From: a virus
Length of the DNA: 64,000 bases
Virus record (IMG/VR): IMGVR_UViG_3300027965_000004
Coordinates: 1-64,000 of that record
Reading direction: 5' to 3' (one strand)
The notes beneath the pieces were generated by a model, which saw only the letters and a program-made list of their open reading frames with translations, had not been told where the DNA came from and ran no database searches. The position numbers and the translations under genes were made by a program. Positions 1 to 64,000 of this stretch are shown here, one piece after another (positions within the stretch are counted from its first letter, which is position 1; the number at the start of each line of letters is the position of its first letter).

Positions 1-150
1 CCAGCCCCATGTCGAGGCGTGGGGGTCGAGCCAGCCCCATGTCGAGGCGTGGGGGTCGAGCCAGCCCCATGTCGAGGCGTGGGGGTCGAGCCAGCCCCAT
101 GTCGTGGCGCGGGAATCGAGCCAGCCCCATGTCGTGGCGCGGGGGTATAC
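1..150. repeat. Five tandem copies of a 30-bp repeat at the left edge
   Basis: Copies begin at 1, 31, 61, 91 and 121. Copies 1-3 are identical. Copies 4 and 5 carry a few substitutions and copy 5 diverges at its 3' end. The unit length is a multiple of three, so all three frames stay open. In the frame of the downstream gene it encodes the ten-residue unit QPHVEAWGSS, later QPHVVARESS. The array probably continues left of the window. Confidence 0.95.
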
Positions 151-661
151 CCAACTGTCAGTCCGTGGTCCGGCCACGGTGGATGCTGCCGACGATACCT
201 CGGTGCTGATCTGGGGCACACTCGCCCAGGTCAGCGGCGGCCGGCAGACGCGCATCGACATCAGCAGCCCCGCGAAGTGGTGCGCCTACTACGGGCTGCC
301 GGTCCGCGAGGGCGTCGTGGCGCTCTATAAGGCCGTGCGCAAAAATTGGCACAGTCGGCACGGCGGTGATTACACACCTGGCACCGTCCCGCGGGCCCCC
401 GATTGGGACGGGGGTAAGGCGGAGTGCGGCGGCGGATACCACTTCTCGCCGCACCCGGCGATGGCGCTGGCCTTCGATCTAGAGGCAACGAAGTTCGTCG
501 CCTGCCCGGTGGCACTGGCGGAGATCGCCGTACACCCGGACGGCGATTACCCCGAGAAAGTGAAAGCGGCCGGCTGTTGCGGGCCGGTCGTGGAGTGTGA
601 TCGGTTCGGCCGGGTGAAGGAGGCGGTGCCGGCGCCGGTCATAGCGGAGGCCGCATCATGA
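2..661 (+). CDS. Partial repeat protein with DUF7666-like C-terminal domain
   Basis: The reading frame is open from the left edge, so the N-terminus lies outside the window. The first 45 or so residues are decapeptide repeats (QPHVEAWGSS type), which continue into a YTQLSVRGPA stretch. I recall such repeats as short beta-solenoid segments in phage and actinobacterial proteins. The C-terminal part has ALYKAVRKNW, YTPGT and an ECGGGYHFSPHP block followed by AFDLEATK. This resembles the small DUF7666-type domain of unknown function that often follows such repeats. The only in-frame start here, a GTG at 104, lies inside the repeats and has no ribosome binding site. The gene overlaps the next by ATGA. 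Confidence 0.6.
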   Translation, partial: QPHVEAWGSSQPHVEAWGSSQPHVEAWGSSQPHVVARESSQPHVVARGYTQLSVRGPATVDAADDTSVLIWGTLAQVSGGRQTRIDISSPAKWCAYYGLPVREGVVALYKAVRKNWHSRHGGDYTPGTVPRAPDWDGGKAECGGGYHFSPHPAMALAFDLEATKFVACPVALAEIAVHPDGDYPEKVKAAGCCGPVVECDRFGRVKEAVPAPVIAEAAS

Positions 662-753
662 GGACCGGCAAACCCTGCCCGGTGTGCGGCTGCCGGGCGT
701 GGTGGGACCGGCAGGAGAAGTATCACCGGCAGTGCGACCGCTGCCGGCAGTGA
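658..753 (+). CDS. 31-residue zinc-ribbon microprotein
   Basis: This small ORF starts on an ATGA overlap with the upstream stop. It encodes a CPVCGCRAWW knuckle and a C-terminal CDRC pair, giving a four-cysteine zinc ribbon that fills nearly the whole protein. Translational coupling to the upstream gene is likely because of the overlap. Function is unknown. Similar tiny zinc-ribbon proteins are common in phage early operons. Confidence 0.55.
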   Translation: MRTGKPCPVCGCRAWWDRQEKYHRQCDRCRQ

Positions 754-769
754 GGCAAAGGGGGCGGCC

Positions 770-1735
770 ATGACGGGCCCGGTACACGCAACAGTCGGGA
801 GGATAGCCGGTGTGTGCAGCCCTGATCCTTTACCTGTACTTGGCGGCCCGGCGGAGGGCGTCGCGCTCTACGTGGGGGCGGACGCGCAGAACGTCCAGCG
901 CCGCCGGCTCAACCTCACCGGCCGCCGTTGCTTCAGCGGGGCCTACGGCCCGAAATCCCGGTTCACCCCGGAGGAGGCGGCGCAGGTGATCGGCATCCTC
1001 GACAGCGGCGCCTTCTCGGACGCACCCGCGGACCGGCTGGACCCGGCCGCGGCGCTGGAACGCCAGTTGCGCTGGGAGCGCGACGCGCAGCGCTTCTGGC
1101 GCTACCCGTGGCGCGCCGAGGCCCTGGTGAGCTACGACCTCCTGATCGACGAGAAATGGCATCACAACCAGCGCCGCAAGGACCGCTGGTCGGTCGCCGA
1201 GGCCGAGCGGGCGGTGCGCATCACCGTGGAGGCGGCGGCCTACCTGGCATCGCGGCGGGGGCAACTGGCCCCACGCCGGCTGTGCCTGGCCTGTCAGGGC
1301 GTCGACCACCGGCAGTACGCCGAGTGTGCCGCCGGCGTCCTGCGCCACGCCACGCCCGGCGACTGGATCGGCCTAGGCGGCTGGTGCATCCTCGGCTGGT
1401 GGCGGTCCTGGCTACCGGAGTTCTGGCGGACCTGCCGGCTGGTACTGCCGCTGGTGGCCGAGGCGGGCATTAGCCGCCTCCACCTGTTCGGCGTGATGTA
1501 CCCGCCGGTGTTGGGGGGCCTCCTGTGGCTGGCCGACCGGCACGGGTTGACCGTGAGTACGGACAGTTCGGGGCCGGTCCTCCAGCCGAGTTGGCCGGAT
1601 GCGAAGAAGGCAGGCGCGCTGGCCGACACCTGGGAGGCCAACGTCGCGCACTGGCAGCGGTTGCTGGCGGGCCTGCGCGGCAGCGCCCACTACCGCGAGC
1701 CGCCCGTGGACCGCCAGCGGGTGTTGTTCGTGTGA
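770..1735 (+). CDS. dpdA: DpdA/TGT-like transglycosylase, predicted 7-deazaguanine DNA modification
   Basis: The 321-residue protein has the ordered landmarks of the tRNA-guanine transglycosylase fold. They are LDSGAF near residues 77-82 (Asp78 in the general-base position), a YDLLID segment near 122-127, CQGVDH near 175-180 (Gln of the substrate pocket), GLGGW near 201-205, and STDSSG near 263-268 (Asp265 in the nucleophile position). The DSGAF variant of DSGGF is typical, as I recall, of phage DpdA proteins, which exchange guanine in DNA for preQ0 or a derivative. No preQ0 synthesis gene is visible in the window, so the base would have to come from host queuosine metabolism or from genes outside it. 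The start follows a GGGGGCGG ribosome-binding stretch. A TGT-family enzyme acting on RNA is the main alternative. Confidence 0.72.
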   Translation: MTGPVHATVGRIAGVCSPDPLPVLGGPAEGVALYVGADAQNVQRRRLNLTGRRCFSGAYGPKSRFTPEEAAQVIGILDSGAFSDAPADRLDPAAALERQLRWERDAQRFWRYPWRAEALVSYDLLIDEKWHHNQRRKDRWSVAEAERAVRITVEAAAYLASRRGQLAPRRLCLACQGVDHRQYAECAAGVLRHATPGDWIGLGGWCILGWWRSWLPEFWRTCRLVLPLVAEAGISRLHLFGVMYPPVLGGLLWLADRHGLTVSTDSSGPVLQPSWPDAKKAGALADTWEANVAHWQRLLAGLRGSAHYREPPVDRQRVLFV

Positions 1736-1753
1736 GCGGAGGGAAAGGGGGCG

Positions 1754-1782
1754 GGGCCGGTCCCGGCGAGGGCGACCGGCCC
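1754..1782 (+). promoter_or_regulatory. Perfect 9-bp inverted repeat between dpdA and the replication genes
   Basis: GGGCCGGTC at 1754-1762 pairs with GACCGGCCC at 1774-1782 across an 11-nt loop. No T-tract follows, so it is not a clear terminator. It may be an mRNA-processing or regulatory hairpin in the 124-bp gap. The rest of that gap is G-rich and shows no convincing promoter. Confidence 0.4.
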
Positions 1783-1859
1783 GCCCGAAGGTAAGCACCG
1801 TGGCGGTCGGTCAGGACGCCGGGGGTGCCGTTTTTATTGTACCGAAGGGAGGTGAAAAA

Positions 1860-1949
1860 GTGGCCGGGAATCGCTACGCCGAACCACCAAAAGATCCGCG
1901 CCGGCGGCCGAGTCGATTCGCCCGTTACCCGGATCGCGTGGGGGCCTGA
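1860..1949 (+). CDS. 29-residue basic leader-type ORF before the replication initiator
   Basis: A GTG at 1860 follows a strong GGGAGGTG Shine-Dalgarno at about 1847-1854. The 29-residue product is rich in Arg and Pro. Its stop is one base before the GTG of the replication protein, so its main role may be translational coupling of the initiator. No domain is recognisable. The ribosome-binding site is better than that of the following gene, which is the main reason to keep this ORF. Confidence 0.4.
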   Translation: MAGNRYAEPPKDPRRRPSRFARYPDRVGA

Positions 1950-1950
1950 C

Positions 1951-2754
1951 GTGGCGGCCAAACTACCGTACCTCCAGTTTTTCCCCGACGATTGGCTGTC
2001 GGATGAGAAGCTTCGGCTTTGCTCCCTCGCCGCCCGTGGCCTGTGGATCGATCTGCTCTCCCTGATGCACAAGCAGGACCGCAGGGGTTACCTCCAGCAG
2101 GTGTCCGGTCAGCCTTTATCTCCCGAGCAAATCTCTCGACTGACGGGTTGCTCGGTGGAGGAGGTCTCGCCGCTGTTGCGGGAACTTATCAACTCCGGTG
2201 CTGCCTCTGTATCGAGCGACGGCGTGATCTACTCCAGACGAATGGTCCGGGACGAGGAAATTCGGCTGATCCGTGCGGAGGCGGGGTCCAAGGGCGGTAA
2301 AAAAAAAGCCGCCACTAACAGTTTGCTAAGGCAAAACCCCAAGCAAAAGTCTAGCAAACACGTTAGCAAAACCCTGGCAAAACCCCTAGCAAACTCTGGA
2401 TATGGTATTGGAGATGGTTCTGGCTTTGCTGCTGGTTCCGGGAAGGAGGAAGGGGGGGGTGCGGGGGGGAGGGGGGACGGGTTCGACGAGTTTTGGGCAG
2501 CTTACCCACGCCGCCAGGCGAAACAGGATGCCGCCAGGGCGTGGGGGAAATTAAGGCCGGATGCCGAGCTGCGCGCCAAGATTCTCGCGGCCCTGGAGTT
2601 CCAAAAGAGTTGGGGGCAGTGGAAAAACGGCGTGATCCCCCACGCGGCCACCTGGCTCAACGGCCGGCGCTGGGAGGACGAATCACCGCAGGGCGTCCAG
2701 GCGCCGCAACTCTTCCGCGGCATTGCGGACTGGATGGCCGAAGGGGGAGGGTAA
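1951..2754 (+). CDS. Phage replication initiator / replisome organiser-like protein
   Basis: The 267-residue protein starts at a GTG one base after a short coupled ORF. A longer in-frame start at 1825 is open, but its extra residues look random. Residues 1-35 (PYLQFFPDDWLSDEKL, then ARGLWIDLLSLM) match the DUF1376-like winged-helix N-terminus of phage replication proteins. A central linker of about residues 120-175 is low in complexity and unusually Lys/Asn/Gly-rich. The C-terminus has FWAAYPRRQAKQDAARAW and a HAATWLNGRRW box seen in phage O/DnaD-type initiators. The linker is encoded by an iteron-like DNA array, an arrangement like lambda O. It is followed directly by a helicase-loader-like gene. 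Confidence 0.72.
   Translation: MAAKLPYLQFFPDDWLSDEKLRLCSLAARGLWIDLLSLMHKQDRRGYLQQVSGQPLSPEQISRLTGCSVEEVSPLLRELINSGAASVSSDGVIYSRRMVRDEEIRLIRAEAGSKGGKKKAATNSLLRQNPKQKSSKHVSKTLAKPLANSGYGIGDGSGFAAGSGKEEGGGAGGRGDGFDEFWAAYPRRQAKQDAARAWGKLRPDAELRAKILAALEFQKSWGQWKNGVIPHAATWLNGRRWEDESPQGVQAPQLFRGIADWMAEGGG
2321..2396. repeat. Iteron array inside the initiator gene, candidate replication origin
   Basis: Six direct copies of an AGCAAAAC-like motif have their GCAAA cores beginning at 2331, 2343, 2354, 2366, 2377 and 2389, and one inverted copy (GTTTGCTA) lies at 2321. Spacings are 12, 11, 12, 11 and 12 bp, about one helical turn. These spacings change the reading frame between copies, so the repetition belongs to the DNA and is not forced by a protein repeat. 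The region is AT-rich against a GC-rich background. Lambda-type phages keep their origin at this place, within the initiator gene. Confidence 0.65.
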
Positions 2755-2759
2755 TCGTG

Positions 2760-3296
2760 ATGACCCGGGAGGAATTCGCCGGCGTGATGGCCTACCTGTC
2801 GGCCGGCTGCGCCAGGCCGGTGACGAAGGAGCAGGCCGAGGTCTACTGGGACCTGTTGGGCGACCTGCCCCTGCCGGCGCTCCGCCTGGCCGCGCAGAGG
2901 GCCTTGCTGGAGGGGCAATACCCGACGTTGCCGCCCGTGGGCGTGTTGCGGCGGCTGGCCGTCGCCGCCGAGGGGTTGACCGCGGCCGAGGCCTGGGGAT
3001 TGGTCCGCAGCGCCATGAACCGCCTGGGGTACACGGCCACCGACGAGGACCTGCGCCGCGCCTTGCCGCCCGTGGCGGCCGCGGCGGCGCTGGCCCTGGG
3101 CTGGCGCAACCTGTGCGACTCGACGGAGCCGCACATCAGCTATGCCCAGTTCCGCGACGCCTACGAGGCCCTGGCCGGCCGGGCGCGGCGTGAGTCTCTG
3201 CTGCCGGCGCCGCTCAAGGAGGCGCTGCGCCAGATCGGCCGCGAGGTCGAGCCAGTGCGGCAGTTGGCCGGCACAGTCAGGAGGATCGAGTCATGA
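2760..3296 (+). CDS. G39P-like replicative helicase loader/inhibitor
   Basis: The 178-residue protein starts MTREEFAGVMAYL and contains VYWDLLGDLP, followed by a helical stretch ending in a short YPTLPPVGVLRRL segment. This pattern matches the N-terminal helical domain of SPP1 G39P-type helicase loaders (three helices, WxxxLxDLP, then a proline-containing turn and a helix). The Ala/Leu-rich C-terminus is helical. It sits immediately after the initiator, the usual place for the loader. A GTG codon just before the ATG is an alternative start. No helicase gene of the DnaB family is visible in the window, so it would load the host helicase. Confidence 0.6.
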   Translation: MTREEFAGVMAYLSAGCARPVTKEQAEVYWDLLGDLPLPALRLAAQRALLEGQYPTLPPVGVLRRLAVAAEGLTAAEAWGLVRSAMNRLGYTATDEDLRRALPPVAAAAALALGWRNLCDSTEPHISYAQFRDAYEALAGRARRESLLPAPLKEALRQIGREVEPVRQLAGTVRRIES

Positions 3297-3589
3297 CCGC
3301 CGCCCTCGCCGCCCCCGCGATCCGCCCGCCCGTGGTCCTCGAGCGCCGGGGCCGCTGCGTCCGCCTGGCCCAGCTGCCCGGCGGGTCCTGGATGTCCGAG
3401 CGCGACCTGCGCCCGTGCAGCTGCGGCCACCGCGTCTTCGTGGTGACGGCGGCCGGCCGGGTCCTGTGCGAGCAATGCCCGCGGGCCCGGGACACGCGGG
3501 GGCAGGCCGTGATCGACCGGATTTTGATGCCAGCGCGATCGGAAGTTTCAACGAGAAAGGTACACCACCATGTCACGACGCAAACGTAA
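3293..3589 (+). CDS. Hypothetical protein with CxC-CxxC zinc motif
   Basis: The 98-residue ORF begins on an ATGA overlap and ends 20 bp inside the next gene. CSCGHRV at about residue 43 and CEQCP at about residue 59 could make one zinc ribbon. The last 25 residues, overlapping the next start, look unconstrained. No family is recognised. Its place in the replication operon suggests an accessory early role, but that is inference only. Confidence 0.5.
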   Translation: MTAALAAPAIRPPVVLERRGRCVRLAQLPGGSWMSERDLRPCSCGHRVFVVTAAGRVLCEQCPRARDTRGQAVIDRILMPARSEVSTRKVHHHVTTQT

Positions 3590-4556
3590 TGACCAGCCGG
3601 AATTCCCGGCACCGGAAGAGTCCGCAGCAACGGCGACGGCCACGGCCGAACCGGAGGCCCCAGAGGCGGCGGAAGCGACACCGGGGGCGCCGGCCAACGG
3701 CGACGGCGCTTCCCAGGCGGCCGATCCCGGCGGGCAAGCGGCACCGCCGGACCCGCTACGGGCGGCGTTCCAGGCCGGGCGGAACGACGAATTCATCGCC
3801 CGGCTCAAGGACATTCACCGCCGCAAGCTGGAGGCCAAGGCGGAAGTCGCCGACGCGGCCAAAGACCTCAAGGCGGCCAAGGCGCGCCTCCAGTCGATCC
3901 AGGACGACGAGGACAAACTCTTGGCCGCGTACCTGTACAACACCATGCCGCTCTACGACCCGCCGGCGGCCAACGGCCGGGCTAAGGACGCCGCGGCGGA
4001 GGCGCCGGCGCCCGCCGAGACCTGGCGTGCCGTGCCGATCCGCGAGGCCCTGGCCGGTCTGCCGGCCAGCGTCTACGTGCGGCTCGAAGAGGCCGAGATC
4101 AGCACGATGGGCGGTTACGCCGACTTCTGCGAGCGGAACGCCTCGAAGGTGGACTCGGGTGAGCATCCCGTCCGCAAGATCAAGGGCATCGGCCCGGCCA
4201 AAGTGGAGCAGATCCAGGCCGCCGAGGAAGCCTTCTGGCAGCGCTGGAAGGCGGCGCCGGCCGCGGACGTCGACGTCGACGCCGGCGCGGGGGACGATCC
4301 CGACTGGTATCTCCGCCCGGTCAGCGCCCTCGGCCTGCCCTCCGGTGTCAATGCGTCCCTCGCCGGCGCGGGGCTCGTCAACCTCGGCGACCTGGCCCAG
4401 CGCCTGAAGGACAAGGGCACGGTCGAGGACCTGCCGGGGTTGAGCGGCTTCCTGGGTGCATCCGTGAAACGGCGCTTCGAGGAGTACCAGGCCGGGGAAG
4501 AGACCGAGGAACCCGAGGACGGCGACACGGAAGACGAGGAGGCGAACCATGCCTGA
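3570..4556 (+). CDS. Helix-hairpin-helix protein with RNA-polymerase alpha-CTD-like domain
   Basis: The 328-residue protein has an acidic Ala/Glu/Pro-rich N-terminus to about residue 65. A coiled coil follows at about residues 75-125. A helix-hairpin-helix (KIKGIGPAKVEQIQ) lies near residue 205. A second compact domain at about residues 250-305 has VSALGLPSGVNASLAGAG, LGDLAQRL and LPGLSGFLGASVKRRFEEY. This order (L-L-S-x-x-x-x-x-L..AG..., then L..L, then GLG-like helix) matches the alpha-CTD fold. The C-terminus is Glu/Asp-rich. It may bind DNA or act on transcription. Exact function is unknown. Confidence 0.5.
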   Translation: MSRRKRNDQPEFPAPEESAATATATAEPEAPEAAEATPGAPANGDGASQAADPGGQAAPPDPLRAAFQAGRNDEFIARLKDIHRRKLEAKAEVADAAKDLKAAKARLQSIQDDEDKLLAAYLYNTMPLYDPPAANGRAKDAAAEAPAPAETWRAVPIREALAGLPASVYVRLEEAEISTMGGYADFCERNASKVDSGEHPVRKIKGIGPAKVEQIQAAEEAFWQRWKAAPAADVDVDAGAGDDPDWYLRPVSALGLPSGVNASLAGAGLVNLGDLAQRLKDKGTVEDLPGLSGFLGASVKRRFEEYQAGEETEEPEDGDTEDEEANHA

Positions 4557-4821
4557 CCCGCGCCTGCACGGCCCGGAGAAATGCCCGCGGACCTGTTCGG
4601 AGTGTAGCGGCCGGCACCACTGGATTGACACGGGGTTTGACCCGACCTGCGAGGACCCCGATGACGAGATGGACGACGGCACAGCCCGCGCCGTCCTGGA
4701 TTACGACCGACGGCACGGCACCGAGCACGCGCTGGCCTACTTCGCCTGCAAACACTGCCCGGCCTGGGCGGAGTGCGATTACGTGTGGGAACTGGAAGAG
4801 GACGCGGAGGACGAAGCGTGA
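4549..4821 (+). CDS. Cys-rich acidic hypothetical protein
   Basis: This 90-residue ORF overlaps the previous stop by eight bases. It has CPRTCSECSGRHHW at the N-terminus and CKHCPAWAECDYVW near residue 68, enough Cys/His for two zinc-binding knuckles, and an acidic tail. Its stop overlaps the GTG of the VRR-NUC gene, so the two are likely translated together. No family recognised. Confidence 0.55.
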   Translation: MPDPRLHGPEKCPRTCSECSGRHHWIDTGFDPTCEDPDDEMDDGTARAVLDYDRRHGTEHALAYFACKHCPAWAECDYVWELEEDAEDEA

Positions 4822-5165
4822 AAAAGCCCACCGAAACCGACCTGGTGCGCCAGTGCCTCGAATACCTGTGGCTCCGCGGCCACTTCGCCTGGCGGCAGAA
4901 TCAGGGCGGCGTCACGGCCACCTACCAGGGCAAGCGGCGCTACGTCCGCTTCGCCCGGGTGGACGGGATCAGCGACATCATCGGCGTGTTGGGGCCGGCG
5001 GCTTCCTGGCCGGGCCGGTTCCTGGCGGTCGAGGCCAAGATCCGCCCGAACCGGCCCACGCCGGCACAGTGGGCTTTCCTCGGGGCGGTGACGACGGCCG
5101 GGGGCCTGGCCGTGGTCTGTTACGACCTGGACGATTTGCGTCGGGTATTGGGGGACATCGCATGA
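4818..5165 (+). CDS. VRR-NUC domain nuclease
   Basis: The 115-residue protein starts at a GTG in a GTGA overlap. It carries GISDIIGV (active-site Asp) and FLAVEAKIRPNRPTPAQ (the ExK pair followed by the conserved T-P-x-Q), then AVVCYDLDDLRRVL. These are the hallmarks of stand-alone phage VRR-NUC proteins, a branch of the PD-(D/E)xK nucleases. The family is linked to branched-DNA processing in replication or repair. It sits between replication and methyltransferase genes and overlaps the following gene by ATGA. Confidence 0.8.
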   Translation: MKKPTETDLVRQCLEYLWLRGHFAWRQNQGGVTATYQGKRRYVRFARVDGISDIIGVLGPAASWPGRFLAVEAKIRPNRPTPAQWAFLGAVTTAGGLAVVCYDLDDLRRVLGDIA

Positions 5166-6160
5166 CATGGGAACTGATCCAAGGAGACTGTCTGGAAATC
5201 CTTGCGGGCCTGCCCGCGGACAGCGCCGACCTGGTGTTCGGCTCGCCGCCTTACGAGCAGGCGCGGCTGTACCTGGAAAACGGCGACGACCTGGGCATCG
5301 CCCGCGACACCGAGGCGTGGGTCGCCTGGATGGTCCAGGTCTTCCGCGCTTCCCTGCGCGTGTGCAAGGGACTCGTGGCGTTCGTGGTGGAGGGGCAGAC
5401 CAAGGGCTACCGCTGGAGCGCCGGGCCGGCGCTGCTGATGGCCGACCTGCACCGGGCCGGCATCCATCTCCGCAAGCCGCCCGTCTACAAGCGCGTGGGG
5501 ATTCCCGGCTCCGGCGGCCCGGACTGGCTGCGCAACGACTATGAGTTTATCGTCTGCGCCACGCGCGGCGGCCGGTTGCCCTGGTCTGACAATACCGCCT
5601 GTGGGCACCCCCCGAAGTGGGCGCCGGGCGGGGAGATGTCGCACCGGCTGACCGACGGGACGCGCTGCAACCAGTGGGGCGGACACCCGAGGTCCTCACA
5701 GCAACGGCGGCGCGACGGCAGCCGGCAGCCGCCGGCGCGGCCGAGCCATGTGTTGCAGACGGTCGCCGAGGCCGGCCGCGCGGCCGGCGAACCGCTGCCG
5801 GTCAAGAACGGGGCGACGCGCGGCTACCAGAACGGCGACACCAGCAACGACGGCCGTTACAAGCCGCCGGCCCTGGCCAACCCCGGCAACGTGATCGCCG
5901 TGAACGTCGGCGGCGGCCAAATGGGAAACGAGCTGTGCCATCAGAACGAGGCGCCGTTCCCCGAGGCCCTGGCCGAGTTCTTCGTGCGCTCCTTCTGCCC
6001 GGTGGGCGGAAAGGTGCTGGACCCCTTCTCAGGATCGGGAACAACGGGCGCCGTGGCCGTGCGCTGGCAACGTGACTTCCTGGGCATCGACATCCGGGAA
6101 AGCCAGGTCGCGTTGTCGCGCAAGCGGATCAGCCAGGAAACGCCCCTGATGTTTACCTGA
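5162..6160 (+). CDS. DNA methyltransferase, class beta, predicted N4-cytosine
   Basis: The 332-residue protein has catalytic motif IV as SPPY at residues 28-31 and the S-adenosylmethionine motif as DPFSGSGTT near residues 287-295, the class beta order. SPPY usually marks N4-cytosine enzymes, though some modify adenine. FLGIDIRESQVALSRKRI follows as expected. A long central region (about 140-230) is probably the target-recognition domain. No cognate restriction enzyme lies next to it, so it acts as an orphan, most likely protecting phage DNA. The start is on an ATGA overlap with the nuclease gene. Confidence 0.82.
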   Translation: MTWELIQGDCLEILAGLPADSADLVFGSPPYEQARLYLENGDDLGIARDTEAWVAWMVQVFRASLRVCKGLVAFVVEGQTKGYRWSAGPALLMADLHRAGIHLRKPPVYKRVGIPGSGGPDWLRNDYEFIVCATRGGRLPWSDNTACGHPPKWAPGGEMSHRLTDGTRCNQWGGHPRSSQQRRRDGSRQPPARPSHVLQTVAEAGRAAGEPLPVKNGATRGYQNGDTSNDGRYKPPALANPGNVIAVNVGGGQMGNELCHQNEAPFPEALAEFFVRSFCPVGGKVLDPFSGSGTTGAVAVRWQRDFLGIDIRESQVALSRKRISQETPLMFT

Positions 6161-6172
6161 AAGGAGACCGCC

Positions 6173-6421
6173 ATGCCGACCGCCGCCCCGACCACAAGCC
6201 GCGCCGACCTGCTGGCGGCCGTGGCGCGCACGCTGCCGGGCCGCTTCACCCTGGAGGACCTGGCCGTGGCCGCCTGGCGCGCCCACCCGCGGGCCTTCCG
6301 GATGGAGGGCTACGACCTCCCCGACAAGCTGGCGGTGGCGGTGCTGCTCTACCGGGTGGACGGGCTCTTGGCCCGCGGGGTGCTGCGCGAGCGCGGCGAG
6401 CGGTACGAGGTGGCACCATGA
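6173..6421 (+). CDS. Small predicted winged-helix protein
   Basis: The 82-residue protein has an AAGGAG ribosome-binding site six bases before the ATG. The sequence RFTLEDLAVAAWRAHPRAF, then a MEGYDLPDKLAVAVLLYRVDGLLARGVLRERGERYEV stretch, reads as a helix-turn-helix followed by a short wing. Small proteins of this shape are frequent in planctomycete genomes and phages. Target unknown. It overlaps the next gene by ATGA. Confidence 0.55.
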   Translation: MPTAAPTTSRADLLAAVARTLPGRFTLEDLAVAAWRAHPRAFRMEGYDLPDKLAVAVLLYRVDGLLARGVLRERGERYEVAP

Positions 6422-6768
6422 CGAAGTTCCGGGACGGCCCGGCCGCGGGCGTGGTCCTGACGCTCCGCCGGGCGCCGATCTTCCTGCGCGTGGTGCGCGA
6501 CCCGGCCGGCATGTGGGACGGGCTCGACCAGCTCGCCGACACGCCCGCGCCCGCGGAAGCGGTCTGCGCCTACCGCAAGGTGTCCGACGACGGCACGATC
6601 CATGTGGACGGCGGCCGCGATGGGCGACGCTTCGGCCTCTGGCTGGCCGCCGCCACCTATGAGTACGTCGAGCCGCAACCCGCGGAAGGGGTCATGCGGG
6701 TGAACGAGGCCTGGCGGGCGTGGTGTCAGGCCGAGTATGCCAGGATCAAAGGGGGGCGCGATGCCTAA
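6418..6768 (+). CDS. Hypothetical protein, 116 aa
   Basis: No domain recognised. The protein is mixed alpha/beta in composition with VLTLRRAPIFLRVVRD near the start and a C-terminal helix rich in Trp (EAWRAWCQAEY). It is coupled upstream by ATGA and overlaps the start of the cytosine-C5 methyltransferase by eight bases. The position suggests an accessory to DNA modification, but nothing in the sequence proves this. Confidence 0.5.
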   Translation: MTKFRDGPAAGVVLTLRRAPIFLRVVRDPAGMWDGLDQLADTPAPAEAVCAYRKVSDDGTIHVDGGRDGRRFGLWLAAATYEYVEPQPAEGVMRVNEAWRAWCQAEYARIKGGRDA

Positions 6769-8245
6769 ACCGATCATCCGCGCGGCCGACCTGTTCGCCG
6801 GGGCGGGCGGGTTCTCGACCGGCCTGGCGAGGGCGGCGCAGGCCCTCGGCCGGCGGCTGGAACTGGTGGCCGTGAATCACTGGCCGGTGGCGGTCGAAAC
6901 GCACGCCGCGAACCACCCGCGCGCCCGCCACTACTGCGAGCCGGTGGACGCCGTGAACCCGCGTCAGGCCGTGCCCTCGGGGAAGCTGGACCTGCTGCTG
7001 GCCGGCCCAAGTTGCACCCATCATTCTACGGCCCGCGGAGGCAAGCCGGTCAACGATCAGCATCGCGCCAGCGCCTGGTGTATCCTGCGCTGGGCCACCG
7101 ATTTGATGATCGACACGATCTTAATAGAGAACGTCAAGGAGTTCGCGTCGTGGGGCCCGCTCGGCGCCAACGGCCGGCCGCTGAAGTCGCGCCGGGGCCT
7201 CACCTTCCACGCCTTCATCGAGGCTCTGAAGTCCCTGGGCTACCGCGTGAACTGGCGCGTCCTCAACGCCGCCGATTACGGCGACCCCACGACGCGCGAG
7301 CGCCTGTTCATCCAGGCCCGCCGCGGCCGCCGCCCGATCACCTGGCCGGAGCCGACGCACTCGCCCGACGGCCGCGCCGAGTTGTACGGCCGCCGCGCGG
7401 CATGGGTGCCGGCGCGGCGCGTCATCGACTGGTCGCTCCGGGGCACCAGCATCTTCCAGCGGCCGCGGCCGCTGTCCCCCAACACGATCGCGCGGATCGC
7501 GGCCGGGCTGCGCAAGTTCGGCGGGAAGAATGCCGAGCCGTTCCTGGTGATGCTCTACGGCAGCAACAACGCCCGCGGCATTGACCGGCCCCTGCCGACG
7601 GTGACGGCGCAGGGTCAGCACATCGGCCTGTGCGAGCCGTTCCTGGTGCCCACCAACTACGGGGAGCGGCCGGGCCAGAGCCCGCGCTGCCACGGCCTGG
7701 ACAAACCCATGCCGACCGTGGTGGGCTCGGCGACTCACGCCCTGGTTGAGCCCTTCATCGTCCACACGACCCATGACGGCCGGCGCCGGCCCAACGGCCT
7801 CGGCGAACCGCTGCCGACTGTCACCGGGGCGCACCGGGGCGAGATGGCCCTGGTTGAGCCGTTCCTGATGTCGATGTCCCAAAGTGGCAGCAACGGCGAC
7901 CGCTTGCGCCCGGCCACGAAACCGATGCCCACGGTGACGACCGCGGATGATCTGGCTGTGGTGGAACCATTCCTGGTGAAGTACAACGGCCAGGGCGGCG
8001 GCCCGCGGAGCGTGGACGAGCCCCTCGACACCATCAGCACGCGCGACCGCTTCGGCCTGGTCGAGACCGGCCGACCCGTGCTCGACATCCTCTTCCGAAT
8101 GCTCCAGCCCCACGAGTTGGCGCGAGCCATGAGTTTCCCCGCGGGGTACAAGTTCGCGGGCAACCGGGAAGATCGCGTCCGCCAGATCGGCAACGCCGTG
8201 GCCGGGCGGATCGCCGAGGCGCTGTGCTGGGCGGTGCTGGAGTGA
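6761..8245 (+). CDS. DNA cytosine-5 methyltransferase with repeated target-recognition region
   Basis: The 494-residue protein has motif I DLFAGAGGFSTGL (residues 10-22), motif IV GPSC with catalytic Cys85, motif VI IENV (122-125) and motif VIII QARRGR. Motifs IX/X lie near the C-terminus, including VRQIGNAV. Between about residues 265 and 440, where the target-recognition domain sits, an EPFLV ... PLPTVT unit is repeated about five times with variable loops. I recall this repeat architecture from phage C5 methyltransferases. The ATG at 6761 is preferred to the upstream one because of the ribosome-binding stretch and the family N-terminus. Confidence 0.88.
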   Translation: MPKPIIRAADLFAGAGGFSTGLARAAQALGRRLELVAVNHWPVAVETHAANHPRARHYCEPVDAVNPRQAVPSGKLDLLLAGPSCTHHSTARGGKPVNDQHRASAWCILRWATDLMIDTILIENVKEFASWGPLGANGRPLKSRRGLTFHAFIEALKSLGYRVNWRVLNAADYGDPTTRERLFIQARRGRRPITWPEPTHSPDGRAELYGRRAAWVPARRVIDWSLRGTSIFQRPRPLSPNTIARIAAGLRKFGGKNAEPFLVMLYGSNNARGIDRPLPTVTAQGQHIGLCEPFLVPTNYGERPGQSPRCHGLDKPMPTVVGSATHALVEPFIVHTTHDGRRRPNGLGEPLPTVTGAHRGEMALVEPFLMSMSQSGSNGDRLRPATKPMPTVTTADDLAVVEPFLVKYNGQGGGPRSVDEPLDTISTRDRFGLVETGRPVLDILFRMLQPHELARAMSFPAGYKFAGNREDRVRQIGNAVAGRIAEALCWAVLE

Positions 8246-8252
8246 GGCCCAT

Positions 8253-8564
8253 ATGATCGACATGGATCAACGAAGCGCTTACCGCGAGCAGTGCCGCCGC
8301 CACCGCGCGGAGCGGAAAGAGGGCTGGCGCCGCGAGATCCGCGCCACCAAGGATGCCGCGGCGGTCTTCCGCCGCGTCCTCAAAGAGAGGATCGACCCGC
8401 GCGGCTACTACCTGCCGCGGCACGCCCCGCTGCTCTCCGGGCGGGGCGACGAGGTGCTGGAAGACCTGTGGGAAGTGGCCGCGGAGCTGGGGATGCTGGC
8501 TACGCTACTGGCGGTGTGGGGCCGACTGGAGCGGCAATGGGAGACCTACGGCAGCCTTGATTGA
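8253..8564 (+). CDS. Hypothetical helical protein, 103 aa
   Basis: The protein is highly charged and helical (Arg/Glu-rich up to about residue 45), with a C-terminal amphipathic segment LEDLWEVAAELGMLATLLAVW. No domain is recognised. It lies seven bases after the methyltransferase and 60 bp before the cupin gene. The following gap holds only the next ribosome-binding site. Confidence 0.5.
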   Translation: MIDMDQRSAYREQCRRHRAERKEGWRREIRATKDAAAVFRRVLKERIDPRGYYLPRHAPLLSGRGDEVLEDLWEVAAELGMLATLLAVWGRLERQWETYGSLD

Positions 8565-8624
8565 CGCTGCCGGATCGCAGAAACCCTGTGTTACTCAGTT
8601 CTGGCATCATAAGGAGAATAAATC

Positions 8625-9065
8625 ATGGAAATCTGCAAGCGTCTGCGCATCACGCGCCACGATCACGACCCGTACCTGGAGCGTTTCATCATCTTCCGTT
8701 GCCGCTGGTTCGGCATCTACCTGCACCGTTTCGTCGTCCGAGCCGACGAATGCCTGCACGACCATCCCTGGCCGTTCGTGTCGGTCATCCTCCGCGGCGG
8801 TTATTTCGAGCACACCGGCGACGGCTTCCGCGAGGCGTGGGGCGGCGGTCAACACCAGTGGGTGAGCGTCCGCCGGCGCTGGCACGGGCCGTTGTCAGTC
8901 CTCTTCCGCCGGGCGGAACACGCCCACCGCATCGAACTCGCCGGGGACGGTCGGCCCACATGGAGTTTGGTCGTGATCGGCCCCAGGCGGCGGACGTGGG
9001 GGTTCTTTACGCGCCTCGGTTGGCTGCGGTGGACACAATACCGTTATGCGGAACACTGCTCATGA
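8625..9065 (+). CDS. Cupin-like protein of the HDHPW family
   Basis: A strong AAGGAG site precedes the ATG. The 146-residue protein contains YLHRFVVRADECLHDHPWPF, VILRGGYFEH, a RRRWHGPLSVLFRRAEHAHRIEL strand pair and TWSLVVIGPRRRTWGFF. This matches a small cupin family seen in phages and bacteria with HDHPW and H-HR as likely metal ligands. Enzymatic role unknown. The location between DNA-modification genes makes an oxygenase or sugar/base-modifying activity conceivable, but unproved. Confidence 0.65.
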   Translation: MEICKRLRITRHDHDPYLERFIIFRCRWFGIYLHRFVVRADECLHDHPWPFVSVILRGGYFEHTGDGFREAWGGGQHQWVSVRRRWHGPLSVLFRRAEHAHRIELAGDGRPTWSLVVIGPRRRTWGFFTRLGWLRWTQYRYAEHCS

Positions 9066-9334
9066 GCGAGCGTGAACGCCACGGCCTCATTGAAGTCCCC
9101 GACCGCCGCGGCCGGCCGCTGACGTGTCTGGCCTGGTCGAGCGGCGCGGGTGCCGCGGCCGAGGGCACCGACCTGGCCGGCGTGGCCCGGACCTTGAGCG
9201 ACCAGGACCTGGCGTTTTGGGCGGCGCGCTTCCGCGAGTTGCCGGGATTGGAGTACCTGATCCTGGAGGCCGAGCAGGACCGGCGCGGGGCGGACCGGTG
9301 GGCGGGACCTTTATTCTGGAGGGATCATGGCTGA
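9062..9334 (+). CDS. Hypothetical protein, 90 aa
   Basis: This 90-residue protein starts on an ATGA overlap with the cupin gene and overlaps the DUF5131 gene by eight bases. The frame is also open far upstream, but the residues there are a shadow of the cupin gene. The C-terminal half is acidic and helical. No family recognised. Confidence 0.5.
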   Translation: MSERERHGLIEVPDRRGRPLTCLAWSSGAGAAAEGTDLAGVARTLSDQDLAFWAARFRELPGLEYLILEAEQDRRGADRWAGPLFWRDHG

Positions 9335-10256
9335 GAACACGAAAATCCAGTGGACCGATCACACCTTCAACCCGTGGCGGGGATGCACCAAGGTCTCGCC
9401 GGGTTGCCAGCACTGCTACGCCGAGACGCAGGCCGCCCGTAATCCGAAGGTTCTCGGCGTCTGGGGTCCACAAGGGACGCGGCCAGTGGCGTCAGAAAGC
9501 TACTGGCGGCAGCCTCTGAAATGGAACCGGGAGGCACAAGTGGAGGGGCGCCGCCATCGGGTCTTCTGCGCGTCGCTCGCCGACGTGTTCGAGGACCGTC
9601 CGGAGTTGGCCAAGCCCCGGGAAAGACTCCTACGCCTGATCGCCAACACGCCCGCCCTGGATTGGCAGCTCCTCACCAAGCGGCCCAAGAACATGCGCAA
9701 TCCGCTCTTCGTGTTGCCCTCGTGGCTACTCGAATGGCCGCCCCACGTCTGGGCGATGGCAAGCATCGAGAACCAAGAGTATGCCGACCACCGCATCCCA
9801 GAGCTGTTGAAGGTGCCGGCCCGCATCCGGGGGTTGAGTGTCGAGCCGCTGTTGGGGCCGGTGGACCTCACGGAGTATCTCACTGAGAAGCCGGGTTTCT
9901 CCGTCAACACCTTGGTCCGCTTTTATCGCAATCCGGATGGTTCTCCGACGACATTCAACGAACGCGGCGACGGCAAGCTGTATGACCGCGTGGTAAAGAG
10001 GCCGGCGCCACTGCACTGGGTCATCATCGGCGGCGAGTCCGGCCCACACGCCCGGCCCTGCCGGGTCGAATGGATACGGGACCTCGTCCGGCAGTGTCAG
10101 CAGGCCGGCGTGGCCTGTTTCGTCAAGCAGCTCGGCAGCAACTTCCAGGGGCTCACCCTGGAACAGTCGGTGCGCATCTTCGACCCTAAGGTCGGCGATC
10201 CCGAGGAGTGGCCCGAGGACCTGCGCGTCCGTCAATTTCCCGACACGGAGGTATGA
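9327..10256 (+). CDS. DUF5131 / phage Gp37-Gp68 family protein
   Basis: The 309-residue protein opens with KIQWTDHTFNPWRGCTKVSP, then a CQHCYAE motif. The three conserved cysteines (C-x7-8-C-x2-C) look like a radical-SAM-type iron-sulfur site. The motifs DVFED, LLTKRPKNM, LSVEPLLGPVDL and VIIGGESGPHARPC are the other conserved blocks of the family. These proteins are common in phages and mobile elements. Their chemistry is not established to my knowledge. The position between a cupin and an ATPase could suggest a nucleic-acid-modifying cluster. Confidence 0.85.
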   Translation: MAENTKIQWTDHTFNPWRGCTKVSPGCQHCYAETQAARNPKVLGVWGPQGTRPVASESYWRQPLKWNREAQVEGRRHRVFCASLADVFEDRPELAKPRERLLRLIANTPALDWQLLTKRPKNMRNPLFVLPSWLLEWPPHVWAMASIENQEYADHRIPELLKVPARIRGLSVEPLLGPVDLTEYLTEKPGFSVNTLVRFYRNPDGSPTTFNERGDGKLYDRVVKRPAPLHWVIIGGESGPHARPCRVEWIRDLVRQCQQAGVACFVKQLGSNFQGLTLEQSVRIFDPKVGDPEEWPEDLRVRQFPDTEV

Positions 10257-10259
10257 CGC

Positions 10260-11987
10260 ATGACCAAGCTGCGAATCGCCGACGGCCTCTCCCTGCCCCT
10301 GGACGCGGTAACGCAGTCCTTCGGCGTACTGGCGAAAAGGGGCGCCGGAAAGTCTTATTTAGCGTCCGTGCTGGCCGAGGAGATGCTGAAGGCCGGCCAG
10401 CAGATCCTCGCCATCGACCCGACCGGCGCCTGGCACGGTCTGCGCAGCTCCGCGGACGGCAAAGGGCCGGGGTTCCCGGTGGTGATTCTCGGCGGCGAGC
10501 ACGGCGACGTGCCGCTGGAGGAGTCGGCCGGCGAGGTGATCGCCACGGCCGTCGTGCGGCATCGCTTCCCCGCCGTCCTGGACCTGTCCCTTTTCCGCAA
10601 GGGCCAGCTGATCCGCTTCATGGTGACGTTCGCCGAGACGCTCTACCGCCTCAACCGGGAGGCCGTCCACCTGTTCGTGGACGAGGCCGACGCCGTGGCC
10701 CCCCAGGGGCGCACCTACGGCGGCGACGAAAACCGGATGTTGGGCGCCATGGAGGACATCGTCAGGCGCGGCCGCAAGCGCGGCATCGGCTGCACGCTCA
10801 TCACCCAGCGCCCCGCGGTCATTAACAAGAACGTGCTCACCCAATGCGAGAGCCTCTTCGCCCTGCGCATGGTCCACCCGAAGGATATTGACGCCATCGG
10901 CGAATGGGTCAACGTCCACGCCGACCCGGGCGAGGCCCAGGCGGTCATCGCCAGCCTGCCCAGCCTGCCCGTGGGCACGGCCTGGTTCTGGTCGCCGGGC
11001 TGGATGGGGACGCTCCAGCAAATCGAGGTCCGCCGGCGCGAGACGTTCGACAGCGGCGCCACCCCCAAGCCCGGGGAAACCGTGCGGGCGCCGCGCGGCC
11101 GGGCGGAGATCGACCTGGATGCTCTCGGCGAACAGATCAAGGCCACCGTCGAGAACGCGAAGGAGAGCGACCCGCGTGAGCTGCGCCGCCGGATCGCCGA
11201 GCTGGAACGGCAGCTGCGGGAGCGGCCGGCCGCGGAGCCCGTGCGCGTCGAGGTGCCGGTATTGAATGACGGCCAATTGGAGCGGCTCCAGCTCCAGGTG
11301 GCCGCCCTGGCGGAAGCCGGCGCGCGGCTGACGGGCTTGGCCGATGAGCTTCGTGCGGATATTGCCCGCGCCACGACAAAACCCGTGTCCAAGATGCCGA
11401 GCCCCATGCCGCGGCCAAACCCGGGCGGGGCAACAACTTCAGGCAGGGGTGTCCATCATACCGACACCCTTATACGCGGCGATATACGTGGCGCCAGCGA
11501 CCTATCCGGCCCGGAGCAACGCATCCTCGATGAACTCGCCGAGTTGGAAGCCATCGGCGTTCCCGTGCCCGACAAGGTGCAACTGGCCCTCTTCTGCGGC
11601 TACACCAACGCCCGCTCGGGCGGCTTCAGCGAGCCCCTGGGGGCGCTGGTCAAAAAGGGGCTGGCCAGCTACCCGCGGGCCGGACGTGTGTCCCTGACCG
11701 ACGCGGGCCGCGCCGCCGCCCAGGCCCCGGGCGCGGTGCGCACGACCGAAGACCTGCACACGCGCGTGCTGGGCAAGCTGGACGGCCCCCGGGCGCGCAT
11801 CCTCCGCGAGCTGATCGCCGCCTATCCGGCGGACGTGGACAAGACGGAGTTGGCGGCCCGGCTGGGCTACGGCAACCCGCGCTCGGGCGGGTTCACGGAA
11901 CCGCTGGGCAGCCTGCGCAGCCTCGGCCTGATCCACTACCCGGCGCCGGGCCGGGTGGCGGCGCTGCCGGTGTTGTTCCTGGAATGA
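10260..11987 (+). CDS. HerA/FtsK-like ATPase with two C-terminal winged-helix repeats
   Basis: The 575-residue protein has a Walker A at AKRGAGKSYLA (residues 25-35), a Walker B at LFVDEADAV (near 138) and an arginine-rich RRGRKRG segment with a QRPA sensor motif, as in HerA/DUF87 ATPases. A coiled coil follows at about 300-345. A low-complexity Ser/Pro/Gly linker leads to two homologous domains, near 418-485 and 510-570. Each contains a GYTNARSGGFSEPLG- or GYGNPRSGGFTEPLG-type block, so they are probably winged helices made by duplication. It may be a DNA translocase or a loader. Overlaps the next gene by ATGA. Confidence 0.72.
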   Translation: MTKLRIADGLSLPLDAVTQSFGVLAKRGAGKSYLASVLAEEMLKAGQQILAIDPTGAWHGLRSSADGKGPGFPVVILGGEHGDVPLEESAGEVIATAVVRHRFPAVLDLSLFRKGQLIRFMVTFAETLYRLNREAVHLFVDEADAVAPQGRTYGGDENRMLGAMEDIVRRGRKRGIGCTLITQRPAVINKNVLTQCESLFALRMVHPKDIDAIGEWVNVHADPGEAQAVIASLPSLPVGTAWFWSPGWMGTLQQIEVRRRETFDSGATPKPGETVRAPRGRAEIDLDALGEQIKATVENAKESDPRELRRRIAELERQLRERPAAEPVRVEVPVLNDGQLERLQLQVAALAEAGARLTGLADELRADIARATTKPVSKMPSPMPRPNPGGATTSGRGVHHTDTLIRGDIRGASDLSGPEQRILDELAELEAIGVPVPDKVQLALFCGYTNARSGGFSEPLGALVKKGLASYPRAGRVSLTDAGRAAAQAPGAVRTTEDLHTRVLGKLDGPRARILRELIAAYPADVDKTELAARLGYGNPRSGGFTEPLGSLRSLGLIHYPAPGRVAALPVLFLE

Positions 11988-12469
11988 TGTCGATGCTTGA
12001 CAGAATGCGTGCCCCTTGTCGCCACTGCCAAAGGCGGGTCGCGAGTAGGCCCCGTGGGCTTTGCGGGGTCTGTTACCAGGACTTGGACGTGCGACTGCTC
12101 TACCCGCTTGCGCCCGGCCTGGTCCGGCGCGGCGCCATGGCCCGGAACCACATTCCTCCGTTGCCCGAAGCGCCGACCAGCGCCAAACCAGGGACCGAGG
12201 AAAAACTTGCCGTGCTCGCCGAACGAGCCCGTCGCGGCGAGAGCCTGTTTCACCCGGCCGATTATTCGGGGCGGGACGGTAAGACGGTTTGGGACCCGAC
12301 GCGACAGTTGCCCAGGTATCGGCCCTGGACGGATGAGGATGTCGCCTTGCTCCAGCGGTTGCAGGCGGACGGCGTGCCGATCCGGCAGATTGCCGGGCGG
12401 CTCGGTCGGTCCATCGGGGCCGTGTACGGCCAACTCTGCCGTCTCCATCGCGGGCGGGATGTCGTTTAA
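11984..12469 (+). CDS. Zinc-finger plus helix-turn-helix DNA-binding protein
   Basis: The 161-residue protein has CRHCQRRVASRPRGLCGVCY at residues 12-31, a four-Cys zinc module. A middle motif LAERARRGESLFHPADY follows. At the C-terminus, RPWTDEDVALLQRLQADG and IRQIAGRLGRSIGAVYGQL are a SANT/GcrA-like helix-turn-helix. It is probably a regulator. The middle motif recurs in the gene at 51520. The start is an ATGA overlap; a second Met follows two codons later. Confidence 0.6.
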   Translation: MMSMLDRMRAPCRHCQRRVASRPRGLCGVCYQDLDVRLLYPLAPGLVRRGAMARNHIPPLPEAPTSAKPGTEEKLAVLAERARRGESLFHPADYSGRDGKTVWDPTRQLPRYRPWTDEDVALLQRLQADGVPIRQIAGRLGRSIGAVYGQLCRLHRGRDVV

Positions 12470-12492
12470 TCAGTCTTTTCGGACACCTGTTC

Positions 12493-12723
12493 ATGGATAC
12501 ATGGGTTGCACCGCTGCTGTTCTTTGCCGGTCACTGGCTGGCCGTCGGTTGTGTCTTCGCGGCCTGGTTCCACTGGCGGATGGGGCTGGCGAAGCCGCGC
12601 ACGCCGCGGGACTGGCTGGCCATCGGATGGGTGGTTGTCCTCTGGGCCGGCGTGGTGATCGTCCTGACGGACGAGGGCGCGAAGAAGATCAGGGACGAGA
12701 TGCGCCGATCGCGCACGCTTTGA
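12493..12723 (+). CDS. Small membrane protein with two predicted transmembrane helices
   Basis: The 76-residue protein has hydrophobic segments at about residues 6-26 and 40-58, separated by a positively charged loop, and a charged C-terminus (DEGAKKIRDEMRRSR). No family recognised. It could be a membrane-acting early protein, for example a superinfection exclusion factor, but only its topology is visible. Confidence 0.5.
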   Translation: MDTWVAPLLFFAGHWLAVGCVFAAWFHWRMGLAKPRTPRDWLAIGWVVVLWAGVVIVLTDEGAKKIRDEMRRSRTL

Positions 12724-12737
12724 CCCGTCCGGGTCCG

Positions 12738-12767
12738 CTCAACCGCCCCCCTTCCCCGTGGTATCCT
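12738..12767 (+). promoter_or_regulatory. Promoter of the 18-bp-spacer class
   Basis: The -35 is CTCAAC at 12738-12743, the spacer is 18 bp and the -10 is TATCCT at 12762-12767, preceded by CCGTGG. The expected transcript starts about 45 bases before the zinc-ribbon gene at 12818 and covers the sponge and recombinase genes. Confidence 0.6.
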
Positions 12768-12817
12768 GGTCCGCGTCGCGCCCGTGTCGCGTTTGTCCTG
12801 CCGGCCTGGGTACTCCG

Positions 12818-13093
12818 ATGGAATCCCGCTTCTGCGCTTTCTGCCGATCGTCGCAACCCGTCCGCCTCAACCGCACGCAGGTCCGTTGTGGCCGGTGTGG
12901 CGCCTTCCTGGCCCGACACCGGGGCGGCAAGGTCCTGGCCGGACCGCCGCGTGTGACGCCGCCCGTGCCGGCGCCCCTCCCCGGGGAAGAAGCGGCCGAC
13001 GCGGGCGCGGACCCCAAGCCGAAGCGGGGCGGGTTCTGGGGCCGGTTGGGTGCCTGGGGCGCGGCCAAGGCGTTCGCCCGACGCTTCCGGTGA
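12818..13093 (+). CDS. Zinc-ribbon protein, 91 aa
   Basis: It begins MESRFCAFCRSS and contains VRCGRCGAFL at about residues 23-32, a four-cysteine zinc ribbon, then a Pro-rich linker and a basic C-terminal helix (RLGAWGAAKAFARRF). It is the first gene after a predicted promoter and sits four bases before the sponge gene, so the two are probably co-expressed. A start 60 bases upstream is open but precedes the likely transcription start. Confidence 0.5.
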   Translation: MESRFCAFCRSSQPVRLNRTQVRCGRCGAFLARHRGGKVLAGPPRVTPPVPAPLPGEEAADAGADPKPKRGGFWGRLGAWGAAKAFARRFR

Positions 13094-13097
13094 TCCC

Positions 13098-13505
13098 ATG
13101 TCCCGGTCCCGTTCCCCGTCCCGGCCCTTGTGCGAGTGCGGCCGGCCGGCGCTGGCCCTGGGCCGCGTGCGTGCCCGCTCCAGCCGCCAGACCCGGGCCC
13201 GCGTCCCCGTTCATCTCAAGGGGCATGACTACTGCCTGGCGTGCTACCGCCGGATGCTGGACGGCTACGACGCTGGCCGCTTGCCACCGAGAATCTGCAT
13301 GGACCTCGACAACATTTTCACCTACCACCCGCCGACCGCCGAGGACTTGGCCCGTTACGATGCCATCCGGGACGCGGCCAAGGAGTTCGCCCGCGTGCTG
13401 CTGGCCAACACGCCGCGGTGTGCCGATCAAACGGCCGCGGTGCGTAAGGTCCGCGAGGCTGTGATGACCGCCAACGCCGCCGTCGCGCTCAAGGGTGTCG
13501 TTTAA
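13098..13505 (+). CDS. Predicted Acb2/Tad1-type cyclic-nucleotide sponge with N-terminal Cys module
   Basis: The 135-residue protein ends in a helical hairpin domain (about residues 70-132). It has the signature NIFTYHPPT, LARYDAIRDAAKEFARVL and the C-terminal EAVMTANAAVAL. This pattern (YHPPT, RYxxIR, AVMxANAAxA) is the one I know from Acb2/Tad1 hairpin proteins, which bind and sequester cyclic di- and trinucleotides or gcADPR and so block CBASS and Thoeris defence. The N-terminal 55 residues add a separate zinc-like module (CECG at 12-15, CLAC at 46-49) with a very basic stretch between. The identification rests on motif memory and needs a profile search. Confidence 0.68.
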   Translation: MSRSRSPSRPLCECGRPALALGRVRARSSRQTRARVPVHLKGHDYCLACYRRMLDGYDAGRLPPRICMDLDNIFTYHPPTAEDLARYDAIRDAAKEFARVLLANTPRCADQTAAVRKVREAVMTANAAVALKGVV

Positions 13506-13517
13506 CCTCTCCGTTTT

Positions 13518-14360
13518 ATGCCGCGCCGTCGTCTCCCCGTCTGGTTCCGCGAGCACGAGGCCGCCGCCCTGGTGGCCGCGGCGCGGAGCGACCGCGACCG
13601 GCTGCTGGTGATGGTGGGCCTCTACTGCGGGCTGCGGGTCAGCGAGATCGTGGGGCTGGAAATCCCCGACGTCGACCTGGACACGGCCGGCCTGATGGTC
13701 CGCCACGGCAAAGGCGACAAGGACCGGATGGTGCCGATCCCGGCCGGGCTCTTGGCCGCGCTCGCGGCCTGGATCGGCGGCCGGCGCATCGGCTACCTCT
13801 TCCCCGCCGAAAAAGGGGACGGCCATTTGTCCGTCCGGACCGTGCAACGGGTGCTGAAGCGTGCCGGCAAGGCGGCCGGGCTGCCGAATTGGCAGGTGCC
13901 GCGCAAGTGTACCCCGCACAAGCTCCGGCACACGTATGCCACGACGCTCTTGAACGAGGCCGGGGCCAACATCCGCGAGCTTCAGCAGTTGCTCGGTCAT
14001 TCCAGCGTGGCCACGACCGAGGTATACGCCCACGTGATCCCCGGCCGGTTCAAGGGGCTGGTGGACCGACTCGACTTTGGGACGAAAGCGACACCGCCAC
14101 CGGCCCCGACCCCCGTACCCCCCGACCAATCCGACACCGGAGAACCCCCCGCATGTCCGCCATCCTCCGTACCGACTTCGACGCCCCCGCCGACCCCTCC
14201 CCTGATGAAGCCGGCAGCAGTGCCGGACCCGGCGACGGCGATGCTCCCGGAACCAAACCCGCATACCTCCAGGGATTCGCCCCCCTCGCCAACCTCGCCC
14301 AGATGTGCAACGAATTCCACGACGCCGGCTATGAGCCCATCCACTACACTCCCGCCGTGA
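13518..14360 (+). CDS. Compact tyrosine recombinase lacking the N-terminal core-binding domain
   Basis: All catalytic residues are present: GLRVSE (Arg40), HGKGDKDR (Lys65), TPHKLRHTYA (His134, Arg137), LGHSS (His161) and Tyr170. The catalytic domain starts at residue 1, so the usual SAM-like core-binding domain is absent. After about residue 190 the protein becomes Pro/Thr/Ser-rich. From 14153 on it overlaps the next ORF by 208 bases, so the tail may be disordered or a by-product of lost stop codons. It may resolve dimers, or be a second integrase. Confidence 0.75.
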   Translation: MPRRRLPVWFREHEAAALVAAARSDRDRLLVMVGLYCGLRVSEIVGLEIPDVDLDTAGLMVRHGKGDKDRMVPIPAGLLAALAAWIGGRRIGYLFPAEKGDGHLSVRTVQRVLKRAGKAAGLPNWQVPRKCTPHKLRHTYATTLLNEAGANIRELQQLLGHSSVATTEVYAHVIPGRFKGLVDRLDFGTKATPPPAPTPVPPDQSDTGEPPACPPSSVPTSTPPPTPPLMKPAAVPDPATAMLPEPNPHTSRDSPPSPTSPRCATNSTTPAMSPSTTLPP

Positions 14361-14485
14361 TGCCCGCCGGCCAGGTCGTGAGGCCGGACGGTCAGGCGCC
14401 CGCGGTGCCGGGGCAGCTGGTGCTGTTCCGGCTGCGGGGCGGGGAGACTGAGGCGGCGGCCGGCTGTTGCCGGGTGGCCGCATGA
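14153..14485 (+). CDS. Hypothetical protein, 110 aa, overlapping the recombinase tail
   Basis: It starts MSAILRTDFDAP within the recombinase gene and is preceded by a weak ribosome-binding stretch. The C-terminal half (LANLAQMCNEFHDAGYEPIHYTPAVM) looks better conserved than the N-terminus, and composition suggests this frame rather than the recombinase frame is the coding one after 14153. It ends on an ATGA overlap with the next methyltransferase. No family recognised. Confidence 0.5.
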   Translation: MSAILRTDFDAPADPSPDEAGSSAGPGDGDAPGTKPAYLQGFAPLANLAQMCNEFHDAGYEPIHYTPAVMPAGQVVRPDGQAPAVPGQLVLFRLRGGETEAAAGCCRVAA

Positions 14486-15462
14486 ACGCCGACGCGCGCT
14501 TGATTCGCGGGGACTGCTTGAAGGTGCTGCCCACGTTGGGGGTAGGATCGGTGGATGCCGTCGTGACCGATCCGCCCTATGGCCTGAAATTCATGGGCCA
14601 GAATTGGGATCATGGCATTCCCGGCGTGTCATTTTGGTCGGCGACCTTCCGGGTGCTGAAGCCCGGCGGCTACCTCTTGGCCTTTGGCGGCCCGCGGACC
14701 TTCCATCGGCTGGCCAGCGCCATCGAGGACGCCGGATTCGTAATTCAGGATACGCTTTGTTGGCTTTACGGCACCGGTTTTCCCAAGCACAAGAGCAAGC
14801 TCAAGCCAGCTTGGGAGCCGATCATCATGGCCTGGAAGCCGGCACCAAGGGCAACGCCGTTGAACATTGACGAGTGCCGAGTTGCCGGGCCCGGGTGGAG
14901 TAAGCAAGACGGGCCATCCGGCGCAGGATGCAAGACAGGAAAGTTCATGGGCGTGGTTGGCCTCGGTGAGCCCACCCAGGCTAACGGCTTTCGGCGGTCA
15001 ACGTCTGGCCGCTGGCCTGCTAACGTGGTCTTGGATGACGAGGCAGCACGGTTGCTGGATGAGCAGAGCGGGGAGCGGAAGAGCGGCGGCAAGTCTGGCG
15101 CGAGCTACTTTCAGGCTACCAAGGCTGTCAACTGCTACGGCGATGGTCTGTGCGGTGCCACACCACGATTTAGCGACACCGGCGGCGCCTCGCGCTTCTT
15201 CTACTGTGCCAAAGCTTCTCGGCGCGACCGTGGCGAAGGCAACACCCACCCGACCGTGAAGCCTGCCCGGCTCCTCGAATGGCTGATCCGCCTGGTGAGC
15301 CGGAAGGGTGGTTTGATCCTGGACCCATTCATGGGCAGCGGCACTACCGGAGTCGCCTGCCGCCAGGCCGGCCGCCGCTTCCTCGGCATCGAAAAGGACC
15401 CCGCTTACTTCGCGATTTGCGAACAACGCATTGCCGAGGCACAAGCGGCACTGGCAGCCTGA
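14482..15462 (+). CDS. DNA adenine-N6 methyltransferase, class beta
   Basis: The 326-residue protein has DPPY at residues 30-33 and DPFMGSGTT at about 281-289. The HPTVKPARLLEWLIRLV block before motif I is typical of N6-adenine class beta enzymes. The central region, residues 130-240, is the likely target-recognition domain. It is the third orphan methyltransferase of the window, without a restriction partner. The start is on an ATGA overlap. It lies just upstream of the packaging genes. Confidence 0.85.
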   Translation: MNADARLIRGDCLKVLPTLGVGSVDAVVTDPPYGLKFMGQNWDHGIPGVSFWSATFRVLKPGGYLLAFGGPRTFHRLASAIEDAGFVIQDTLCWLYGTGFPKHKSKLKPAWEPIIMAWKPAPRATPLNIDECRVAGPGWSKQDGPSGAGCKTGKFMGVVGLGEPTQANGFRRSTSGRWPANVVLDDEAARLLDEQSGERKSGGKSGASYFQATKAVNCYGDGLCGATPRFSDTGGASRFFYCAKASRRDRGEGNTHPTVKPARLLEWLIRLVSRKGGLILDPFMGSGTTGVACRQAGRRFLGIEKDPAYFAICEQRIAEAQAALAA

Positions 15463-15510
15463 GCGGGGCAAAAGCGACAGAATGTCGCCGGACTGGAGAC
15501 ATCGTGAGAC

Positions 15511-16206
15511 ATGGCCGGTAGCAAGAAAAAGCGACAGCAGCCCCAGGGACAGCACCGCGACGGCTCCGGCCTGACCCCCAAGCAGGCTCGTTTTGTCACG
15601 GAATACTTGTTAGACCTCAACGCCACGCAAGCCGCGATCCGGGCGGGGTTTAGCGCCAAAGCGGCCCATGTCCAGGGCGCGCGGATGCTAAGGAATGCTA
15701 AGGTCCGCGCCGCCATCGATCGCGCCCAGGCCGAGCGCGCCGGCCGTGTCCGGATCGAAGCCGATCGGGTCCTGCAAGAGATCGCCACCCTGGCCTTTAG
15801 CGACATCGGCCAGGTCCTGGACTTCACCGGGGACGTGCCCCGGCTCCGGCCGGCGCAGGAGATCCCCGAGGCGGCCCGCCGCGCCATCAGCGCCGTCAAG
15901 ACGCGGCGGTACACCGAGGGGCGCGGGGAGGATGCCCGCGAGGTTGAGGTTGTTGAGTTCAAGCTGTGGGACAAACTCGGCTCCCTCCGCGACCTCGGCC
16001 GGCACCTCAAGCTCTTTACCGACCAGCACGAGCACAAGGTTTCCGTGGACTTGAGCGGGTTATCCGATGAGCAGCTGCTACAACTCGAAACCCTCCTTCG
16101 CGCTGCCGAGTCTGGCGGAGGTTCAGGCGGAGATCGCGCGACGCAAGCCGCTGTGGCGGCCGTTCCCGGGTCCGCAGACGGAAGCGTACCTGAGCCCGGC
16201 GGATGA
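15511..16206 (+). CDS. terS: Terminase small subunit
   Basis: The 231-residue protein has GLTPKQARFVTEYLLDLNATQAAIRAGFS, an N-terminal helix-turn-helix of the Terminase_2 type (packaging-site binding), a VLQEIATLAFSDI segment and a C-terminal KLWDKLGSLRDLGRHLKL oligomerisation-type helix. The last 45 residues overlap the large subunit start. A small inverted repeat (GCGACAGAATGTCGC) lies at about 15471-15485 just before the gene. Confidence 0.88.
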   Translation: MAGSKKKRQQPQGQHRDGSGLTPKQARFVTEYLLDLNATQAAIRAGFSAKAAHVQGARMLRNAKVRAAIDRAQAERAGRVRIEADRVLQEIATLAFSDIGQVLDFTGDVPRLRPAQEIPEAARRAISAVKTRRYTEGRGEDAREVEVVEFKLWDKLGSLRDLGRHLKLFTDQHEHKVSVDLSGLSDEQLLQLETLLRAAESGGGSGGDRATQAAVAAVPGSADGSVPEPGG

Positions 16207-17698
16207 GCTGTTCTACGGCGGCGCGGCCGGGGGTGGAAAGTCTGATTTGCTGGTCGGCCTGGCCCTGACCGCCCACAAGAAGAGCCTGCTCTTGCGCCGC
16301 GAGGCCGTGCAACTGGTCGCCGTGGTGGAGCGGCTCAAGGGCATCGTCGGCACGACCGGGGCCTGGCGGTCCAGTGGCCACGGCGGCCTGATGCGCGTCG
16401 GCGGCCGGTCGGTGGAACTGGCCGGCTGCGAGCAGGAGGACGACCGGCTCAAATACCAGGGCCGCGACCACGACGCCAAACTCTTCGACGAATTAACGCA
16501 CTTCTCGCGTAGCCAATATCAGTTTATCATCGGCTGGAACCGCACGGACGACCCGCGGCAGCGCTGCCGGGTGGTCTGCGCCGGCAACCCCCCGACCAAC
16601 CCGGAAGGCCGGTGGGTGGTCGAGGAGTGGGCGCCCTGGCTGGACCAGCAGTATCCCGACCCCGCCCGGCCCGGGGAGTTGCGCTGGTACGCCATGCTCG
16701 ACGGCAAACTGGTGTGGGTGGACGGGCCGGCGTCCTTCCGGCACAAGGGGGAGGAGATCGTCCCCAAGAGCCGGACGTTCATCCCCGCGAAGGTCCAGGA
16801 CAACCCGGTGTACATGGAGACGGGGTACATGGCTCGGCTCCAGGCCATGCCCGAACCGCTGCGCTCGCAAATGCTGTACGGGGATTTCGGGGCCGGGGTG
16901 GAGGATAACCCGTGGCAAGTCATCCCAACCGAATGGGTGCGGCTGGCACAGGCCCGCTGGCAGCCGATCAACACGCGCGGCCGGGGCTTGTCGGCCCTGG
17001 GCGTGGACGTGGCCCGCGGCGGCGGCGACAAGACGGTGATCAGCCGGCGCTACGGCACCTGGTTCGCGCCGCTGGAGAAGCACCCCGGGGCCTCGACTCC
17101 TGACGGTCCGGCCGTGGCCCGCCTGGTCAAGCTAGCCAGCCTCGAAAATAAGCAGTGCGTGGTCAATATCGACGTGGTTGGGGTGGGTTCATCCCCCTAC
17201 GACTTTTGCCGCCACGCCGGCATCAGCAACCTCCACCCGATCAACTTCGCGGAGGGGACGGACCGGCGCGACCGCTCCGGCCAGCTTGAGTTTTACAACG
17301 TGCGCGCCTTTGCGTACTGGCGGCTGCGTGAGGCCCTGGACCCCTCGGGCACGGAGCAAATCGCCCTGCCGCCCGACCCGGAGTTGCTGGCGGATCTGAC
17401 GGCGGCGCGGTGGGAGATGACGCCGCAAGGGGTGAAGATCGAAAAGAAGGTGGACATTGCCAAGCGGATTGGTCGCTCACCGGATTGTGCCGACGCCTGC
17501 GTTCTCGCGAACTTTCCCTCCGCGCCCTTCGAGGTTGGCACGCCGCCGACGGGGCACGGCAACGCCATTGACCGGCTGCCGGCCGACGTGTTCGGCGGCG
17601 CCGGCGGGGGCCAGGCAACCGCGTCGGGCGCCGGTCCCGAATCCATCTGGGGTGCCGGCGGGCTGGGCGGCGGCGCTGGGGGGATGCCGGCCTGGTGA
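16067..17698 (+). CDS. terL: Terminase large subunit
   Basis: The 543-residue protein has a Walker A at GGAAGGGKSD (51-60), a Walker B at AKLFDELTHF, a coupling motif near CAGNPP and the nuclease-domain start LGVDVARGGGDKTV. A later DVVGVGSSPYDF block belongs to the RNase H-like nuclease. It cuts and pumps phage DNA into the prohead. It overlaps terS by 140 bases. A later start cannot be excluded because the first 15 residues are not conserved-looking. Confidence 0.9.
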   Translation: MSSCYNSKPSFALPSLAEVQAEIARRKPLWRPFPGPQTEAYLSPADELFYGGAAGGGKSDLLVGLALTAHKKSLLLRREAVQLVAVVERLKGIVGTTGAWRSSGHGGLMRVGGRSVELAGCEQEDDRLKYQGRDHDAKLFDELTHFSRSQYQFIIGWNRTDDPRQRCRVVCAGNPPTNPEGRWVVEEWAPWLDQQYPDPARPGELRWYAMLDGKLVWVDGPASFRHKGEEIVPKSRTFIPAKVQDNPVYMETGYMARLQAMPEPLRSQMLYGDFGAGVEDNPWQVIPTEWVRLAQARWQPINTRGRGLSALGVDVARGGGDKTVISRRYGTWFAPLEKHPGASTPDGPAVARLVKLASLENKQCVVNIDVVGVGSSPYDFCRHAGISNLHPINFAEGTDRRDRSGQLEFYNVRAFAYWRLREALDPSGTEQIALPPDPELLADLTAARWEMTPQGVKIEKKVDIAKRIGRSPDCADACVLANFPSAPFEVGTPPTGHGNAIDRLPADVFGGAGGGQATASGAGPESIWGAGGLGGGAGGMPAW

Positions 17699-18676
17699 CT
17701 ACAGCCACTCCCGGAATTTGACCGGCCGCGGCTCGGGTTCGCTGGCCGGGGTCGGTGGGGTTGGCGCGGCGACCGGCTGCTTCTTGGCCCCGTATTCGTG
17801 GAGGTCTGCTAAGCTCTTGACCTCAGGAATGGTGCCGTCCCCGAAAAAGCCGGGCGACTCTCGGAGTCGTTGGGTCAGCACCCGCATATCAATCATCGGC
17901 GTGGACTTCGGCGGCTGCTCCCAGCCGGTAATCGCCCCCAGCGTGTACGGTGTCGGTGGTTGCTCCACGTACAGGCTGCCGGTTCCCAAGATCACGGCGC
18001 CGACGGTTGCGCCGCTCTCGATTTTGACCGTGCCTTTGCCCATAAACAAGAACCCGACTTGTCCGCCCTCGATGCGCACGGGGTTGTCGTTGTCGCCTTG
18101 GACCAAGATAGCGCCCTTCTTAGCCGCGGCGATCAGTTCCCAGTTCCTTTTGTCCATCGCCTCGTAGTTCTCTTCCGCAGCCTTCAGTTTCTTGAGTCGC
18201 TTGCGGGCCACACGGCGCGCGATCTTGGACACCTCTTCCGCCCGGCGAACTCTCGCCATCAACTCCCGCTCAATCGTCGGTTCCAGGTCTGGCATAGCAA
18301 TCGGCCGGCCGCTGTGTGCCATCGCTTGAGCCATTGCGCCCCGCACGTAATCCGCGACGGCCTTGGCGAGCGGGGAGTCGTCGGCGGGCTTGACCTTGAT
18401 GCAGTGGGCGTTTTCACGCTCTAGCCGTGCCACCTCCTCCAGCAGCAACCGCACGTCGGCGGCGACCTCGCCCGTCGTAATGCTGCCCCATTCGCCGGGG
18501 GGAATGATGCCGGCGAGGCGGTTGGCCCGCTTCAGGATGGCGGCTTTTTCTTCCATCGTCAGCATGTCAGTCCTCCGAAAAGCCGCCCTCGGCGGTGAAC
18601 CGGGCGGCGGCGGGGTGGTCGGCGCCGGGGTGGTCGGCGCCGGACCGCACCGGCAGTGAACGTGTTCCGGCATCAT
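17699..18676 (-). CDS. Opposite-strand gene between terminase and portal, beta-solenoid-like segment
   Basis: Translated on the minus strand, 325 residues. The N-terminus MMPEHVHCRC precedes two APTTP repeats. From residue 38 there is a helical region, LLLEEVARLEREN, and a long basic coiled coil near 150-185. Between about 205 and 260 there are short beta-type repeats (VRIEGGQVGFLFMGKGTV, KIESGATVGAVILGTG), reminiscent of bactofilin-like polymer folds. A minus-strand promoter of the 18-bp class ends about seven bases before the ATG at 18676, so a leaderless message is likely. An internal ATG at 18565 has a good GGAGGA site. Function unknown. Confidence 0.65.
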   Translation of the reverse strand: MMPEHVHCRCGPAPTTPAPTTPPPPGSPPRAAFRRTDMLTMEEKAAILKRANRLAGIIPPGEWGSITTGEVAADVRLLLEEVARLERENAHCIKVKPADDSPLAKAVADYVRGAMAQAMAHSGRPIAMPDLEPTIERELMARVRRAEEVSKIARRVARKRLKKLKAAEENYEAMDKRNWELIAAAKKGAILVQGDNDNPVRIEGGQVGFLFMGKGTVKIESGATVGAVILGTGSLYVEQPPTPYTLGAITGWEQPPKSTPMIDMRVLTQRLRESPGFFGDGTIPEVKSLADLHEYGAKKQPVAAPTPPTPASEPEPRPVKFREWL

Positions 18677-18682
18677 GTCGCC

Positions 18683-18712
18683 ATTGTACCCGCGTGCCCC
18701 CGCCGAGTTGAG
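18683..18712 (-). promoter_or_regulatory. Minus-strand promoter of the 18-bp-spacer class
   Basis: On the minus strand the -35 CTCAAC (18712-18707), an 18-bp spacer and the -10 TACAAT (18688-18683) are followed by the ATG of the opposite-strand gene at 18676. The -35 lies back-to-back with the plus-strand portal promoter and shares five bases with it. The predicted transcription start coincides with the ATG. Confidence 0.6.
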
Positions 18713-18737
18713 CCCGGCCGCGCGTCCGTGGTATGCT
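18708..18737 (+). promoter_or_regulatory. Plus-strand promoter upstream of the portal gene
   Basis: The -35 is TTGAGC (18708-18713), the spacer is 18 bp and the -10 is TATGCT (18732-18737). The 5' leader to the portal ATG at 18787 would be about 43 bases. The -35 shares five bases with the divergent minus-strand promoter, so the two probably compete. Confidence 0.65.
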
Positions 18738-18786
18738 CGACGCGCCGCCCGCCCCGTCCGATCCCCTGTCCGCTGGCCCCTCCATC

Positions 18787-20793
18787 ATGCCCAGTTTGAG
18801 CGACTTCTTCCGCAGCCTGACCCGCCTGCCCCTGACTATGCTGGGCCGGGTGCGTCCCGAGAGCGCGGAGAGTCAGTTTCTCGCGATGGAGAAGCTGCGC
18901 GCCTACCTGGGTTCGGCCGGCGCCCACACCCGGTTCCTGCCCTTCCTGGACAATTTCTCGAACGAAACCGGGGACATGCGCACCGCCTACCGCAAGATGT
19001 TGATTGCCGAGCCGGCGGTCAAGGCGGCGCTGCTCAGCAAGGTCCTGGCGGTCGCCGCCCTGGACGTGACGGTCCAGCCCGCCAGCAAGAACCCGCGCGA
19101 CCAGCAGATCGGCGATTTCGTCAGCTACGCCCTCGACCGCTCCAAGGGCGGCACGCGCAAGCTGGTGTCCTCCGTCCTGATCCCCGGCCTCATGGACGGC
19201 TACTCGATCTGTGAGAAGGTGTGGACGCGCGAGACCCGCGGGCCCTGGAAGGGCTTGATCCGGCTCAAGGGCGTGAAGTCCAAGGACACGGCGCGGCTGT
19301 ACATGGAAGGCGACGACTTCCGCAACGTCACCGCCGTCGTCGATTACTTCTCCAGCCGCACCTACCACCCGGGGAACTTCGTCCTGTGGCAGCACATGCC
19401 CCTCTTCGAAAACCCCCTGGGGAATAGCGATTTCCGCGCCGCCTACCGGCCGTACTGGCTCATGCAGACCGCCTGGCAGCTGCGCGCGATCGCCATGGAG
19501 CGCTTCGGCCTGCCGGTCCTCAAGGGCACCTACATCGAGGGGTCGAGCCAGAAGGCCAGCCTCGAAACCGCCTTGCAGCTGCTCCGCGGGCAGTCGTGGT
19601 TCACCATCCCCGAGGGGGCCAAGGTCGAGGCCATGGAGCTGGCCACGCGCGGCACCGCCGATTTCGAGAGCGCCATCGCCGACCTCCGCAAAGAGATTTA
19701 CCTGGCCATCTGCGGGGCCTTCCTGTTCGCGCTCGAGGGCAACACCCCGCACGGCGCCGGCGACACGTCCATCCACCAGGACACCGCCGAACTGCTCCAG
19801 TGGGCCCTGGCCGCCGAGATCGCCGACCTCATCAACGACCAGTTGATCCCCGACCTGGTGGACCTCAATTTCGAGGACGCCGATTACCCGCGCGCCTCGC
19901 TGGGGGCGGTCAACGTCGGCGAACTCAAGCTGGAGATGGACATCGACACCGGGCTCTCCAAGCTCGGTCTGCCCCTGTCGCGGAGCGAGCTCTATGAGAA
20001 ATACCACCGCACGCCGCCCGCCGATCCGGCCGACACGCTGACGCCGCCGGCGCCGGGCGGTGCGGCCGGTCAACCCGGCATCCAGGCCGTGATCCCGCAC
20101 GGCGAGCGGCCGCCCCTGGACCCCGATGACCCGGATTCCTTCTGCGGCGGCCCTGGCTCCAACAAACCCGGACCTTGCCCCGGGGGCGGCGACGGCAGCC
20201 AGACCGGGACCGGCGGGATTGAAGCCAAGCGTGCCTCCATCCTCGCGCGCGCCAAGGCCCTGCCCCGTCAGGCGGTGGACAAGGCCGTCCGCTTCGCCAA
20301 GGCGAAATACGACCAGCTGGAACAGCGCTACGGCCGCACATACGCCGTGGCCATCATGGGCGCCGGGGTCCTCGGCGTGCCGGTCCCGCTGCCCGGGGCT
20401 TCCTTCGCCACCGCCCTGCCGGTCGTGGCCGTCGCCGAGCTGCACCGGCGGTTCGCGCCAGGGAGCCATGCGGAGACCTTCGCCTCGCCGGACGTGACCT
20501 TGAGCCCGGAGCAGATCCGGCAGCTGGGTCGCCAATTCGTCGCCGAGGTCGCCACCGGGCTGGCGCAGGACCATGCCGCCTTCGCCGGCCTGTACCCCGA
20601 AGGTGCCGTCCTCGAGGCCGACCCCGCCGACAACGGCACCGGCGCGACGGACGCCGCCACGGACGACCCCGACCGCTGGGACCCGGACGACCGTTACCGG
20701 TACGCCGAGGACGCCGCCGACCCGGGGGTGTCGGCCGCCGACCCCTTTCGCGCCGGGGCGGAGTGGCAAGGCTACCTCACAGGTCGCCGGTAA
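18787..20793 (+). CDS. Portal protein, DUF935 (Mu gp29-like)
   Basis: The 668-residue protein has the DUF935 core. This includes EPAVKAALLSKVLAVAALDV, ICEKVWTRE, GNFVLWQHMP, the RFGLPVLKGTY segment, SWFTIPEGAKVEAMELA and IHQDTAELLQWALAAEIADLINDQLIPDLVDLNF. The dodecameric portal is the DNA gate of the head. From about residue 450 the C-terminus adds a FCGG...PGPCPGG motif and a small helical domain with a GAGVLGVPVPLPGAS hydrophobic segment. These are not part of the usual portal and the motif recurs in the next gene. The ATG at 18787 is used because the ORF start at 18733 overlaps the -10 of the promoter. Confidence 0.85.
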   Translation: MPSLSDFFRSLTRLPLTMLGRVRPESAESQFLAMEKLRAYLGSAGAHTRFLPFLDNFSNETGDMRTAYRKMLIAEPAVKAALLSKVLAVAALDVTVQPASKNPRDQQIGDFVSYALDRSKGGTRKLVSSVLIPGLMDGYSICEKVWTRETRGPWKGLIRLKGVKSKDTARLYMEGDDFRNVTAVVDYFSSRTYHPGNFVLWQHMPLFENPLGNSDFRAAYRPYWLMQTAWQLRAIAMERFGLPVLKGTYIEGSSQKASLETALQLLRGQSWFTIPEGAKVEAMELATRGTADFESAIADLRKEIYLAICGAFLFALEGNTPHGAGDTSIHQDTAELLQWALAAEIADLINDQLIPDLVDLNFEDADYPRASLGAVNVGELKLEMDIDTGLSKLGLPLSRSELYEKYHRTPPADPADTLTPPAPGGAAGQPGIQAVIPHGERPPLDPDDPDSFCGGPGSNKPGPCPGGGDGSQTGTGGIEAKRASILARAKALPRQAVDKAVRFAKAKYDQLEQRYGRTYAVAIMGAGVLGVPVPLPGASFATALPVVAVAELHRRFAPGSHAETFASPDVTLSPEQIRQLGRQFVAEVATGLAQDHAAFAGLYPEGAVLEADPADNGTGATDAATDDPDRWDPDDRYRYAEDAADPGVSAADPFRAGAEWQGYLTGRR

Positions 20794-20854
20794 GGGGACC
20801 GACCGGGCGCAGGCGGAGCAACTGCTCACCAGCGCCCAGCGGCAAGGCGCCGCG

Positions 20855-22351
20855 GTGCTGGGGTCGCTAGCCACGGCCGCCGTGGAACGCCTCGTCGCCC
20901 GGGGCGGCCGGGGCAAGCGGCTCTTTACCGACGCCGAGCGGCAACGGTTGGCCGGTGTCTTCACCCGCATCAACGGCACCGCCGAGCTGTTGGGCCGGGC
21001 CCGCATCCGCCAGCGCCAGGCCCACGCCGAGAAACACCGCGAACTGGCCCGCCACGCCGAGCACGAGCCGGATTTCGACTTCCAGATTTTCCGGGAGCCG
21101 AAGTCCGGGGAGCTGCATCCCATGGCGCCGGCCGAGGCCGTGGCCTACTTCACAGGCCTGGCCCCCAGGCTCCGGGTCGATCCGGAACGCTTCGGTGCCC
21201 GCCTGGAACGGCACGCCTTCACGCTGGCCGCGGCCACGGACAAGGTGTTGCTGGGCAAGGTGCAAGACGCGATTGCCCGGACACTCCAGACAGGACAAGG
21301 CGGCGCCGCCGACGTTCAAGCGATCCTTGACGCCGCCGGTGTTAGCCCGCGCAGCCCGGCCTACGCCGAGACAGTTTTCCGCACGAACGCAATGGATGCC
21401 TACACGACCGGCACCATGCGGGAGCTGCAAGACCCCGACGTGGCCGACACGTTCCCGGTGTGGCAGTACCTCGGCATCCGCGACGGCCGGCAGGGGGAGG
21501 ACCACGAGCCCCACTTCGACCGGTATTACCCCAACGCGGTCAGCTTCCAGGAAGTGAGAGGGGACAGGGTTTACAATTGCCGCTGCGACCTCCGCCCGGT
21601 CTCAAAATACGAGTGGAAGGCGCTTCAGGCCGGCGGCGCCCAGGTCGCGAGCTTCGCGGAGGAATTTTGCGGCGGCAAGGGCGGCAAGCCGGGGCCGTGC
21701 CCCTTGAACAAGCCCCGGCCGCAGGGGGAGCCCCGCCGGCCGCGCGTCCGGGAAGAGGAGCCCTCCGCCAAGGCCCGCCGCGCCAAGGCCGCGCACGTCC
21801 TGGTCGGCAAGGACATCCAGCGCTACGCCGAGGAGCACAACGAGCCGCGTTTCGCCAAGGCCATGGGCGGCGTCAGCTTCCCCGACTCCGAGCCCGTGGA
21901 CGTGGCCATCCCCGGACCCACGGGCGCCGTCGCCCACGGGGTCGAACTCAAGACGATGGTCTCCAACGGCAACAACAAGCTGACGATGGACAGCTACGCC
22001 CAGGTGCGCAAGATCGAGTGGGAGCGGGCGCAGAAGGCCACCTTCCACACGGTCGTGTCCGACGACCGCCAGGTCTACAACGCCAAGGGCGAAGGCCGGC
22101 ACGACGACTCCCGGCGCGTCTACTACTACCGCCGCGGCGTGGCCGGCAGCGCGCGCATCGACGGCATGTACCGCTGCAAGAACGAGGCGGAGCTGAAGCA
22201 GCTGATGGCCATGCCGGAGAAGGACCTGCCCCCGGCGGCCCGGCGCACCGACGGCAAATTGCGCGTCGGCCGCTGGAAGTTCTTCCAGGACGACCAGGGC
22301 AAGGGCTACCGCAACACCCAAACCGGGCAGGAGTTCCGGGCCAAGAAATGA
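20855..22351 (+). CDS. Minor head protein (Mu gpF-like) with C-terminal nuclease-like domain
   Basis: The head-morphogenesis fold is visible as YAETVFRTNAMDAYTTGTM, TFPVWQYLGIRDGRQ, and the NCRCDLRPVS box near residue 240. After it comes FCGGKGGKPGPCP, then a domain with PVDVAIPGPTGAVAHGVELKT. In that domain Asp and E-x-K are spaced as in PD-(D/E)xK nucleases. The true start is uncertain. The frame is open back to 20573, but codon use there follows the portal frame. The GTG at 20855 is the first in-frame start after the portal stop and has no clear ribosome-binding site, so read-through or frameshifting from the portal is possible. Confidence 0.72.
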   Translation: MLGSLATAAVERLVARGGRGKRLFTDAERQRLAGVFTRINGTAELLGRARIRQRQAHAEKHRELARHAEHEPDFDFQIFREPKSGELHPMAPAEAVAYFTGLAPRLRVDPERFGARLERHAFTLAAATDKVLLGKVQDAIARTLQTGQGGAADVQAILDAAGVSPRSPAYAETVFRTNAMDAYTTGTMRELQDPDVADTFPVWQYLGIRDGRQGEDHEPHFDRYYPNAVSFQEVRGDRVYNCRCDLRPVSKYEWKALQAGGAQVASFAEEFCGGKGGKPGPCPLNKPRPQGEPRRPRVREEEPSAKARRAKAAHVLVGKDIQRYAEEHNEPRFAKAMGGVSFPDSEPVDVAIPGPTGAVAHGVELKTMVSNGNNKLTMDSYAQVRKIEWERAQKATFHTVVSDDRQVYNAKGEGRHDDSRRVYYYRRGVAGSARIDGMYRCKNEAELKQLMAMPEKDLPPAARRTDGKLRVGRWKFFQDDQGKGYRNTQTGQEFRAKK

Positions 22352-23217
22352 GCACCTACCTCACCCTCGACGGCGGCCTGCCCCTGGACCTGGCGAGCAA
22401 CCGGGGCTGGGGGGACTTCGTGCGCTGGGCCGATCGTCTGGACGCGGGCGCCTTCGGCCAGGTCGCCCACCTGGCGGAATACGGCTGGTGCCAAGAGCCC
22501 GCGCTCCTGCGCGCCCAGCTGGCCGCGGCGCTCAGACTCAGGCCCCCCGATGACCACACCGCCGGCGTGGCCCGGACGCTTTTGGAGGCCCTGGACGGCC
22601 CCGCGGAGGTCGTCACCATCACCAACGGGCAGGGGCCGGACACCGGGGGCGCCGCCGCCTTCGCCGAAAACCAGATACTTGATCTGCCCGACATCCGGCA
22701 GGAAGATCACTTCAGCTGCGGCGCCGCCGCCGCGATGGCCGTGGGCCGTTACTTCGGCGTCGGCCCGGCCACCCTCCCCGAGTGGAAAAAAGCCCTGGGC
22801 ACGGACGTGGAAGAGTCCACCCGGCCGGGCGCCATCGTCCGCTACCTGCGCTCCCTGGGACTGTCGGTCCGGGTCCGGCACCACATGACCATCGCCGACT
22901 TGGCTCAGGCCGTCGCCGAGGGCTCTCCGGTCATCTGCCCGGTGCAGGACTACGGCCGCGAGCTGCCCAAGGAGGCGGACTTCGATTACGGCCATTACCT
23001 CGCCGTCTGTGGCATCATCCCCGACCAGTACGTGGCGGTGCAGGATTCGAGCGAGGACAACGTCACGCGCGGCTCCGGCACCATCGCGGCGCCGGGCAAG
23101 GTCCTCATCCACCAGGCCGACTGGCTGCGTGACTGGCACGACCAAGACATCGACGGCGTGAAATACGTGAGATACGGCATCGTCGTCGGCAAGCCCGAAC
23201 CCCCGGAGTCCGCATGA
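22348..23217 (+). CDS. C39-like cysteine peptidase in the head module
   Basis: The 289-residue protein has EDHFSCGAAAAMAVGRYFGV near residue 117 (catalytic Cys), DYGHYLAVCGI near 215 (His) and VQDSSED near 232 (Asp), in the order of C39-type papain-like peptidases. The N-terminal 100 residues are helical and unassigned. It starts by overlapping the head protein stop and ends on an ATGA with the spike gene. It may process a head or tail protein, or act on the host at entry. The substrate is unknown. Confidence 0.65.
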   Translation: MSTYLTLDGGLPLDLASNRGWGDFVRWADRLDAGAFGQVAHLAEYGWCQEPALLRAQLAAALRLRPPDDHTAGVARTLLEALDGPAEVVTITNGQGPDTGGAAAFAENQILDLPDIRQEDHFSCGAAAAMAVGRYFGVGPATLPEWKKALGTDVEESTRPGAIVRYLRSLGLSVRVRHHMTIADLAQAVAEGSPVICPVQDYGRELPKEADFDYGHYLAVCGIIPDQYVAVQDSSEDNVTRGSGTIAAPGKVLIHQADWLRDWHDQDIDGVKYVRYGIVVGKPEPPESA

Positions 23218-25355
23218 GATATTCCCTAAAATTGCGCACGTACCTTGGCCCCGCCCTGCTGTGCCTGGCTTTGGCAACCACCGCGGTCCTGTCGGTGGTG
23301 GTAGATCGCGGCCGCGACGTTCACGCCGAGCGGCACGGGCCGCTCGTAGGCGCCATTGGCCCCGTCGGCATCCGGCGGATTCAGGACGCCGACGACCTGA
23401 CCGGCGCCCTGACCGACCAGTATTTCCTCCAGTGGGCCGCCGCCTCGGGCAAGTTCCAACTAGCGGCGGCTTCGGGCGGCGGCGGGGTCACAAGCTTCAA
23501 CACGCGGACGGGCGCCGTCACCCTCACCACCGCCGACTTGGCGAGCGCCAACGGCCTCAGCAACGTCTACAACGTCAAGGCGTATGGGGCCGTGGGCGAC
23601 GGCACGACCGACGACTCGACCGCCGTCCAAAGCGCCATCAACGCGGCCCAGAACGGCGGCGGCGGGATCGTCTATTTCCCGCCGGCGACGTACCGCATCA
23701 ACGCGCAGCTCACCTTCCCTGCGGGGTCCGGTCTCGGCAAGGCCGTCATCCTGGAAGGAGCGGGCGCCGACATCAGTTACAACGGCACCCCCCAGGGCGG
23801 CACCATCCTGGACCTGCGGGCAACGACTAGCCCGGCCAAGATCGACTGCCGCTTCCAGGGGCAGCTTGAGATACGCAATCTCACGTTTCTGGAGGGCGGC
23901 GGGTCCAACACCGGAAACCCATTCCTCCAGACGACCAACACGGCCACGCAGATCCATCACTGCGCGTTTTACGGCAACCCGGCCGCCACGCAGGCGAGCT
24001 GCACCATCGACGCCATCGTGCTCGGCGGGACCGGCACGTCGGCGGACGGCTCCGCCAACGCGCCGTTTCAGGGCTACGGCGGCGCCGTCTGCTACAACGC
24101 CTTCCACAGAATCCGCCGTGCGGTGTACATGCGGACGTTTTGCAACGGTGTCCCGATCATCGGCAACACCGTGGGCGCCGACTGCGGCGGGACGTGCGCG
24201 ATCGAGTCCCTGGGGCCGGCGACGAACACCAACAACGAGGGTTGCTACATCGCCGGCAACCTGATCGAGATTAGTTACTATACCTACGGGATTCGTCTCC
24301 AGTACACGCAGAAATGCCAGTTGATCGGCAATAATTTCTTCGACGACTTGAGTTCGACCGATGAGATCCGCGTCGAATCGACCTGTGGCCCGAACCTGGT
24401 AATCCCCGGCGACTCGACCCTCTCCCAGCCGGTCAACGACCTGGCCGGCAACACCACGGTCATCGGGGCCACCAAGCCAAACGCGGTAAACTACTTCCAG
24501 CAGCAGGTACAGTTCCGCGGGCTGTCGCCGACCGCCCCGGCGGCCGGCGCCGGCACGGAGCGCTTCGGGGCCGGCGCCCTGCCGTCCGCGGCCAGCGGGG
24601 TCAACCTGACGGCGTTCGGCAACAACGCCCTCCACTCCAATACCAGCGGCCACGACTCGGCCGGCTTCGGCGTCGGCTGTCTCCAGTCCCAGACGACGGG
24701 CCTGTACAACGTCGCCTTCGGCGTCAACGTGCTCAACGCCAGCGTGGCCGATTTTTCCAATTCGGGAGGCGGCTACCAATGCCTGCTGTCGTGCAACGGC
24801 GGCACGGTCAACACGGCCTGGGGCTACCAGTCGCTGCGCAACCTGACCACCGGCTCGAACAACGCCGTTTTCGGTTACGGCGGTACAACCCTGACCACCG
24901 GCTCGGGCAACACCCTCGCAGGCAACTATACCGACGTGGCCGCGTCCAACACCAGCAACGGCGTCGGCATTGGCTATCAGGCGGTGTGTGCGTCCAACGA
25001 AACCGCCTGGGGGCCGAACCAGCAGTACGAGAGCTACTATGGAAAGGATTCTACCAGTACCACCGTGGCCTTGTGGCGCGCCCGCTACGGCTTTTTGTCC
25101 AACACGCATGGCAGCTATACCGGCAAGGTGGACCTGCAAGTCACCGACGCCACGGCGGACCGGACTTTTCTGCACGCGGAATCGGACGGCAGCAGCCCGC
25201 GGCTGTACCTGGCCGTGCCCAACAGCGCGCCCACCGACGCCAACCTGGCGAACGGGCAGGTGTCGGTGTACGTCGATGAGACCAACAACCTCCTCAAGTT
25301 TCGCGTCAAGTACAGCAACGGCACCCTCAAGACCGCTCAGCTAAATTTGAATTGA
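23214..25355 (+). CDS. Beta-helix tail spike or fibre protein with N-terminal membrane segment
   Basis: The 713-residue protein has a hydrophobic stretch at about residues 9-31 (YLGPALLCLALATTAVLSVVV), unusual for a virion protein. The NVKAYGAVGDGTTDDSTAVQ box at about residues 120-140 starts a pectate-lyase-like right-handed beta-helix that runs to about residue 440. The second half holds trimeric-fibre repeats with FGNNAL, FGVGCL, FGVNVL and WGYQSL, spaced as in head-fibre and YadA-type stalks. It likely recognises or degrades a cell-surface polysaccharide. It is in the head module rather than at the tail tip. Confidence 0.7.
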   Translation: MRYSLKLRTYLGPALLCLALATTAVLSVVVDRGRDVHAERHGPLVGAIGPVGIRRIQDADDLTGALTDQYFLQWAAASGKFQLAAASGGGGVTSFNTRTGAVTLTTADLASANGLSNVYNVKAYGAVGDGTTDDSTAVQSAINAAQNGGGGIVYFPPATYRINAQLTFPAGSGLGKAVILEGAGADISYNGTPQGGTILDLRATTSPAKIDCRFQGQLEIRNLTFLEGGGSNTGNPFLQTTNTATQIHHCAFYGNPAATQASCTIDAIVLGGTGTSADGSANAPFQGYGGAVCYNAFHRIRRAVYMRTFCNGVPIIGNTVGADCGGTCAIESLGPATNTNNEGCYIAGNLIEISYYTYGIRLQYTQKCQLIGNNFFDDLSSTDEIRVESTCGPNLVIPGDSTLSQPVNDLAGNTTVIGATKPNAVNYFQQQVQFRGLSPTAPAAGAGTERFGAGALPSAASGVNLTAFGNNALHSNTSGHDSAGFGVGCLQSQTTGLYNVAFGVNVLNASVADFSNSGGGYQCLLSCNGGTVNTAWGYQSLRNLTTGSNNAVFGYGGTTLTTGSGNTLAGNYTDVAASNTSNGVGIGYQAVCASNETAWGPNQQYESYYGKDSTSTTVALWRARYGFLSNTHGSYTGKVDLQVTDATADRTFLHAESDGSSPRLYLAVPNSAPTDANLANGQVSVYVDETNNLLKFRVKYSNGTLKTAQLNLN

Positions 25356-25362
25356 GGCGCTC

Positions 25363-26118
25363 ATGGCCAACGAGATCCAGGCCCCTTACCAGACGGGCGC
25401 CACGCTGTACGCGGTCATCCTGAATCCCGCCAACGGGCAGGTGTGGAACGGGTCATCGTTCGGCGCCATCGTCGGCGCGAGCTGGGGCACCTACGCCGTC
25501 GCCCTGACCCAGCAGTCCACCACGCCGATCTATGAGACGAGTTTTCCGGCCGGGATTACCGCGCCGGGCAACTACACGGTCCTCGTGTACCGACAGGCGG
25601 GCGGCTCCCCGGCCACGACGGACACCCTGGTCGCATCGGGCTCAATCACCTGGGGGGGCGCCGGCGCCGCCCCCGGCGACCCCTTGCAATCCCCGGTGCC
25701 CGGCGCCTACGCCCAGGGCACCGCCGGCTGGGCATTGGGCCGGATCGGCACCGGTCAGATCGTCACGACCTCCCCCGTGGCCCAGAACGGGGCCGTGACC
25801 CTGGTGGCCGGCATGGACTACCTGGCGGCGGACGGCCGGGCGCTGGCCTTCACCGATGCCACCAACGCCTGGCCGAACCTGACCGGGGCCGCGGTGACCC
25901 TCCAGGTCTACAGCGCCTTCGATGGCGCGGTGCAGTACAGCAAGGCCGGCACGCTCGTATCGGTCGGCGGCCCCAACCAGCAGATCCGCTTCGAGCCCAC
26001 GGCCGCCGACACCGCCTCCTTCGGCCGCGGGGCCTACCACTTCCTGGTGTATGCGGTGCTGGCCAACGGCCACCGCGCCGACCTGGTCCGGGGCAGCTGG
26101 GCCGTGGTGCCGTCCTGA
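25363..26118 (+). CDS. Structural beta-rich protein, 251 aa
   Basis: It follows the spike gene by seven bases with GAGG near the ATG. Sequence is Gly/Ala/Thr-rich beta structure with NYTVLVYRQAGG near residue 68 and ATNAWPNLTGAAVTLQVYS near 170. It is probably part of the spike complex or a baseplate-like decoration. No family is named with confidence. Its downstream boundary overlaps the promoter of the protease/scaffold gene. Confidence 0.55.
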   Translation: MANEIQAPYQTGATLYAVILNPANGQVWNGSSFGAIVGASWGTYAVALTQQSTTPIYETSFPAGITAPGNYTVLVYRQAGGSPATTDTLVASGSITWGGAGAAPGDPLQSPVPGAYAQGTAGWALGRIGTGQIVTTSPVAQNGAVTLVAGMDYLAADGRALAFTDATNAWPNLTGAAVTLQVYSAFDGAVQYSKAGTLVSVGGPNQQIRFEPTAADTASFGRGAYHFLVYAVLANGHRADLVRGSWAVVPS

Positions 26119-26128
26119 CCCGGCTTTT

Positions 26129-26158
26129 TTGACCCCGGCCGCCGCGCCGTGCTATGCT
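26129..26158 (+). promoter_or_regulatory. Promoter of the 18-bp-spacer class before the protease/scaffold gene
   Basis: TTGACC at 26129-26134, 18-bp spacer, TATGCT at 26153-26158. The nearest in-frame ATG after the -10 is at 26166, where transcription should start, so the head-maturation gene is likely read from a leaderless or near-leaderless message. A T-run at 26125-26130 just upstream may end the previous transcript. Confidence 0.65.
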
Positions 26159-26165
26159 CGCCGGC

Positions 26166-27899
26166 ATGGTTGCGACGGCGACACACACCGAGGGTCCGGC
26201 AGGCCAGAGCGCCCCCCGCGCTTTCGGCGGCCCGGACCGCCCCGCGCCGGCCGGCAAGATGGCCCGCGTCCGTAACGTCGAGGTCTTCGCCGTCGGCCAG
26301 CACAAGGGCAAGACCTACACCGAGCAAGACCTGCAAGACATGGTGGACAACTTCCACCGCTTCAAGGGGATGCTCGACCCCTCGGCCGTCATCGGCCACG
26401 AGGAAGAGGCCGAGGGCGGCCAACCCCTGGTCGAAGACGAAGACGGCCGGCCCGACCCGGATCTGACGGCCGGCATCGACAACAGCGGCACGCCGGCCGT
26501 CGGCTGGATCGCCGACCTCCGCAAGCGCGGCCCGTCCCTGTACGCCGACATCGAGGGCGTCCCGCCCTCAATCGCCAAACTCATCAACGGCCGCGCCTAC
26601 AAGAAGGTGTCCGCCGAGGTCTACGACCACCCCGAGGCGGCCGGACTCAAGGGCACGGGCAAGGTCTTCCGCCGGGTGGCGTTATTGGGCGGCGAACTCC
26701 CCCAGATCAAACGGTTGTCCGATTTGCCCCTGGCCGAATACGGCGAGTATACTCCACGGGACCGTTACCGCCGTGCGGCCGCCCGCTTCAGCCGCGTCGT
26801 GCTCAAGTTCTCCGAAATCAAGACCCCCTCCCGGCGCGCCCCGGCCGGTATTCACACCTGCTTTTTCGAGGTTACGAAACACATGGATCGCCAAGCGATG
26901 CTCGATTTCCTGGCCGGCCAGGGCGTGGACATCTCCCAGATCACCGAGGCCGTGCCGGACGAGGCCTTGATGGAGATCGTCAAGGCGTGGCAGAGCCAGG
27001 CCAGCCAGGACGTCAACGGCGACCAGGCGGCCGACCACGCCGACCATCCGCGCGGCGACGATGACGACGGCGACGACGACAACTGCCCGCCCGAAAACCG
27101 CTTCGACCAGGACCCCGGCGAAAAGGCCATGTGGGCCAAGGTGGACGAGTCCGGCACCGTCCGCAAGGCCGGCGGCCGGTACAGCCCCAAGCGCATGGCC
27201 AAGAAGGGTTGGCCGCCGTCCAAGCCCAAGAAAAACGCCGATGGTTTTGACGAGACGGACCCCGCGATGGACAACACCGCCGCCATGGCCGACGGCACCG
27301 GCGTCGGCAACAACACGCCCCAGACCAACTGTGAGCCCGGCCGCGGCCAGATGGGCGAAGGCCCCAAGCAGGACCAACCCCTGACCGACGGCGGCCCGGT
27401 CGCCACCGCCGCGGCCCCGGTCACGGCCGCCATCCACCCGCAAACGCCACCCCGCCACCCGGAGCAAGTCGTGATTAAGTACAGCGAAGACCTCAAGGCC
27501 CTGCGTGCCCAGCACGCGGCCCTCGAAGCCCAGATCAAGGGCCTGACCAAGTTCGCCGAGGAGCGCACCCAGGCCGACAAGCGCGCCCTGATCAAGACGC
27601 GCCTGGAAAACCTCGTCACCCAGGGCAAGGTCCTGCCCGCCCAGCGCGAGCGCCTGGAGGGCATCCTGTTCGCCGCCGACAGCGGCACCGTGATGAAGTT
27701 CTCGGAGGGCGGCAAGGAAGTCCAGGGCACCATGCTCGACCGCCTCTTCGCCATGCTGGAGGCCGGCCCGAACCTGGTCAAGTTCGCCGAACAGGTCCGC
27801 CAGCCCGACGCCGCCAAGGTGTCCGCCGACCGCAAGCAGGAACTGTTGGCCGCGACGCCGATGGGCCGGCACATCCTGGCCCAGCGCGCCGGCAAGTAA
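26166..27899 (+). CDS. Capsid maturation protease fused to scaffold
   Basis: The N-terminal 200 residues match phage head proteases of the Mu gpI type. VEVFAVGQHKGKTYTEQDLQ, VIGHEEE and PAVGWIADLRKRGPSLYADI are visible, then GRAYKKVSAEVYD. A middle segment, about 300-400, is acidic with a KRMAKKGWP basic patch. The C-terminal 140 residues from an internal GTG at 27471 (GGAGC site) are helical, with many Gln/Leu, and read as a scaffold. A nested scaffold start would mimic the lambda C/Nu3 and Mu I/Z arrangement. The ATG at 26154 lies inside the -10, so 26166 is preferred. Confidence 0.75.
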   Translation: MVATATHTEGPAGQSAPRAFGGPDRPAPAGKMARVRNVEVFAVGQHKGKTYTEQDLQDMVDNFHRFKGMLDPSAVIGHEEEAEGGQPLVEDEDGRPDPDLTAGIDNSGTPAVGWIADLRKRGPSLYADIEGVPPSIAKLINGRAYKKVSAEVYDHPEAAGLKGTGKVFRRVALLGGELPQIKRLSDLPLAEYGEYTPRDRYRRAAARFSRVVLKFSEIKTPSRRAPAGIHTCFFEVTKHMDRQAMLDFLAGQGVDISQITEAVPDEALMEIVKAWQSQASQDVNGDQAADHADHPRGDDDDGDDDNCPPENRFDQDPGEKAMWAKVDESGTVRKAGGRYSPKRMAKKGWPPSKPKKNADGFDETDPAMDNTAAMADGTGVGNNTPQTNCEPGRGQMGEGPKQDQPLTDGGPVATAAAPVTAAIHPQTPPRHPEQVVIKYSEDLKALRAQHAALEAQIKGLTKFAEERTQADKRALIKTRLENLVTQGKVLPAQRERLEGILFAADSGTVMKFSEGGKEVQGTMLDRLFAMLEAGPNLVKFAEQVRQPDAAKVSADRKQELLAATPMGRHILAQRAGK

Positions 27900-27928
27900 A
27901 TCACATCCCTGCCCGCCTCCCCCCTCCC

Positions 27929-27948
27929 GGCCGCCGGCGCCGGCGGCC
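27929..27948. terminator. Perfect 20-bp palindrome after the scaffold gene
   Basis: GGCCGCCGGC is followed directly by GCCGGCGGCC at 27929-27948, a 10-bp perfect dyad between the scaffold and decoration genes. There is no long T-tract (CTTCTTAT follows), so it could be a weak terminator or an RNase-processing hairpin that sets capsid gene stoichiometry. Confidence 0.4.
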
Positions 27949-27997
27949 TCGCCCGCCCTTCTTATACACGCCTTTCTTTCTCTGAGGTAATCCACCC

Positions 27998-29089
27998 GTG
28001 CCTACGACCGCAACCCTCCGCTGGAAAAACGCCGGCGTCAAGCCGGCGCTGTATCCGGAACTCGCCCGGATGCAGGCCGTCGCCCTGCCCGCCTCCGTCA
28101 ACTACGTCGCCGGCACCGTGCTCGGCGAGCTGATCGGCAACAACGCCGTCAAGACGCTCTCGATCACCGGCGGCCCGACCGGCGGCTACTTCACGGTGTC
28201 CTTCAACGGCCTGACCTCGGGCGCCATCGCCTACAACGCCACGGCGACCGGCACCGAGACCGGCAACGGCACGCCGGGCACGCCCTACGTCACCGTCCAG
28301 GGCGCTCTGAACGCCATGTTCAACAACGCCGTCCAGACCCTGACGGTGACGGGCGCCACCGGCGGCACCTTCGTCCTCAGCTACAACGGCTTCCAGACCG
28401 CCCCCATCGCCTACAACGCCTCCGCGGCCGCCGTGCAGACGGCCTTGCAAGCGATCTTCGGTTCCGGCAACGTCACCGTGACGGGCGGCCCCCTCAACAG
28501 CTCGTCCTGCACGATCACCTGGTCGGGGACCTACGGCAGCCTCACCCTGGCGGCCCTGACCGTCTACAGCCAGCAGATCCAGGGCGGCACCGTGACCTGC
28601 ACGGTCACGAACCCGGGCGGCCCGTCCGTCCCGGTGGCCTGCACCGGCGGCCCGCTGCCCGGCACGGCCGTGACCCTGACCTTCCAGAATGCGCTGGGGT
28701 ATCAGGCGGTCGGCTCGTTCACCGCCAACAGCAGCAACCTGACCGGCGGCTCGTCGCCGACCGCATCGGTCGCCAACACGACCGCCGGCAGCGCCGGCAC
28801 GCCGGGCACCTTCAAGGCCGTCAACCCCAACGCCACCGACGGCAGCCAGACCGCCAAGGCCATCCTGCCCGTGGACGTGTCGACCGACGTGAACGGCAAT
28901 ATCACGTTTTCGGCCGTCACCAACAACGGCGGCGAGTTCGGCGAGCTGCAAGCGCTGGTCTACGTCTGGGTCAGCGGCTTCTTCCGCACCCAGGACGTGC
29001 CCGGCATCACCGAGTCGATGCTTTTCAACGACCTCAAGGGCCGCTACGTCAACGGCGACATCGCCAACGGCGGCGTGTTCCAGTTCTAA
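27998..29089 (+). CDS. Head decoration-type protein with two repeated beta domains
   Basis: GTG start after a GAGGT site. The 363-residue protein has two copies of a beta domain (LSITGGPTGGYFTVSFNG ... IAYNA, and LTVTGATGGTFVLSYNG ... IAYNASAAAVQTAL). I recall such domains from actinophage and planctomycete structural proteins. The C-terminal 100 residues have VYVWVSGFFRTQDVPG and are of decoration type. It lies directly before the major capsid gene, the usual place for a decoration protein. The hairpin after this gene is a GGGAGGG/CCCTCCC dyad at about 29115-29135. Confidence 0.6.
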   Translation: MPTTATLRWKNAGVKPALYPELARMQAVALPASVNYVAGTVLGELIGNNAVKTLSITGGPTGGYFTVSFNGLTSGAIAYNATATGTETGNGTPGTPYVTVQGALNAMFNNAVQTLTVTGATGGTFVLSYNGFQTAPIAYNASAAAVQTALQAIFGSGNVTVTGGPLNSSSCTITWSGTYGSLTLAALTVYSQQIQGGTVTCTVTNPGGPSVPVACTGGPLPGTAVTLTFQNALGYQAVGSFTANSSNLTGGSSPTASVANTTAGSAGTPGTFKAVNPNATDGSQTAKAILPVDVSTDVNGNITFSAVTNNGGEFGELQALVYVWVSGFFRTQDVPGITESMLFNDLKGRYVNGDIANGGVFQF

Positions 29090-29186
29090 GGCCGGCCCCG
29101 CACACCGACACGAGGGGGAGGGTGGCCCGCCCTCCCTAACCCCTTTCCCCAAATCACTTCCGGTTCTCCTCTGAGGAATCTTTCCC

Positions 29187-30212
29187 GTGCCTACCCAGTA
29201 CCTCTACCCGACCAACGCCGAGCTGTACGAGATCGAACAGGACCTGATCCCGGTGCTCACGGAAGACGACCCCATCTTTCAGATCCTGCCGATGGAAACG
29301 GAGGATGCGGATCTCATACTATGGGAACAAGAAGACAACTTTTTTGGTCTTCAACAGGAGAGAGGCATCAACGGCGCCCCCGGCAAGGTGGACGCCGTGG
29401 GCGTCAACCGCTGGCGCCTCCAGCCGGGCTACTACGGCGAGTTCATGGAGGTGGACGAACAGGAGTTGACGCGCCGGCGCGAGTTCGGCAGCTTCAACGT
29501 GCCCATCAAGATCGACGACCTGGTGCGCCGCCGCCAGGAACAGCTGCTGGAGCGCGAGCTGAAGCGCGTCAAGTGGATCGGCTGGACCACGATCTGCACC
29601 GGGACCTTCACCGTGTCCCTGGGCAACCAGGCCGTGGGCCACACCGACACCTTCAACATGCAGCGCTATGCGGCCACGACCACCTGGGCCACCAAGGCGA
29701 CCGCCACGCCCCTGGCCGACTTCCGGGCCGTGCAGCTCCTGGCCCGGGGTCACTCGGTTGACTTCGGCGCCCAGGCCACGGCCTACATGAACCGGGCCAC
29801 CTGGAACAACTTCATCGCCAACACGAACAACGCCGACCTGTTCGGCCGCCGCACCGCCGGGTTGGCGACCTACGAAAACTTGGACCAGGTGAACAAACTG
29901 TTGACCGGCGACGACCTGCCCTCGATCGTCGTCTACGACGGCAACTACCTGGACAACAACGGCCAGGTGCAGACCTACATCCCGGCCAACACCGTCGTCG
30001 TGGTCGGCGTCCGGCCCAACAAGCGGCCGGTGGGCAACTACGTCATGACCCGCAACGTCAACAACGAGAACGGCCAGGCCGGCAGCTACACCATCGTCAT
30101 CGACAGCCTGAACACCGGCCAGCCCGTGCCGCGCAAGATCTGGGTGCATAAAGGACATAATGGGGGGCCTAAAGTGGTGTTCCCCTCATCCTTCGTCATC
30201 ATGTCGGTCTAG
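29187..30212 (+). CDS. Major capsid protein
   Basis: GTG start after CTGAGGA. The 341-residue protein begins MPTQYLYPTNAELYEIEQDL and contains RREFGSFNVPIKIDDLVRRRQEQLLE, FRAVQLLARGHSVDFGAQATAYMN and the C-terminal VHKGHNGGPKVVFPSSFVIM. Position after decoration, size and beta-rich composition are those of a HK97-fold, lambda-E-like capsid. It is presumably the most abundant late product. A long hairpin follows it. Confidence 0.8.
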   Translation: MPTQYLYPTNAELYEIEQDLIPVLTEDDPIFQILPMETEDADLILWEQEDNFFGLQQERGINGAPGKVDAVGVNRWRLQPGYYGEFMEVDEQELTRRREFGSFNVPIKIDDLVRRRQEQLLERELKRVKWIGWTTICTGTFTVSLGNQAVGHTDTFNMQRYAATTTWATKATATPLADFRAVQLLARGHSVDFGAQATAYMNRATWNNFIANTNNADLFGRRTAGLATYENLDQVNKLLTGDDLPSIVVYDGNYLDNNGQVQTYIPANTVVVVGVRPNKRPVGNYVMTRNVNNENGQAGSYTIVIDSLNTGQPVPRKIWVHKGHNGGPKVVFPSSFVIMSV

Positions 30213-30232
30213 CGCCCGGTCGCCGCCTGCGC

Positions 30233-30281
30233 GGCCCCGTCGCCGTCCGCCCCGGTCGCCGGGGAGAGGGGCGGCGGGGCC
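30233..30281 (+). terminator. Large hairpin after the major capsid gene
   Basis: GGCCCCG (30233-30239) pairs with CGGGGCC (30275-30281), and CCGCCCC (30247-30253) with GGGGCGG (30268-30274). A 7-nt bulge separates the two helices on the 5' side. No run of Ts follows immediately, so it may slow or process rather than end the transcript. It separates capsid from the tail-joining genes. Confidence 0.45.
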
Positions 30282-30327
30282 TTCGCGGGCCTCCCTTCCC
30301 GTTCGCCCGTCTTTTCCCCCAAGGTTT

Positions 30328-30768
30328 ATGGCCGCCAAAGATCAGAAATACGTGGTCCTGCACAACCAGGTCGGGCACAAGCACGTCAAGGGCGACGTGG
30401 TGACCTGGGAGGACCTGGAAGTCGGCGCCCCCGAGGCGATGGAACGGCTCGTGGACATCAAGGCCGTGCGCCGGGCCACCAACTTCGAGGCCGGCCAGAC
30501 GCACGTAACGCTCGAAGCCACGCCCACCGCCAGCGTGATCGAGGAAGAGTTGGCCCAGGCCAGGGAGCGCATCAACCGGCTGGCCGCCGAGCTGGCCGAC
30601 CGGGACCGCGAGATCCAGGGGCTCAAGGCCCTGCAAAGCGTCCGCCAACCCGTCCCCGGCAAGCCCGAAGACCAGCAAGCCGCCGCCGTCGCCAACGTCA
30701 AGGCGCAGCAGCGCATCATGGAGCTGGAGGCGCAGCTCAAGGATTTGCAGGGCAAGGTCAAGCGCTAG
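30328..30768 (+). CDS. Coiled-coil hypothetical structural protein
   Basis: The 146-residue ORF starts after an AAGG stretch (30321-30324), close to the ATG. The N-terminal half has DVVTWEDLEVGAPEAMERLVD, a compact module often found next to capsid genes. The C-terminal half is a long coiled coil (INRLAAELADRDREIQGLKA and AQQRIMELEAQLKDLQGK). Likely a head accessory. The family is not certain. Confidence 0.6.
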   Translation: MAAKDQKYVVLHNQVGHKHVKGDVVTWEDLEVGAPEAMERLVDIKAVRRATNFEAGQTHVTLEATPTASVIEEELAQARERINRLAAELADRDREIQGLKALQSVRQPVPGKPEDQQAAAVANVKAQQRIMELEAQLKDLQGKVKR

Positions 30769-30858
30769 CCGTTCGTCCGGTGCCGCCGGTCGGCTCGATA
30801 GGGTGCGCCCCGCCGGACAAGATTTTTTGTACCGACACCAATTCGGTTGTGGTGGGCC

Positions 30859-31332
30859 ATGGCCTCCGTCTTCCCGCAATTCGTCGCCGACGCGCTCGTC
30901 AAGGACCGGCTGGCCAAGCAGCTCAAGCAGGACCCCGCCAACCTGCCCGACTACTGGGATCAGATCGTCGCCGACGCCCACGAGGCGGCCACCAACGACA
31001 TCTACGGCGCCTTGCTCGCCCGCGGCTACACCCAGACGCAGATCCAGTCCTGGGACCGGGGCGCCGAGTTCGAGAAGATGCAGGCGGTCTACTACTGCCT
31101 GACCGAAGGCGCCGGCCTGGCCGGCTACGACGACAAGTGGGTCGCCAAGCTCGACCGCCGCGCCACGCTCAAGACCGTGGCCGTGACCGCCGCCGGCGTC
31201 TTCCAGGCCCCGCAGGGCACGTCCGCCGGCGTGGTCGGCTTCGGCTACCTGGACGAGGCCCTGACCCAGCGGCCCGGCATTCAGTTGACCGGGGCCGGCT
31301 ACAAGGACATTAACACCCAAACCCAGTGGTAA
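30859..31332 (+). CDS. Head-tail connector-like protein, 157 aa
   Basis: Starts at ATG 30859 after a weak GGTGGG site (a TTG at 30847 is also open). PQFVADALVKDRLAKQLKQD and DIYGALLARGYTQTQIQSWD, with AVYYCLTEGAG, resemble the helical core of DUF1320/gp36-type head completion proteins of Mu-like phages. Position after the capsid supports this role. Confidence is moderate because no diagnostic motif exists. Confidence 0.55.
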   Translation: MASVFPQFVADALVKDRLAKQLKQDPANLPDYWDQIVADAHEAATNDIYGALLARGYTQTQIQSWDRGAEFEKMQAVYYCLTEGAGLAGYDDKWVAKLDRRATLKTVAVTAAGVFQAPQGTSAGVVGFGYLDEALTQRPGIQLTGAGYKDINTQTQW

Positions 31333-31348
31333 TTGCGGGTATTTTATA

Positions 31349-32107
31349 ATGGCCCAAAAAACTGATACGCTCAACCAGGTCGGACAACTCTCGGTCGTGC
31401 CCAACGGCAACGAGCTGTCCGGCCTCGTGTCCCTGGGTTCGGGGACAACCGGCCTCCAAATCGCCTTCGAGAAGACCGCCGACCCGCCCAACGTGCCCGG
31501 CACGGCGCAGCGGTGGGTGGTGATGTCCGCGCTGCGGCAGGACGGCTCGAACACGCTGGAAGCCGGCGGGGTCGCCAGCCCGCCCGCGGCCGGCCAGACC
31601 TGGCTGATCGACACGTCCAACTGCGTCCAGTGGCGTATCCGCGTGGTCGCGCTGACTTCCGGCTCGGCCGGCTATACCGCCGTCACGTCCACCGCCCCGT
31701 TCAATACCACGGTGGCGCAGACCACGACCCCGGTGCAGGGCAGCACCTTCCGCACCAACGCCGGCAGCGCCGCCCCTGGCCAGACCCTCAAGTCCTTCAC
31801 CGGCTTCGTGGCCACCAGCGCCAGCGTTGCCACCACGATCAACCTGGAAACCGTGGCGGCCGGCAAAACGCTGTTCATCACCGACATCTATATTTCCTTC
31901 GACAACCAGAGCCAGATCCGCTGCCGCATCCAGGCCGGCGGCGTGGACATCTTCCAGGCCATCGCCAAGGGGGACACGAGCCCGATCGAGTTCCCCGGCA
32001 TTGAGTCCCAGCCGCAAGCCTCATCCGGACAGCAGGTAACGCTGCTCCTGCCGGTGATCGCCGGGGCGCCCAATTGCGCCTTCTACATAAGTGGCTTCGA
32101 ACAATAA
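31349..32107 (+). CDS. Beta-rich structural protein, 252 aa
   Basis: The ATG overlaps a TATAAT string, which would be too late for a promoter of this gene. The 252-residue protein is rich in Ala, Thr and Gly and contains TWLIDTSNCVQWRIRVVALTSGSAG and VAAGKTLFITDIYISFDNQSQI, a jelly-roll-like pattern. Likely a head or neck decoration. No named family. Confidence 0.6.
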   Translation: MAQKTDTLNQVGQLSVVPNGNELSGLVSLGSGTTGLQIAFEKTADPPNVPGTAQRWVVMSALRQDGSNTLEAGGVASPPAAGQTWLIDTSNCVQWRIRVVALTSGSAGYTAVTSTAPFNTTVAQTTTPVQGSTFRTNAGSAAPGQTLKSFTGFVATSASVATTINLETVAAGKTLFITDIYISFDNQSQIRCRIQAGGVDIFQAIAKGDTSPIEFPGIESQPQASSGQQVTLLLPVIAGAPNCAFYISGFEQ

Positions 32108-32125
32108 CCACCAGGTGTATCTCTG

Positions 32126-32494
32126 ATGCCCGTGACCTTCTCCAATTTGACCGGCGACGGCGTGACCGTCGCCCAGGTTAAGACTTCGGTGGAACTGCCC
32201 GACAGCGGCACGAGCGTGTCGATTTGCGGCACGGTCACGCCCGTCGCCGGCAGCCCGATCGCGGTGACCGGCTCGCCTTTAACCATGCCGGCCATCCCCG
32301 GCTCGGGCACGACCTACTGGAACATCCAGGTGGACGTGACCACGGGCGCCGCCACGGTGCAGCAGTCGGGCACCGCCGACCCGGCCCCGATCAACGGCAA
32401 CAACGTGGTGGTGTTCCGCCAGCAGCTCGTGGCCGGCGCCGGCGCCCCCGACCTCGACCCCGGCGGCCAGGACACCACCCCGGACACCTGGTAG
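32126..32494 (+). CDS. Small beta-rich structural protein, 122 aa
   Basis: The ATG follows CTCTG. The protein is Gly/Ser/Thr-rich with SVSICGTVTPVAGSPIAVTG and TYWNIQVDVTTGAATVQQSG, suggesting a small beta barrel. It is probably another virion component made with the gene before it. No family recognised. Its end overlaps the next promoter. Confidence 0.5.
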   Translation: MPVTFSNLTGDGVTVAQVKTSVELPDSGTSVSICGTVTPVAGSPIAVTGSPLTMPAIPGSGTTYWNIQVDVTTGAATVQQSGTADPAPINGNNVVVFRQQLVAGAGAPDLDPGGQDTTPDTW

Positions 32495-32497
32495 CCG

Positions 32498-32527
32498 CTC
32501 AACCGCCGGCGCCCCTCCGGTTACGAT
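32498..32527 (+). promoter_or_regulatory. Promoter of the 18-bp-spacer class before the neck/tail genes
   Basis: CTCAAC at 32498-32503, 18-bp spacer, TACGAT at 32522-32527. It starts four bases after the stop of the upstream gene and about 38 bases before the ATG at 32565. Confidence 0.6.
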
Positions 32528-32564
32528 GGGGCCATGATCTCGCCCCCGCCTTCCGAGGAATCTC

Positions 32565-33017
32565 ATGGCACCCGACGAATTGCAAGTGGCGCTCGGCCGC
32601 GCCGAACACCAGGGCTACCAGATCGGTCAGGCCGACCGCACCATCGGCGAGCAGGGCCAGCGGATTGGTGAGCTGCTCGAGCAGCGCCGGCACCTGGCCG
32701 ACGATTTGAGGCTGGCCAAGACGCTGCTGGTCGAGGCCCACCGCGACATCGGCGTTCTGGCCGACATCCTGGGGAGTGTCCGGGCGCAGCTCAAAGACGA
32801 GCCGGAATACGCCCCGCGCGACACCCCGGCCGAGACCTTGGCCAAGGTCCTTACCCGGCTGAAAAAGGAAGACGCCCGTGCCCGGCGCCAGCGAAACGCT
32901 CAGCCTTCAGGGACTCGCCGACTGGGCGAAAAGGGCCGGCGTCAGCCTGCAAACGGTGTCGTTCGAGCAGCCGCTGAAGGCGTGTCGGTTGCTGGTGATC
33001 GCCGGCGTCAAGGATAA
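32565..33017 (+). CDS. Hypothetical helical protein, 150 aa, with an out-of-frame-looking tail
   Basis: Good GAGGAATC site. Residues 1-104 are a helical, Gln/Arg/Leu-rich coiled coil (IGEQGQRIGELLEQRRHLAD, LVEAHRDIGVLADILGSV). The last 45 residues overlap the virion morphogenesis gene and become basic and low in structure, so the functional product may be the first 104 residues. Likely a neck-assembly or chaperone-type factor. Confidence 0.5.
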   Translation: MAPDELQVALGRAEHQGYQIGQADRTIGEQGQRIGELLEQRRHLADDLRLAKTLLVEAHRDIGVLADILGSVRAQLKDEPEYAPRDTPAETLAKVLTRLKKEDARARRQRNAQPSGTRRLGEKGRRQPANGVVRAAAEGVSVAGDRRRQG

Positions 33018-33459
33018 CTTCAGCGGCCAGCACGCCCCCGACGGTACGCCCTGGCGGCCTCTCAAACGCCCGCGCGACCGCGAGCGCGACCGCCGGGCCG
33101 CGGCCCGGGGCGGCGTCCAGCAGGTCCTCCGGGACACGGGCATTCTGCAAGCCTCCGTGACCGCCCAGGGTGCCCGGGGCAATATCGACGAGCTGACCGA
33201 CCGCCACCTGGTCTTCGGCACGTCGCTGTCCTACGCCGCGGCCCATCAGTACGGGGCCCAGGTCGAGCGCCCCGAGCGGACGCGGCCCTACCCGCAGAAG
33301 CCGTGGGTCTTTGGCGTGGACGGCCAGACGGTGTTCACCCGCCGGATCAAGGCCCACACCGTCACGATCCCCGCCCGGCCCTTCCTGGGGCTCAACGAGC
33401 ACGTCATCGGCCGGGTGCTCTACGTGTTCGCGGATTTCCTGTCCGGCCTGGTGCGGTGA
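32878..33459 (+). CDS. Virion morphogenesis / tail completion protein (Mu gpG-like)
   Basis: Starts at a GTG after AAAAAGGAAG. The 193-residue protein has LLVIAGVKDNFSGQHAPDG, a core of the Phage_tail_S (Mu gpG) family, then RDRERDRRAAARGG, LVFGTSLSYAAAHQYGAQV and IPARPFLGLNEHVIGRVL. The last two are conserved blocks of the family. It acts in joining the head to the tail. It overlaps the previous ORF by 140 bases. Confidence 0.8.
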   Translation: MPGASETLSLQGLADWAKRAGVSLQTVSFEQPLKACRLLVIAGVKDNFSGQHAPDGTPWRPLKRPRDRERDRRAAARGGVQQVLRDTGILQASVTAQGARGNIDELTDRHLVFGTSLSYAAAHQYGAQVERPERTRPYPQKPWVFGVDGQTVFTRRIKAHTVTIPARPFLGLNEHVIGRVLYVFADFLSGLVR

Positions 33460-33461
33460 AG

Positions 33462-33767
33462 ATGGCCGTCAAGCGCCTCGGCGAGTTCGCGGAGTGGATG
33501 GAGCCGGGCGCCGGGCACGCCGCGTACCTCTACCGGCGCATGGAAATGCGCCGCCAGCACGAAGAGGCCGTGCGCGGCGGCTTCGTCTTTGCCCGGGACG
33601 TCCGGGTCCGCCGGGAGGGCCCCCGCCTCGTTTCCCGGTGTACGCTGTACCACGACCCGGACGGGCCGCCGTCGCAGCCGGCGCGGCGGTATCCCCTGTA
33701 CCTCTGCGACCGAGGCCGCCTCCACCCGATCCGCGAGCGCTGTCTATGCCCACCACCCCCACCCTGA
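33462..33767 (+). CDS. Basic hypothetical protein, 101 aa
   Basis: ATG two bases after the stop of the gpG-like gene. Arg-rich with FVFARDVRVRREGPRLVSRC and a Cys pair at the C-terminus (LCDRGR, RCLCPPPPP). The last eight codons overlap the next gene. It may be a neck accessory. No family recognised. Confidence 0.45.
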   Translation: MAVKRLGEFAEWMEPGAGHAAYLYRRMEMRRQHEEAVRGGFVFARDVRVRREGPRLVSRCTLYHDPDGPPSQPARRYPLYLCDRGRLHPIRERCLCPPPPP

Positions 33768-34504
33768 CGGTCGCCGACAACGCCAACGCCACCGGCGCCA
33801 CGGCGACCGTCAGCGGCGCGGACAGCGGCACGACCAACACGGTGTACACCGCCGACGTGCGCGCCCTGCAGCTGGGCATCGCCCCGCCGGTGTGGACCGC
33901 GCAGGGCTCGCTCACCGGCAACGGCACGCTGGCCCTGCCCGTGCCCCCGGGCTTTTACTGGGCCTACTGCGCGTCGGTGCTGGCCGGCACGGCGCTGACC
34001 GCCCCGCTCTACTTCGCCGCGACCCGCTCAACCCAGGCCATCCTGACGCGCATCCGCAACGGCGTGCAGGCCAAGATCCAGGGCCTGGTGTTGTCCGGCA
34101 GCGACAGCAATAACAAGCTGTTCACGCTGCCGGCCGCGCAGGTCTATGTCCTCCAGTACCCGATGGAGGTCCTGATCAAATACCCCTGCGTGGTCGTCAC
34201 CTGCGAAGGCGAGCAAGAGGGCGTCAACCCTTCCACCAACGCCACCACGGACACGGAATACCCGGTGCGCGTCTTCGTGGCCGACCGCCTGGACGTGCTG
34301 GACGAAACGCGGATGAGCGTCTACGAGAAGTGGCGCCAGCAGATGATGGAGGCGTTCCGCTCCCAGCGCTTAGCCGGCGTCCCCGAGGTCTATTACACGT
34401 CGGTCAGTCCCAAGCTGATCTACGACCCCACCCTGCCCCAGTACCAGCATCTGGTCTCGGGCTTCACCCTGCGAATGAAGACCCGCGCCCCCCACGCGGG
34501 CTGA
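33746..34504 (+). CDS. Tail terminator-like protein with N-terminal beta domain
   Basis: The first 95 residues are a Thr/Ala-rich beta domain. The rest (ILTRIRNGVQAKIQGLVL, VLQYPMEVLIKYPCVVVTCE, TEYPVRVFVADRLDVLDE) has the size and strand order of minor tail U / tail terminator proteins. It lies just before the tail tube gene, where the terminator usually sits. Assignment is from position and general pattern, not a motif. Confidence 0.5.
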   Translation: MPTTPTLTVADNANATGATATVSGADSGTTNTVYTADVRALQLGIAPPVWTAQGSLTGNGTLALPVPPGFYWAYCASVLAGTALTAPLYFAATRSTQAILTRIRNGVQAKIQGLVLSGSDSNNKLFTLPAAQVYVLQYPMEVLIKYPCVVVTCEGEQEGVNPSTNATTDTEYPVRVFVADRLDVLDETRMSVYEKWRQQMMEAFRSQRLAGVPEVYYTSVSPKLIYDPTLPQYQHLVSGFTLRMKTRAPHAG

Positions 34505-34513
34505 GGATTTCCT

Positions 34514-35560
34514 ATGGCCGCCGTCCCCAGCGTAGGCGTATTGGCTCAATTCGGCCTGTCCGCGTTCGGCACCGATTCCGTGACGCCCTACGCCCTGGGA
34601 TCGCCGCCGTCCATCGCCAACGCCTTCGAATTCCTGAACGAATCCCTGACCACCGAACAAGAAGTGATCCGCACCGAGGGCATCCGGGGCACGCGCCTGC
34701 ACCCCGCCGAGCGCGTCCGCCAGGGGCGCATCATTCCCGGCGGTTCGGTGTCGATGCAGCCGACCTATGCGGAGATGGTGCAACTCTTGCCGCGGATCTT
34801 CGGCGTCGGCACGGCCAATACCGGCTATACCGTGTATGCCATCGCCGAGAAGACGGGGCAAGTCACCCTGCCCGCGGGCGTGCCCGGCGGCTCGACCTTC
34901 ACCTGGTCGAGCCTGCCGCAGTATTTCCGGGCCAGCGTGGACCGCGTGGCCAAGGTGTACGTCTACGACAACGCCAAGGTGAACCGGGCCACCCTCCGCA
35001 GCGCCCCCGGCCAGCCCTTGGACGTGACCCTGGAAATCGAGGCGCTGACCGAGGCCGTCAACAACGCCGGGACCTTCCCGTCCCTCACCGTCTCGGCCAC
35101 GGCCCCCTTCGTCTTCCACGACGCGGTGATCACGCTCGGCGGCACCGTGTACCAGGTCCTGGAGCTGGAGACGACCATCGACTGGCACCTGAAGACCGAC
35201 CGCTTCGCCAACAGCCAGACGCGGACCGACCTGGTGTCACTCGACTGCACCGTCGCGACGCGCTTCACCGTGCCCTTCACCTCGGACACGGCGGCCCTGT
35301 ACAACGCCAGCGCCTGGGCCGGCGGCGTCCCGCAGACCTACCCCTACGGCATCACCGGCGTTGCCAATTTCAGCTGGGGCGGCGCCGGGCTGGGGGCCGC
35401 GGGCGTCAGCCTGGCCCTCTACTACGGCAACCTGATCTTCCCGGCCAAGAAGTCCCCCGCCGTCCAGTCCAAGGACGAGATCGGCATGGTGCTGGAGGGC
35501 GAGGCCCGCGGCGCCGGCACGGTCACGCCGCTCGCCTGCGTGCTCGACTCGACCCCGTAA
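34514..35560 (+). CDS. Major tail tube protein
   Basis: CTGAGGA before the ATG. The 348-residue protein resembles phage tail tube proteins. It has a GTRLHPAERVRQGRIIPGGS segment, a long beta-rich middle, FVFHDAVITLGGTVYQVLELE near residue 205 and a C-terminal VQSKDEIGMVLEGEARGAGT. Position before the tail chaperone pair and the tape measure fits. No sheath gene is seen in the module, so the tail is probably flexible and non-contractile. Confidence 0.7.
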   Translation: MAAVPSVGVLAQFGLSAFGTDSVTPYALGSPPSIANAFEFLNESLTTEQEVIRTEGIRGTRLHPAERVRQGRIIPGGSVSMQPTYAEMVQLLPRIFGVGTANTGYTVYAIAEKTGQVTLPAGVPGGSTFTWSSLPQYFRASVDRVAKVYVYDNAKVNRATLRSAPGQPLDVTLEIEALTEAVNNAGTFPSLTVSATAPFVFHDAVITLGGTVYQVLELETTIDWHLKTDRFANSQTRTDLVSLDCTVATRFTVPFTSDTAALYNASAWAGGVPQTYPYGITGVANFSWGGAGLGAAGVSLALYYGNLIFPAKKSPAVQSKDEIGMVLEGEARGAGTVTPLACVLDSTP

Positions 35561-35568
35561 GGTGACCC

Positions 35569-35757
35569 ATGCCGGAAGATCTCGTCAACGAAATCGCCCG
35601 CTGCCACGCGCTGGGGTATGCCTCCAGCCACGTCCATGCCGTGTTCCAGACCGAGGGCATAGCCGGGCTCGACCGGCTGATCGCCGCGGCCACACCCGGC
35701 CCGGGCCCGGCCGCGGGCGAGGCCGCTCAACCGCCCGCGGAGGCCGTGGTAGAGTGA
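35569..35757 (+). CDS. Small hypothetical protein, 62 aa
   Basis: GTAAGGTG before the ATG. DLVNEIARCHALGYASSHVHAV at the start is helical and amphipathic, then an Ala/Pro-rich tail. Its end carries a promoter of the 18-bp class. No family recognised. Confidence 0.45.
   Translation: MPEDLVNEIARCHALGYASSHVHAVFQTEGIAGLDRLIAAATPGPGPAAGEAAQPPAEAVVE
35726..35755 (+). promoter_or_regulatory. Promoter of the 18-bp-spacer class followed by a terminator
   Basis: CTCAAC at 35726-35731, 18-bp spacer, TAGAGT at 35750-35755. A hairpin with a T-tract lies 26 to 65 bases downstream. Transcripts from here would be about 60 nt unless the terminator is passed. Confidence 0.55.
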
Positions 35758-35780
35758 GGGCGCCTTTCGTAATGGCCAAG

Positions 35781-35820
35781 GGCCGGCGGTTGACAGCGTT
35801 GTCCGCCGCTGGCCTTTTTA
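35781..35820 (+). terminator. Intrinsic terminator between the tail tube unit and the tail chaperone
   Basis: A GGCC-GGCGG stem (35781-35789) pairs with CCGCC-GGCC (35803-35814) with a small bulge, then TTTTTATTT. It sits upstream of the chaperone gene, so it may give partial read-through. Confidence 0.6.
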
Positions 35821-35854
35821 TTTCCCACCAGGATCTACCGACAGGAAACACCGC

Positions 35855-36253
35855 ATGGCACGCTGGGCACCGATCCGCGACGGCTACACCCGCAAGGGCT
35901 TTATCGAGGGCGTCCCGAACCTCTACGCCGAACTCCGCTTCGACTTCCGGCCCGTGACCACCGAGGAAGGCTCGGACTTCTACGAGCGCGTCGGCCGGCT
36001 CAAGTCCTCCGACCAGGACCGCGAGACGGCCAAGCTGATCGCCGGCAAGGTGGTCCGCTGGTCGGGCGAGGACGTGCGCGAGCCCGGCCGCCCCGACGAG
36101 GCCGTGACCGCCAAATTGGCCCTCCAGCTCAACCGCCGGCAGATGCACCGCCTGGGCAACGTCATCCTGGGGCAAGAGCCCTCCGACACCGACCCGCGCT
36201 GGAGTGCGGAGGAAGCCACCCAGCCCGACGACGGGGCCGACCAAAAAAACTAG
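35855..36253 (+). CDS. Tail assembly chaperone, short form (gpG-like)
   Basis: The 132-residue protein has FDFRPVTTEEGSDFYERV and a helical middle, ending DQKN. Its last codons contain the heptamer A AAA AAC directly before the TAG stop, the site of -1 frameshifting in lambda G/GT-type genes. It lies between the tail tube and the tape measure as expected. The short form coats the tape measure during assembly. Confidence 0.7.
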   Translation: MARWAPIRDGYTRKGFIEGVPNLYAELRFDFRPVTTEEGSDFYERVGRLKSSDQDRETAKLIAGKVVRWSGEDVREPGRPDEAVTAKLALQLNRRQMHRLGNVILGQEPSDTDPRWSAEEATQPDDGADQKN

Positions 36254-36276
36254 TCGAGGGCCTCCGGCTGCGCCTC
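36244..36276 (+). other. Programmed -1 ribosomal frameshift signal A AAA AAC with stem-loop
   Basis: The heptamer lies at 36244-36250, in the zero-frame phase of codons AAA AAC and followed by TAG at 36251-36253. About 10 bases downstream CCTCCGG (36260-36266) pairs with CCGGAGG (about 36282-36288) to form a 7-bp stem. Slippage puts the ribosome in the frame of the 36250..36654 extension. Confidence 0.8.
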
Positions 36277-36654
36277 CTGCACCCGGAGGTGCCGACCTGC
36301 GCGGACTGCCAGGCCTGGCTCTACGACCCCGACCGCGGCTGGCAGAAGACCGAACGCCGCGGAATGCCCGACGGCATCCCCCGGCCGCCGGGCACGCCGA
36401 CCCCCTGCCAGAAGTGCCCCAAGGCGGGCTCGAAGGAGCCCTACCCGCACCCCGAGAAGGAGCTGTCGGCTAAAAACCTCCAAGCCTGGTGGTATTACCT
36501 CCAGTGCCAGGCCGATGACACCCGCCTGCTGCCGCGCGACCGCGTCGTCGTCCGCAACAACGCCCTGATCCGTCTGGTGTGCGACCAGGCGCGCCAGGCC
36601 AACGCCGACCCCCTGCGGCTCTTCCCCCTCTTCCTGACCGCCAAGAAACGCTGA
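36250..36654 (+). CDS. Frameshift extension of the tail chaperone (gpGT-like)
   Basis: This -1 frame is open from the heptamer and ends at 36654. It encodes a cysteine-rich 134-residue extension (CADCQAWLYD near residue 15 and TPCQKCPKAG), then a helical tail. A GTG at 36289 is the first internal start but lies within the cysteine module and lacks a ribosome-binding site, which favours production by frameshift from the gene at 35855. The zinc-like Cys clusters are unusual for a gpT-like extension. Confidence 0.65.
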   Translation, partial: LVEGLRLRLLHPEVPTCADCQAWLYDPDRGWQKTERRGMPDGIPRPPGTPTPCQKCPKAGSKEPYPHPEKELSAKNLQAWWYYLQCQADDTRLLPRDRVVVRNNALIRLVCDQARQANADPLRLFPLFLTAKKR

Positions 36655-36665
36655 GCCCGACCCCG

Positions 36666-39041
36666 ATGGCCGACGAAACCGTTACCAAGAACGTCGTCAC
36701 CAAGATCAGCGTGGAGGCCGCGCCCGGCCTCGACCGGCCCTTCCGTCAGATCGAAGAGGGGGCCGGCAAGGCGCACGCCTCCGTCGGCCGGCTGGCGAAC
36801 GGTATGGCGACGGACCTGCGCAAGCTGGACCGCGGCATCATGTCCGTGAATCACGGCTTCATGGGGCTGTCGATGGCCTCCATGATGATGGGGCAGAGTT
36901 TCCAGAACTCCAGCCCACACATGAAGAAGTTCGTGGAGCACGCCCAGCAGGCCGCGGGGGTGATCGCCGTCATCCACTCCTCCATGCTGCTCTTGCGCGG
37001 CAGCATGATGGTCTTTTCGGTGCTGACGGCGGGCGTCTCCCGCTACGCGGCCGCGGCCCTGGCGGCGGCGTCCGCCAACTTCGGCCTCGCGCGCAGCCAC
37101 CAGGCGGTGGCCGCGGCCGCGGGGCAGCAGGCCGCCGCCCAGGCCGTCGCCGCGGGCGTCGGCCGCGCCGGGCTGGCGGCCGCGCTGCCGGCCGCCGGGA
37201 TCGGCGGCATCGTCGGCGGGCTGGCGGGCTACGGCTTCGGCGGCGCCACGGGCCACGAGGGCGCGGGGACGGGCCTGGGCGCCACGGTCGGCACGATCGC
37301 CGCCGTCATGGCCCTCCAGAAGTTCGGGCCGGCCCTGGGACGCTTCGGGGCCCGGGCCCTGGGGGCGCGCCTCGGGGCGGCCGCGCCGGCGGCCCCGGCG
37401 GCGGCCGCGCGCGTGCTCTCGGGCTACGGCACCCGTGCCGTGGCGACCGGCGGCTGGGGCGCCGGCATGTGGTCAGGCGGCACCGCGATTGGGCCTTACC
37501 TCGGACCGACAACTGGGACGGCGATCGCGCCCGCCGCCGGCAGCGCCCTATCCACAAGCGTTGGCGCGGGTGTAGCGGCTGGAGGCGGCGCAGCGGCCGG
37601 AGGAGCAGCCGCCGCCGGGGGTATGACCGTGGGCGGAGCCCTGGGCTTGGTCGGCGGCCTGGGGGCGGCGGTGTTGGGGGCCCATGAGGTGGGAATGTGG
37701 GGAGTCGCCGGGCTCGGCAAGGCCACCGGCCTGTGGGACAGCACACAGTTCGCCCGGCGGCATTCGCTCACCGGCTCGCTCTACGACTGGTACGACGAAT
37801 CCTGGAACCGGCAGACGAAGCTCGACAAGGGCCTGGAGGCGTCCCAGCGGCAGAAGATCCTGACCGCCTCCATCCTGCAAACGGCCATCCAGGAGCGCCG
37901 CGTCCGCGAGCCGTTCGTCCGCCAGCAGGAGGGGCTGATCGACGAGCGGGCGCTGGTGGGCATCGAGGCGGCGCGCCTCCGCTTCGACACGCGCGGCGCC
38001 GCCCGCGCCCGCCAGGCCGGCTACCGGGGCCGCTTCGGGGCGGAGATCGCCCGCACGCTGGGCGAAAAATCCCTGGCCGACACCCCGGAGGAGCGGGCCT
38101 ACCGCGCCAACCTCCAGGACCAGGCCGAACGTCTGGCCGAACACATGGGGCTGTCCTCCCAGCAAGCCCGCGCGCATGTGGAGGACGCGGCCGCGCGGCA
38201 GCGGTATTTTTCCGGCAAGGCGCAGGCTACCGGCCGCGAGCTGGCCCAGGCGGAGGCCACCACCAAAGCCTACGAGAAACAGCAGACCAGCCCCGAATAC
38301 CTGAAGGCGCTGGAACACGAGACCCACCTGCGCTCCCAGGTCATCGATTACACCCACAAGGCCCAGGAGGCCCAGAAGCAGTACGTGGACGCGCTGCGCC
38401 AGGAAAAGGATGTCACCGCCCAGAACGAACAGCAGTTCCGCAGCTTCGCGGCCGAACAGGAGCGTCACTACCGCCAGATCCGCCAGCAGCAGGAGGCGAA
38501 GATCAAGGGGCTGAAAATGGACTTCGCCTTCATGGACCCCACCGAGATCGACAAGATGTCGCAGATGGCGCAGCGGTTCGTCAACGAGATCCAGAATCCG
38601 AAACAGGGTCGGCGCGGGCAGATCGCGATGGTCGGCGGCCGCGCCCGGTTCGTGCCGGGAACGGTCGGCGGCTTCACCCACGAAGAAATGCAGTACATCA
38701 AGGGCAACCCGTTTTTCGATCAACTACGGGAGAAATACGCCGACAAGGTAACGGCCAACAACCCGGCCCTGCAAAAGTTGCTGGAGATGACCGGGCAGAC
38801 CGAAAAGCTCGAGGCCGCGGCCCGCCAGGAAAAGCTCTTCGCCGACATCAAGCTCCAGGTGCAAAACAAGGTCGATATGGAGCTGCGGTTGAACGCCGAG
38901 GATGTCGCGGAGCAGATCAAGAACAAGATCCAGCAGCCCATTGCCGAGATGATCCGCCAGCTGGGCGACCAGATGGAGCGCCAGGTCCACATCCACGGGG
39001 TCATCCAGAGGGCCACGCCCAAAGCGGCCCTCGGCGGCTAA
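36666..39041 (+). CDS. Tape measure protein
   Basis: The 791-residue protein starts MADETVTKNVVTKISVEAAP. It has helical, Ala/Gly-rich hydrophobic stretches at about 80-160 and 190-380 (YGFGGATGHEGAG, AAGGGAAAGGAAAAGG), and long charged coiled coils from 410 to 640. The C-terminus is helical, ending KAALGG. Length sets tail length; at about 1.5 angstrom per residue it gives roughly 120 nm. It is the longest gene in the window and its place after the chaperones is diagnostic. Confidence 0.82.
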   Translation: MADETVTKNVVTKISVEAAPGLDRPFRQIEEGAGKAHASVGRLANGMATDLRKLDRGIMSVNHGFMGLSMASMMMGQSFQNSSPHMKKFVEHAQQAAGVIAVIHSSMLLLRGSMMVFSVLTAGVSRYAAAALAAASANFGLARSHQAVAAAAGQQAAAQAVAAGVGRAGLAAALPAAGIGGIVGGLAGYGFGGATGHEGAGTGLGATVGTIAAVMALQKFGPALGRFGARALGARLGAAAPAAPAAAARVLSGYGTRAVATGGWGAGMWSGGTAIGPYLGPTTGTAIAPAAGSALSTSVGAGVAAGGGAAAGGAAAAGGMTVGGALGLVGGLGAAVLGAHEVGMWGVAGLGKATGLWDSTQFARRHSLTGSLYDWYDESWNRQTKLDKGLEASQRQKILTASILQTAIQERRVREPFVRQQEGLIDERALVGIEAARLRFDTRGAARARQAGYRGRFGAEIARTLGEKSLADTPEERAYRANLQDQAERLAEHMGLSSQQARAHVEDAAARQRYFSGKAQATGRELAQAEATTKAYEKQQTSPEYLKALEHETHLRSQVIDYTHKAQEAQKQYVDALRQEKDVTAQNEQQFRSFAAEQERHYRQIRQQQEAKIKGLKMDFAFMDPTEIDKMSQMAQRFVNEIQNPKQGRRGQIAMVGGRARFVPGTVGGFTHEEMQYIKGNPFFDQLREKYADKVTANNPALQKLLEMTGQTEKLEAAARQEKLFADIKLQVQNKVDMELRLNAEDVAEQIKNKIQQPIAEMIRQLGDQMERQVHIHGVIQRATPKAALGG

Positions 39042-39076
39042 CCCCGTTTCTTCTCCGTTTTTATTCGCCACCCGCC

Positions 39077-39808
39077 ATGTCAGTACTTCAGTACGGATCG
39101 TACCGGCACCAGCCCGGGGAAGTGACCCTCCGGCCGATCGCGCGCAACGCCATGGTGGCCCCCAGCGCCATCGTCTACGGCTGGACGTGGCGGTGGAAGG
39201 TCAGCGGGTTTTTGCAGGCCACCAGCCAGGCGAACCTCACCGCGGCCATCCAGCGCCTGGAAGCCGCCTACGCGGTCCAGGGCGGCAACCTGGGTTTCTT
39301 TAACGACGACGGCAGCGCCACCGCCCACGGCATTTTCGACGGCCAGACCATCGGCGGGGTCAGGGTGGTCAGCGGCCCCAACTACCCCGAAGGGCAGGGG
39401 GCCGAGTATTCCGCCGGCGGCGCCTTCCGCTTCTACGAGATCGAGCTGGAATACGACGTGCGTGACTTCCGCGTCGGCCTCTTGGCGTGGACCGAATCCA
39501 TCACCTATTCGGGCGGCGGCCCGGAGTTTATTTTCCTGGAACCCATCCTCGGCCCGCCCGTCAAGCAACTCCTCAAGGCCGCGACCGCCTTTCGCGCCGT
39601 CCAGCGCGGCATGGCGAAGGGCCACGGCAGCTACCCCGTGCCCCCCGACCCGCTCTGGCCCGGCGACCTGCTGAGGGACCCCGAAGTCGAGCGGATCGCC
39701 CCGCAGCGGCGCGGCAACGCCTTCATCGAGCCGCAAATCTCGTGGACCTACACCTTCGCCTCCGCCCTGCCCCTGGTCGGACTGCCCAACCCGCAACCCA
39801 ACATCTGA
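39077..39808 (+). CDS. Distal tail-like protein, 243 aa
   Basis: The ATG at 39077 is the first good start; upstream frame is a shadow. GWTWRWKVSGFLQATSQANL and LEAAYAVQGGNLGFFNDDGS are characteristic of tail-tip proteins following the tape measure. The end contains the FIEPQISWTYTFAS beta pattern. Likely joins the tube to the tip. Confidence 0.6.
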   Translation: MSVLQYGSYRHQPGEVTLRPIARNAMVAPSAIVYGWTWRWKVSGFLQATSQANLTAAIQRLEAAYAVQGGNLGFFNDDGSATAHGIFDGQTIGGVRVVSGPNYPEGQGAEYSAGGAFRFYEIELEYDVRDFRVGLLAWTESITYSGGGPEFIFLEPILGPPVKQLLKAATAFRAVQRGMAKGHGSYPVPPDPLWPGDLLRDPEVERIAPQRRGNAFIEPQISWTYTFASALPLVGLPNPQPNI

Positions 39809-39824
39809 TTGAGGATCACCCCTC

Positions 39825-41201
39825 GTGGCGACAAACCGTTGGATCGGCAGTGCCCCCGCGATCGCGCAAGTCTCGACCGTTACCATCGGCACGTACGACG
39901 CCACCACGACGTACAACGTGACGATCAACGGGAAGACCGTCGGGGTTTTGGGGCAAGGTGGCAGCGCCGCCGCCACGGCCGCGGCCCTGCAAGCGGCACT
40001 CCAGGCCAGCACCTACCCCGAATTCCAGGAAGCCACCTGGACGGTCAACAGCAACGTGATTACCGCCACGGCGGCCACGGCCGGGGTGCCCTTCGGCACA
40101 CCGCCGGCGGTGTCCGGGGCCTACACCCTGGCCACCTCGGTCGCCGGCGGCACGGGCACGATTTCCAACAGCACCACGACCGTTTCCAGCGGCCCCAACG
40201 ACGTGTCGCTCGCCGCCAATTGGTCCACGGGCGCCCTGCCCGCCAACGGCGACGACGTGTATTTCGACGTGCCGGTGCCGGCGCTCTACAACCTGACGGC
40301 GCTCCAGGCCGTGACCCTCAACACGCTCAACATCTCGGCCACCTTCGCCGGGTCGGTCGGCACCGGCGGCGGCGGGGGCGGCGGCAGCGCCAGCGGCCAG
40401 GCGGCTTTGGGGCTGCCCGTTTTCAACCCCAAGGGTTATCTCGAATACCGGCCGCTCAACTTCCAATTCCTGACCCAGGGCGCCAAGAACGTCATCGTCG
40501 GCTACGGCTCCGGGCCGGGCCCGCAGATGGTGAGGCTCGACAGTCTGAACGCGCAGGTCAACCTCATCGTCCAGAACACGGGCACGAGCCTGGAGGCGAA
40601 CGCCGAGGCCGTGCGCTGGAAGGGAACCCACGCCGGCAACCTCGTGGAAGTCACCAAGGGCACGCTGGGCGTGGCCCGCAACCCGGGCGAGGTCGCCACC
40701 ATCCTCACCCTGGAAATCGGCTACGTGGCCAACGTCCAGGGGGACGCCAACGTCACCCTGGGGCCCGGGGTGACCCTGGCCGTGGGGGGCTCGGGGGTCG
40801 TCTCGAAATCCGGCGGTTCCCTCCTGATCCTGGGCATCGCCAGCGCCGCCAGCCCCGTCAACAAGATCAACCAGACCGACGGCACCACGGAGATCCGCGG
40901 CACCGGCTCGTGCGTGACCACGGCCACCATCGACGGCGGCACGCTCTACTTCAGCGGGGCCAACGACGGCACCCACGTCGATGTGACCAACCTGAACGTC
41001 GGGAATAAGGGCACGGTCAGCTTCGTCCGCGACATGCGCTCCCGGCAGGTGACGAATACCACCCTGTACGCCGGGGCCAAGCTGTTCGACTCATTCGCCA
41101 CGGTGACGTGGGGCGCCGGCGGGATCGTCTTGAGCCGCTGCCGGTTGACCGACGTGACGCTCGACCTGGGCGAGAACCGCTCGCTCTTGACCTTCGCGTG
41201 A
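39825..41201 (+). CDS. Beta-helical tail protein, 458 aa
   Basis: GTG start after TGAGGA. Ala/Thr/Gly-rich with a VTINGKTVGVLGQGG N-terminal domain, a long GGGGGGGS linker near residue 187 and parallel-beta-type sequence after it (QVNLIVQNTGTSLEANAEAV, ANVQGDANVTLGPGVTLAV). Probably a tail-tip or fibre protein. No named family. Confidence 0.6.
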   Translation: MATNRWIGSAPAIAQVSTVTIGTYDATTTYNVTINGKTVGVLGQGGSAAATAAALQAALQASTYPEFQEATWTVNSNVITATAATAGVPFGTPPAVSGAYTLATSVAGGTGTISNSTTTVSSGPNDVSLAANWSTGALPANGDDVYFDVPVPALYNLTALQAVTLNTLNISATFAGSVGTGGGGGGGSASGQAALGLPVFNPKGYLEYRPLNFQFLTQGAKNVIVGYGSGPGPQMVRLDSLNAQVNLIVQNTGTSLEANAEAVRWKGTHAGNLVEVTKGTLGVARNPGEVATILTLEIGYVANVQGDANVTLGPGVTLAVGGSGVVSKSGGSLLILGIASAASPVNKINQTDGTTEIRGTGSCVTTATIDGGTLYFSGANDGTHVDVTNLNVGNKGTVSFVRDMRSRQVTNTTLYAGAKLFDSFATVTWGAGGIVLSRCRLTDVTLDLGENRSLLTFA

Positions 41202-41229
41202 GCCCTCCCGGCCTTCCCCTGGATCATTT

Positions 41230-43086
41230 ATGCCGACCCCCGCCGCCATCCAGTACGCCACCTTCACGGGCATCGGCCGTGTGCTGTCGGCGTCGTTCAC
41301 CCTCTCGCACGGCATAACTCCGAGCTGTTGTGTCTTAGAAATTGTACCCCAGGCGGACATCCCCAGCGCGACCGGCGACCTCGTCTTCATCTACGACGCC
41401 ATCACGCTGACCTTTTCGGGGTGCCGCGTCGATTACACGTCCATCCAGCGCAACAGTTCCGGCATGGTCATGGCGCTGGCCGTGCAAGACCGCCGCTGGA
41501 AGTGGCAGTTTGGCGAAATCTCCGGGGATTATAACACGCGCTTCCAGGACCCCGGATCGGTGGCCCCCGACAGCGGCAAGTCGGTGGGTAATTCGCTGGA
41601 CCCGGATTTTTTGCGGACCCCCCAGCAGTTGGCGGCGCTGTGCCTCCAGGCGCTGGGCGAGGTCAATTACGACGTGTCGCTCATGCCGAACGACACCTAC
41701 CCGGAAGTGCATTGGACCGCCCAGAACCCGGCGCAGGCGCTGGCCGCCCTGTGCGACACGCTGAACTGCCGGATCAGCTTAGACGCCAACCAGGCCGTGG
41801 TCATCTGGCCGGTGGGCGTGGGCCACGCCCTGCCCGACGGCCCGGTCATGTCCGGCGGCAACAAGCTGCCCGTGAAGCCCCACCCCGATACCGTCAAGGT
41901 GGTCTGTGGGCCGTCGCTCTTCCAGGTCGATTTCATCCTCTACCCGGTGGGCCTGGACACGGACGGGGGCATTTGGCCGCTCTACCAGCTCAGTTACCGG
42001 CCCAACAAGCAAAACCCCAACGGGCCGGCGGAGTCCGTGTGGGATTATGAGGTCCCCGGGCAGTTCGTCGGCATCAGCGACCAACTCCTCACCACCGGGC
42101 AGACGAAACGACAGTTGGCCCTGGAATCGGTGTGGCGCTGGTACAAGATCGGCGGCACCATCACCCCGGCGTTGGTCGGCGAACAGGCGCAGGTCAACGG
42201 TTCCTATCTGACCAACGACCTGCAAATCTACAACATCCCCGGCTACGGCCAGATCCCGACCTTCAAGGTCCCGAAGTGGCTGGCGGCCGCCGAGGTCGGC
42301 AAGCCGGGCAAGCCCTACGTCGCCGCCAGCTACACGCTCTTGCCCTTGGAAGAGGAGCAGGTCCAGACCTACGTGTCGGCGGACGCCACGCTGAGGCGTT
42401 TACCGGCTATCTGTTACGGTGTTTATAACGATCGGAGAGGGGCGCAGACCAACACGCCGCCGGGCACCCCCTACGAGGGCGGCTTCCAGGTGGACGGCCG
42501 CCACGGGCTGGTGAAGTTCGACCAACCCGTGTGGCAGTACCTCCCCGACCCGCTCAACAACGGCAAATTCGTGTACCGGCCCGCGTGGCTGGCCCTGCGC
42601 ACGGCCTTCCAGATCCGCGACCTCACGACCGGGGCCTACGTCCGCTACGAGCGGACGTTTTTCTTCGCCGACCAAAGCGGCACCGGCGCCAAGCCGCTCC
42701 ACCACCCCGAAATCCAGAGCGAGTATTACCCGACCTACGACGCCAAGGGCAACGTCCAGAAAGTCAACAATAATGAGAGTTTGGTGGGGGCCGAGTGTGA
42801 TTATTACATCGGCGCCGAGGCCGCGCAGTATTTGAGCCAGGCCGTCCCCCAAGAAATCACCTATGCGGGGCTGATCCCTATTTCGACGGACGGGGCGATT
42901 CAGCAGGTCACTTGGTCGGTGAGTAACACCAGCGGCGCCACCACCCACGTCTGCCGCAATGACGAGTTCCACCCGTATGTACCGCCGTTCCGCGAACGCC
43001 GGGTGTACGAACAGGTGCGCAACGACACGATTGAGGCGCTGCGCGGTATCGCCAGCAAACAGGGAAAGGAGTTCTTGGACCTATGA
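41230..43086 (+). CDS. Tail tip / baseplate hub protein
   Basis: The 618-residue protein contains ITLTFSGCRVDYTSIQRNSS, MALAVQDRRWKWQFGEISG and a VGNSLDPDFLRTPQQLAALC segment. After it comes ALAALCDTLNCRISLDANQAVVIWPVG, the D1-D4 hub domain pattern of long-tailed phages. The remainder is beta-rich. It ends with an ATGA overlap. It likely forms the tip that other fibres attach to. Confidence 0.65.
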   Translation: MPTPAAIQYATFTGIGRVLSASFTLSHGITPSCCVLEIVPQADIPSATGDLVFIYDAITLTFSGCRVDYTSIQRNSSGMVMALAVQDRRWKWQFGEISGDYNTRFQDPGSVAPDSGKSVGNSLDPDFLRTPQQLAALCLQALGEVNYDVSLMPNDTYPEVHWTAQNPAQALAALCDTLNCRISLDANQAVVIWPVGVGHALPDGPVMSGGNKLPVKPHPDTVKVVCGPSLFQVDFILYPVGLDTDGGIWPLYQLSYRPNKQNPNGPAESVWDYEVPGQFVGISDQLLTTGQTKRQLALESVWRWYKIGGTITPALVGEQAQVNGSYLTNDLQIYNIPGYGQIPTFKVPKWLAAAEVGKPGKPYVAASYTLLPLEEEQVQTYVSADATLRRLPAICYGVYNDRRGAQTNTPPGTPYEGGFQVDGRHGLVKFDQPVWQYLPDPLNNGKFVYRPAWLALRTAFQIRDLTTGAYVRYERTFFFADQSGTGAKPLHHPEIQSEYYPTYDAKGNVQKVNNNESLVGAECDYYIGAEAAQYLSQAVPQEITYAGLIPISTDGAIQQVTWSVSNTSGATTHVCRNDEFHPYVPPFRERRVYEQVRNDTIEALRGIASKQGKEFLDL

Positions 43087-43952
43087 ACAACCTTTCCCAG
43101 AACGAGCGCGTCCGCTGGCTGGAGGTGCTCAACGCCAGCGCCACCAACTGGATTCCGTCGTGGGCCTGCGTGCGGGTCGTGTCCACGGACTACACCACCG
43201 GCGTCCTGACCGTGGACCAGCCCAACGCCGACAACCAGGCCCAAGTGCTCTTCACCGGCCCGGTGGCCATCCCGCCGTCGGCCTACGGCGCGGCCACCTA
43301 CGACTTCCCGACGTGGGCCGCCTACAACGCGGGCGACGGCGACCCCGCGGTCGGCGACCAGCGGGGGGCGGGCAACGGCAGTTACGTGCTCCGCAGCGGC
43401 AAGACCGGCTTCTGGGTCATCGGGGTGGACAGTGCCAACAGCCGCGCCATGGTGCTGCCGGTGGGCGGCGGGGGTGGCGGCGGGGGCAACCTGCCGCGCT
43501 GGAGCTACCTGGCGGGCGGCATCTGCCGCTCGCCGCCCGGTATCGGTGGCAAGCTGCCGGCCGGCGGCTCGGGGACGGCCGGCGCGCCCATCGACTGGAC
43601 GAGCGGCCTGGGGCCGTTCGCCTTCCAGCGGCCCAACGGGGCCTACCAGATCAAGATCCCAGACGGCGCCGGGGGCTACTACCGGCTGGAGGCGTCGGCC
43701 TTCATCACCACCACGCAGCCGGGGGCCGGCTACGGCGCCTACTTCTCGGTGAACGGGCAGCAGCCGGTGACGAACGCGCAGGTGGGCGGCGAGTGCAACG
43801 GCGGCAGCGTCATGGTCCACTTCGAAGATACGTTACTGTTGAACGCGGGCGACGTGGTAGACTTCTGGCTGACCTCGTCCTTCGACACCGCCTCGGAGAC
43901 GGTCAGCGCGAACAGCCTGGAGATCGTCCAGCGCGGGGGGCCGCCGACATGA
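43083..43952 (+). CDS. Tip protein with C1q-like jelly-roll C-terminus
   Basis: Starts on an ATGA overlap with the hub. After residue 145 a Gly-rich linker leads to a jelly-roll (ITTTQPGAGYGAYFSVNGQQ, HFEDTLLLNAGDVVDFWLTS). This order matches C1q/TNF-like domains used by phage fibres to bind receptors. Predicted trimer. Overlaps the next gene by ATGA. Confidence 0.6.
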   Translation: MNNLSQNERVRWLEVLNASATNWIPSWACVRVVSTDYTTGVLTVDQPNADNQAQVLFTGPVAIPPSAYGAATYDFPTWAAYNAGDGDPAVGDQRGAGNGSYVLRSGKTGFWVIGVDSANSRAMVLPVGGGGGGGGNLPRWSYLAGGICRSPPGIGGKLPAGGSGTAGAPIDWTSGLGPFAFQRPNGAYQIKIPDGAGGYYRLEASAFITTTQPGAGYGAYFSVNGQQPVTNAQVGGECNGGSVMVHFEDTLLLNAGDVVDFWLTSSFDTASETVSANSLEIVQRGGPPT

Positions 43953-44980
43953 CCCAGCCGACTTCCACGACGCCGCCGTGCAACTGTGGCTGCACGCAGC
44001 CGTGCGGCATACGCATCGCCCTGATCAACGGCCAGTACTGGCAGGACCTGTACTACGGCTGGTACTACTGCCCGGTGAATGAATACTCCTATTGGGAGGT
44101 CATTCTGGCGGGGTTCCAGCCGCCGCTCGACCACTGGAACGGCAACTGGAACATCGGCCTGGGACCCGGCTCCTACTTCTACGGCGCCAGCCAGCAACTC
44201 GCCTTCGAGTGCTCGATGGCGTTCGTGGGGAACAAATTCCTCGACCTGGCGGTGGCCGGGGGGGACGGCTCGGCCGGCATCGCCGCCAACGGGCTGCTCG
44301 TCCTGCTCAACGACGGCATAAATCCCGGCGGCATCGGCTACTACTGGAGCGGCAACCTGTGCAACGTGCAGCCGGACACGATGCTGACCCTGAACCTGGC
44401 GTCGCCGGACCCGAACCTGCCGCCGACGATCACGGTCATCCCGCGCGGGCCGACCTGCGCCTGCTGCCCGCGCGGCCTTTACAACGGCCAGATGCTCACC
44501 CAGGTGTGGCCGACGCTGACGGCGACGCTGATGAACGGCACGGGGGGCTGCCAGAGCCTCAACGGCCTGCAAATCCCGCTGACGTTCCAGACGACGACCC
44601 AGATCCCCTGGGGCGGCGGCAGTAGCGTCAACCCGGCCGCCTACCTCGGGATAACCACCGTGGACGCGAGCCGCTGCCCGCTGGGCGCGAGCCAACTCGC
44701 CTTTTATCTCCAGTGCGTCAAGGCCCCGGCCGTCCCGGACAGCAGCTTCCTCACGCCCACCAACGACGGCTGGGCCGGGGGGTTCGCCTCGACGCTGACC
44801 TCGTCGTCGGGCGACCACTACGCCTACGCGGCGCCGCCGGTCTCCTACCGCTGTGACCCCATGGCGCCCATGTGGACCTTCCAGGGGGTCGAGGTGATCG
44901 GCCTGGGGAATGTTAACCTGGTGCGCTGTTGCGGCACGAGCGGCAACGGCCACGTCGACGTGGTGGTGACGTCGCCATGA
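43949..44980 (+). CDS. Cysteine-rich virion protein, 343 aa
   Basis: The N-terminus has CNCGCTQPCG, and further pairs CACCPRG near 168 and RCCG near 327 give a high cysteine content for a virion protein. Otherwise beta-rich with aromatic residues (YWQDLYYGWYYCPVNEYSYW). It may bind metal or form disulphides. Likely an adhesin of the tail tip. No named family. ATGA overlaps on both sides. Confidence 0.6.
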   Translation: MTQPTSTTPPCNCGCTQPCGIRIALINGQYWQDLYYGWYYCPVNEYSYWEVILAGFQPPLDHWNGNWNIGLGPGSYFYGASQQLAFECSMAFVGNKFLDLAVAGGDGSAGIAANGLLVLLNDGINPGGIGYYWSGNLCNVQPDTMLTLNLASPDPNLPPTITVIPRGPTCACCPRGLYNGQMLTQVWPTLTATLMNGTGGCQSLNGLQIPLTFQTTTQIPWGGGSSVNPAAYLGITTVDASRCPLGASQLAFYLQCVKAPAVPDSSFLTPTNDGWAGGFASTLTSSSGDHYAYAAPPVSYRCDPMAPMWTFQGVEVIGLGNVNLVRCCGTSGNGHVDVVVTSP

Positions 44981-45318
44981 CACAACACCCCGAAGCCAAC
45001 CGCCCCTGTTTCCTCGTCCACGCCGAGCAGCAGCCGTGGTGTCCGGTGTGCAAGCAGTACCGCGAGAACCCCCACTACCGCAACGCGCCGCTGCCGGTCA
45101 TGGGGCCGGTCAAGCCGCGGGAGGACCGCTCGAAGCCCTGCCGGCACCTGGGGGCCGCGACCGGGGAGCGGGTGCAGTGCCCGACCTGCGCCGGCAACGT
45201 GGAAATCAAGCTAATGACGTGCGAAAAACACGGCACCTGTACCCGCGGCAAGCCGCTCCAGGGGGTGCGCTGCTGCGCCGACTGCGGGGATTACCGGCCG
45301 GGCGAACCGGCGGCCTGA
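44977..45318 (+). CDS. Zinc-binding protein with CRHLG-CPTC module
   Basis: The 113-residue protein has WCPVCKQYR near the N-terminus and then CRHLGAATGERVQCPTCAGN, a CEKHGTC and a CCADCGDY block. This series of Cys/His knuckles resembles a domain that I recall from planctomycete proteins next to surface glycan genes. It is the last gene of the tail operon. Function unknown. Confidence 0.55.
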   Translation: MTQHPEANRPCFLVHAEQQPWCPVCKQYRENPHYRNAPLPVMGPVKPREDRSKPCRHLGAATGERVQCPTCAGNVEIKLMTCEKHGTCTRGKPLQGVRCCADCGDYRPGEPAA

Positions 45319-45329
45319 GCCGCCCGTCA

Positions 45330-46391
45330 CTACGGCCGCCAGCCGGCGCCTTTGGCAAAGACCTCAATCACGCCGTCCACGAAGATCAGCGTGCCGACGT
45401 AGGGGGCACCGGGGTTGTTCGGGTCCGGGTGGAGGACGTTGCGGACCTCTTGTTCCGTCTCCAGGGTTAGTGAAGTGCCGTTGTTGACGACGCCGATCAC
45501 CCGGTAAAAGTAGCCGTGCGGCTCCGGGGTCCGGGTGTTACCCTTGCCCGCGGTGAGTGTGGCGTCGAGCACCCAAGAGCCCCGCACGATGTCCGGTGCG
45601 GCCCCCGCAAACGGCACCTGGATTTGGTGCGTTTGCGGGGCGAACGTCACCCCCTCCAAAACGGTCTCCGTGTTGCCGACGGTCGGCGATCGGCCGGCGT
45701 AGACGACCACCGCCACGTCCACGACCGACGGGTCTGCCGCCTGCGGGCGCCGCAGCAGCCAGGCCCACGAATAGCGGCCGTTCCGCTCCACCGAACGGAC
45801 CGTGCTGCCCGGGGGCGGGGGGTGGCTGACCGCCGACCCGGCCGCGTTGGCGGGATCGGCCGCGTTGTCGTCGCGGTTGAAATTGAGATCGTCCTGCGTG
45901 GTAGTAAACCGCGTGGCGAGCCTCAACTGATCCTCCCGCCTCGGTTGGGAAGCGACCCATTGCAGAGTCCGGCGGGGCATCCCGTGCCAGTTGCCGGTCC
46001 CCTTCTTGTCCCCGACTTCGTGGACGGTTTCGTTCCAGTAGCCGACGGGATCGACGTACACCGGGTAGCTGGGGCCGTCGGTGATCGGCGGCAAGACGTT
46101 GGACGGCCTGCCCTTGTTGTTGCGCGGCAAGGGCTCGATGAACACGTCCCGGCGACCGTTCGGCGCGTTGGGGTCCTGGTCATAGACGACGGCCTGGTCG
46201 TGGCGGATCTGCTTGGCGTTGGCGACGGCGGCGGCGTTGGCGGCCACGTTGGCGGCGGCGCCGTCTTGAAGCGCCGCCCTCATGCTCAGTGCCCCGAGCG
46301 GGAACAGGGTAAGTAGCGTCATCAGACCGATGGCCATGATGAAGACGGCTACCAGGACCTCGACCAACGTAGTACCGGGACGGCGAATCAT
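45330..46391 (-). CDS. Type IV pseudopilin, PilV-like
   Basis: Read on the minus strand. The first residues are MIRRPGTTLVEVLVAVFIMAIG, a class III signal with cleavage after Gly6 and Glu at +5, followed by a hydrophobic helix. The rest is a soluble beta domain. GGAG lies before the ATG at 46391. The upstream ATG at 46406 lacks a site. Such pseudopilins are chromosomal genes in planctomycetes and are not normal phage components. This one lies at the end of the tail operon but on the other strand. Function would be in a type IV pilus or type II secretion machine. Confidence 0.75.
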   Translation of the reverse strand: MIRRPGTTLVEVLVAVFIMAIGLMTLLTLFPLGALSMRAALQDGAAANVAANAAAVANAKQIRHDQAVVYDQDPNAPNGRRDVFIEPLPRNNKGRPSNVLPPITDGPSYPVYVDPVGYWNETVHEVGDKKGTGNWHGMPRRTLQWVASQPRREDQLRLATRFTTTQDDLNFNRDDNAADPANAAGSAVSHPPPPGSTVRSVERNGRYSWAWLLRRPQAADPSVVDVAVVVYAGRSPTVGNTETVLEGVTFAPQTHQIQVPFAGAAPDIVRGSWVLDATLTAGKGNTRTPEPHGYFYRVIGVVNNGTSLTLETEQEVRNVLHPDPNNPGAPYVGTLIFVDGVIEVFAKGAGWRP

Positions 46392-46487
46392 GGATCGCGT
46401 CTCCATTGTCTCGGAAGGGAAATGTCAGTTCCTCAAGTATCCCAGAGATAATTCGTCCCCGCAAGCCCTTTCTTCGGAATTCCGGGG

Positions 46488-46949
46488 CTACTGGCTGACC
46501 ATGACGGTAAACCAGAAGATCGCGCCGGCGCCGGTGAAGAGCAGTGACAGAATCATCCCGAGCAGCGCGGTCCCGCTGTCCTTGCCCTGGACCAAGCCGC
46601 ACAACCCCAGGATGAACCCCACCAGCCCCACGACCGGCACGCACAGCGCGACGATGGCAAAGACCAGGGCCAGCTTGCCGAGGCTGATGCCCTTCCCCTT
46701 CGACTTCTTTTCCTTCTGCTCCCGGATGACGTGATACACCACCTGGGGGGCCGGCTTTTCCGCCGCCGGCCTCCCCTTCTCCGCCTTGGCCGCGGCCGGC
46801 GGTTCCTCGGGGTCAAGGGGTATCTCGACCGACTCCGGCTGCGGCACGCGCATCGGCTCCCCGCACTTGACGCAGGTGCGAACCTTGCCGGCGGATTCGT
46901 CGCGGACGTTGTACGCCTGGCCGCACGCCGGGCACCGGAAGCGAATCAT
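46488..46949 (-). CDS. Host-type zinc-ribbon membrane protein
   Basis: Minus strand, AAGGAGGT before the ATG. It opens FRCPACGQAYNVRDE and CVKCGEPMRV, a CPxC...CxxC ribbon, followed by an acidic/Pro-rich linker, a KKSKGKG basic patch and two hydrophobic segments near residues 92-112 and 122-145. I recall this architecture from planctomycete genomes (ribbon plus DUF4190-type membrane domain). It is 96 bases upstream of the pseudopilin and in the same direction, so the two may be one unit. Confidence 0.7.
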   Translation of the reverse strand: MIRFRCPACGQAYNVRDESAGKVRTCVKCGEPMRVPQPESVEIPLDPEEPPAAAKAEKGRPAAEKPAPQVVYHVIREQKEKKSKGKGISLGKLALVFAIVALCVPVVGLVGFILGLCGLVQGKDSGTALLGMILSLLFTGAGAIFWFTVMVSQ

Positions 46950-47028
46950 GGGAACCTCCTTCGTCGTGGCCTAAGAGTCCCGATTATCGCAGCTGAGCCG
47001 ACGCCCCGCAAGCCCCCGTCCTCGATTT

Positions 47029-47058
47029 TTGACCCCGGCCGGCCGCCCGTGCTACCAT
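47029..47058 (+). promoter_or_regulatory. Upstream promoter of the lysis-like cluster
   Basis: TTGACC at 47029-47034, 18-bp spacer, TACCAT at 47053-47058. The start-proximal sequence TTTTTGACCCCGGCC is shared with the promoter at 26129. Confidence 0.6.
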
Positions 47059-47066
47059 CAACCCCG

Positions 47067-47096
47067 CTCAACCGCCGAGCGGCCCCGTGGTAGACT
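47067..47096 (+). promoter_or_regulatory. Downstream tandem promoter of the lysis-like cluster
   Basis: CTCAAC at 47067-47072, 18-bp spacer, TAGACT at 47091-47096, eight bases after the first promoter's -10. The leader to the gene at 47370 would be about 265 bases long. Confidence 0.6.
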
Positions 47097-47369
47097 CAGG
47101 CCAGACGAGTCGCCCCGGACCCGAGGCCCGAACAATTACCGAGGAAGCACCTCCCCCATCACGTCGCGTGACCCCACCGTCCCCCGACCCGCAGCGTCCG
47201 CCACCTCGCCGCCGAGCGGCCGCGCCCCGCCCCCCGCGGGGCGCGGCCCGCTGTCTTTCCGGCCGGTCCGGGCGCCCGTGCTTTGGGGCGGGACGGTCCG
47301 CCCACGGAGCGGGGCGGCGCCGGCCCGGTTTCATGCCCCCGCCCCCTCCCCCCGACCCGGTAGCCCGCG

Positions 47370-47678
47370 ATGGAATGGCTCGTCTTCGCCCGTGACTTCG
47401 GACTCCCCACGGTCCTTTTGGTCGGTCTGTGCCTGGGCCTCTGGCGCGCCGGTAAATGGGTCGGCCAGAAGTGCGAGTGGCTGATGGAGAACATCGTCAA
47501 GCCCATCGGCCGGCGCCACGTCGAACACCTGGACTTTCTGGAGCGCAACCAGGCGCAGAACAGCCAGGTGTTGGCGGAGAACGGCAAGGTGCTGGACAAG
47601 ATCGCCGACTCCCAGATCAGCATGGCCGCCGACCTGAAGGCCCTGCGCCAATCCCACGAATCCGCCCGCGAGAAGTAA
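47370..47678 (+). CDS. Small membrane protein, holin candidate
   Basis: The 102-residue protein has one N-terminal transmembrane helix (FGLPTVLLVGLCLGLW) and a cytoplasmic amphipathic tail that ends basic (SHESAREK). Membrane topology, first position after a strong promoter region and neighbours fit a holin or an Rz-type spanin partner. No diagnostic motif. Confidence 0.45.
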   Translation: MEWLVFARDFGLPTVLLVGLCLGLWRAGKWVGQKCEWLMENIVKPIGRRHVEHLDFLERNQAQNSQVLAENGKVLDKIADSQISMAADLKALRQSHESAREK

Positions 47679-47681
47679 CCC

Positions 47682-48365
47682 ATGCGTATCCGTCTTTGGC
47701 TCCACGACCTGTTGACCGGCTCCATCCACCGGACCCTGAACCGCCGGACGGAGAAGCTGGCCGGCGCCGAGCACGCCCGCGTCGGCCGCAACCTGTGGAC
47801 GCTTCAGGGCTACATCGCCCGGGCGAAGGACCTGGGGGCCGAACCGACCCCGCCGCCGCCGGTGGCTCCGGCCGCGCCGAAGTCCGGCCCCACCGGATAC
47901 GAGGCGGTCAGCCTGGCCGGCAGCCTCGCCAGCCTGGTCGGCGTCATCCTGCTCTTCCTCCAGGCGGCCGGCTGGTTGCACCTGCCGCACCCGGGCCCGG
48001 CCCCCGTGCCGCCGGCACCCGCCCCCGTGGACCCGCTCACCGCCACGCTCCAGGCGGCCTACGCCGCCGACCCCGCGCCCGACAAGGCCGCGAAACTTCA
48101 AGCCCTCCAAAGCATCTGGACCTTGGCCCCGGCCGCCGCCGACGACCCCGCGATGGCCACCGCGGCAGACCTGCTCGCCAAGCTGCATAACGCCGCGCAG
48201 CAGCTCGTCGGCGACTCCCTGCCGGGGGTGCGCAAGGCTATCGAGACGGAGCTAGACAAGGCCCTGCCCACGAACCCGGCGCAGGCCCTCGACCCGGCCA
48301 CGCGCCAGGCCTGCAAGGCGGCCTTTACCCGCATCGCCACGTCCCTCTCCGGAGTACAACCCTGA
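47682..48365 (+). CDS. Membrane-anchored protein with long Pro-rich and helical tail
   Basis: The N-terminal 70 residues are basic and helical. One hydrophobic helix lies near residues 78-100 (SLAGSLASLVGVILLFLQAA), then a Pro-rich spacer and about 110 residues of helical periplasmic domain. It overlaps the peptidase start by TGATG. It may anchor or present the peptidase downstream. Spanin-like function is possible. Confidence 0.5.
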   Translation: MRIRLWLHDLLTGSIHRTLNRRTEKLAGAEHARVGRNLWTLQGYIARAKDLGAEPTPPPPVAPAAPKSGPTGYEAVSLAGSLASLVGVILLFLQAAGWLHLPHPGPAPVPPAPAPVDPLTATLQAAYAADPAPDKAAKLQALQSIWTLAPAAADDPAMATAADLLAKLHNAAQQLVGDSLPGVRKAIETELDKALPTNPAQALDPATRQACKAAFTRIATSLSGVQP

Positions 48366-49315
48366 TGCCGCCACTCGGCTTTCTCCGCAAACGCGACCGC
48401 AACGCGGCGCAGCACGCCGTTCATGCCGCCGCCGAGGCCCGCATGGCCCGGTGTCACGGCCTGGCCGCGCCGGACGTCCCCAAGGGGACGAAGGTCATCC
48501 TGGCCGACGCCTGGAAGGACCCGGCCGTGGTCGCCGACCTGGGCTTCGCCTTCCCGCGCTACCGACAAGTTACGGGCTCGTGCGTCGGCGCCGGCGGGGG
48601 CAACGCCCTGATGACCCTGATCTGCGTGCAGCGCAAGCTCGCCGCCAGCCCCACCAAGGCCGTATTGCCCTTCTGGCCCTTCGATTACGGCCGCTGTCGT
48701 TATAACGAGGGCGACCGCGGCCAGGGCGAAGGCGCCATGGGCTCGTCCTTCGCGGACACCGTGGTCAAGGAAGGCGTCTTGGACGCCAACGAGGCCGGGC
48801 TGCCGGCGTTCCAAAACGACGACGGCCTGGCGCTCACCGAGCAACTGGAGATGCAGTGGTCCGACGGTGGCTCGCCGCTGGTGACGAAGTGGCTCCAGAC
48901 GGCCGCCAAGTTCCCGCTCGGCAGCGCCACGCCCTGCAAGTCCAGCCAGGACATCAAGGCCCTGGTCCTCAACGGCTTCCCCGGCTCCTTCGCCTGCGAC
49001 AACTACATCGGCCACGCCTCCGTCCAGGGCTCAGGCGCCGACGCCGCGGCGGTCGGGTATTGGGACGGCAACGGCGGCCACCAGCAGTATTTCATCGGCT
49101 ACTGGGAAAACCCGACCTTGGGGCCGCTGTACGGCATCGGCAACAACTGGCAGGGCTCGACCTACCCCCAAGACCCGGGCGGGCTGCCGACCTGCTGCTG
49201 CTGGGTGACGGAGGCCCACGTCGACGCCGCCTTCCGCCTGGACGCCGAGGTGTACGGGTTCTCGCACCTGACGTGGTTCCCCGCCCAGCCGGCCGTGCTC
49301 AGCTGGTACGTGTAG
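48365..49315 (+). CDS. Papain-like cysteine peptidase or endolysin candidate
   Basis: The 316-residue protein has RQVTGSCVGAGGGNAL near residue 66 (Cys in a G-S-C-V-G block), HQQYFIGYWE near residue 239 and YGIGNNWQGS near 254 (His and Asn), the order of C1/C39-type enzymes. The family is recurrent in phages. Position after membrane genes suggests it attacks the cell wall or envelope in lysis. Planctomycetes have unusual walls, so a peptidase rather than muramidase is reasonable. No signal peptide is seen. Confidence 0.6.
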   Translation: MPPLGFLRKRDRNAAQHAVHAAAEARMARCHGLAAPDVPKGTKVILADAWKDPAVVADLGFAFPRYRQVTGSCVGAGGGNALMTLICVQRKLAASPTKAVLPFWPFDYGRCRYNEGDRGQGEGAMGSSFADTVVKEGVLDANEAGLPAFQNDDGLALTEQLEMQWSDGGSPLVTKWLQTAAKFPLGSATPCKSSQDIKALVLNGFPGSFACDNYIGHASVQGSGADAAAVGYWDGNGGHQQYFIGYWENPTLGPLYGIGNNWQGSTYPQDPGGLPTCCCWVTEAHVDAAFRLDAEVYGFSHLTWFPAQPAVLSWYV

Positions 49316-49362
49316 CCAATTTATTCCCACCAAAACCCATTCGCCCCCCCGCAAGGAATCCC

Positions 49363-49617
49363 ATGGACACCGCCACCGTTACCAAGGTCCTGACCGCGCT
49401 CTTGGCCGCCATCCGGCGGGGCGAGGTCGTCTTCCCGAGTGCCCAGGCGCTCAAGGGCGCCGAGGGCGCCGTGGAGTACATCCTGGGTCACCCGTTCGCG
49501 CTGGAGATCGCGGCCGTCGCCTTCCAGAGCGGCGGGGCGCTGCTGTCGTTCCTGGCCGGCCGCTTCGGCATCCCGGTCAGCGTCATCGAGGCGGTGCTGG
49601 CGGACGCCGGCCTGTAA
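49363..49617 (+). CDS. Small hydrophobic protein, 84 aa
   Basis: AAGGAATC before the ATG. One or two hydrophobic segments (FALEIAAVAFQSGGALLSFLAGRFGIPVSVI). It overlaps the next ORF by TAATG. It belongs to a run of four small membrane ORFs. Holin-like by size and topology. Confidence 0.5.
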   Translation: MDTATVTKVLTALLAAIRRGEVVFPSAQALKGAEGAVEYILGHPFALEIAAVAFQSGGALLSFLAGRFGIPVSVIEAVLADAGL

Positions 49618-49763
49618 TGCCCGCCTGGCTCCGCCCCCTCCTGACGCGCTGGGTGCTCCTCATGGTGCCGTGGGTCTGGACCAACTTCGCCGTCCCCGCC
49701 GCGGCCGTCCTGGGGTTCCTGGTGGCCGTCCTGATTATCGTGCTCTCCGGGGACACCGACTGA
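49617..49763 (+). CDS. 48-residue membrane peptide
   Basis: Its ATG overlaps the upstream TAA stop. It starts MPAWLRPLLTRW and has two hydrophobic helices with almost no polar residues, the second AAAVLGFLVAVLIIVLSG. It ends on a TGATG overlap with the next ORF. Antiholin or holin partner would be the simplest guess. Confidence 0.5.
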   Translation: MPAWLRPLLTRWVLLMVPWVWTNFAVPAAAVLGFLVAVLIIVLSGDTD

Positions 49764-49963
49764 TGGCCGCGGCCGCGCTCCTCGCCGTCCTGTACCTGGC
49801 CGTCGCCGTGGCGGTCTCCCTGGTGGCCCGCGCCGCCGTAGACCCCTACGGCCATTTCACGCCGCGGCGGGACTGGTGGCAGGCGGTGCTGATCGGCGTC
49901 TTTTGGCTGCCGCTTTTGGCGTGGCTGATCGGCGTGGTGGTCTACTACGACCTGAAAGGTTGA
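49763..49963 (+). CDS. 66-residue protein with two transmembrane helices
   Basis: Starts at a TGATG overlap. Hydrophobic helices span about residues 2-22 and 42-62, with a basic, aromatic loop between (DPYGHFTPRRDWWQ). Size and topology are of a class II holin. It is the last of three chained membrane ORFs. Confidence 0.5.
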   Translation: MAAAALLAVLYLAVAVAVSLVARAAVDPYGHFTPRRDWWQAVLIGVFWLPLLAWLIGVVVYYDLKG

Positions 49964-49967
49964 CATC

Positions 49968-50648
49968 GTGTCCAAGATCCTGCAAACCCTGATCGTGTCC
50001 GTCGCGCTGGCGCTGCCGGCGTTGTTCGCCGCCCACCGCATCCACGCGAGCATCGACCACCTCCGGCCGCCGGCGGCGACCGTGACCGTGGATCACGTCG
50101 CGCTGGCCAAGGCCGCCTTCGCGCTGGCCGAGGCCAACCGGCCGGTTTCGGCCGCACCCGAGACGATCCCGGCCCCGAAGCCGGCGCCGCCGGCTGACGG
50201 CTTTTTCACGCCGCCGGCTTCCGGCGCCGCGCCCACGTCCCGGTGCGCATGCAGCGGCCCGGCCTCCTGTACCTGCCCCAAGGGTGAGTGCGCGTGTGCC
50301 GCCTGCGCGTGGACCTGGGACCTGCGGGCGTTTGAGGCCGCGAAAACGCAGCGTCGGCAACTGCCGGTCGTGGTGTGGGTGGGACAACCGGCGCCGCCCC
50401 TGATGGGGATGCTCTCGTTTTCCGCCGACGATTACGCCGACACGCCGCGGCCGGGCGCCGTCGTGCTCCGGCCGGACGGCGGTGATCTGATCGTCGTGAA
50501 GCGGTTCGCCGGCACGCCGTCCGGGGACGACCTCCGCGCCGCCCTGAACCCGGCGCGGCAGGTACCGGCCGCCCCCGCCCCGGTCTTCTACCCGCCGGCC
50601 CCGGCCTTCCTGCCGTCCTTCGGCGGGGGCCGGTCCTGCCGCGGGTGA
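49968..50648 (+). CDS. Exported Cys-rich protein, 226 aa
   Basis: GTG start. A signal-peptide-like N-terminus (LIVSVALALPALFAAHRI) is followed by a Pro/Ala-rich linker, then CACSGPASCTCPKGECACAA at about 92-111, seven cysteines in 20 residues. The C-terminal half is rich in Val and has a possible thioredoxin-like strand order (PVVVWVGQPAP). Could be a secreted or periplasmic factor, possibly metal-binding. Confidence 0.5.
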   Translation: MSKILQTLIVSVALALPALFAAHRIHASIDHLRPPAATVTVDHVALAKAAFALAEANRPVSAAPETIPAPKPAPPADGFFTPPASGAAPTSRCACSGPASCTCPKGECACAACAWTWDLRAFEAAKTQRRQLPVVVWVGQPAPPLMGMLSFSADDYADTPRPGAVVLRPDGGDLIVVKRFAGTPSGDDLRAALNPARQVPAAPAPVFYPPAPAFLPSFGGGRSCRG

Positions 50649-50714
50649 GGTTGAGCGCTCCCGGCCGGTCGGCCGTCCCCCCCTGACTTCGCCCGCGTCC
50701 CCCGGAGACCCCCG

Positions 50715-50878
50715 ATGGTCGCTTACGTTTCCTACTGGCACGCCGTCCCGGACGCGCTGGATTTTTTCGGCTCGTGCGGCTGATCCGGGACTACCGCACG
50801 GACCACGCCTGGCGGGACGTGTCCGGCGACTGCCGCTGTCCCCTGTGCCGCCAGGGCCCGCTCCACCCCCGCCGCTGA
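50715..50878 (+). CDS. Small ORF pair joined by a T TTT TTC heptamer, candidate frameshift gene
   Basis: The zero frame, 50715-50783, encodes 22 residues. It contains the heptamer T TTT TTC at 50762-50768 in the correct phase. The -1 frame after it stays open to 50878 and encodes a basic tail with a CRCPLCRQ zinc-like knuckle. An independent start at GTG 50774 is possible. The sequence fits one small zinc-finger protein of 54 residues made by slippage, or two tiny coupled genes. Confidence 0.4.
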
Positions 50879-50881
50879 GTC

Positions 50882-51523
50882 ATGCCCCGCACCGCCAAAC
50901 GCCGAGCACGCCTGCCCTTGACCGCGGACCAGCAAGCCCTGGCCGAGCGCTGGCGGTTCCTGGCGGTCAAAGTGGCCCACAAGGTGTGGTACGGCCAGCG
51001 GCGCCGGCCCAACTGCACGCTGGACGATCTGGTCCAGGCCGGCTGCCTGGGCGTCCTCTACGCCGCCCGCTGCTACCGGGCCGGCCACGCCGCCGGCGCC
51101 CGCTTCGCGACCTACGCCTACAAGGCGGCCCTTTCCTGGGTCCTCAAGGAGCTGGCCCAGGGCGTGATCCACGTACCGGAGGCCACCGCCCGCCGCGTCC
51201 GCAAGGCCCGCGCGGGCAAGACGCAGCCCGACGCCGAGGTTTGCTCCGCCGAACGGGCCTACGCCTGCGAGTTGATCGGCGGCGGGGAGGAGGATTTCGA
51301 GGCCCCGCCGGAAGACCCCTTTGCCCACGAGGACCTGGCCCGGGCCCTGGGCAAGCTCCGCGGCGCCGACCGGGATTTCCTGCTCGAGCGCTTCGGGCTG
51401 GACGGCCGGGGCGGCGCCACCCTGGACCACTTCGCCGCCCGGTTGGGCATCACCCGCGAAGGGGTCCGCCGGCGCCAGCAGCGCATCCTGGGGGAACTGC
51501 GGAGGCACCTTGAGGCCGCATGA
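50882..51523 (+). CDS. Phage-encoded sigma factor, sigma-70 family
   Basis: The 213-residue protein has a region 2 (LDDLVQAGCLGVLYAARCYR, FATYAYKAALSWVLKEL) and a region 4 (LDHFAARLGITREGVRRRQQ, ILGELRRHL) with a clear helix-turn-helix. Region 3 is short. It is larger than ECF factors and lacks region 1.1. Its position among regulators suggests a middle or late switch. The recurrent promoters with an 18-bp spacer are candidates for its targets. It ends on an ATGA overlap with the next gene. Confidence 0.82.
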   Translation: MPRTAKRRARLPLTADQQALAERWRFLAVKVAHKVWYGQRRRPNCTLDDLVQAGCLGVLYAARCYRAGHAAGARFATYAYKAALSWVLKELAQGVIHVPEATARRVRKARAGKTQPDAEVCSAERAYACELIGGGEEDFEAPPEDPFAHEDLARALGKLRGADRDFLLERFGLDGRGGATLDHFAARLGITREGVRRRQQRILGELRRHLEAA

Positions 51524-51993
51524 CCCGCCGCGAACGCGATCGACTCCGCCGCCTGCTCGCCGCGCTCGAGGTGCCGGATTGTACGTGCCCGCTGGATTAT
51601 GCCTGCCCGTGCGACGAATCCTGTGAGCCGGGCGCCGACTGCCCGTGTTGCCGCGGCGGGTGCGGGCACCCGCCCAAACGGAATCAGCCGCCGTGCCGAC
51701 ACGTTCTCGGCAAGACGCATGAACTAACGATCGGCGAATGGGCCGAGTTGCTCACCGCCGCCTGGCCCAAGCTGTACGCCGATCGGCCGGCGCCGCCCAC
51801 GCCCCACCGCTGCCTCCGCCGGAACGCCAGGGTCGCGGCGCTCGCGCGACGGGCGCGAGAGGGGGTCGCGCTCTGGCACCCGGCGGACCTAAAACGCAAC
51901 GACCCCCGCACCCCGCGAATCGGGTTCGTCGGCGAGCCCGCCCGCGGGAATTTCGCCGACGGCCCCCTCAAGGTACTCACCCATGCCGAATGA
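51520..51993 (+). CDS. Cysteine-rich protein sharing a motif with the regulator at 11984
   Basis: The 157-residue protein has a run of CxC and CxxC pairs at residues 20-45 (CTCPLDYACPCDESC, CPCCRGGCGHPP), consistent with a zinc cluster. A C-terminal LARRAREGVALWHPADL segment matches LAERARRGESLFHPADY in the gene at 11984. It is coupled to the sigma factor by ATGA and overlaps the next ORF. Regulatory protein likely. Confidence 0.5.
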   Translation: MTRRERDRLRRLLAALEVPDCTCPLDYACPCDESCEPGADCPCCRGGCGHPPKRNQPPCRHVLGKTHELTIGEWAELLTAAWPKLYADRPAPPTPHRCLRRNARVAALARRAREGVALWHPADLKRNDPRTPRIGFVGEPARGNFADGPLKVLTHAE

Positions 51994-52543
51994 TTCCGCC
52001 CTGGTCCTGTCCGCCGACGAACACCACGACCTGAGCACGCTCGAGGCCAAGGTGTCCGGCGGCCTCTCGACCTTCTACGAGGTCGGTCAGGCCCTCCTGG
52101 AGATCCGCGAGCGGAAATTGTACCGCGCCGCGTTTTCGAGCTGGGACGCCTACTGCAAACTCCGCTGGGGCTTCGGTCGCTCCCAGGGGTATCGGCTCAT
52201 CACCGCGGCCATCCTCACCGACCAGCGGACGGCCGCCGGCGAACCGCCCCCGGAAAACGAACACCAGGCCCGCCTTCAGCAACTCCGGGACAAGGCCCTC
52301 GAAACCCTCACCCCGGAAGAGCAGCGGGCGGTGATCGAGGCCGACGAACACCAGCAGACCGAGGCCGACGCCAGGGAGGCGCGGCAGCAGGACGGCGCCG
52401 GCCAGGCCGAACGGGTCAAGCAGGGCGAGCGCCTCCTGAAGCGCGCCGCCAAGGTCTTCCGCGGGTTAGGCCCCGAAGGGGAACAGGTCTGCGAGTGGGT
52501 CGAGAAGGCCCTTGCCGCGGCCCGCGAGATCGTTACCATATGA
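51983..52543 (+). CDS. DUF3102-like protein
   Basis: The 186-residue protein contains YEVGQALLEIRERKLYRAAF, then SSWDAYCKLRWGFGRSQGYRLI, a helix-turn-helix-containing module of mobile elements. The C-terminal half is highly charged, Gln/Glu/Arg-rich and coiled. It may be a ParB-like or transcription factor. A terminator follows. Confidence 0.6.
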   Translation: MPNDSALVLSADEHHDLSTLEAKVSGGLSTFYEVGQALLEIRERKLYRAAFSSWDAYCKLRWGFGRSQGYRLITAAILTDQRTAAGEPPPENEHQARLQQLRDKALETLTPEEQRAVIEADEHQQTEADAREARQQDGAGQAERVKQGERLLKRAAKVFRGLGPEGEQVCEWVEKALAAAREIVTI

Positions 52544-52589
52544 GACGGGAGACGGGTGATCGGGCGACACCCTTTCCCGATGGGCTTGG

Positions 52590-52625
52590 CGGCCGGGGAA
52601 TCATCCTCTCCCCGGCCGTTTTTGT
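52590..52625 (+). terminator. Intrinsic terminator after the sigma factor operon
   Basis: CGGCCGGGGA (52590-52599) pairs with TCCCCGGCCG (52609-52618) and is followed by TTTTTTGTT. Confidence 0.85.
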
Positions 52626-52664
52626 TCCCGGTTGCGCCGGCCCACGCTTAACTGGTTGTCCCGC

Positions 52665-52693
52665 TTGACCATGCGCTGACGTTCGGGCATAAT
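52665..52693 (+). promoter_or_regulatory. Sigma-70 promoter after the terminator
   Basis: TTGACC at 52665-52670, 17-bp spacer, CATAAT at 52688-52693. It drives the regulator at 52762 with a leader of about 60 bases. Confidence 0.6.
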
Positions 52694-52761
52694 AGAGGAG
52701 CTTCGGCCGGCGTGGCGTCGCGCCGGCCGGCGGACTCCGTCGGCCCGGAGCAGCGCCGCCT

Positions 52762-53097
52762 ATGTCCAGCCCCGCCACCCCCCCCGATGACCGCCGCCTG
52801 TGGGCCACGCTCCCCCAGCTGGCCGAGGAGTTCGGCGTCAACGCCGAACAACTGCGCCAGTGGCTCAAACCCTTGCGCCAAGACCCCGGCAACTGGCGCC
52901 CGATCGAAAACGCCGCCGTCAACGAGGCGCGCGGCGAGTTCCGCCGCGCGGCCGTGGTCGCCATCGTTTCCGTCAGACGGAGGGAGGCCAAGAAAAAATA
53001 TCTGGCCGCGATGGGCCTGAATTGCGAGGATTGCGCGGCCTGCGGCCGAATCCGGCTGTCGGATGACAACACGGCGTCGGCGGAGCGGGTAGACTAG
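52762..53097 (+). CDS. Helix-turn-helix regulator with C-terminal Cys module
   Basis: The 111-residue protein has LWATLPQLAEEFGVNAEQLR, a MerR-like or excisionase helix-turn-helix, near residues 13-32. The C-terminal CEDCAACGRIRL holds three cysteines. It is expressed from the promoter at 52665. Probably a DNA-binding regulator. Confidence 0.55.
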   Translation: MSSPATPPDDRRLWATLPQLAEEFGVNAEQLRQWLKPLRQDPGNWRPIENAAVNEARGEFRRAAVVAIVSVRRREAKKKYLAAMGLNCEDCAACGRIRLSDDNTASAERVD

Positions 53098-53118
53098 AGC
53101 CAACCGGCCCCGTGCCGT

Positions 53119-53490
53119 ATGGGGCCCGACCGCTTTCAACGCCGAGAGCCACCCGTCATGCGTGTCGCACCCCCCCCGGACCACGAAGACCTGAAAGACC
53201 GCCTCCACGAACTGCTGGTCCAAAAAATCAAGGAAATCCCCGGCTCCCGTTGCTGCCGCTTCGAGGGGGCCACCGACCCCCGCCGCGGCGCGGGCGTGGT
53301 GAAGGTCGCCGGCCGCGTCCACACCCTGGCCCGCGTGCTGCTCTACGTGTACCGCGGCCTGGAGCTCGGGTTCGACCTGGACGACCACGCCACCAAGGTC
53401 CGCCGCACCTGCGCGACCCGCGGCTGTGCCAACTGGGAGCACTGGCAGCCGGTGCCGCGCGCGGCCGCCCCCGCCCGCCGCGCGGCCTGA
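53119..53490 (+). CDS. HNH-like small protein
   Basis: The protein has a basic middle and a RRTCATRGCANWEHWQP segment near residue 94. This is the C-x4-C-x-N-x-x-H end of small phage HNH endonucleases, but the first catalytic His is not clear. The start is uncertain: ATG 53119 or ATG 53158, neither with a good ribosome-binding site. A weak promoter candidate (GACAAC at 53065-53070, 19-bp spacer, TAGACT at 53090-53095) precedes it. Confidence 0.45.
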   Translation: MGPDRFQRREPPVMRVAPPPDHEDLKDRLHELLVQKIKEIPGSRCCRFEGATDPRRGAGVVKVAGRVHTLARVLLYVYRGLELGFDLDDHATKVRRTCATRGCANWEHWQPVPRAAAPARRAA

Positions 53491-53526
53491 GCCGATCCCT
53501 TTCCCCCCCCCCTTTGGAGCGCCGCC

Positions 53527-53742
53527 ATGTTCGTCGGCTGGGCACTGTGGCGCCGGCGCCGCTCACTGCGCTGGCGGAAGGTCTGCACCGGAACCACCCT
53601 GGAGAATTGCGAGCGCCGACTGAATTACCACCTGGATACCGTCACGTCTGCGGCGCAGGAGTTGGGCCGCGTGGTCTTACCCCTGGGGGTGCCGCCGATC
53701 GACCGGCCCGGGACTTCGGAAAAGCGCCGCCGGGCCGCCTGA
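53527..53742 (+). CDS. Basic hypothetical protein, 71 aa
   Basis: TGGAGC before the ATG. Very basic N-terminus (WRRRRSLRWRK). LENCERRLNYHLDTVTSAAQ is helical. No domain recognised. A strong promoter lies just after its end. Confidence 0.4.
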   Translation: MFVGWALWRRRRSLRWRKVCTGTTLENCERRLNYHLDTVTSAAQELGRVVLPLGVPPIDRPGTSEKRRRAA

Positions 53743-53748
53743 ATGCCG

Positions 53749-53777
53749 TTGACGCAAGCCGATGCCGGTTGTATGCT
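53749..53777 (+). promoter_or_regulatory. Near-consensus sigma-70 promoter
   Basis: TTGACG at 53749-53754, 17-bp spacer, TATGCT at 53772-53777 with a TG dinucleotide upstream. It precedes the gene at 53829, which has a strong AAGGAG site. Confidence 0.75.
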
Positions 53778-53828
53778 AGGGTCAACTGGTCAGACCACTT
53801 TTCCCTTTTGCGAAAAGGAGCATCCGTT

Positions 53829-54161
53829 ATGACGGCCGTTGCGGACAAACCCGGGAGCGAGGCCGGCCTCGGCCAGCAGCACGGCTTCCGGCTCAACGAC
53901 ACCTTCACGCCGGTCTGCTACGCGCGCAACCTCAACGCGGCCCCGCCGGGCATCGTCGGCGGGCTGCTCCACGGCCGGCTGCCGATGGGGACCTGGTGGG
54001 AGGTCGGCGTGACGGGCGGGGCGGTCTGCCTCCGCGCCATCCCCGCCGGCGACGTACCGGCCGCCGTGACGAGCGCGGCCCGCACCAACCCCGCGGCCAA
54101 CTACTTCGGCCCGCGCGGCGAGCTGATCCCGCTGGAGGCGGCGCCGGCCACGACCGGGTGA
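53829..54161 (+). CDS. Hypothetical protein, 110 aa, strongly expressed
   Basis: Strong promoter and AAAAGGAG site. The protein has HGFRLNDTFTPVCYARNLNAAPPGIVGGLL and TWWEVGVTGGAVCLRAIPAGDVPAA. No family recognised. Because promoter and ribosome-binding site are both near-consensus, a constitutively expressed lysogeny gene is possible. Followed by a double hairpin. Confidence 0.5.
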   Translation: MTAVADKPGSEAGLGQQHGFRLNDTFTPVCYARNLNAAPPGIVGGLLHGRLPMGTWWEVGVTGGAVCLRAIPAGDVPAAVTSAARTNPAANYFGPRGELIPLEAAPATTG

Positions 54162-54171
54162 CGGCCAAGGT

Positions 54172-54251
54172 GCCCGCGGCCTGAGCGGCCGCGGGCGCCT
54201 CACCTTCCTTCACCGGCCGGTGTCGCCTTCGGGTGGTGCCGGCCGTTTTCG
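54172..54251 (+). terminator. Double hairpin ending the gene at 53829
   Basis: A perfect 10-bp stem GCCCGCGGCC/GGCCGCGGGC (54172-54196) is followed by a CGGCC stem with a TTCG loop that ends in TTTTCG at about 54246-54251. The second hairpin resembles the terminator at 56445. Confidence 0.6.
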
Positions 54252-54264
54252 TGAGGTCCGTCGT

Positions 54265-54360
54265 ATGGGGATCGCCTGTCTGCTGGCCGTCGCCGCCCGC
54301 CTCGTCGCCGCCGCCCGCAACCGTCGCCGCGCCACGACCCGTCACCACCAAGAGGAGTAA
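54265..54360 (+). CDS. 31-residue leader ORF coupled to the lyase
   Basis: ATG at 54265 and stop TAA at 54358-54360, which overlaps the AGAGGAG site of the lyase. It reads MGIACLLAVAARLV and ends basic. Likely couples translation of the lyase gene. Not conserved enough to name. Confidence 0.4.
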   Translation: MGIACLLAVAARLVAAARNRRRATTRHHQEE

Positions 54361-54364
54361 CCTC

Positions 54365-56182
54365 ATGCCCCCCGCCGTCCTCTGGACCCCCGACCGTTTG
54401 GCCGCGGGCCGCGCCCGCTTCGCCGCCGACCCCTTCGACCCGGACGCCGGCCCGGGCGCGCTGGCCACGGCCGCCGTGCTGACCGCCCCGGGCGCCGGCG
54501 CCGACGGACTGGCCGCCCAGGCCGCCCAGGCCGCCTTGGCCTGGAACCCGCGGCCCGAACCGGGGAACCTGGCCGACGACTGGCGCGCCGGGGGGCTCGG
54601 CCCGGTCCTGGCCTACGCCTGGTGCGCCGCCGCGTTCGCCCCCGCCGACCGCGCCGCCCTCAAGGACCGCCTGGTGGGCTGGTGCGACCAGTGCCAGGCG
54701 TGGGCCGAGGGCGAGGGGGTGGACGTCGAGACGGGGAATTACTTCCTGGGCTTCGCGCAGAACCGGCTGGTGCTGGGGGCCGCGCTCGCCGGCGAGGACC
54801 CGGACACCGCCGGGCGGCTCGTCCAGCCCACGCTCGACCGCCTGGCCGCCTGGCTGGCCGCCCACCCGGGGGGCGTCCCCGGCGAGGGCACGGGCTACGG
54901 CCACGCCGGGCTGGCGTACCTGGCGCTGCCGGCGCTGCTCTACCCCGACGCCTTCCGCTCCCCGTACCTGCGCGCCGCGGTCGTGTACCTCTGCCACAGC
55001 GTCAGCCCGACGCCGATGGCCGCCAACGGCACCGACGAGCGCGTCTTCCAGTGCTTCCCCTTCGCGGACGTCGAGGACACCGGCTGCGGGGCGGTCGATT
55101 ACTTCCCCGGCCGGGCGCGCACCTACCTCACCACGTTCCTGACGGGCATGGCCGGGCTGTTCGCCGGCGAGCCTTACGGCGGCTACGCGAGCTGGCTCCT
55201 GGGGCTCATCGCCCCGATGGGCGTCCGGGCCGACCCGTGGGTGCGCTACGCCGTCGACCCGCCCGCGCCGCGGCCGCCGGCCGACCTGCCGCGGGCGCAC
55301 GACGGCGGCAGCCACGTCTTCTTCCGCGACTCCTGGGGGCCGGACGCGGTGCGCGGCATGGTCCAGCTCTACCGCGCCGCCGGCCACGAGCACAACGCCC
55401 AGGGGTCGTACCAGCTCGCCGCGGGCGCGGACTGGGTGACCCAGGAGCAGGCGGGCTACTCCGGCGACGCGCCGTTCACCTTCGGCGACGCCGGCGAGGC
55501 GTGGGCGCATAACACGCTGGTCTTCCCGACCGGCCACGACGGCGATTACCCCTACGGCGTCGGGCCGATCCGCGCCTGGCAGCAGGGGCCGCCGCTGGTG
55601 CTGGCCCTGCGCGACACGCCCGGCTGGTTCTACCTGGCGGCGCAGCTCGAGGGGCAGTACCAGAGTTCGCGGGGCGACATCGCCACGGTGCCGGCCGGCT
55701 GGGTGGGCCGGTCCTGGGCCTTCCTGCGCGACGTGCGCGTGCTCGTCGTCACCGACTGGTTCGACGTGCCCGGCACGACCCCGACCCACCTGTGGCAGTC
55801 GCGCGGCCCGCTGGCGCGGCTGGAAGGGAACCGCTGGCAGGTGGGCGGCGGCAAGGTCCTCGAGACCCTGTACCCGCCGAACCCGGCCTACGAGGTCCTG
55901 GACTGCGGCGCGCACGGCTGGCCGCTGTTCGCCGGCTACCAGCTCCGCGTCGCCAGCCCCAACGCCGCCGGCGGCGCCATGCACCACGCGGTCCGGCTGG
56001 GCGACCCCGCGGTGCCCGTGGCCCTGGACGTGCCGCGCATCCACGTCGGCCCCCACACCCTGACGTGGCCCGGCGACTCGCCGTGGGACATCACGATCGA
56101 CGGCGTGCCGGTCCACCGCGTCGAGACGCAGCGCGTCTCCCCGTCCGGGGTGGTCTGGGGGAGGGCGCCGGCGGCGGGGTAG
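54365..56182 (+). CDS. Heparinase II/III-like polysaccharide lyase
   Basis: The 605-residue protein has an N-terminal alpha/alpha toroid (residues 1-290). The C-terminal beta-sheet domain contains the DGGSHVFFRDSWG and GHEHNAQGSYQLAAGADWVT motifs (near residues 310-365) that mark heparinase II/III and related polysaccharide lyases. No signal peptide is visible. Phages use such lyases to break capsular or slime polysaccharides, but this one lies far from the tail genes. The alternative start at 54233 lies upstream of the coupled leader ORF. Confidence 0.78.
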   Translation: MPPAVLWTPDRLAAGRARFAADPFDPDAGPGALATAAVLTAPGAGADGLAAQAAQAALAWNPRPEPGNLADDWRAGGLGPVLAYAWCAAAFAPADRAALKDRLVGWCDQCQAWAEGEGVDVETGNYFLGFAQNRLVLGAALAGEDPDTAGRLVQPTLDRLAAWLAAHPGGVPGEGTGYGHAGLAYLALPALLYPDAFRSPYLRAAVVYLCHSVSPTPMAANGTDERVFQCFPFADVEDTGCGAVDYFPGRARTYLTTFLTGMAGLFAGEPYGGYASWLLGLIAPMGVRADPWVRYAVDPPAPRPPADLPRAHDGGSHVFFRDSWGPDAVRGMVQLYRAAGHEHNAQGSYQLAAGADWVTQEQAGYSGDAPFTFGDAGEAWAHNTLVFPTGHDGDYPYGVGPIRAWQQGPPLVLALRDTPGWFYLAAQLEGQYQSSRGDIATVPAGWVGRSWAFLRDVRVLVVTDWFDVPGTTPTHLWQSRGPLARLEGNRWQVGGGKVLETLYPPNPAYEVLDCGAHGWPLFAGYQLRVASPNAAGGAMHHAVRLGDPAVPVALDVPRIHVGPHTLTWPGDSPWDITIDGVPVHRVETQRVSPSGVVWGRAPAAG

Positions 56183-56213
56183 AATGGATGGCAGCGGGTG
56201 GCAGCCGGAACGG

Positions 56214-56245
56214 CGGCCGGGTGGTCTGACCACCCGGCCGATTTT
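56214..56245 (+). terminator. Terminator after the lyase
   Basis: CGGCCGGGTGGT (56214-56225) pairs with ACCACCCGGCCG (56229-56240), then ATTTT. A possible -10 (TAGAAT, 56180-56185) lies just upstream without a matching -35. Confidence 0.8.
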
Positions 56246-56254
56246 CCCTGGATG

Positions 56255-56446
56255 ATGGGGGCCAACGACGTGATAATTAACCCCGAAAAACCTCTCAAAA
56301 TAAAGTGCGGCAACTGCGGCACGGAATTCTCCCTGACGCTCCATGCCGATCCGGAGTCCGGGGGGTGGAACCTGGACTATTGCCCGTTCTGCGGCGAAAC
56401 CCCTGACCCGCAGGTCGAGCCGGACGTATACCCGATTCACAGGTAA
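56255..56446 (+). CDS. Zinc-ribbon protein, 63 aa
   Basis: The protein contains KCGNCGTEFSL and YCPFCGETP, four cysteines of a classic zinc ribbon. Starts at ATG 56255 or 56252, or at GTG 56270 which has the better GGGG site. Set between two terminators, so it is probably a single-gene unit. Confidence 0.5.
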   Translation: MGANDVIINPEKPLKIKCGNCGTEFSLTLHADPESGGWNLDYCPFCGETPDPQVEPDVYPIHR

Positions 56447-56484
56447 AATCGGCCGGGCGGCCTTCGGGTGGCCCGGCCGATTTT
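56445..56484. terminator. Bidirectional intrinsic terminator
   Basis: AAAATCGGCCGGGC (56445-56458) pairs with GCCCGGCCGATTTT (56471-56484), giving a 14-bp stem with T-tracts on both strands. Confidence 0.85.
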
Positions 56485-56515
56485 CTTGCGCACCGCTCTT
56501 GCAACCAATTCTGCC

Positions 56516-56544
56516 TTGACAGTCTCCACTAGTTTCTATATACT
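56516..56544 (+). promoter_or_regulatory. Consensus promoter with CTATATAC site
   Basis: TTGACA at 56516-56521, 17-bp spacer, TATACT at 56539-56544. CTATATAC at 56536-56543 overlaps the -10 and recurs as a palindrome in the next promoter. Confidence 0.85.
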
Positions 56545-56568
56545 CTATGGAAACCCTTTGGAGGCACC

Positions 56569-56775
56569 ATGCCAGAAAAAGAAACAAAGAGCAAACTGAG
56601 AGCCGACCACTTTATGGTCTGGCTAACCCTTCCCAAAGAGGTCCGAGGCGAACTCGGGTCGGCGGCCGGCGGCCTGGAAATGTCCATGAGTGAATTTTCG
56701 CGATTGGCCGTCCTGGAGGCCCTCCGCTTGGTCCGCACCGGCAAAAACCCATTTAAGGCAAAGGGGAAAAAGTGA
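56569..56775 (+). CDS. Ribbon-helix-helix-like regulator, 68 aa
   Basis: GGAGGCACC before the ATG. The fold is basic, with VWLTLPKEVRGELGSAAGGLE and SMSEFSRLAVLEALRLV, compatible with a ribbon-helix-helix (beta strand, helix, helix). It is the first gene after the consensus promoter and probably represses that promoter. Ends KGKK and is coupled to the next gene. A lower GC content than the rest of the window suggests transfer. Confidence 0.55.
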   Translation: MPEKETKSKLRADHFMVWLTLPKEVRGELGSAAGGLEMSMSEFSRLAVLEALRLVRTGKNPFKAKGKK

Positions 56776-57230
56776 CTGAGGCGAAAATTAAAAAGGCTGT
56801 TCGTGAACGCGCCAAGGGACGCTGTGAGCGTTGCGGTATGACCGATGAGGAATGCTTGGATCTTACTGGCCGGCGATGTCACGTTCACCGGAAGGTTGAA
56901 GGCCCATACACCCTCGATGGCTGCGAGTTGCTTTGCATGAAATGCCACCGCATTGCCCACGGCGCCAAAGAACATGCTGCCACCTATCAAAAGCTTCCGT
57001 CCCGACCGCCTACCAAGCAGGTCTGTTTATACTTGTCACAAGAGACCTTGGACGATTTAGACATCATAGCCGAATGGTTGCACTTCACGACTGGGACAAA
57101 ACCAACCAGAACACGGGCTCTTATTTACGCCATTCGCACGGCATTCGAGTCAGAAGTACCAAAAGACCAACGGGTTGCGTCCAGGGAAAAATTTCGAAAA
57201 ATCTTAGCAAAAAAGCAAAAACCTGCTTGA
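56772..57230 (+). CDS. HNH endonuclease-like protein fused to a ribbon-helix-helix tail
   Basis: GTG start overlapping the previous stop. Residues 16-60 carry CERCGMTDEEC, a CHVHRKVEG block and CELLCMKCHRIAH, the zinc-linked HNH/homing-type layout. The C-terminal 70 residues (KQVCLYLSQETLDDLDIIAE, RTRALIYAIRTAF) look like a second ribbon-helix-helix domain. It may be a selfish nuclease carrying its own regulator. The gene is AT-rich for this window. Confidence 0.6.
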   Translation: MTEAKIKKAVRERAKGRCERCGMTDEECLDLTGRRCHVHRKVEGPYTLDGCELLCMKCHRIAHGAKEHAATYQKLPSRPPTKQVCLYLSQETLDDLDIIAEWLHFTTGTKPTRTRALIYAIRTAFESEVPKDQRVASREKFRKILAKKQKPA

Positions 57231-57255
57231 CACTGGTATATAGACCCTATATACT
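57227..57255 (+). promoter_or_regulatory. Consensus promoter overlapped by a perfect operator
   Basis: TTGACA at 57227-57232, 17-bp spacer, TATACT at 57250-57255. GTATATAG (57236-57243), ACC, CTATATAC (57247-57254) is a perfect dyad that covers the spacer and -10. It drives the small-gene array. The ribbon-helix-helix protein at 56569 is the obvious candidate to bind it. Confidence 0.8.
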
Positions 57256-57290
57256 AGATATAGATGAGTGGACGAGACATCCGAAACCGA

Positions 57291-57323
57291 AACCGGGGCC
57301 ACGGCCCCACAACGAGGGAGGAA
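57291..57323 (+). repeat. Leader element copy 1 (type A)
   Basis: AACCGGGGCCACGGCCCCAC followed by AACGAGGGAGGAAGGG, before the ATG at 57330. GGGGCC and GGCCCC can form a short stem just before the ribosome-binding site. Confidence 0.75.
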
Positions 57324-57329
57324 GGGACG

Positions 57330-57536
57330 ATGCAACACACACGACTGGACCGGCTGCACACGGAGTCGGGGGAGTATTTCGAGCACCTGACCGCGGACGG
57401 CGGCCACGCCGGCGGGGCGTCGGCCCGAGAGCTGGCCCAGGCCATACTCGACGCCGGGTGCCCGATGAGGGATGACGACCTGGCTTACGTTCGGGCCGTC
57501 GCCGCCGGCGAGCGGGATGACGACGAGGCCGCGTAA
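57330..57536 (+). CDS. Small hypothetical protein, 68 aa
   Basis: GGGAGGAAGGG before the ATG. Contains HTESGEYFEHLTAD and a helical SARELAQAILDAGCPM segment. Acidic C-terminus. First gene after the operator-controlled promoter. Also open upstream to 57264, but that part overlaps the leader repeat. No family. Confidence 0.5.
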   Translation: MQHTRLDRLHTESGEYFEHLTADGGHAGGASARELAQAILDAGCPMRDDDLAYVRAVAAGERDDDEAA

Positions 57537-57549
57537 GGAGGAGGGGCGG

Positions 57550-57804
57550 ATGAGGCGCCGGAAAGTCTACTACTGCCCTCACTGCCGCACACGACTGCGG
57601 CCATTTTACGCCGTCCGGCTCCGCTGTGAGGGTTGCGGGGCCGTGCTCGAAAGGTCGGCCCGGGATACGTTCCCGTCCGGCGAGGAGTTTCTTCGGGCGG
57701 GGCGATCCCTGCCACGGGTTTTGGCGGACGGGCCGGCGGAAGGGGGGAAACGTCGCCGGGTGATCCGGAAGGGCGAGTTTCCCGGCCAGCACATCGAGGA
57801 TTAG
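57550..57804 (+). CDS. Zinc-ribbon protein, 84 aa
   Basis: GGAGGAGGGG before the ATG. YYCPHCRTRL and LRCEGCGAVL give a zinc ribbon near residues 7-31, then a basic C-terminus (KRRRVIRKGEF). No name. Confidence 0.5.
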   Translation: MRRRKVYYCPHCRTRLRPFYAVRLRCEGCGAVLERSARDTFPSGEEFLRAGRSLPRVLADGPAEGGKRRRVIRKGEFPGQHIED

Positions 57805-57809
57805 GTCGT

Positions 57810-57854
57810 AACCGGGGTCACGGCCCCACAGTGCCGCGGAAGCGGCGGGAGGGG
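57810..57854 (+). repeat. Leader element copy 2 (hybrid of types A and B)
   Basis: ACCGGGGTCACGGCCCCACA is followed by GTGCCGCGGAAGCGGCGGG and AGGGG. It joins the type A stem and the type B stem (GCCGC/GCGGC), before ATG 57858. Confidence 0.75.
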
Positions 57855-57857
57855 AAC

Positions 57858-58016
57858 ATGGATTACAAGGTCGGTGACACCGCCGCCGGTTACGCCGTGT
57901 GGCGGCCAACCGGCGGCTACGCGGAATTCCTCGGCTTGGATGAGGCCGAGGAAGCCGCCCGACTCCTGGAGTCGGGGGAGGCCAGAGAGGAAGACTACGT
58001 GTGGGTTGAGGAGTGA
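57858..58016 (+). CDS. Small acidic hypothetical protein, 52 aa
   Basis: The upstream context is GGGAGGGGAAC. The protein is acidic and helical with DEAEEAARLLESGEAREED. No domain. Confidence 0.45.
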   Translation: MDYKVGDTAAGYAVWRPTGGYAEFLGLDEAEEAARLLESGEAREEDYVWVEE

Positions 58017-58017
58017 T

Positions 58018-58050
58018 AACCGGGGCCGCGGCCCCACAACACGGGAGGAG
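58018..58050 (+). repeat. Leader element copy 3 (type A)
   Basis: AACCGGGGCCGCGGCCCCAC is followed by AACACGGGAGGAG, before ATG 58057 with six bases between. Confidence 0.75.
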
Positions 58051-58056
58051 ATCAAT

Positions 58057-58341
58057 ATGACGGCTATCATCGTTACCAGTCAGTACGGCACCCTCTCCCG
58101 CGGCCGGCATTCGGCCCGGCAGGGCGGGGGCGACTCAGCCCGGTGGGCTGAGAAGAACTCCAAGGGCCAAATCGTTATCACGGAGCCGGGGGTGTGGCTG
58201 CTGCACTGCTCCGACGGCTTCAGCCGGTCGGCCCGGGCCGTCCTCACAGTGGACGAGGACGGCGGCTGGGAGATGACCGGCGACACGAAGCGTTTTGACG
58301 TGATCGAGTCCGGCACGCCGGCCGACGGGATTGGCTCGTGA
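58057..58341 (+). CDS. Hypothetical protein, 94 aa
   Basis: Starts MTAIIVTSQYGTLSRGRHSA. LLHCSDGFSRSARAVLTVDE is a beta-rich core. No family. Next leader follows directly. Confidence 0.45.
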   Translation: MTAIIVTSQYGTLSRGRHSARQGGGDSARWAEKNSKGQIVITEPGVWLLHCSDGFSRSARAVLTVDEDGGWEMTGDTKRFDVIESGTPADGIGS

Positions 58342-58350
58342 GCCGCCGCC

Positions 58351-58379
58351 GTGCCGCGGCCCCACAACACGGGAGGGGA
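58351..58379 (+). repeat. Leader element copy 4 (type A, shortened)
   Basis: GTGCCGCGGCCCCACAACAC followed by GGGAGGGGATG. The left arm of the stem is reduced to GTGCCGCGG. Confidence 0.7.
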
Positions 58380-58381
58380 TG

Positions 58382-58834
58382 ATGAAACTTACCGAGCAGG
58401 TAGCTGTGAGAGAGGGAGAAATGCAGACGATCACCGTTTACCGGACGGTCGCCGAGGCGCGCAACGCGCTGGCTCTGGACACCGGGTTCGACCCGTTCCG
58501 CGTCGGCGGCTGGGGCCGATGCACCCGGGCCAAGCTTGCCGCGGCCGGCTACCCCGTGGACCCGAAGGAGTGGGAACGGCGGCGGCAGGGGCAGCGGGAT
58601 CGGGAGCGACAGGGCAGGTGCCGCGAGTGCGGCGAGCCCGCCAGGGTGCAAACCTTCTGCGACGCTCACGGCGTCGGCAACTGTGGGCGATGCCCCACCG
58701 AGTACACCGGGCTGTGTCCCAGGCACACGCGCTACAGCCGCGAATGCAGCCGTGGCCACCGGTGGACGGCCACCGACGAAGAGGACGCCGCCAACGACCA
58801 CCGGTGCCCGCAGTGCGGCGGGTACTGGGTGTAG
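58382..58834 (+). CDS. Multi-zinc-knuckle protein, 150 aa
   Basis: The second of two ATGs (58379, 58382) is favoured by spacing from GGAGGGG. CRECGEPARVQTFCDAHG (about 80-97), CGRCPTEYTGLCPRH (101-115), CSRGHRW and CPQCGGYW are four Cys/His knuckles. Possible nucleic-acid-binding protein. Confidence 0.5.
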   Translation: MKLTEQVAVREGEMQTITVYRTVAEARNALALDTGFDPFRVGGWGRCTRAKLAAAGYPVDPKEWERRRQGQRDRERQGRCRECGEPARVQTFCDAHGVGNCGRCPTEYTGLCPRHTRYSRECSRGHRWTATDEEDAANDHRCPQCGGYWV

Positions 58835-58847
58835 TTCGGCCAACACA

Positions 58848-58880
58848 CACCGGGGCCGAGGCCCCACGACGGAGGAGTGA
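58848..58880 (+). repeat. Leader element copy 5 (type A)
   Basis: CACCGGGGCCGAGGCCCCAC followed by GACGGAGGAG, before ATG 58885. GGGGCC/GGCCCC stem retained with a GA loop. Confidence 0.75.
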
Positions 58881-58884
58881 GATC

Positions 58885-59184
58885 ATGGCGACACGAGCGG
58901 CGCGCGACGAGGTATACCTCGCCCGCGAAGGTGGGGAGATGCGGCGGTTCGACGTGGTGGATTCGCTGGACGAACGGGAACGCGACATGCTCCGCCGCGG
59001 CGAGGGGTACGCGGCGGTACGATACTCGTCGGACGTGCGGGGCATCTATGGCCGGGAGATCGTCTCCGTGCGCCCGACCCATCGGGGCGCGGCCATCATC
59101 GCCGGCCGGCAATACCAGTTTTACGCCCACGCCGACGTGATCCCCGCCGGCGAATTCGTCGCGGAAGGGACCGACCATGCGTGA
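58885..59184 (+). CDS. Hypothetical protein, 99 aa
   Basis: Compact, beta-rich with VYLAREGGEMRRFDVVDSL, RSSDV-like turns and VRPTHRGAAIIAGRQYQF. No family. Ends overlapping the next gene by eight bases. Confidence 0.45.
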   Translation: MATRAARDEVYLAREGGEMRRFDVVDSLDERERDMLRRGEGYAAVRYSSDVRGIYGREIVSVRPTHRGAAIIAGRQYQFYAHADVIPAGEFVAEGTDHA

Positions 59185-59485
59185 GCCTGTATTCTACCCC
59201 GTCTGGGTCGCGACGGGTGGCCACAAGGTGATCCGCCGCGGCCCCGACGTGGCCACCCCGGGGAAGGCGACCAGCATCATCAAGGAGAAGCTGGCCAAGG
59301 GGTACGCCAGCCTGGGCGTGGTGGTGGAGGTCGAGGGCGACGGCTCACGGCGGGTCCTGGAGACGTACATCTTTCCGCCGGCGGCGCAGAAAGTCGTCCG
59401 GCATTACGAGGACATCTTGGATAGCTTGGAGGAGCCCCAAGAGGCTCCCGAAGGGAGAGGAAAAAATGGGAACCTATACGATTGA
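59177..59485 (+). CDS. Hypothetical protein, 102 aa
   Basis: GGAAGGG before the ATG. VRHYEDILDSLEEPQEAPEG at the end is acidic and helical. TPGKATSIIKEKLAKGYASL is a helix-rich middle. No family. Coupled on both sides by overlap. Confidence 0.45.
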   Translation: MREPVFYPVWVATGGHKVIRRGPDVATPGKATSIIKEKLAKGYASLGVVVEVEGDGSRRVLETYIFPPAAQKVVRHYEDILDSLEEPQEAPEGRGKNGNLYD

Positions 59486-59687
59486 TCTAGTCCACACCGT
59501 GGACGGTCAGCATGTGTTGACGGCCTACGACGCCGACGGGCCGGCGTACTCGCTGGTGGGCGGCGAACTCGCCGAGCCGGAGGACGGCGAGCGGCTGGAA
59601 AGCCTGGACGAGGTCCGGTGCGACCTCGCCGGGCTGCGTGCCCGGATGCGCGAGCTGCTGTCAGACGGTATCGTTATCGAGGACTGA
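59466..59687 (+). CDS. Hypothetical protein, 73 aa
   Basis: GGGAGAGG before the ATG. HTVDGQHVLTAYDADGPAYS is a beta hairpin and LDEVRCDLAGLRARMRELLS is a helix. No family. It overlaps its neighbour by 20 bases. Confidence 0.45.
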   Translation: MGTYTIDLVHTVDGQHVLTAYDADGPAYSLVGGELAEPEDGERLESLDEVRCDLAGLRARMRELLSDGIVIED

Positions 59688-59708
59688 CCACAGTGGAGCG
59701 CTTAGCAC

Positions 59709-59736
59709 CACAGTGCCGCTTGCGCGGCGGGAGGGG
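59709..59736 (+). repeat. Leader element copy 6 (type B)
   Basis: CACAGTGCCGCTTGCGCGGC followed by GGGAGGGG, then tandem ATGs at 59737 and 59740. GCCGC/GCGGC stem instead of the GGGGCC stem. Confidence 0.7.
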
Positions 59737-59739
59737 ATG

Positions 59740-60198
59740 ATGGCGACGCAATTCGTGTCGATTAATGGAAGAACGAACTGGATGGACCTCGCCACACAGG
59801 AGTGTATCGCGGCCGGCATCGAGTTCCAGAGTCTTCGGTGGCAGTGGGTCGTTTCGAAGAGAAACGACGCTGATGGCGTCATTCTGGGGGCGAATCGACG
59901 GGCTAATGAAGTCGGGCGACTACGCTCGGCCGGCAAAATTAGTCGAGCTGAAATGCGCGCCGAGTTCGCAGCGTGCGAAGCCATGATTCGCGCCGAAATT
60001 CGGAGGCGAATCGCCGACGCCGCGGCTTTTGAAGCCGCCAGAGGCGCCGGTTTTGGCGCCTCTGGAAAAGGCGCAGCTCGAAGGGACTTCGATCGCGGTG
60101 AAACGGAGCGGTGTATCGTGGATAGCTATTGGGGGGAAGGAGCCTACGATAGCGAATTCACCACAGACGCGATGATCGATCAGGCGATGGGGGGTTAA
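59740..60198 (+). CDS. Hypothetical helical protein, 152 aa
   Basis: SLRWQWVVSKRNDADGVILG and an alternating Ala/Glu/Arg helix (ISRAEMRAEFAACEAMIRAE). Ends DQAMGG. No family. It may be a nucleic-acid-associated structural protein. AT is higher here than in the rest. Confidence 0.45.
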   Translation: MATQFVSINGRTNWMDLATQECIAAGIEFQSLRWQWVVSKRNDADGVILGANRRANEVGRLRSAGKISRAEMRAEFAACEAMIRAEIRRRIADAAAFEAARGAGFGASGKGAARRDFDRGETERCIVDSYWGEGAYDSEFTTDAMIDQAMGG

Positions 60199-60200
60199 AC

Positions 60201-60404
60201 ATGCCACGCACGAGCAGAGGTATCCATCGCCTGATCGGTGCCCGCCAGTCCCGCACCATCCCGCGCGGCACGAAATGCCATTTCTGCCAGCGCGCGGCCA
60301 CGCACCGAATCTGGGGTGCGCTCCAGGGTGGCTTCGTGTGCGCGGAACATGCGGAGCAAGGAAAGAAACTGGGATATGAGATCGTCCAGGGTGAGATTCG
60401 ATAA
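60201..60404 (+). CDS. Small zinc-binding protein, 67 aa
   Basis: CHFCQRAATHRIWG and CAEHAEQGKK form a Cys2/Cys-His knuckle. Starts two bases after the previous stop. Basic N-terminus. Confidence 0.45.
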   Translation: MPRTSRGIHRLIGARQSRTIPRGTKCHFCQRAATHRIWGALQGGFVCAEHAEQGKKLGYEIVQGEIR

Positions 60405-60410
60405 CCAGCG

Positions 60411-60432
60411 GCCGCTTCTGCGGCGGGAGGGG
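60411..60432 (+). repeat. Leader element copy 7 (type B)
   Basis: AACCAGCGGCCGCTTCTGCGG followed by CGGGAGGGG, before tandem ATGs at 60433 and 60436. Confidence 0.7.
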
Positions 60433-60435
60433 ATG

Positions 60436-60660
60436 ATGGGTCTAAAATTCACGCCGTCCTCAGATGGTGTTGACCGGGCATCGGTCCGTATCACCATCCG
60501 CTTAACTGCGGACGAGATCCGCGAATTGAAGCGTCAGGCCAAAGAACACGGCTCCGACTGGCGCGCCCGCGTGCAGGGATTGGCCGCGCTCGGCATCGAG
60601 GAGGCGCTAATTGCTGAGGGGGGCGAGCTAGAACAGCACTACGGCCGTGGTGGCGGCTGA
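60436..60660 (+). CDS. Ribbon-helix-helix-type protein, 74 aa
   Basis: VRITIRLTADEIRELKRQAK is a beta strand then a helix, followed by a second helix (WRARVQGLAALGIEEALIAE), typical of ribbon-helix-helix regulators. Last gene of the array before the attachment region. Confidence 0.5.
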   Translation: MGLKFTPSSDGVDRASVRITIRLTADEIRELKRQAKEHGSDWRARVQGLAALGIEEALIAEGGELEQHYGRGGG

Positions 60661-61088
60661 GGATAGCCGCATCTGGGACACCGGGGAGTCCTGCGGCGTG
60701 GCGGGCCGGGGACTACCCGGAACTACCCACGAACCCCCCTGGCGGCTGATAAAATCTCGCAACGGCGCAAAGTTGGCGGGTAGGGCAACCTCGGAGGACC
60801 TGTGCCGGAACATCCGGAACGATCAGGGTTTAGCGGGGGTCTGGAGAGCAAGTTTGCTCTGCACGCCGCCGGCCGACTTTGCTAAGATGGCCCGGCGCTA
60901 CTCATTTTCCCCGCGCCCGCTTCGGGCGCCGAACTCATTCACAAAACCCAACTTGCGACCAATCAGGCGGCCGTGTCCGGCCCGCGCCGGACTATATTCA
61001 TGGGTAGTTCTACCCACGAATCCGTCTTGCCGGGCCGGCCCGGGGCGGGTAAGATCTGCCGGCATCACGCGCCAGGGAGGGCCCGAAC
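60661..61088. other. Non-coding region upstream of the integrase with clustered repeats
   Basis: A 428-bp gap. CTACCCACGAA occurs at 60723-60733 and 61010-61020, with ACTACCC also at about 60712, GGGTAG at 60778, and a perfect palindrome TGGGTAG-TT-CTACCCA at 61001-61016. This may be attP or arm-site DNA. A promoter ends at 61055. An ORF at 60647-61201 crosses the region but has no ribosome-binding site. Confidence 0.5.
61027..61055 (+). promoter_or_regulatory. Integrase promoter
   Basis: TTGCCG at 61027-61032, 17-bp GC-rich spacer and TAAGAT at 61050-61055, with a leader of about 25 bases to ATG 61089 and a GGGAGGG site. Confidence 0.6.
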
Positions 61089-62420
61089 ATGCCGCGCAAG
61101 CGTTCCGGGGATATTCCACCGTTAAAGCCTCACAAGAGCGGGCAGGGCCGAGTGCGCTTCCGCGAGCCGTTCCGGGGCAAGACCGACCATTACCTGGGTA
61201 AGTGGGGCACGCGCGCGGAGCAGCCCGAGACCTGGGCCGCCTACGACCGCCTGATCCGCGAGTGGCTGGCCGCCTCGCGCGGCACCCTGCCGGCCGCCCC
61301 CGCCCCGGGGCGCGTGAGCGTCAACCAGGTGCTGGCCCGGCACTGGCTCTACGTCACCAGCCGGCAGTCGCCCTACTGGAAGCTGGGCCGGCCGACCAGC
61401 CAGGTCGACCGCATCCGCCGCGCCCACGAGGAACTGTCGCGCCGCTTCGGCACGGTCCCCGCGGAGGAGATCGGCCCCAAGTCGCTCAAGGCGCTCCGCG
61501 CCGAACTGGTCATCCGGGAACACGACTGTCCGCGCTGCCGCGGGGCCGGGCAGATCACACTCCGGCGTCCGCCCGGCCGGCCGCGCAAGGGCACCCCGGC
61601 ACGCCGGGCGGTCTGCCCTTCCTGCGCCGGGGCCGGGCGCAAACGCTGGAGTACGCGCTACGTCAACTGCCTCGTCGGCTGTCTCAAGACCGCCTTCGCC
61701 TGGGCCGCCGAGGAAGAGCTCATCCCGGGCGCCGTGGCGATGGGCCTGCGCGTCGTCAAGAACCTGCCCATGAGTCACCAGGAACGGCACCGCGTCAAAC
61801 CCGTGCCCTGGGAGCAGGTCGAAGCCACGATCGCCCAGGCGCACCCCATCCTCCGGGACATGATCCTGGTCCAGTACTTGGCCGACATGCGGCCGCTGGA
61901 GGTCTGCGCCTTAAAACCCCGGCTGATCCTCGTGGACGGGCAGGTCACCGGCGGGCCGTGCTTCCCCGGCCTGTGGGTCTACGAGGCCGATGAGCAGGGG
62001 AACAAGCTGCACCACAAGGGCAAGCCGCGCGTGGTGCTGTTCGGGGCCAAGGCGCAGGCGGTCCTGGAGCCCTACCTGAAAAGCCGCGGCCCCGACGATT
62101 ACCTGTTCAGCCCCGCGGAGGCCCGCGCCGCCTGGATGCGCGCCGCCGGCCGCAAGGTCGAGCCGCCCGCCGACCGCGCGCCCGGGCCCTACTACACGAC
62201 GGCGGCGTACCGGGCGGCCATCCACAACGCCTGCGCCCGCGCCGGCGTGCCGCCCTGGAACCCCAACCAGCTCCGCCACCTGCGCAACACCGAACTGCGC
62301 AAACAGTTCGGGCTGCCGGTGGCCTCCAGCCTGTCCGGCCACGAGTCCCTCGAAACCACGCTGATCTACGCGGAGGAGGACCTGGAGGCGGCCGCCGAGG
62401 CGGTGCGGCGGATCGGCTGA
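61089..62420 (+). CDS. int: Tyrosine integrase with zinc-finger insertion
   Basis: The 443-residue protein has an N-terminal arm domain (residues 1-60) and a core-binding domain from 75 to 225. The latter is split by a DnaJ-like CPRCRGAG (147-154) and CPSCAGAG (176-183) insertion, as I recall for planctomycete integrases. Catalytic residues are Arg268 (RPLEV), Lys312 region (HHKGKPR), Arg396 (NQLRHL), His418 (SGHES) and Tyr427. The residue expected to be His before Arg396 is Asn393. It likely drives integration at the host attachment site next to it. Confidence 0.82.
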   Translation: MPRKRSGDIPPLKPHKSGQGRVRFREPFRGKTDHYLGKWGTRAEQPETWAAYDRLIREWLAASRGTLPAAPAPGRVSVNQVLARHWLYVTSRQSPYWKLGRPTSQVDRIRRAHEELSRRFGTVPAEEIGPKSLKALRAELVIREHDCPRCRGAGQITLRRPPGRPRKGTPARRAVCPSCAGAGRKRWSTRYVNCLVGCLKTAFAWAAEEELIPGAVAMGLRVVKNLPMSHQERHRVKPVPWEQVEATIAQAHPILRDMILVQYLADMRPLEVCALKPRLILVDGQVTGGPCFPGLWVYEADEQGNKLHHKGKPRVVLFGAKAQAVLEPYLKSRGPDDYLFSPAEARAAWMRAAGRKVEPPADRAPGPYYTTAAYRAAIHNACARAGVPPWNPNQLRHLRNTELRKQFGLPVASSLSGHESLETTLIYAEEDLEAAAEAVRRIG

Positions 62421-62543
62421 TCCGGGTCCATTGCTGAGAGAATAATGAAAGATCGTGGCGGGGGTAAGAAATCCGGGCAACTTCATCTTGCTTTTTCCGA
62501 TGAAAACAGTCAGACTCTCGGCTGTTCAATCGGGAAAAATCAA

Positions 62544-62573
62544 AAGGGTGGCCCCCAACTTCGGGCCACCCTT
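62544..62573. terminator. 11-bp stem terminator after the integrase
   Basis: AAGGGTGGCCC (62544-62554) pairs with GGGCCACCCTT (62563-62573). The T-rich tail is on the minus-strand side (reads TTTGATTTTT), so it ends leftward transcripts better than rightward ones. Confidence 0.65.
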
Positions 62574-62647
62574 AGCCCTCCCCTGGACGGTTCCGGATGA
62601 ACCGATCCGCTCCAGACCGGCGCGGGTAATCCGCCCCGCGCCGGGGG

Positions 62648-62669
62648 CAGAAATCATTGTCGATTTCTG
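62648..62669. promoter_or_regulatory. Perfect 8-bp operator-like palindrome
   Basis: CAGAAATC (62648-62655), ATTGTC, GATTTCTG (62662-62669) lies just before the ATG at 62681. Exact dyads of this length are typical of dimeric repressors. Confidence 0.5.
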
Positions 62670-62680
62670 TAGGGTAGCCC

Positions 62681-63169
62681 ATGCCCGACTTACCGGCCCC
62701 CGCCAGCGGCGAACCCGACTGGCTCGCCAACGCGCGCGACCTGGTGACTCGCTTTACTGGCCACCGCAAGGTGCCGGTGAAACTGACCATCCATCACGTC
62801 CCCGGCCAAGAGTTGCGCGTCAGCGTGTCCGTGGGCCTGGACGGGGGCGGCCTCGACCCGCCGGCCGGCGCCGGGGTTTACGGCACCAGCCCTTTCGAGG
62901 AACAGGTTATCCGCCTGTTCCTGGAGCAATCCGGCCCGCTCGACGAGATCCGCGAGGCCCTGGAAGACCCCGAAGCCGACGAATTTCACAGCTGCATCCT
63001 CCAGGGAAAAACCATCGCCAAGCATCTCGGGATGCCGCGGCCCGATGGCACACTGCGCGCGCTGCTGCACAATATGTGCGAACGCCGGCCGCCGCTCCTG
63101 CGCTCCAGCCATTTGGGTTACCAACTCGTCATATCGAAAAGCCGCCTGAAAACTCTCTTGGAAGGGTGA
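62681..63169 (+). CDS. Hypothetical regulator-like protein, 162 aa
   Basis: GTAGGG stands before the ATG. LTIHHVPGQELRVSVSVGLD is a beta-rich block, and the C-terminal FEEQVIRLFLEQSGPLDEIR and HLGMPRPDGTLRALLHNMCE fit a winged helix. It may be the repressor that uses the palindrome beside its start. Confidence 0.5.
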   Translation: MPDLPAPASGEPDWLANARDLVTRFTGHRKVPVKLTIHHVPGQELRVSVSVGLDGGGLDPPAGAGVYGTSPFEEQVIRLFLEQSGPLDEIREALEDPEADEFHSCILQGKTIAKHLGMPRPDGTLRALLHNMCERRPPLLRSSHLGYQLVISKSRLKTLLEG

Positions 63170-63283
63170 CACGGGGCTGTCGTAAACCCAAGGGGGGGGC
63201 GTTACGTCAAACCCCGGCTGGTGTTACGGCACGGGGCGCTACGACCGAAAAGTATTGCAATCCGACAACCCGCCGTGGCAGAA

Positions 63284-63307
63284 TTCCGTGCGTCCTCTCG
63301 CACGGAA
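63284..63307. promoter_or_regulatory. Perfect 9-bp inverted repeat before the DUF1580 gene
   Basis: TTCCGTGCG (63284-63292), TCCTCT, CGCACGGAA (63299-63307). It has no T-tract, so it is an operator or leader hairpin. The 196-bp gap between 63170 and 63365 shows little else. Confidence 0.5.
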
Positions 63308-63365
63308 AGCACATCGACGCACGAACCCGAAGGAACATCTAGTAGGCGCGGTCAGGAGGGGAACG

Positions 63366-63725
63366 ATGATCGACCTCGACAGGGAAACCCTGCTCACCCC
63401 GGCCCAGGCGGTCCGCTACGTGCCCACCCGGCGCGGCGGGCGGAAGGTGTCGCGCATCACCGTCTGGAAGTGGATGGTCCACGGACACCGCGGCGTGTAC
63501 CTCGACGGCCTGAAGCAGCCCGGGGGGTGGATGACGAGCAAGGAGGCGCTCCAGCGCTTTTTCGCGGCGCTGGCGGAAGCGGAACGCGAGCGGAAAAGGC
63601 CGCGGGAACGGGCCATGGCCGGGGCAGTCGCCGCACCCGCCCCGATCGCGCTGGCGGCGGAAGAGGCGTGGGCTCAGACGGTGCTGGAGGGGGCCAAGAA
63701 CTGGAGGCGGGCGCAAAAGGGGTAA
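63366..63725 (+). CDS. DUF1580-like helix-turn-helix protein
   Basis: GGAGGGGAACG before the ATG. DRETLLTPAQAVRYVPTRRG, VSRITVWKWMVHGHRGVYLD and GWMTSKEALQRFFAALAEAE form the DUF1580 layout, an excisionase-like DNA-binding family I associate with planctomycetes. Probably controls excision or lysogeny with the integrase. Confidence 0.72.
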   Translation: MIDLDRETLLTPAQAVRYVPTRRGGRKVSRITVWKWMVHGHRGVYLDGLKQPGGWMTSKEALQRFFAALAEAERERKRPRERAMAGAVAAPAPIALAAEEAWAQTVLEGAKNWRRAQKG

Positions 63726-63732
63726 ATCCCCC

Positions 63733-63954
63733 TTAATCATCCGAATCTTCGCCGCGTATCTTCCGGCCCCGCCCTTCATACTCGGCGAGGTTTTCCAAGA
63801 GCATCATCCGGAGGAAGTTGCTCACATCGAGGCCCAGGGACTCGGCGGCCCCCTCCACGCGCCGGGCGATGGCCTGGGAGACCTTGAACGCCAGTTGCTT
63901 TTGGGGTTCGGTTTGATCGGTTTTCTTTTTGCCGCGCGGCATTACGGTTTTCAT
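63733..63954 (-). CDS. Ribbon-helix-helix protein, 73 aa, minus strand
   Basis: Minus strand. Basic N-terminus (PRGKKKTDQTEPQKQLAFKV), then IARRVEGAAESLGLDVSNFL and MMLLENLAEYEG, a ribbon-helix-helix. It faces the DUF1580 gene end to end. Regulator, possibly of its own promoter to the right of the window. Confidence 0.55.
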   Translation of the reverse strand: MKTVMPRGKKKTDQTEPQKQLAFKVSQAIARRVEGAAESLGLDVSNFLRMMLLENLAEYEGRGRKIRGEDSDD

Positions 63955-64000
63955 CCCGGCCCGTCCTTTTTGGTCAACCCACGGTGAAGAGGATAACTCA

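Follow-up and report, generated by a model that had tools for sequence, protein, structure and literature searches.

A viral Acb2/Tad1-type hairpin protein with an in-frame N-terminal cysteine module, a probable cyclic-nucleotide sponge

A gene in a 71.8-kb virus record (IMGVR_UViG_3300027965_000004) encodes a protein in which an Acb2/Tad1-type hairpin is preceded by a cysteine-rich extension translated in the same frame. We analysed the first 64 kb of this record (64,000 nt; hereafter, the window), where the ORF at 13098..13505 on the + strand, which is the strand of every feature of this gene described below, opens with an ATG at 13098, ends with its stop at 13505 and gives a 135-aa product. 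The gene as a whole was delimited by its ORF, a match to PF24729, a Shine–Dalgarno-like GGTGATC and a coding signal that begins at 13098. Its C-terminal hairpin (13299..13505) belongs to the Acb2/Tad1 hairpin family, and residues 1–67 (13098..13298) make up a basic Cys module defined by in-frame coding signal. Judged from its family, the protein most likely acts as a sponge, forms a hexamer, binds ligand and has an anti-defence role. The reading that we consider probable combines an oligomeric sponge for cyclic nucleotides with an accessory segment stabilised by zinc; both the zinc and the part played by the Cys module are guesses on our part.

The original prediction of an Acb2/Tad1-type sponge was built on a motif pattern, and all of its elements were found in the ORF (YHPPT, RYDAIR and AVMTANAA). 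A search against the PF24729 profile (Acb2_Tad1_hairpin) matched residues 75–130 to profile positions 1–57 of 58 with 48.7 bits (E 8.4e-13), well above chance and past the 27-bit curated cutoff, and phrog_1454 matched the protein at E 5.4e-14. A profile made from diverse members (A2) reached PDB entry 9ptq, ‘Acb2 homolog 43’, over the whole hairpin (E 2.6e-6) and Tad1 chains in the PDB at E ∼0.035; a narrow profile (A1) searched against the PDB did not reach Acb2. Together, the profile match, this solved homologue, the predicted fold and the positions of key residues uphold the assignment of the hairpin.

Scanning of viral contigs gave at least 146 viral relatives, most of which are bare hairpins of ∼65–80 aa. 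Several have a stop-to-stop frame of only 70–80 aa and must therefore be bare hairpins, and a possible start lies no more than 13 residues from the domain in 119 of 147 distinct hairpins pooled from several searches. Among phage records, 116 were matched with the hairpin alone. Across 68 aligned sequences, R91, P106, R119, E120, A121, M123, A125, N126 and A127 were invariant, and F74, Y76, H77, P79 and Y87 were at least 90% conserved. Acb2/Tad1 hairpin proteins of Brevibacillus phage Jenst (JENST_90) and of Paenibacillus larvae phages such as Vegas, Diane and Ash are evidently misannotated as ‘phosphomannomutase’. In cyanophage S-2L, a hairpin-encoding stretch (35217-35402) sits mostly between annotated genes, with some overlap with the 5′ end of the tail assembly gene S2L_48, and is likely a missed gene.

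AlphaFold (AF2) modelling gave a pLDDT of 93–99 across most of residues 71–130, and a mean of 95.8 when residues 68–135 were modelled alone. The model has a short helix (residues 70–73) followed by two antiparallel long helices (pLDDT 97–99), the first spanning residues 81–104 (13338..13409) and the second residues 109–130 (13422..13487), which carries the invariant REAxMxANA of alignment A3. This layout matches the Acb2 protomer, a short N-terminal helix plus a helical hairpin (as in 8h2x and 7uq2). In a Foldseek comparison with 350,542 PDB chains, T4 Vs.4 with cGAMP ranked first (probability 0.93–0.98), and the list also held Acb2 (8h2x; Acb2 at rank 5–6) and Tad1 (7uaw and 7uav). The E-values were weak (≥0.5), as expected for a two-helix domain, and because so tiny a domain makes E-values weak, we take the ranking and not the E-value as evidence. 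Against a viral library, nearly all of the top 17 Foldseek matches were named Acb2/Tad1 hairpin proteins.

Two residues of the hairpin fall in register with Acb2 residues Y11 and K26, which we take to contact cyclic dinucleotides. Tyr76 (13323..13325), at least 90% conserved in alignments A3/A4, lies at the position of Acb2 Tyr11, and Arg91 (13368..13370), invariant in these alignments, at that of Lys26. The PaMx41 Acb2 reading frame, which supplies this register, is GY11RDLSQEEIDMMNRVK26 (stop-interrupted in PaMx41), and both pairs are 15 residues apart (Y-x14-[K/R]). Direct profile alignment to PaMx41 Acb2 placed the residues in the same register but at a negligible score of 1.6 bits, so the correspondence is suggestive only. 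By eye, the hairpin has no clear counterpart of Acb2 Arg67, which presumably contacts cA3. The conserved Tyr/Arg register, the fold and the solved homologue all speak for a sponge, and against the view that the hairpin serves in assembly or regulation, binds no immune nucleotide and belongs to a subfamily (REAVMTANA) to which the family name has been over-extended. That view draws on the large sequence distance to Acb2 proper and on the literature, where no tested member of the subfamily was found; the small accessory-gene setting in the sampled phages also counts against it, and we consider it unlikely, though worth keeping in mind.

Translation of the extension was assessed with a coding score that uses synonymous codon choice only. 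The 65 codons scored for the module gave +14.05 bits and the hairpin gave +14.72, whereas the 16 codons upstream of the ATG at 13098 scored −8.34 and the other two frames −13.6 to −18.1. GC content in the module was 0.88 at third codon positions and 0.64–0.67 at first and second positions. From the synonymous-codon scores we conclude that the module and the hairpin share one translated frame, which begins near 13098. Just upstream of this ATG, GGTGATC matches the extended Shine–Dalgarno sequence. A GTG at 13050 was rejected as the start, since the 16 codons before the ATG are non-coding by codon usage.

An internal ATG at 13299 (M68) sits where the bare relatives begin (MDLDNIF/MDIENIF), so a bare isoform is possible. 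A stronger proposal is that the main functional product is a bare 68-aa sponge from this ATG, which would make the Cys segment a dispensable or decaying leader. The exact agreement with the start position of the bare relatives, the several relatives in which the bare form is obligatory, and the lack of relatives of the Cys segment in viral contigs, phages and 392 genomes would fit such a product. However, the segment equals the hairpin in synonymous-codon signal and is therefore under selection as coding sequence, and GGTGATC at 13098 is a better ribosome-site match than GAG at 13299. A protein begun at 13299 would also be separated by 205 nt from the preceding gene, whose stop is at 13093. 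A predominantly bare product is, in our judgement, an unlikely but credible outcome.

The module contains two Cys pairs, C12-E-C14 (13131..13139) and C46-L-A-C49 (13233..13244), in a CxC-x31-CxxC pattern, with C67 as a fifth cysteine, and is basic (15 K/R against 4 D/E). Two Cys knuckles appeared in 4% of shuffles of its own 67 residues. A Cys4 reading is plausible, though not strongly significant by itself, and in-frame translation of the module is better supported than this reading. No family or structure match to the module was found in Pfam, PHROGs or the PDB, no relative in viral contigs, and nothing better than E 0.7 in phages. In 392 genomes of the Singulisphaera phylum there were 127 weak matches, which formed no coherent family. 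The top genome matches look like chance: in one (L142/L093), the L093 match is off-frame over a larger ORF, and the other (L143) is missing the first Cys pair. AF2 gave a pLDDT mostly below 60 over the module and predicted no strand of three or more residues within residues 1–67; because the module has no homologues, this poor predicted structure is uninformative.

As far as sequence comparison goes, the Cys-module fusion appears nearly unique among the relatives. One of them, L249 (5040-5384, 114 aa), has a strong ribosome-binding site and an N-terminal extension (MQPNCFKPKDVCVTCGKAWMNHGKVKHPFIKFERPCG...) that precedes a PF24729 hairpin and carries the Cys pattern C-x7-C-xx-C ... C; its homology to the module was not significant (shuffle p 0.03–0.05). 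The fusion had been put forward as one unfamiliar among described sponges that might add nucleic-acid or cofactor binding. At the DNA level the coding score shows it to be genuine, and it is rare, with the L249 extension as a second, differently spaced case; the Pfam, PHROG and PDB searches gave no homology support for binding of zinc, nucleic acid or a cofactor. A third Cys fusion, in L051, was rejected, as translation from a TTG preceded by AGGAGG yields a bare hairpin. Other relatives carry extensions unrelated to the Cys module: L174 (minus strand) has, before the hairpin, an in-frame N-terminal module of ∼60 aa (VKYVIAITFVDPRY...DGWYFVAYEDGYQSFSPAKQFEEG) that ends DGYQSFSPAKQFEEG, L059 has a long C-terminal domain, and MalagasyRose gp5 has both an N-terminal extension and a C-terminal domain. 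Because relatives carry such unrelated extensions, the hairpin seems to be a modular unit. The L174 architecture was missed by Pfam.

The gene starts 4 nt after a small zinc-ribbon-like ORF (12818-13093) ends. This ORF has a CxxC...CxxC pattern and a weak likeness to ribosomal S27e and MJ0042 zinc ribbons. For the module itself, our guess is a structural zinc beside the ligand pocket, the main alternative being a zinc ribbon that binds nucleic acid and would tether the sponge to RNA or DNA, or to a transcription or replication site, and so concentrate it at the source of the signal. The net basic charge of the module, its two Cys pairs and the adjacent zinc-ribbon-like ORF are in keeping with a tether; on the other side, the module matches no zinc-ribbon family, its structure is of low confidence, and GC-rich reading frames are commonly basic. 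We regard tethering as improbable.

Beyond the hairpin gene, a tyrosine recombinase fragment (13518-14360) begins after 12 nt, followed by an N4/N6 DNA methyltransferase (14467-15462), the terminase small subunit (15511-16206), a large ORF taken as the terminase large subunit (16067-17698) and then the portal gene. In the recombinase, hardly anything but the catalytic Phage_integrase domain was matched, and a Pro-rich tail comes after it; a second tyrosine recombinase gene lies in the window at 61089-62420. Upstream are a further N4/N6 DNA methyltransferase (4625-6160) and a C5 DNA methyltransferase (6737-8245). A DUF5131 gene (9327-10256), which also matches the PADLOC candidate models PDC-M41B/M30B, adjoins a HerA-like ATPase (10260-11987). 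Three DNA methyltransferases (N4/N6, C5 and N4/N6), less than 11 kb apart, flank the hairpin gene. They are likely anti-restriction, and we count this counter-defence-like setting for the cyclic-nucleotide sponge. Searches with the terminase, integrase or portal found no closely related phage that shares this gene order, and the hairpin was absent from the portions of the terminase relatives examined.

In the mechanism that we propose for the sponge, the C-terminal hairpin would assemble into a hexamer, by analogy with Acb2, and pockets between protomers would trap cyclic di- and/or trinucleotides through Tyr76 and Arg91. The trapped nucleotides would be products of CBASS-like (or type III CRISPR) immunity, whose effectors would thereby be kept off, allowing the phage to replicate. 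The co-translated, basic Cys4-type module probably binds structural zinc and may adjoin the ligand pocket, as the unrelated Tad1 beta-domain does, to tune oligomerisation or ligand choice. The zinc-bound module and the hairpin might even form a new composite pocket, specific for an immune nucleotide that bare Acb2-type hairpins do not bind. Such a pocket, which would parallel the way the beta-domain turns the hairpin into Tad1, seems to us quite improbable.

Tad1-type proteins with a beta-domain and a hairpin occur in Singulisphaera-phylum genomes (L132, L133 and L134), score below the PF24729 cutoff and, in the case of L133, match Tad1 in the PDB at E 1.9e-25. We considered whether the 135-aa protein is itself a Tad1-type sponge, with a beta-domain that diverged into the Cys module, binding Thoeris gcADPR. 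The gross layout and length are alike, an N-terminal domain of ∼65 aa plus a hairpin, with Tad1 chains of 125–138 aa. Against this, the module gave no local alignment to the L133 protein, AF2 did not predict a strand-rich N-terminal half, and the Tad1 pattern RENAxALTKIQEAxMW..RT...GVEGT is absent. The Tad1 beta-domain was rejected as the origin of the module, as the sequences fail to align, and a Tad1-type sponge is very unlikely. As it lacks the N-terminal domain of Tad1, the protein is less likely to bind gcADPR than CBASS-type cyclic nucleotides.

Acb2, Tad1 and their relatives represent a small hairpin adapted to different immune signals by the parts attached to it, and the Cys-module fusion described here, with the other Cys pattern of L249, suggests that phages equip this hairpin with further modules. 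If the module alters the choice of ligand or the dependence on metal, an undescribed signal or host defence would be implied; should it change neither, the protein would add a further member to a large counter-defence family.

Known sponges with the Acb2/Tad1-type fold act by sequestering the signals of CBASS and Thoeris (PMC12043709; PMC12657218). The closest comparison is with bare phrog_1454-type hairpins (for example, Tunturiibacter phage Tunturi_1 ORF101, and L003 and L004 of IMG/VR), which are 60–70% identical over 61–68 aa and share FxYHxP, Y..IR and REAVMTANA with the 135-aa protein, but do not have its 67-aa Cys extension. Acb2 homolog 43 (9ptq) gives a profile match to the whole hairpin, but has 76 aa and no N-terminal module. 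Acb2 of Pseudomonas phages PaMx33/PaMx41 and T4 Vs.4 have the same short helix and two long antiparallel helices, yet almost zero sequence identity to the 135-aa protein, and neither has the Cys module; the region between the helices is also longer in Acb2. In L249, a Cys-containing N-terminal extension likewise precedes the hairpin, but with different Cys spacing. Tad1 (7uav and 8kbb) also combines an N-terminal domain with a C-terminal helical hairpin; in contrast, an antiparallel beta-sheet makes up its N-terminal half (PMC12043709), which has no detectable similarity to the Cys module.
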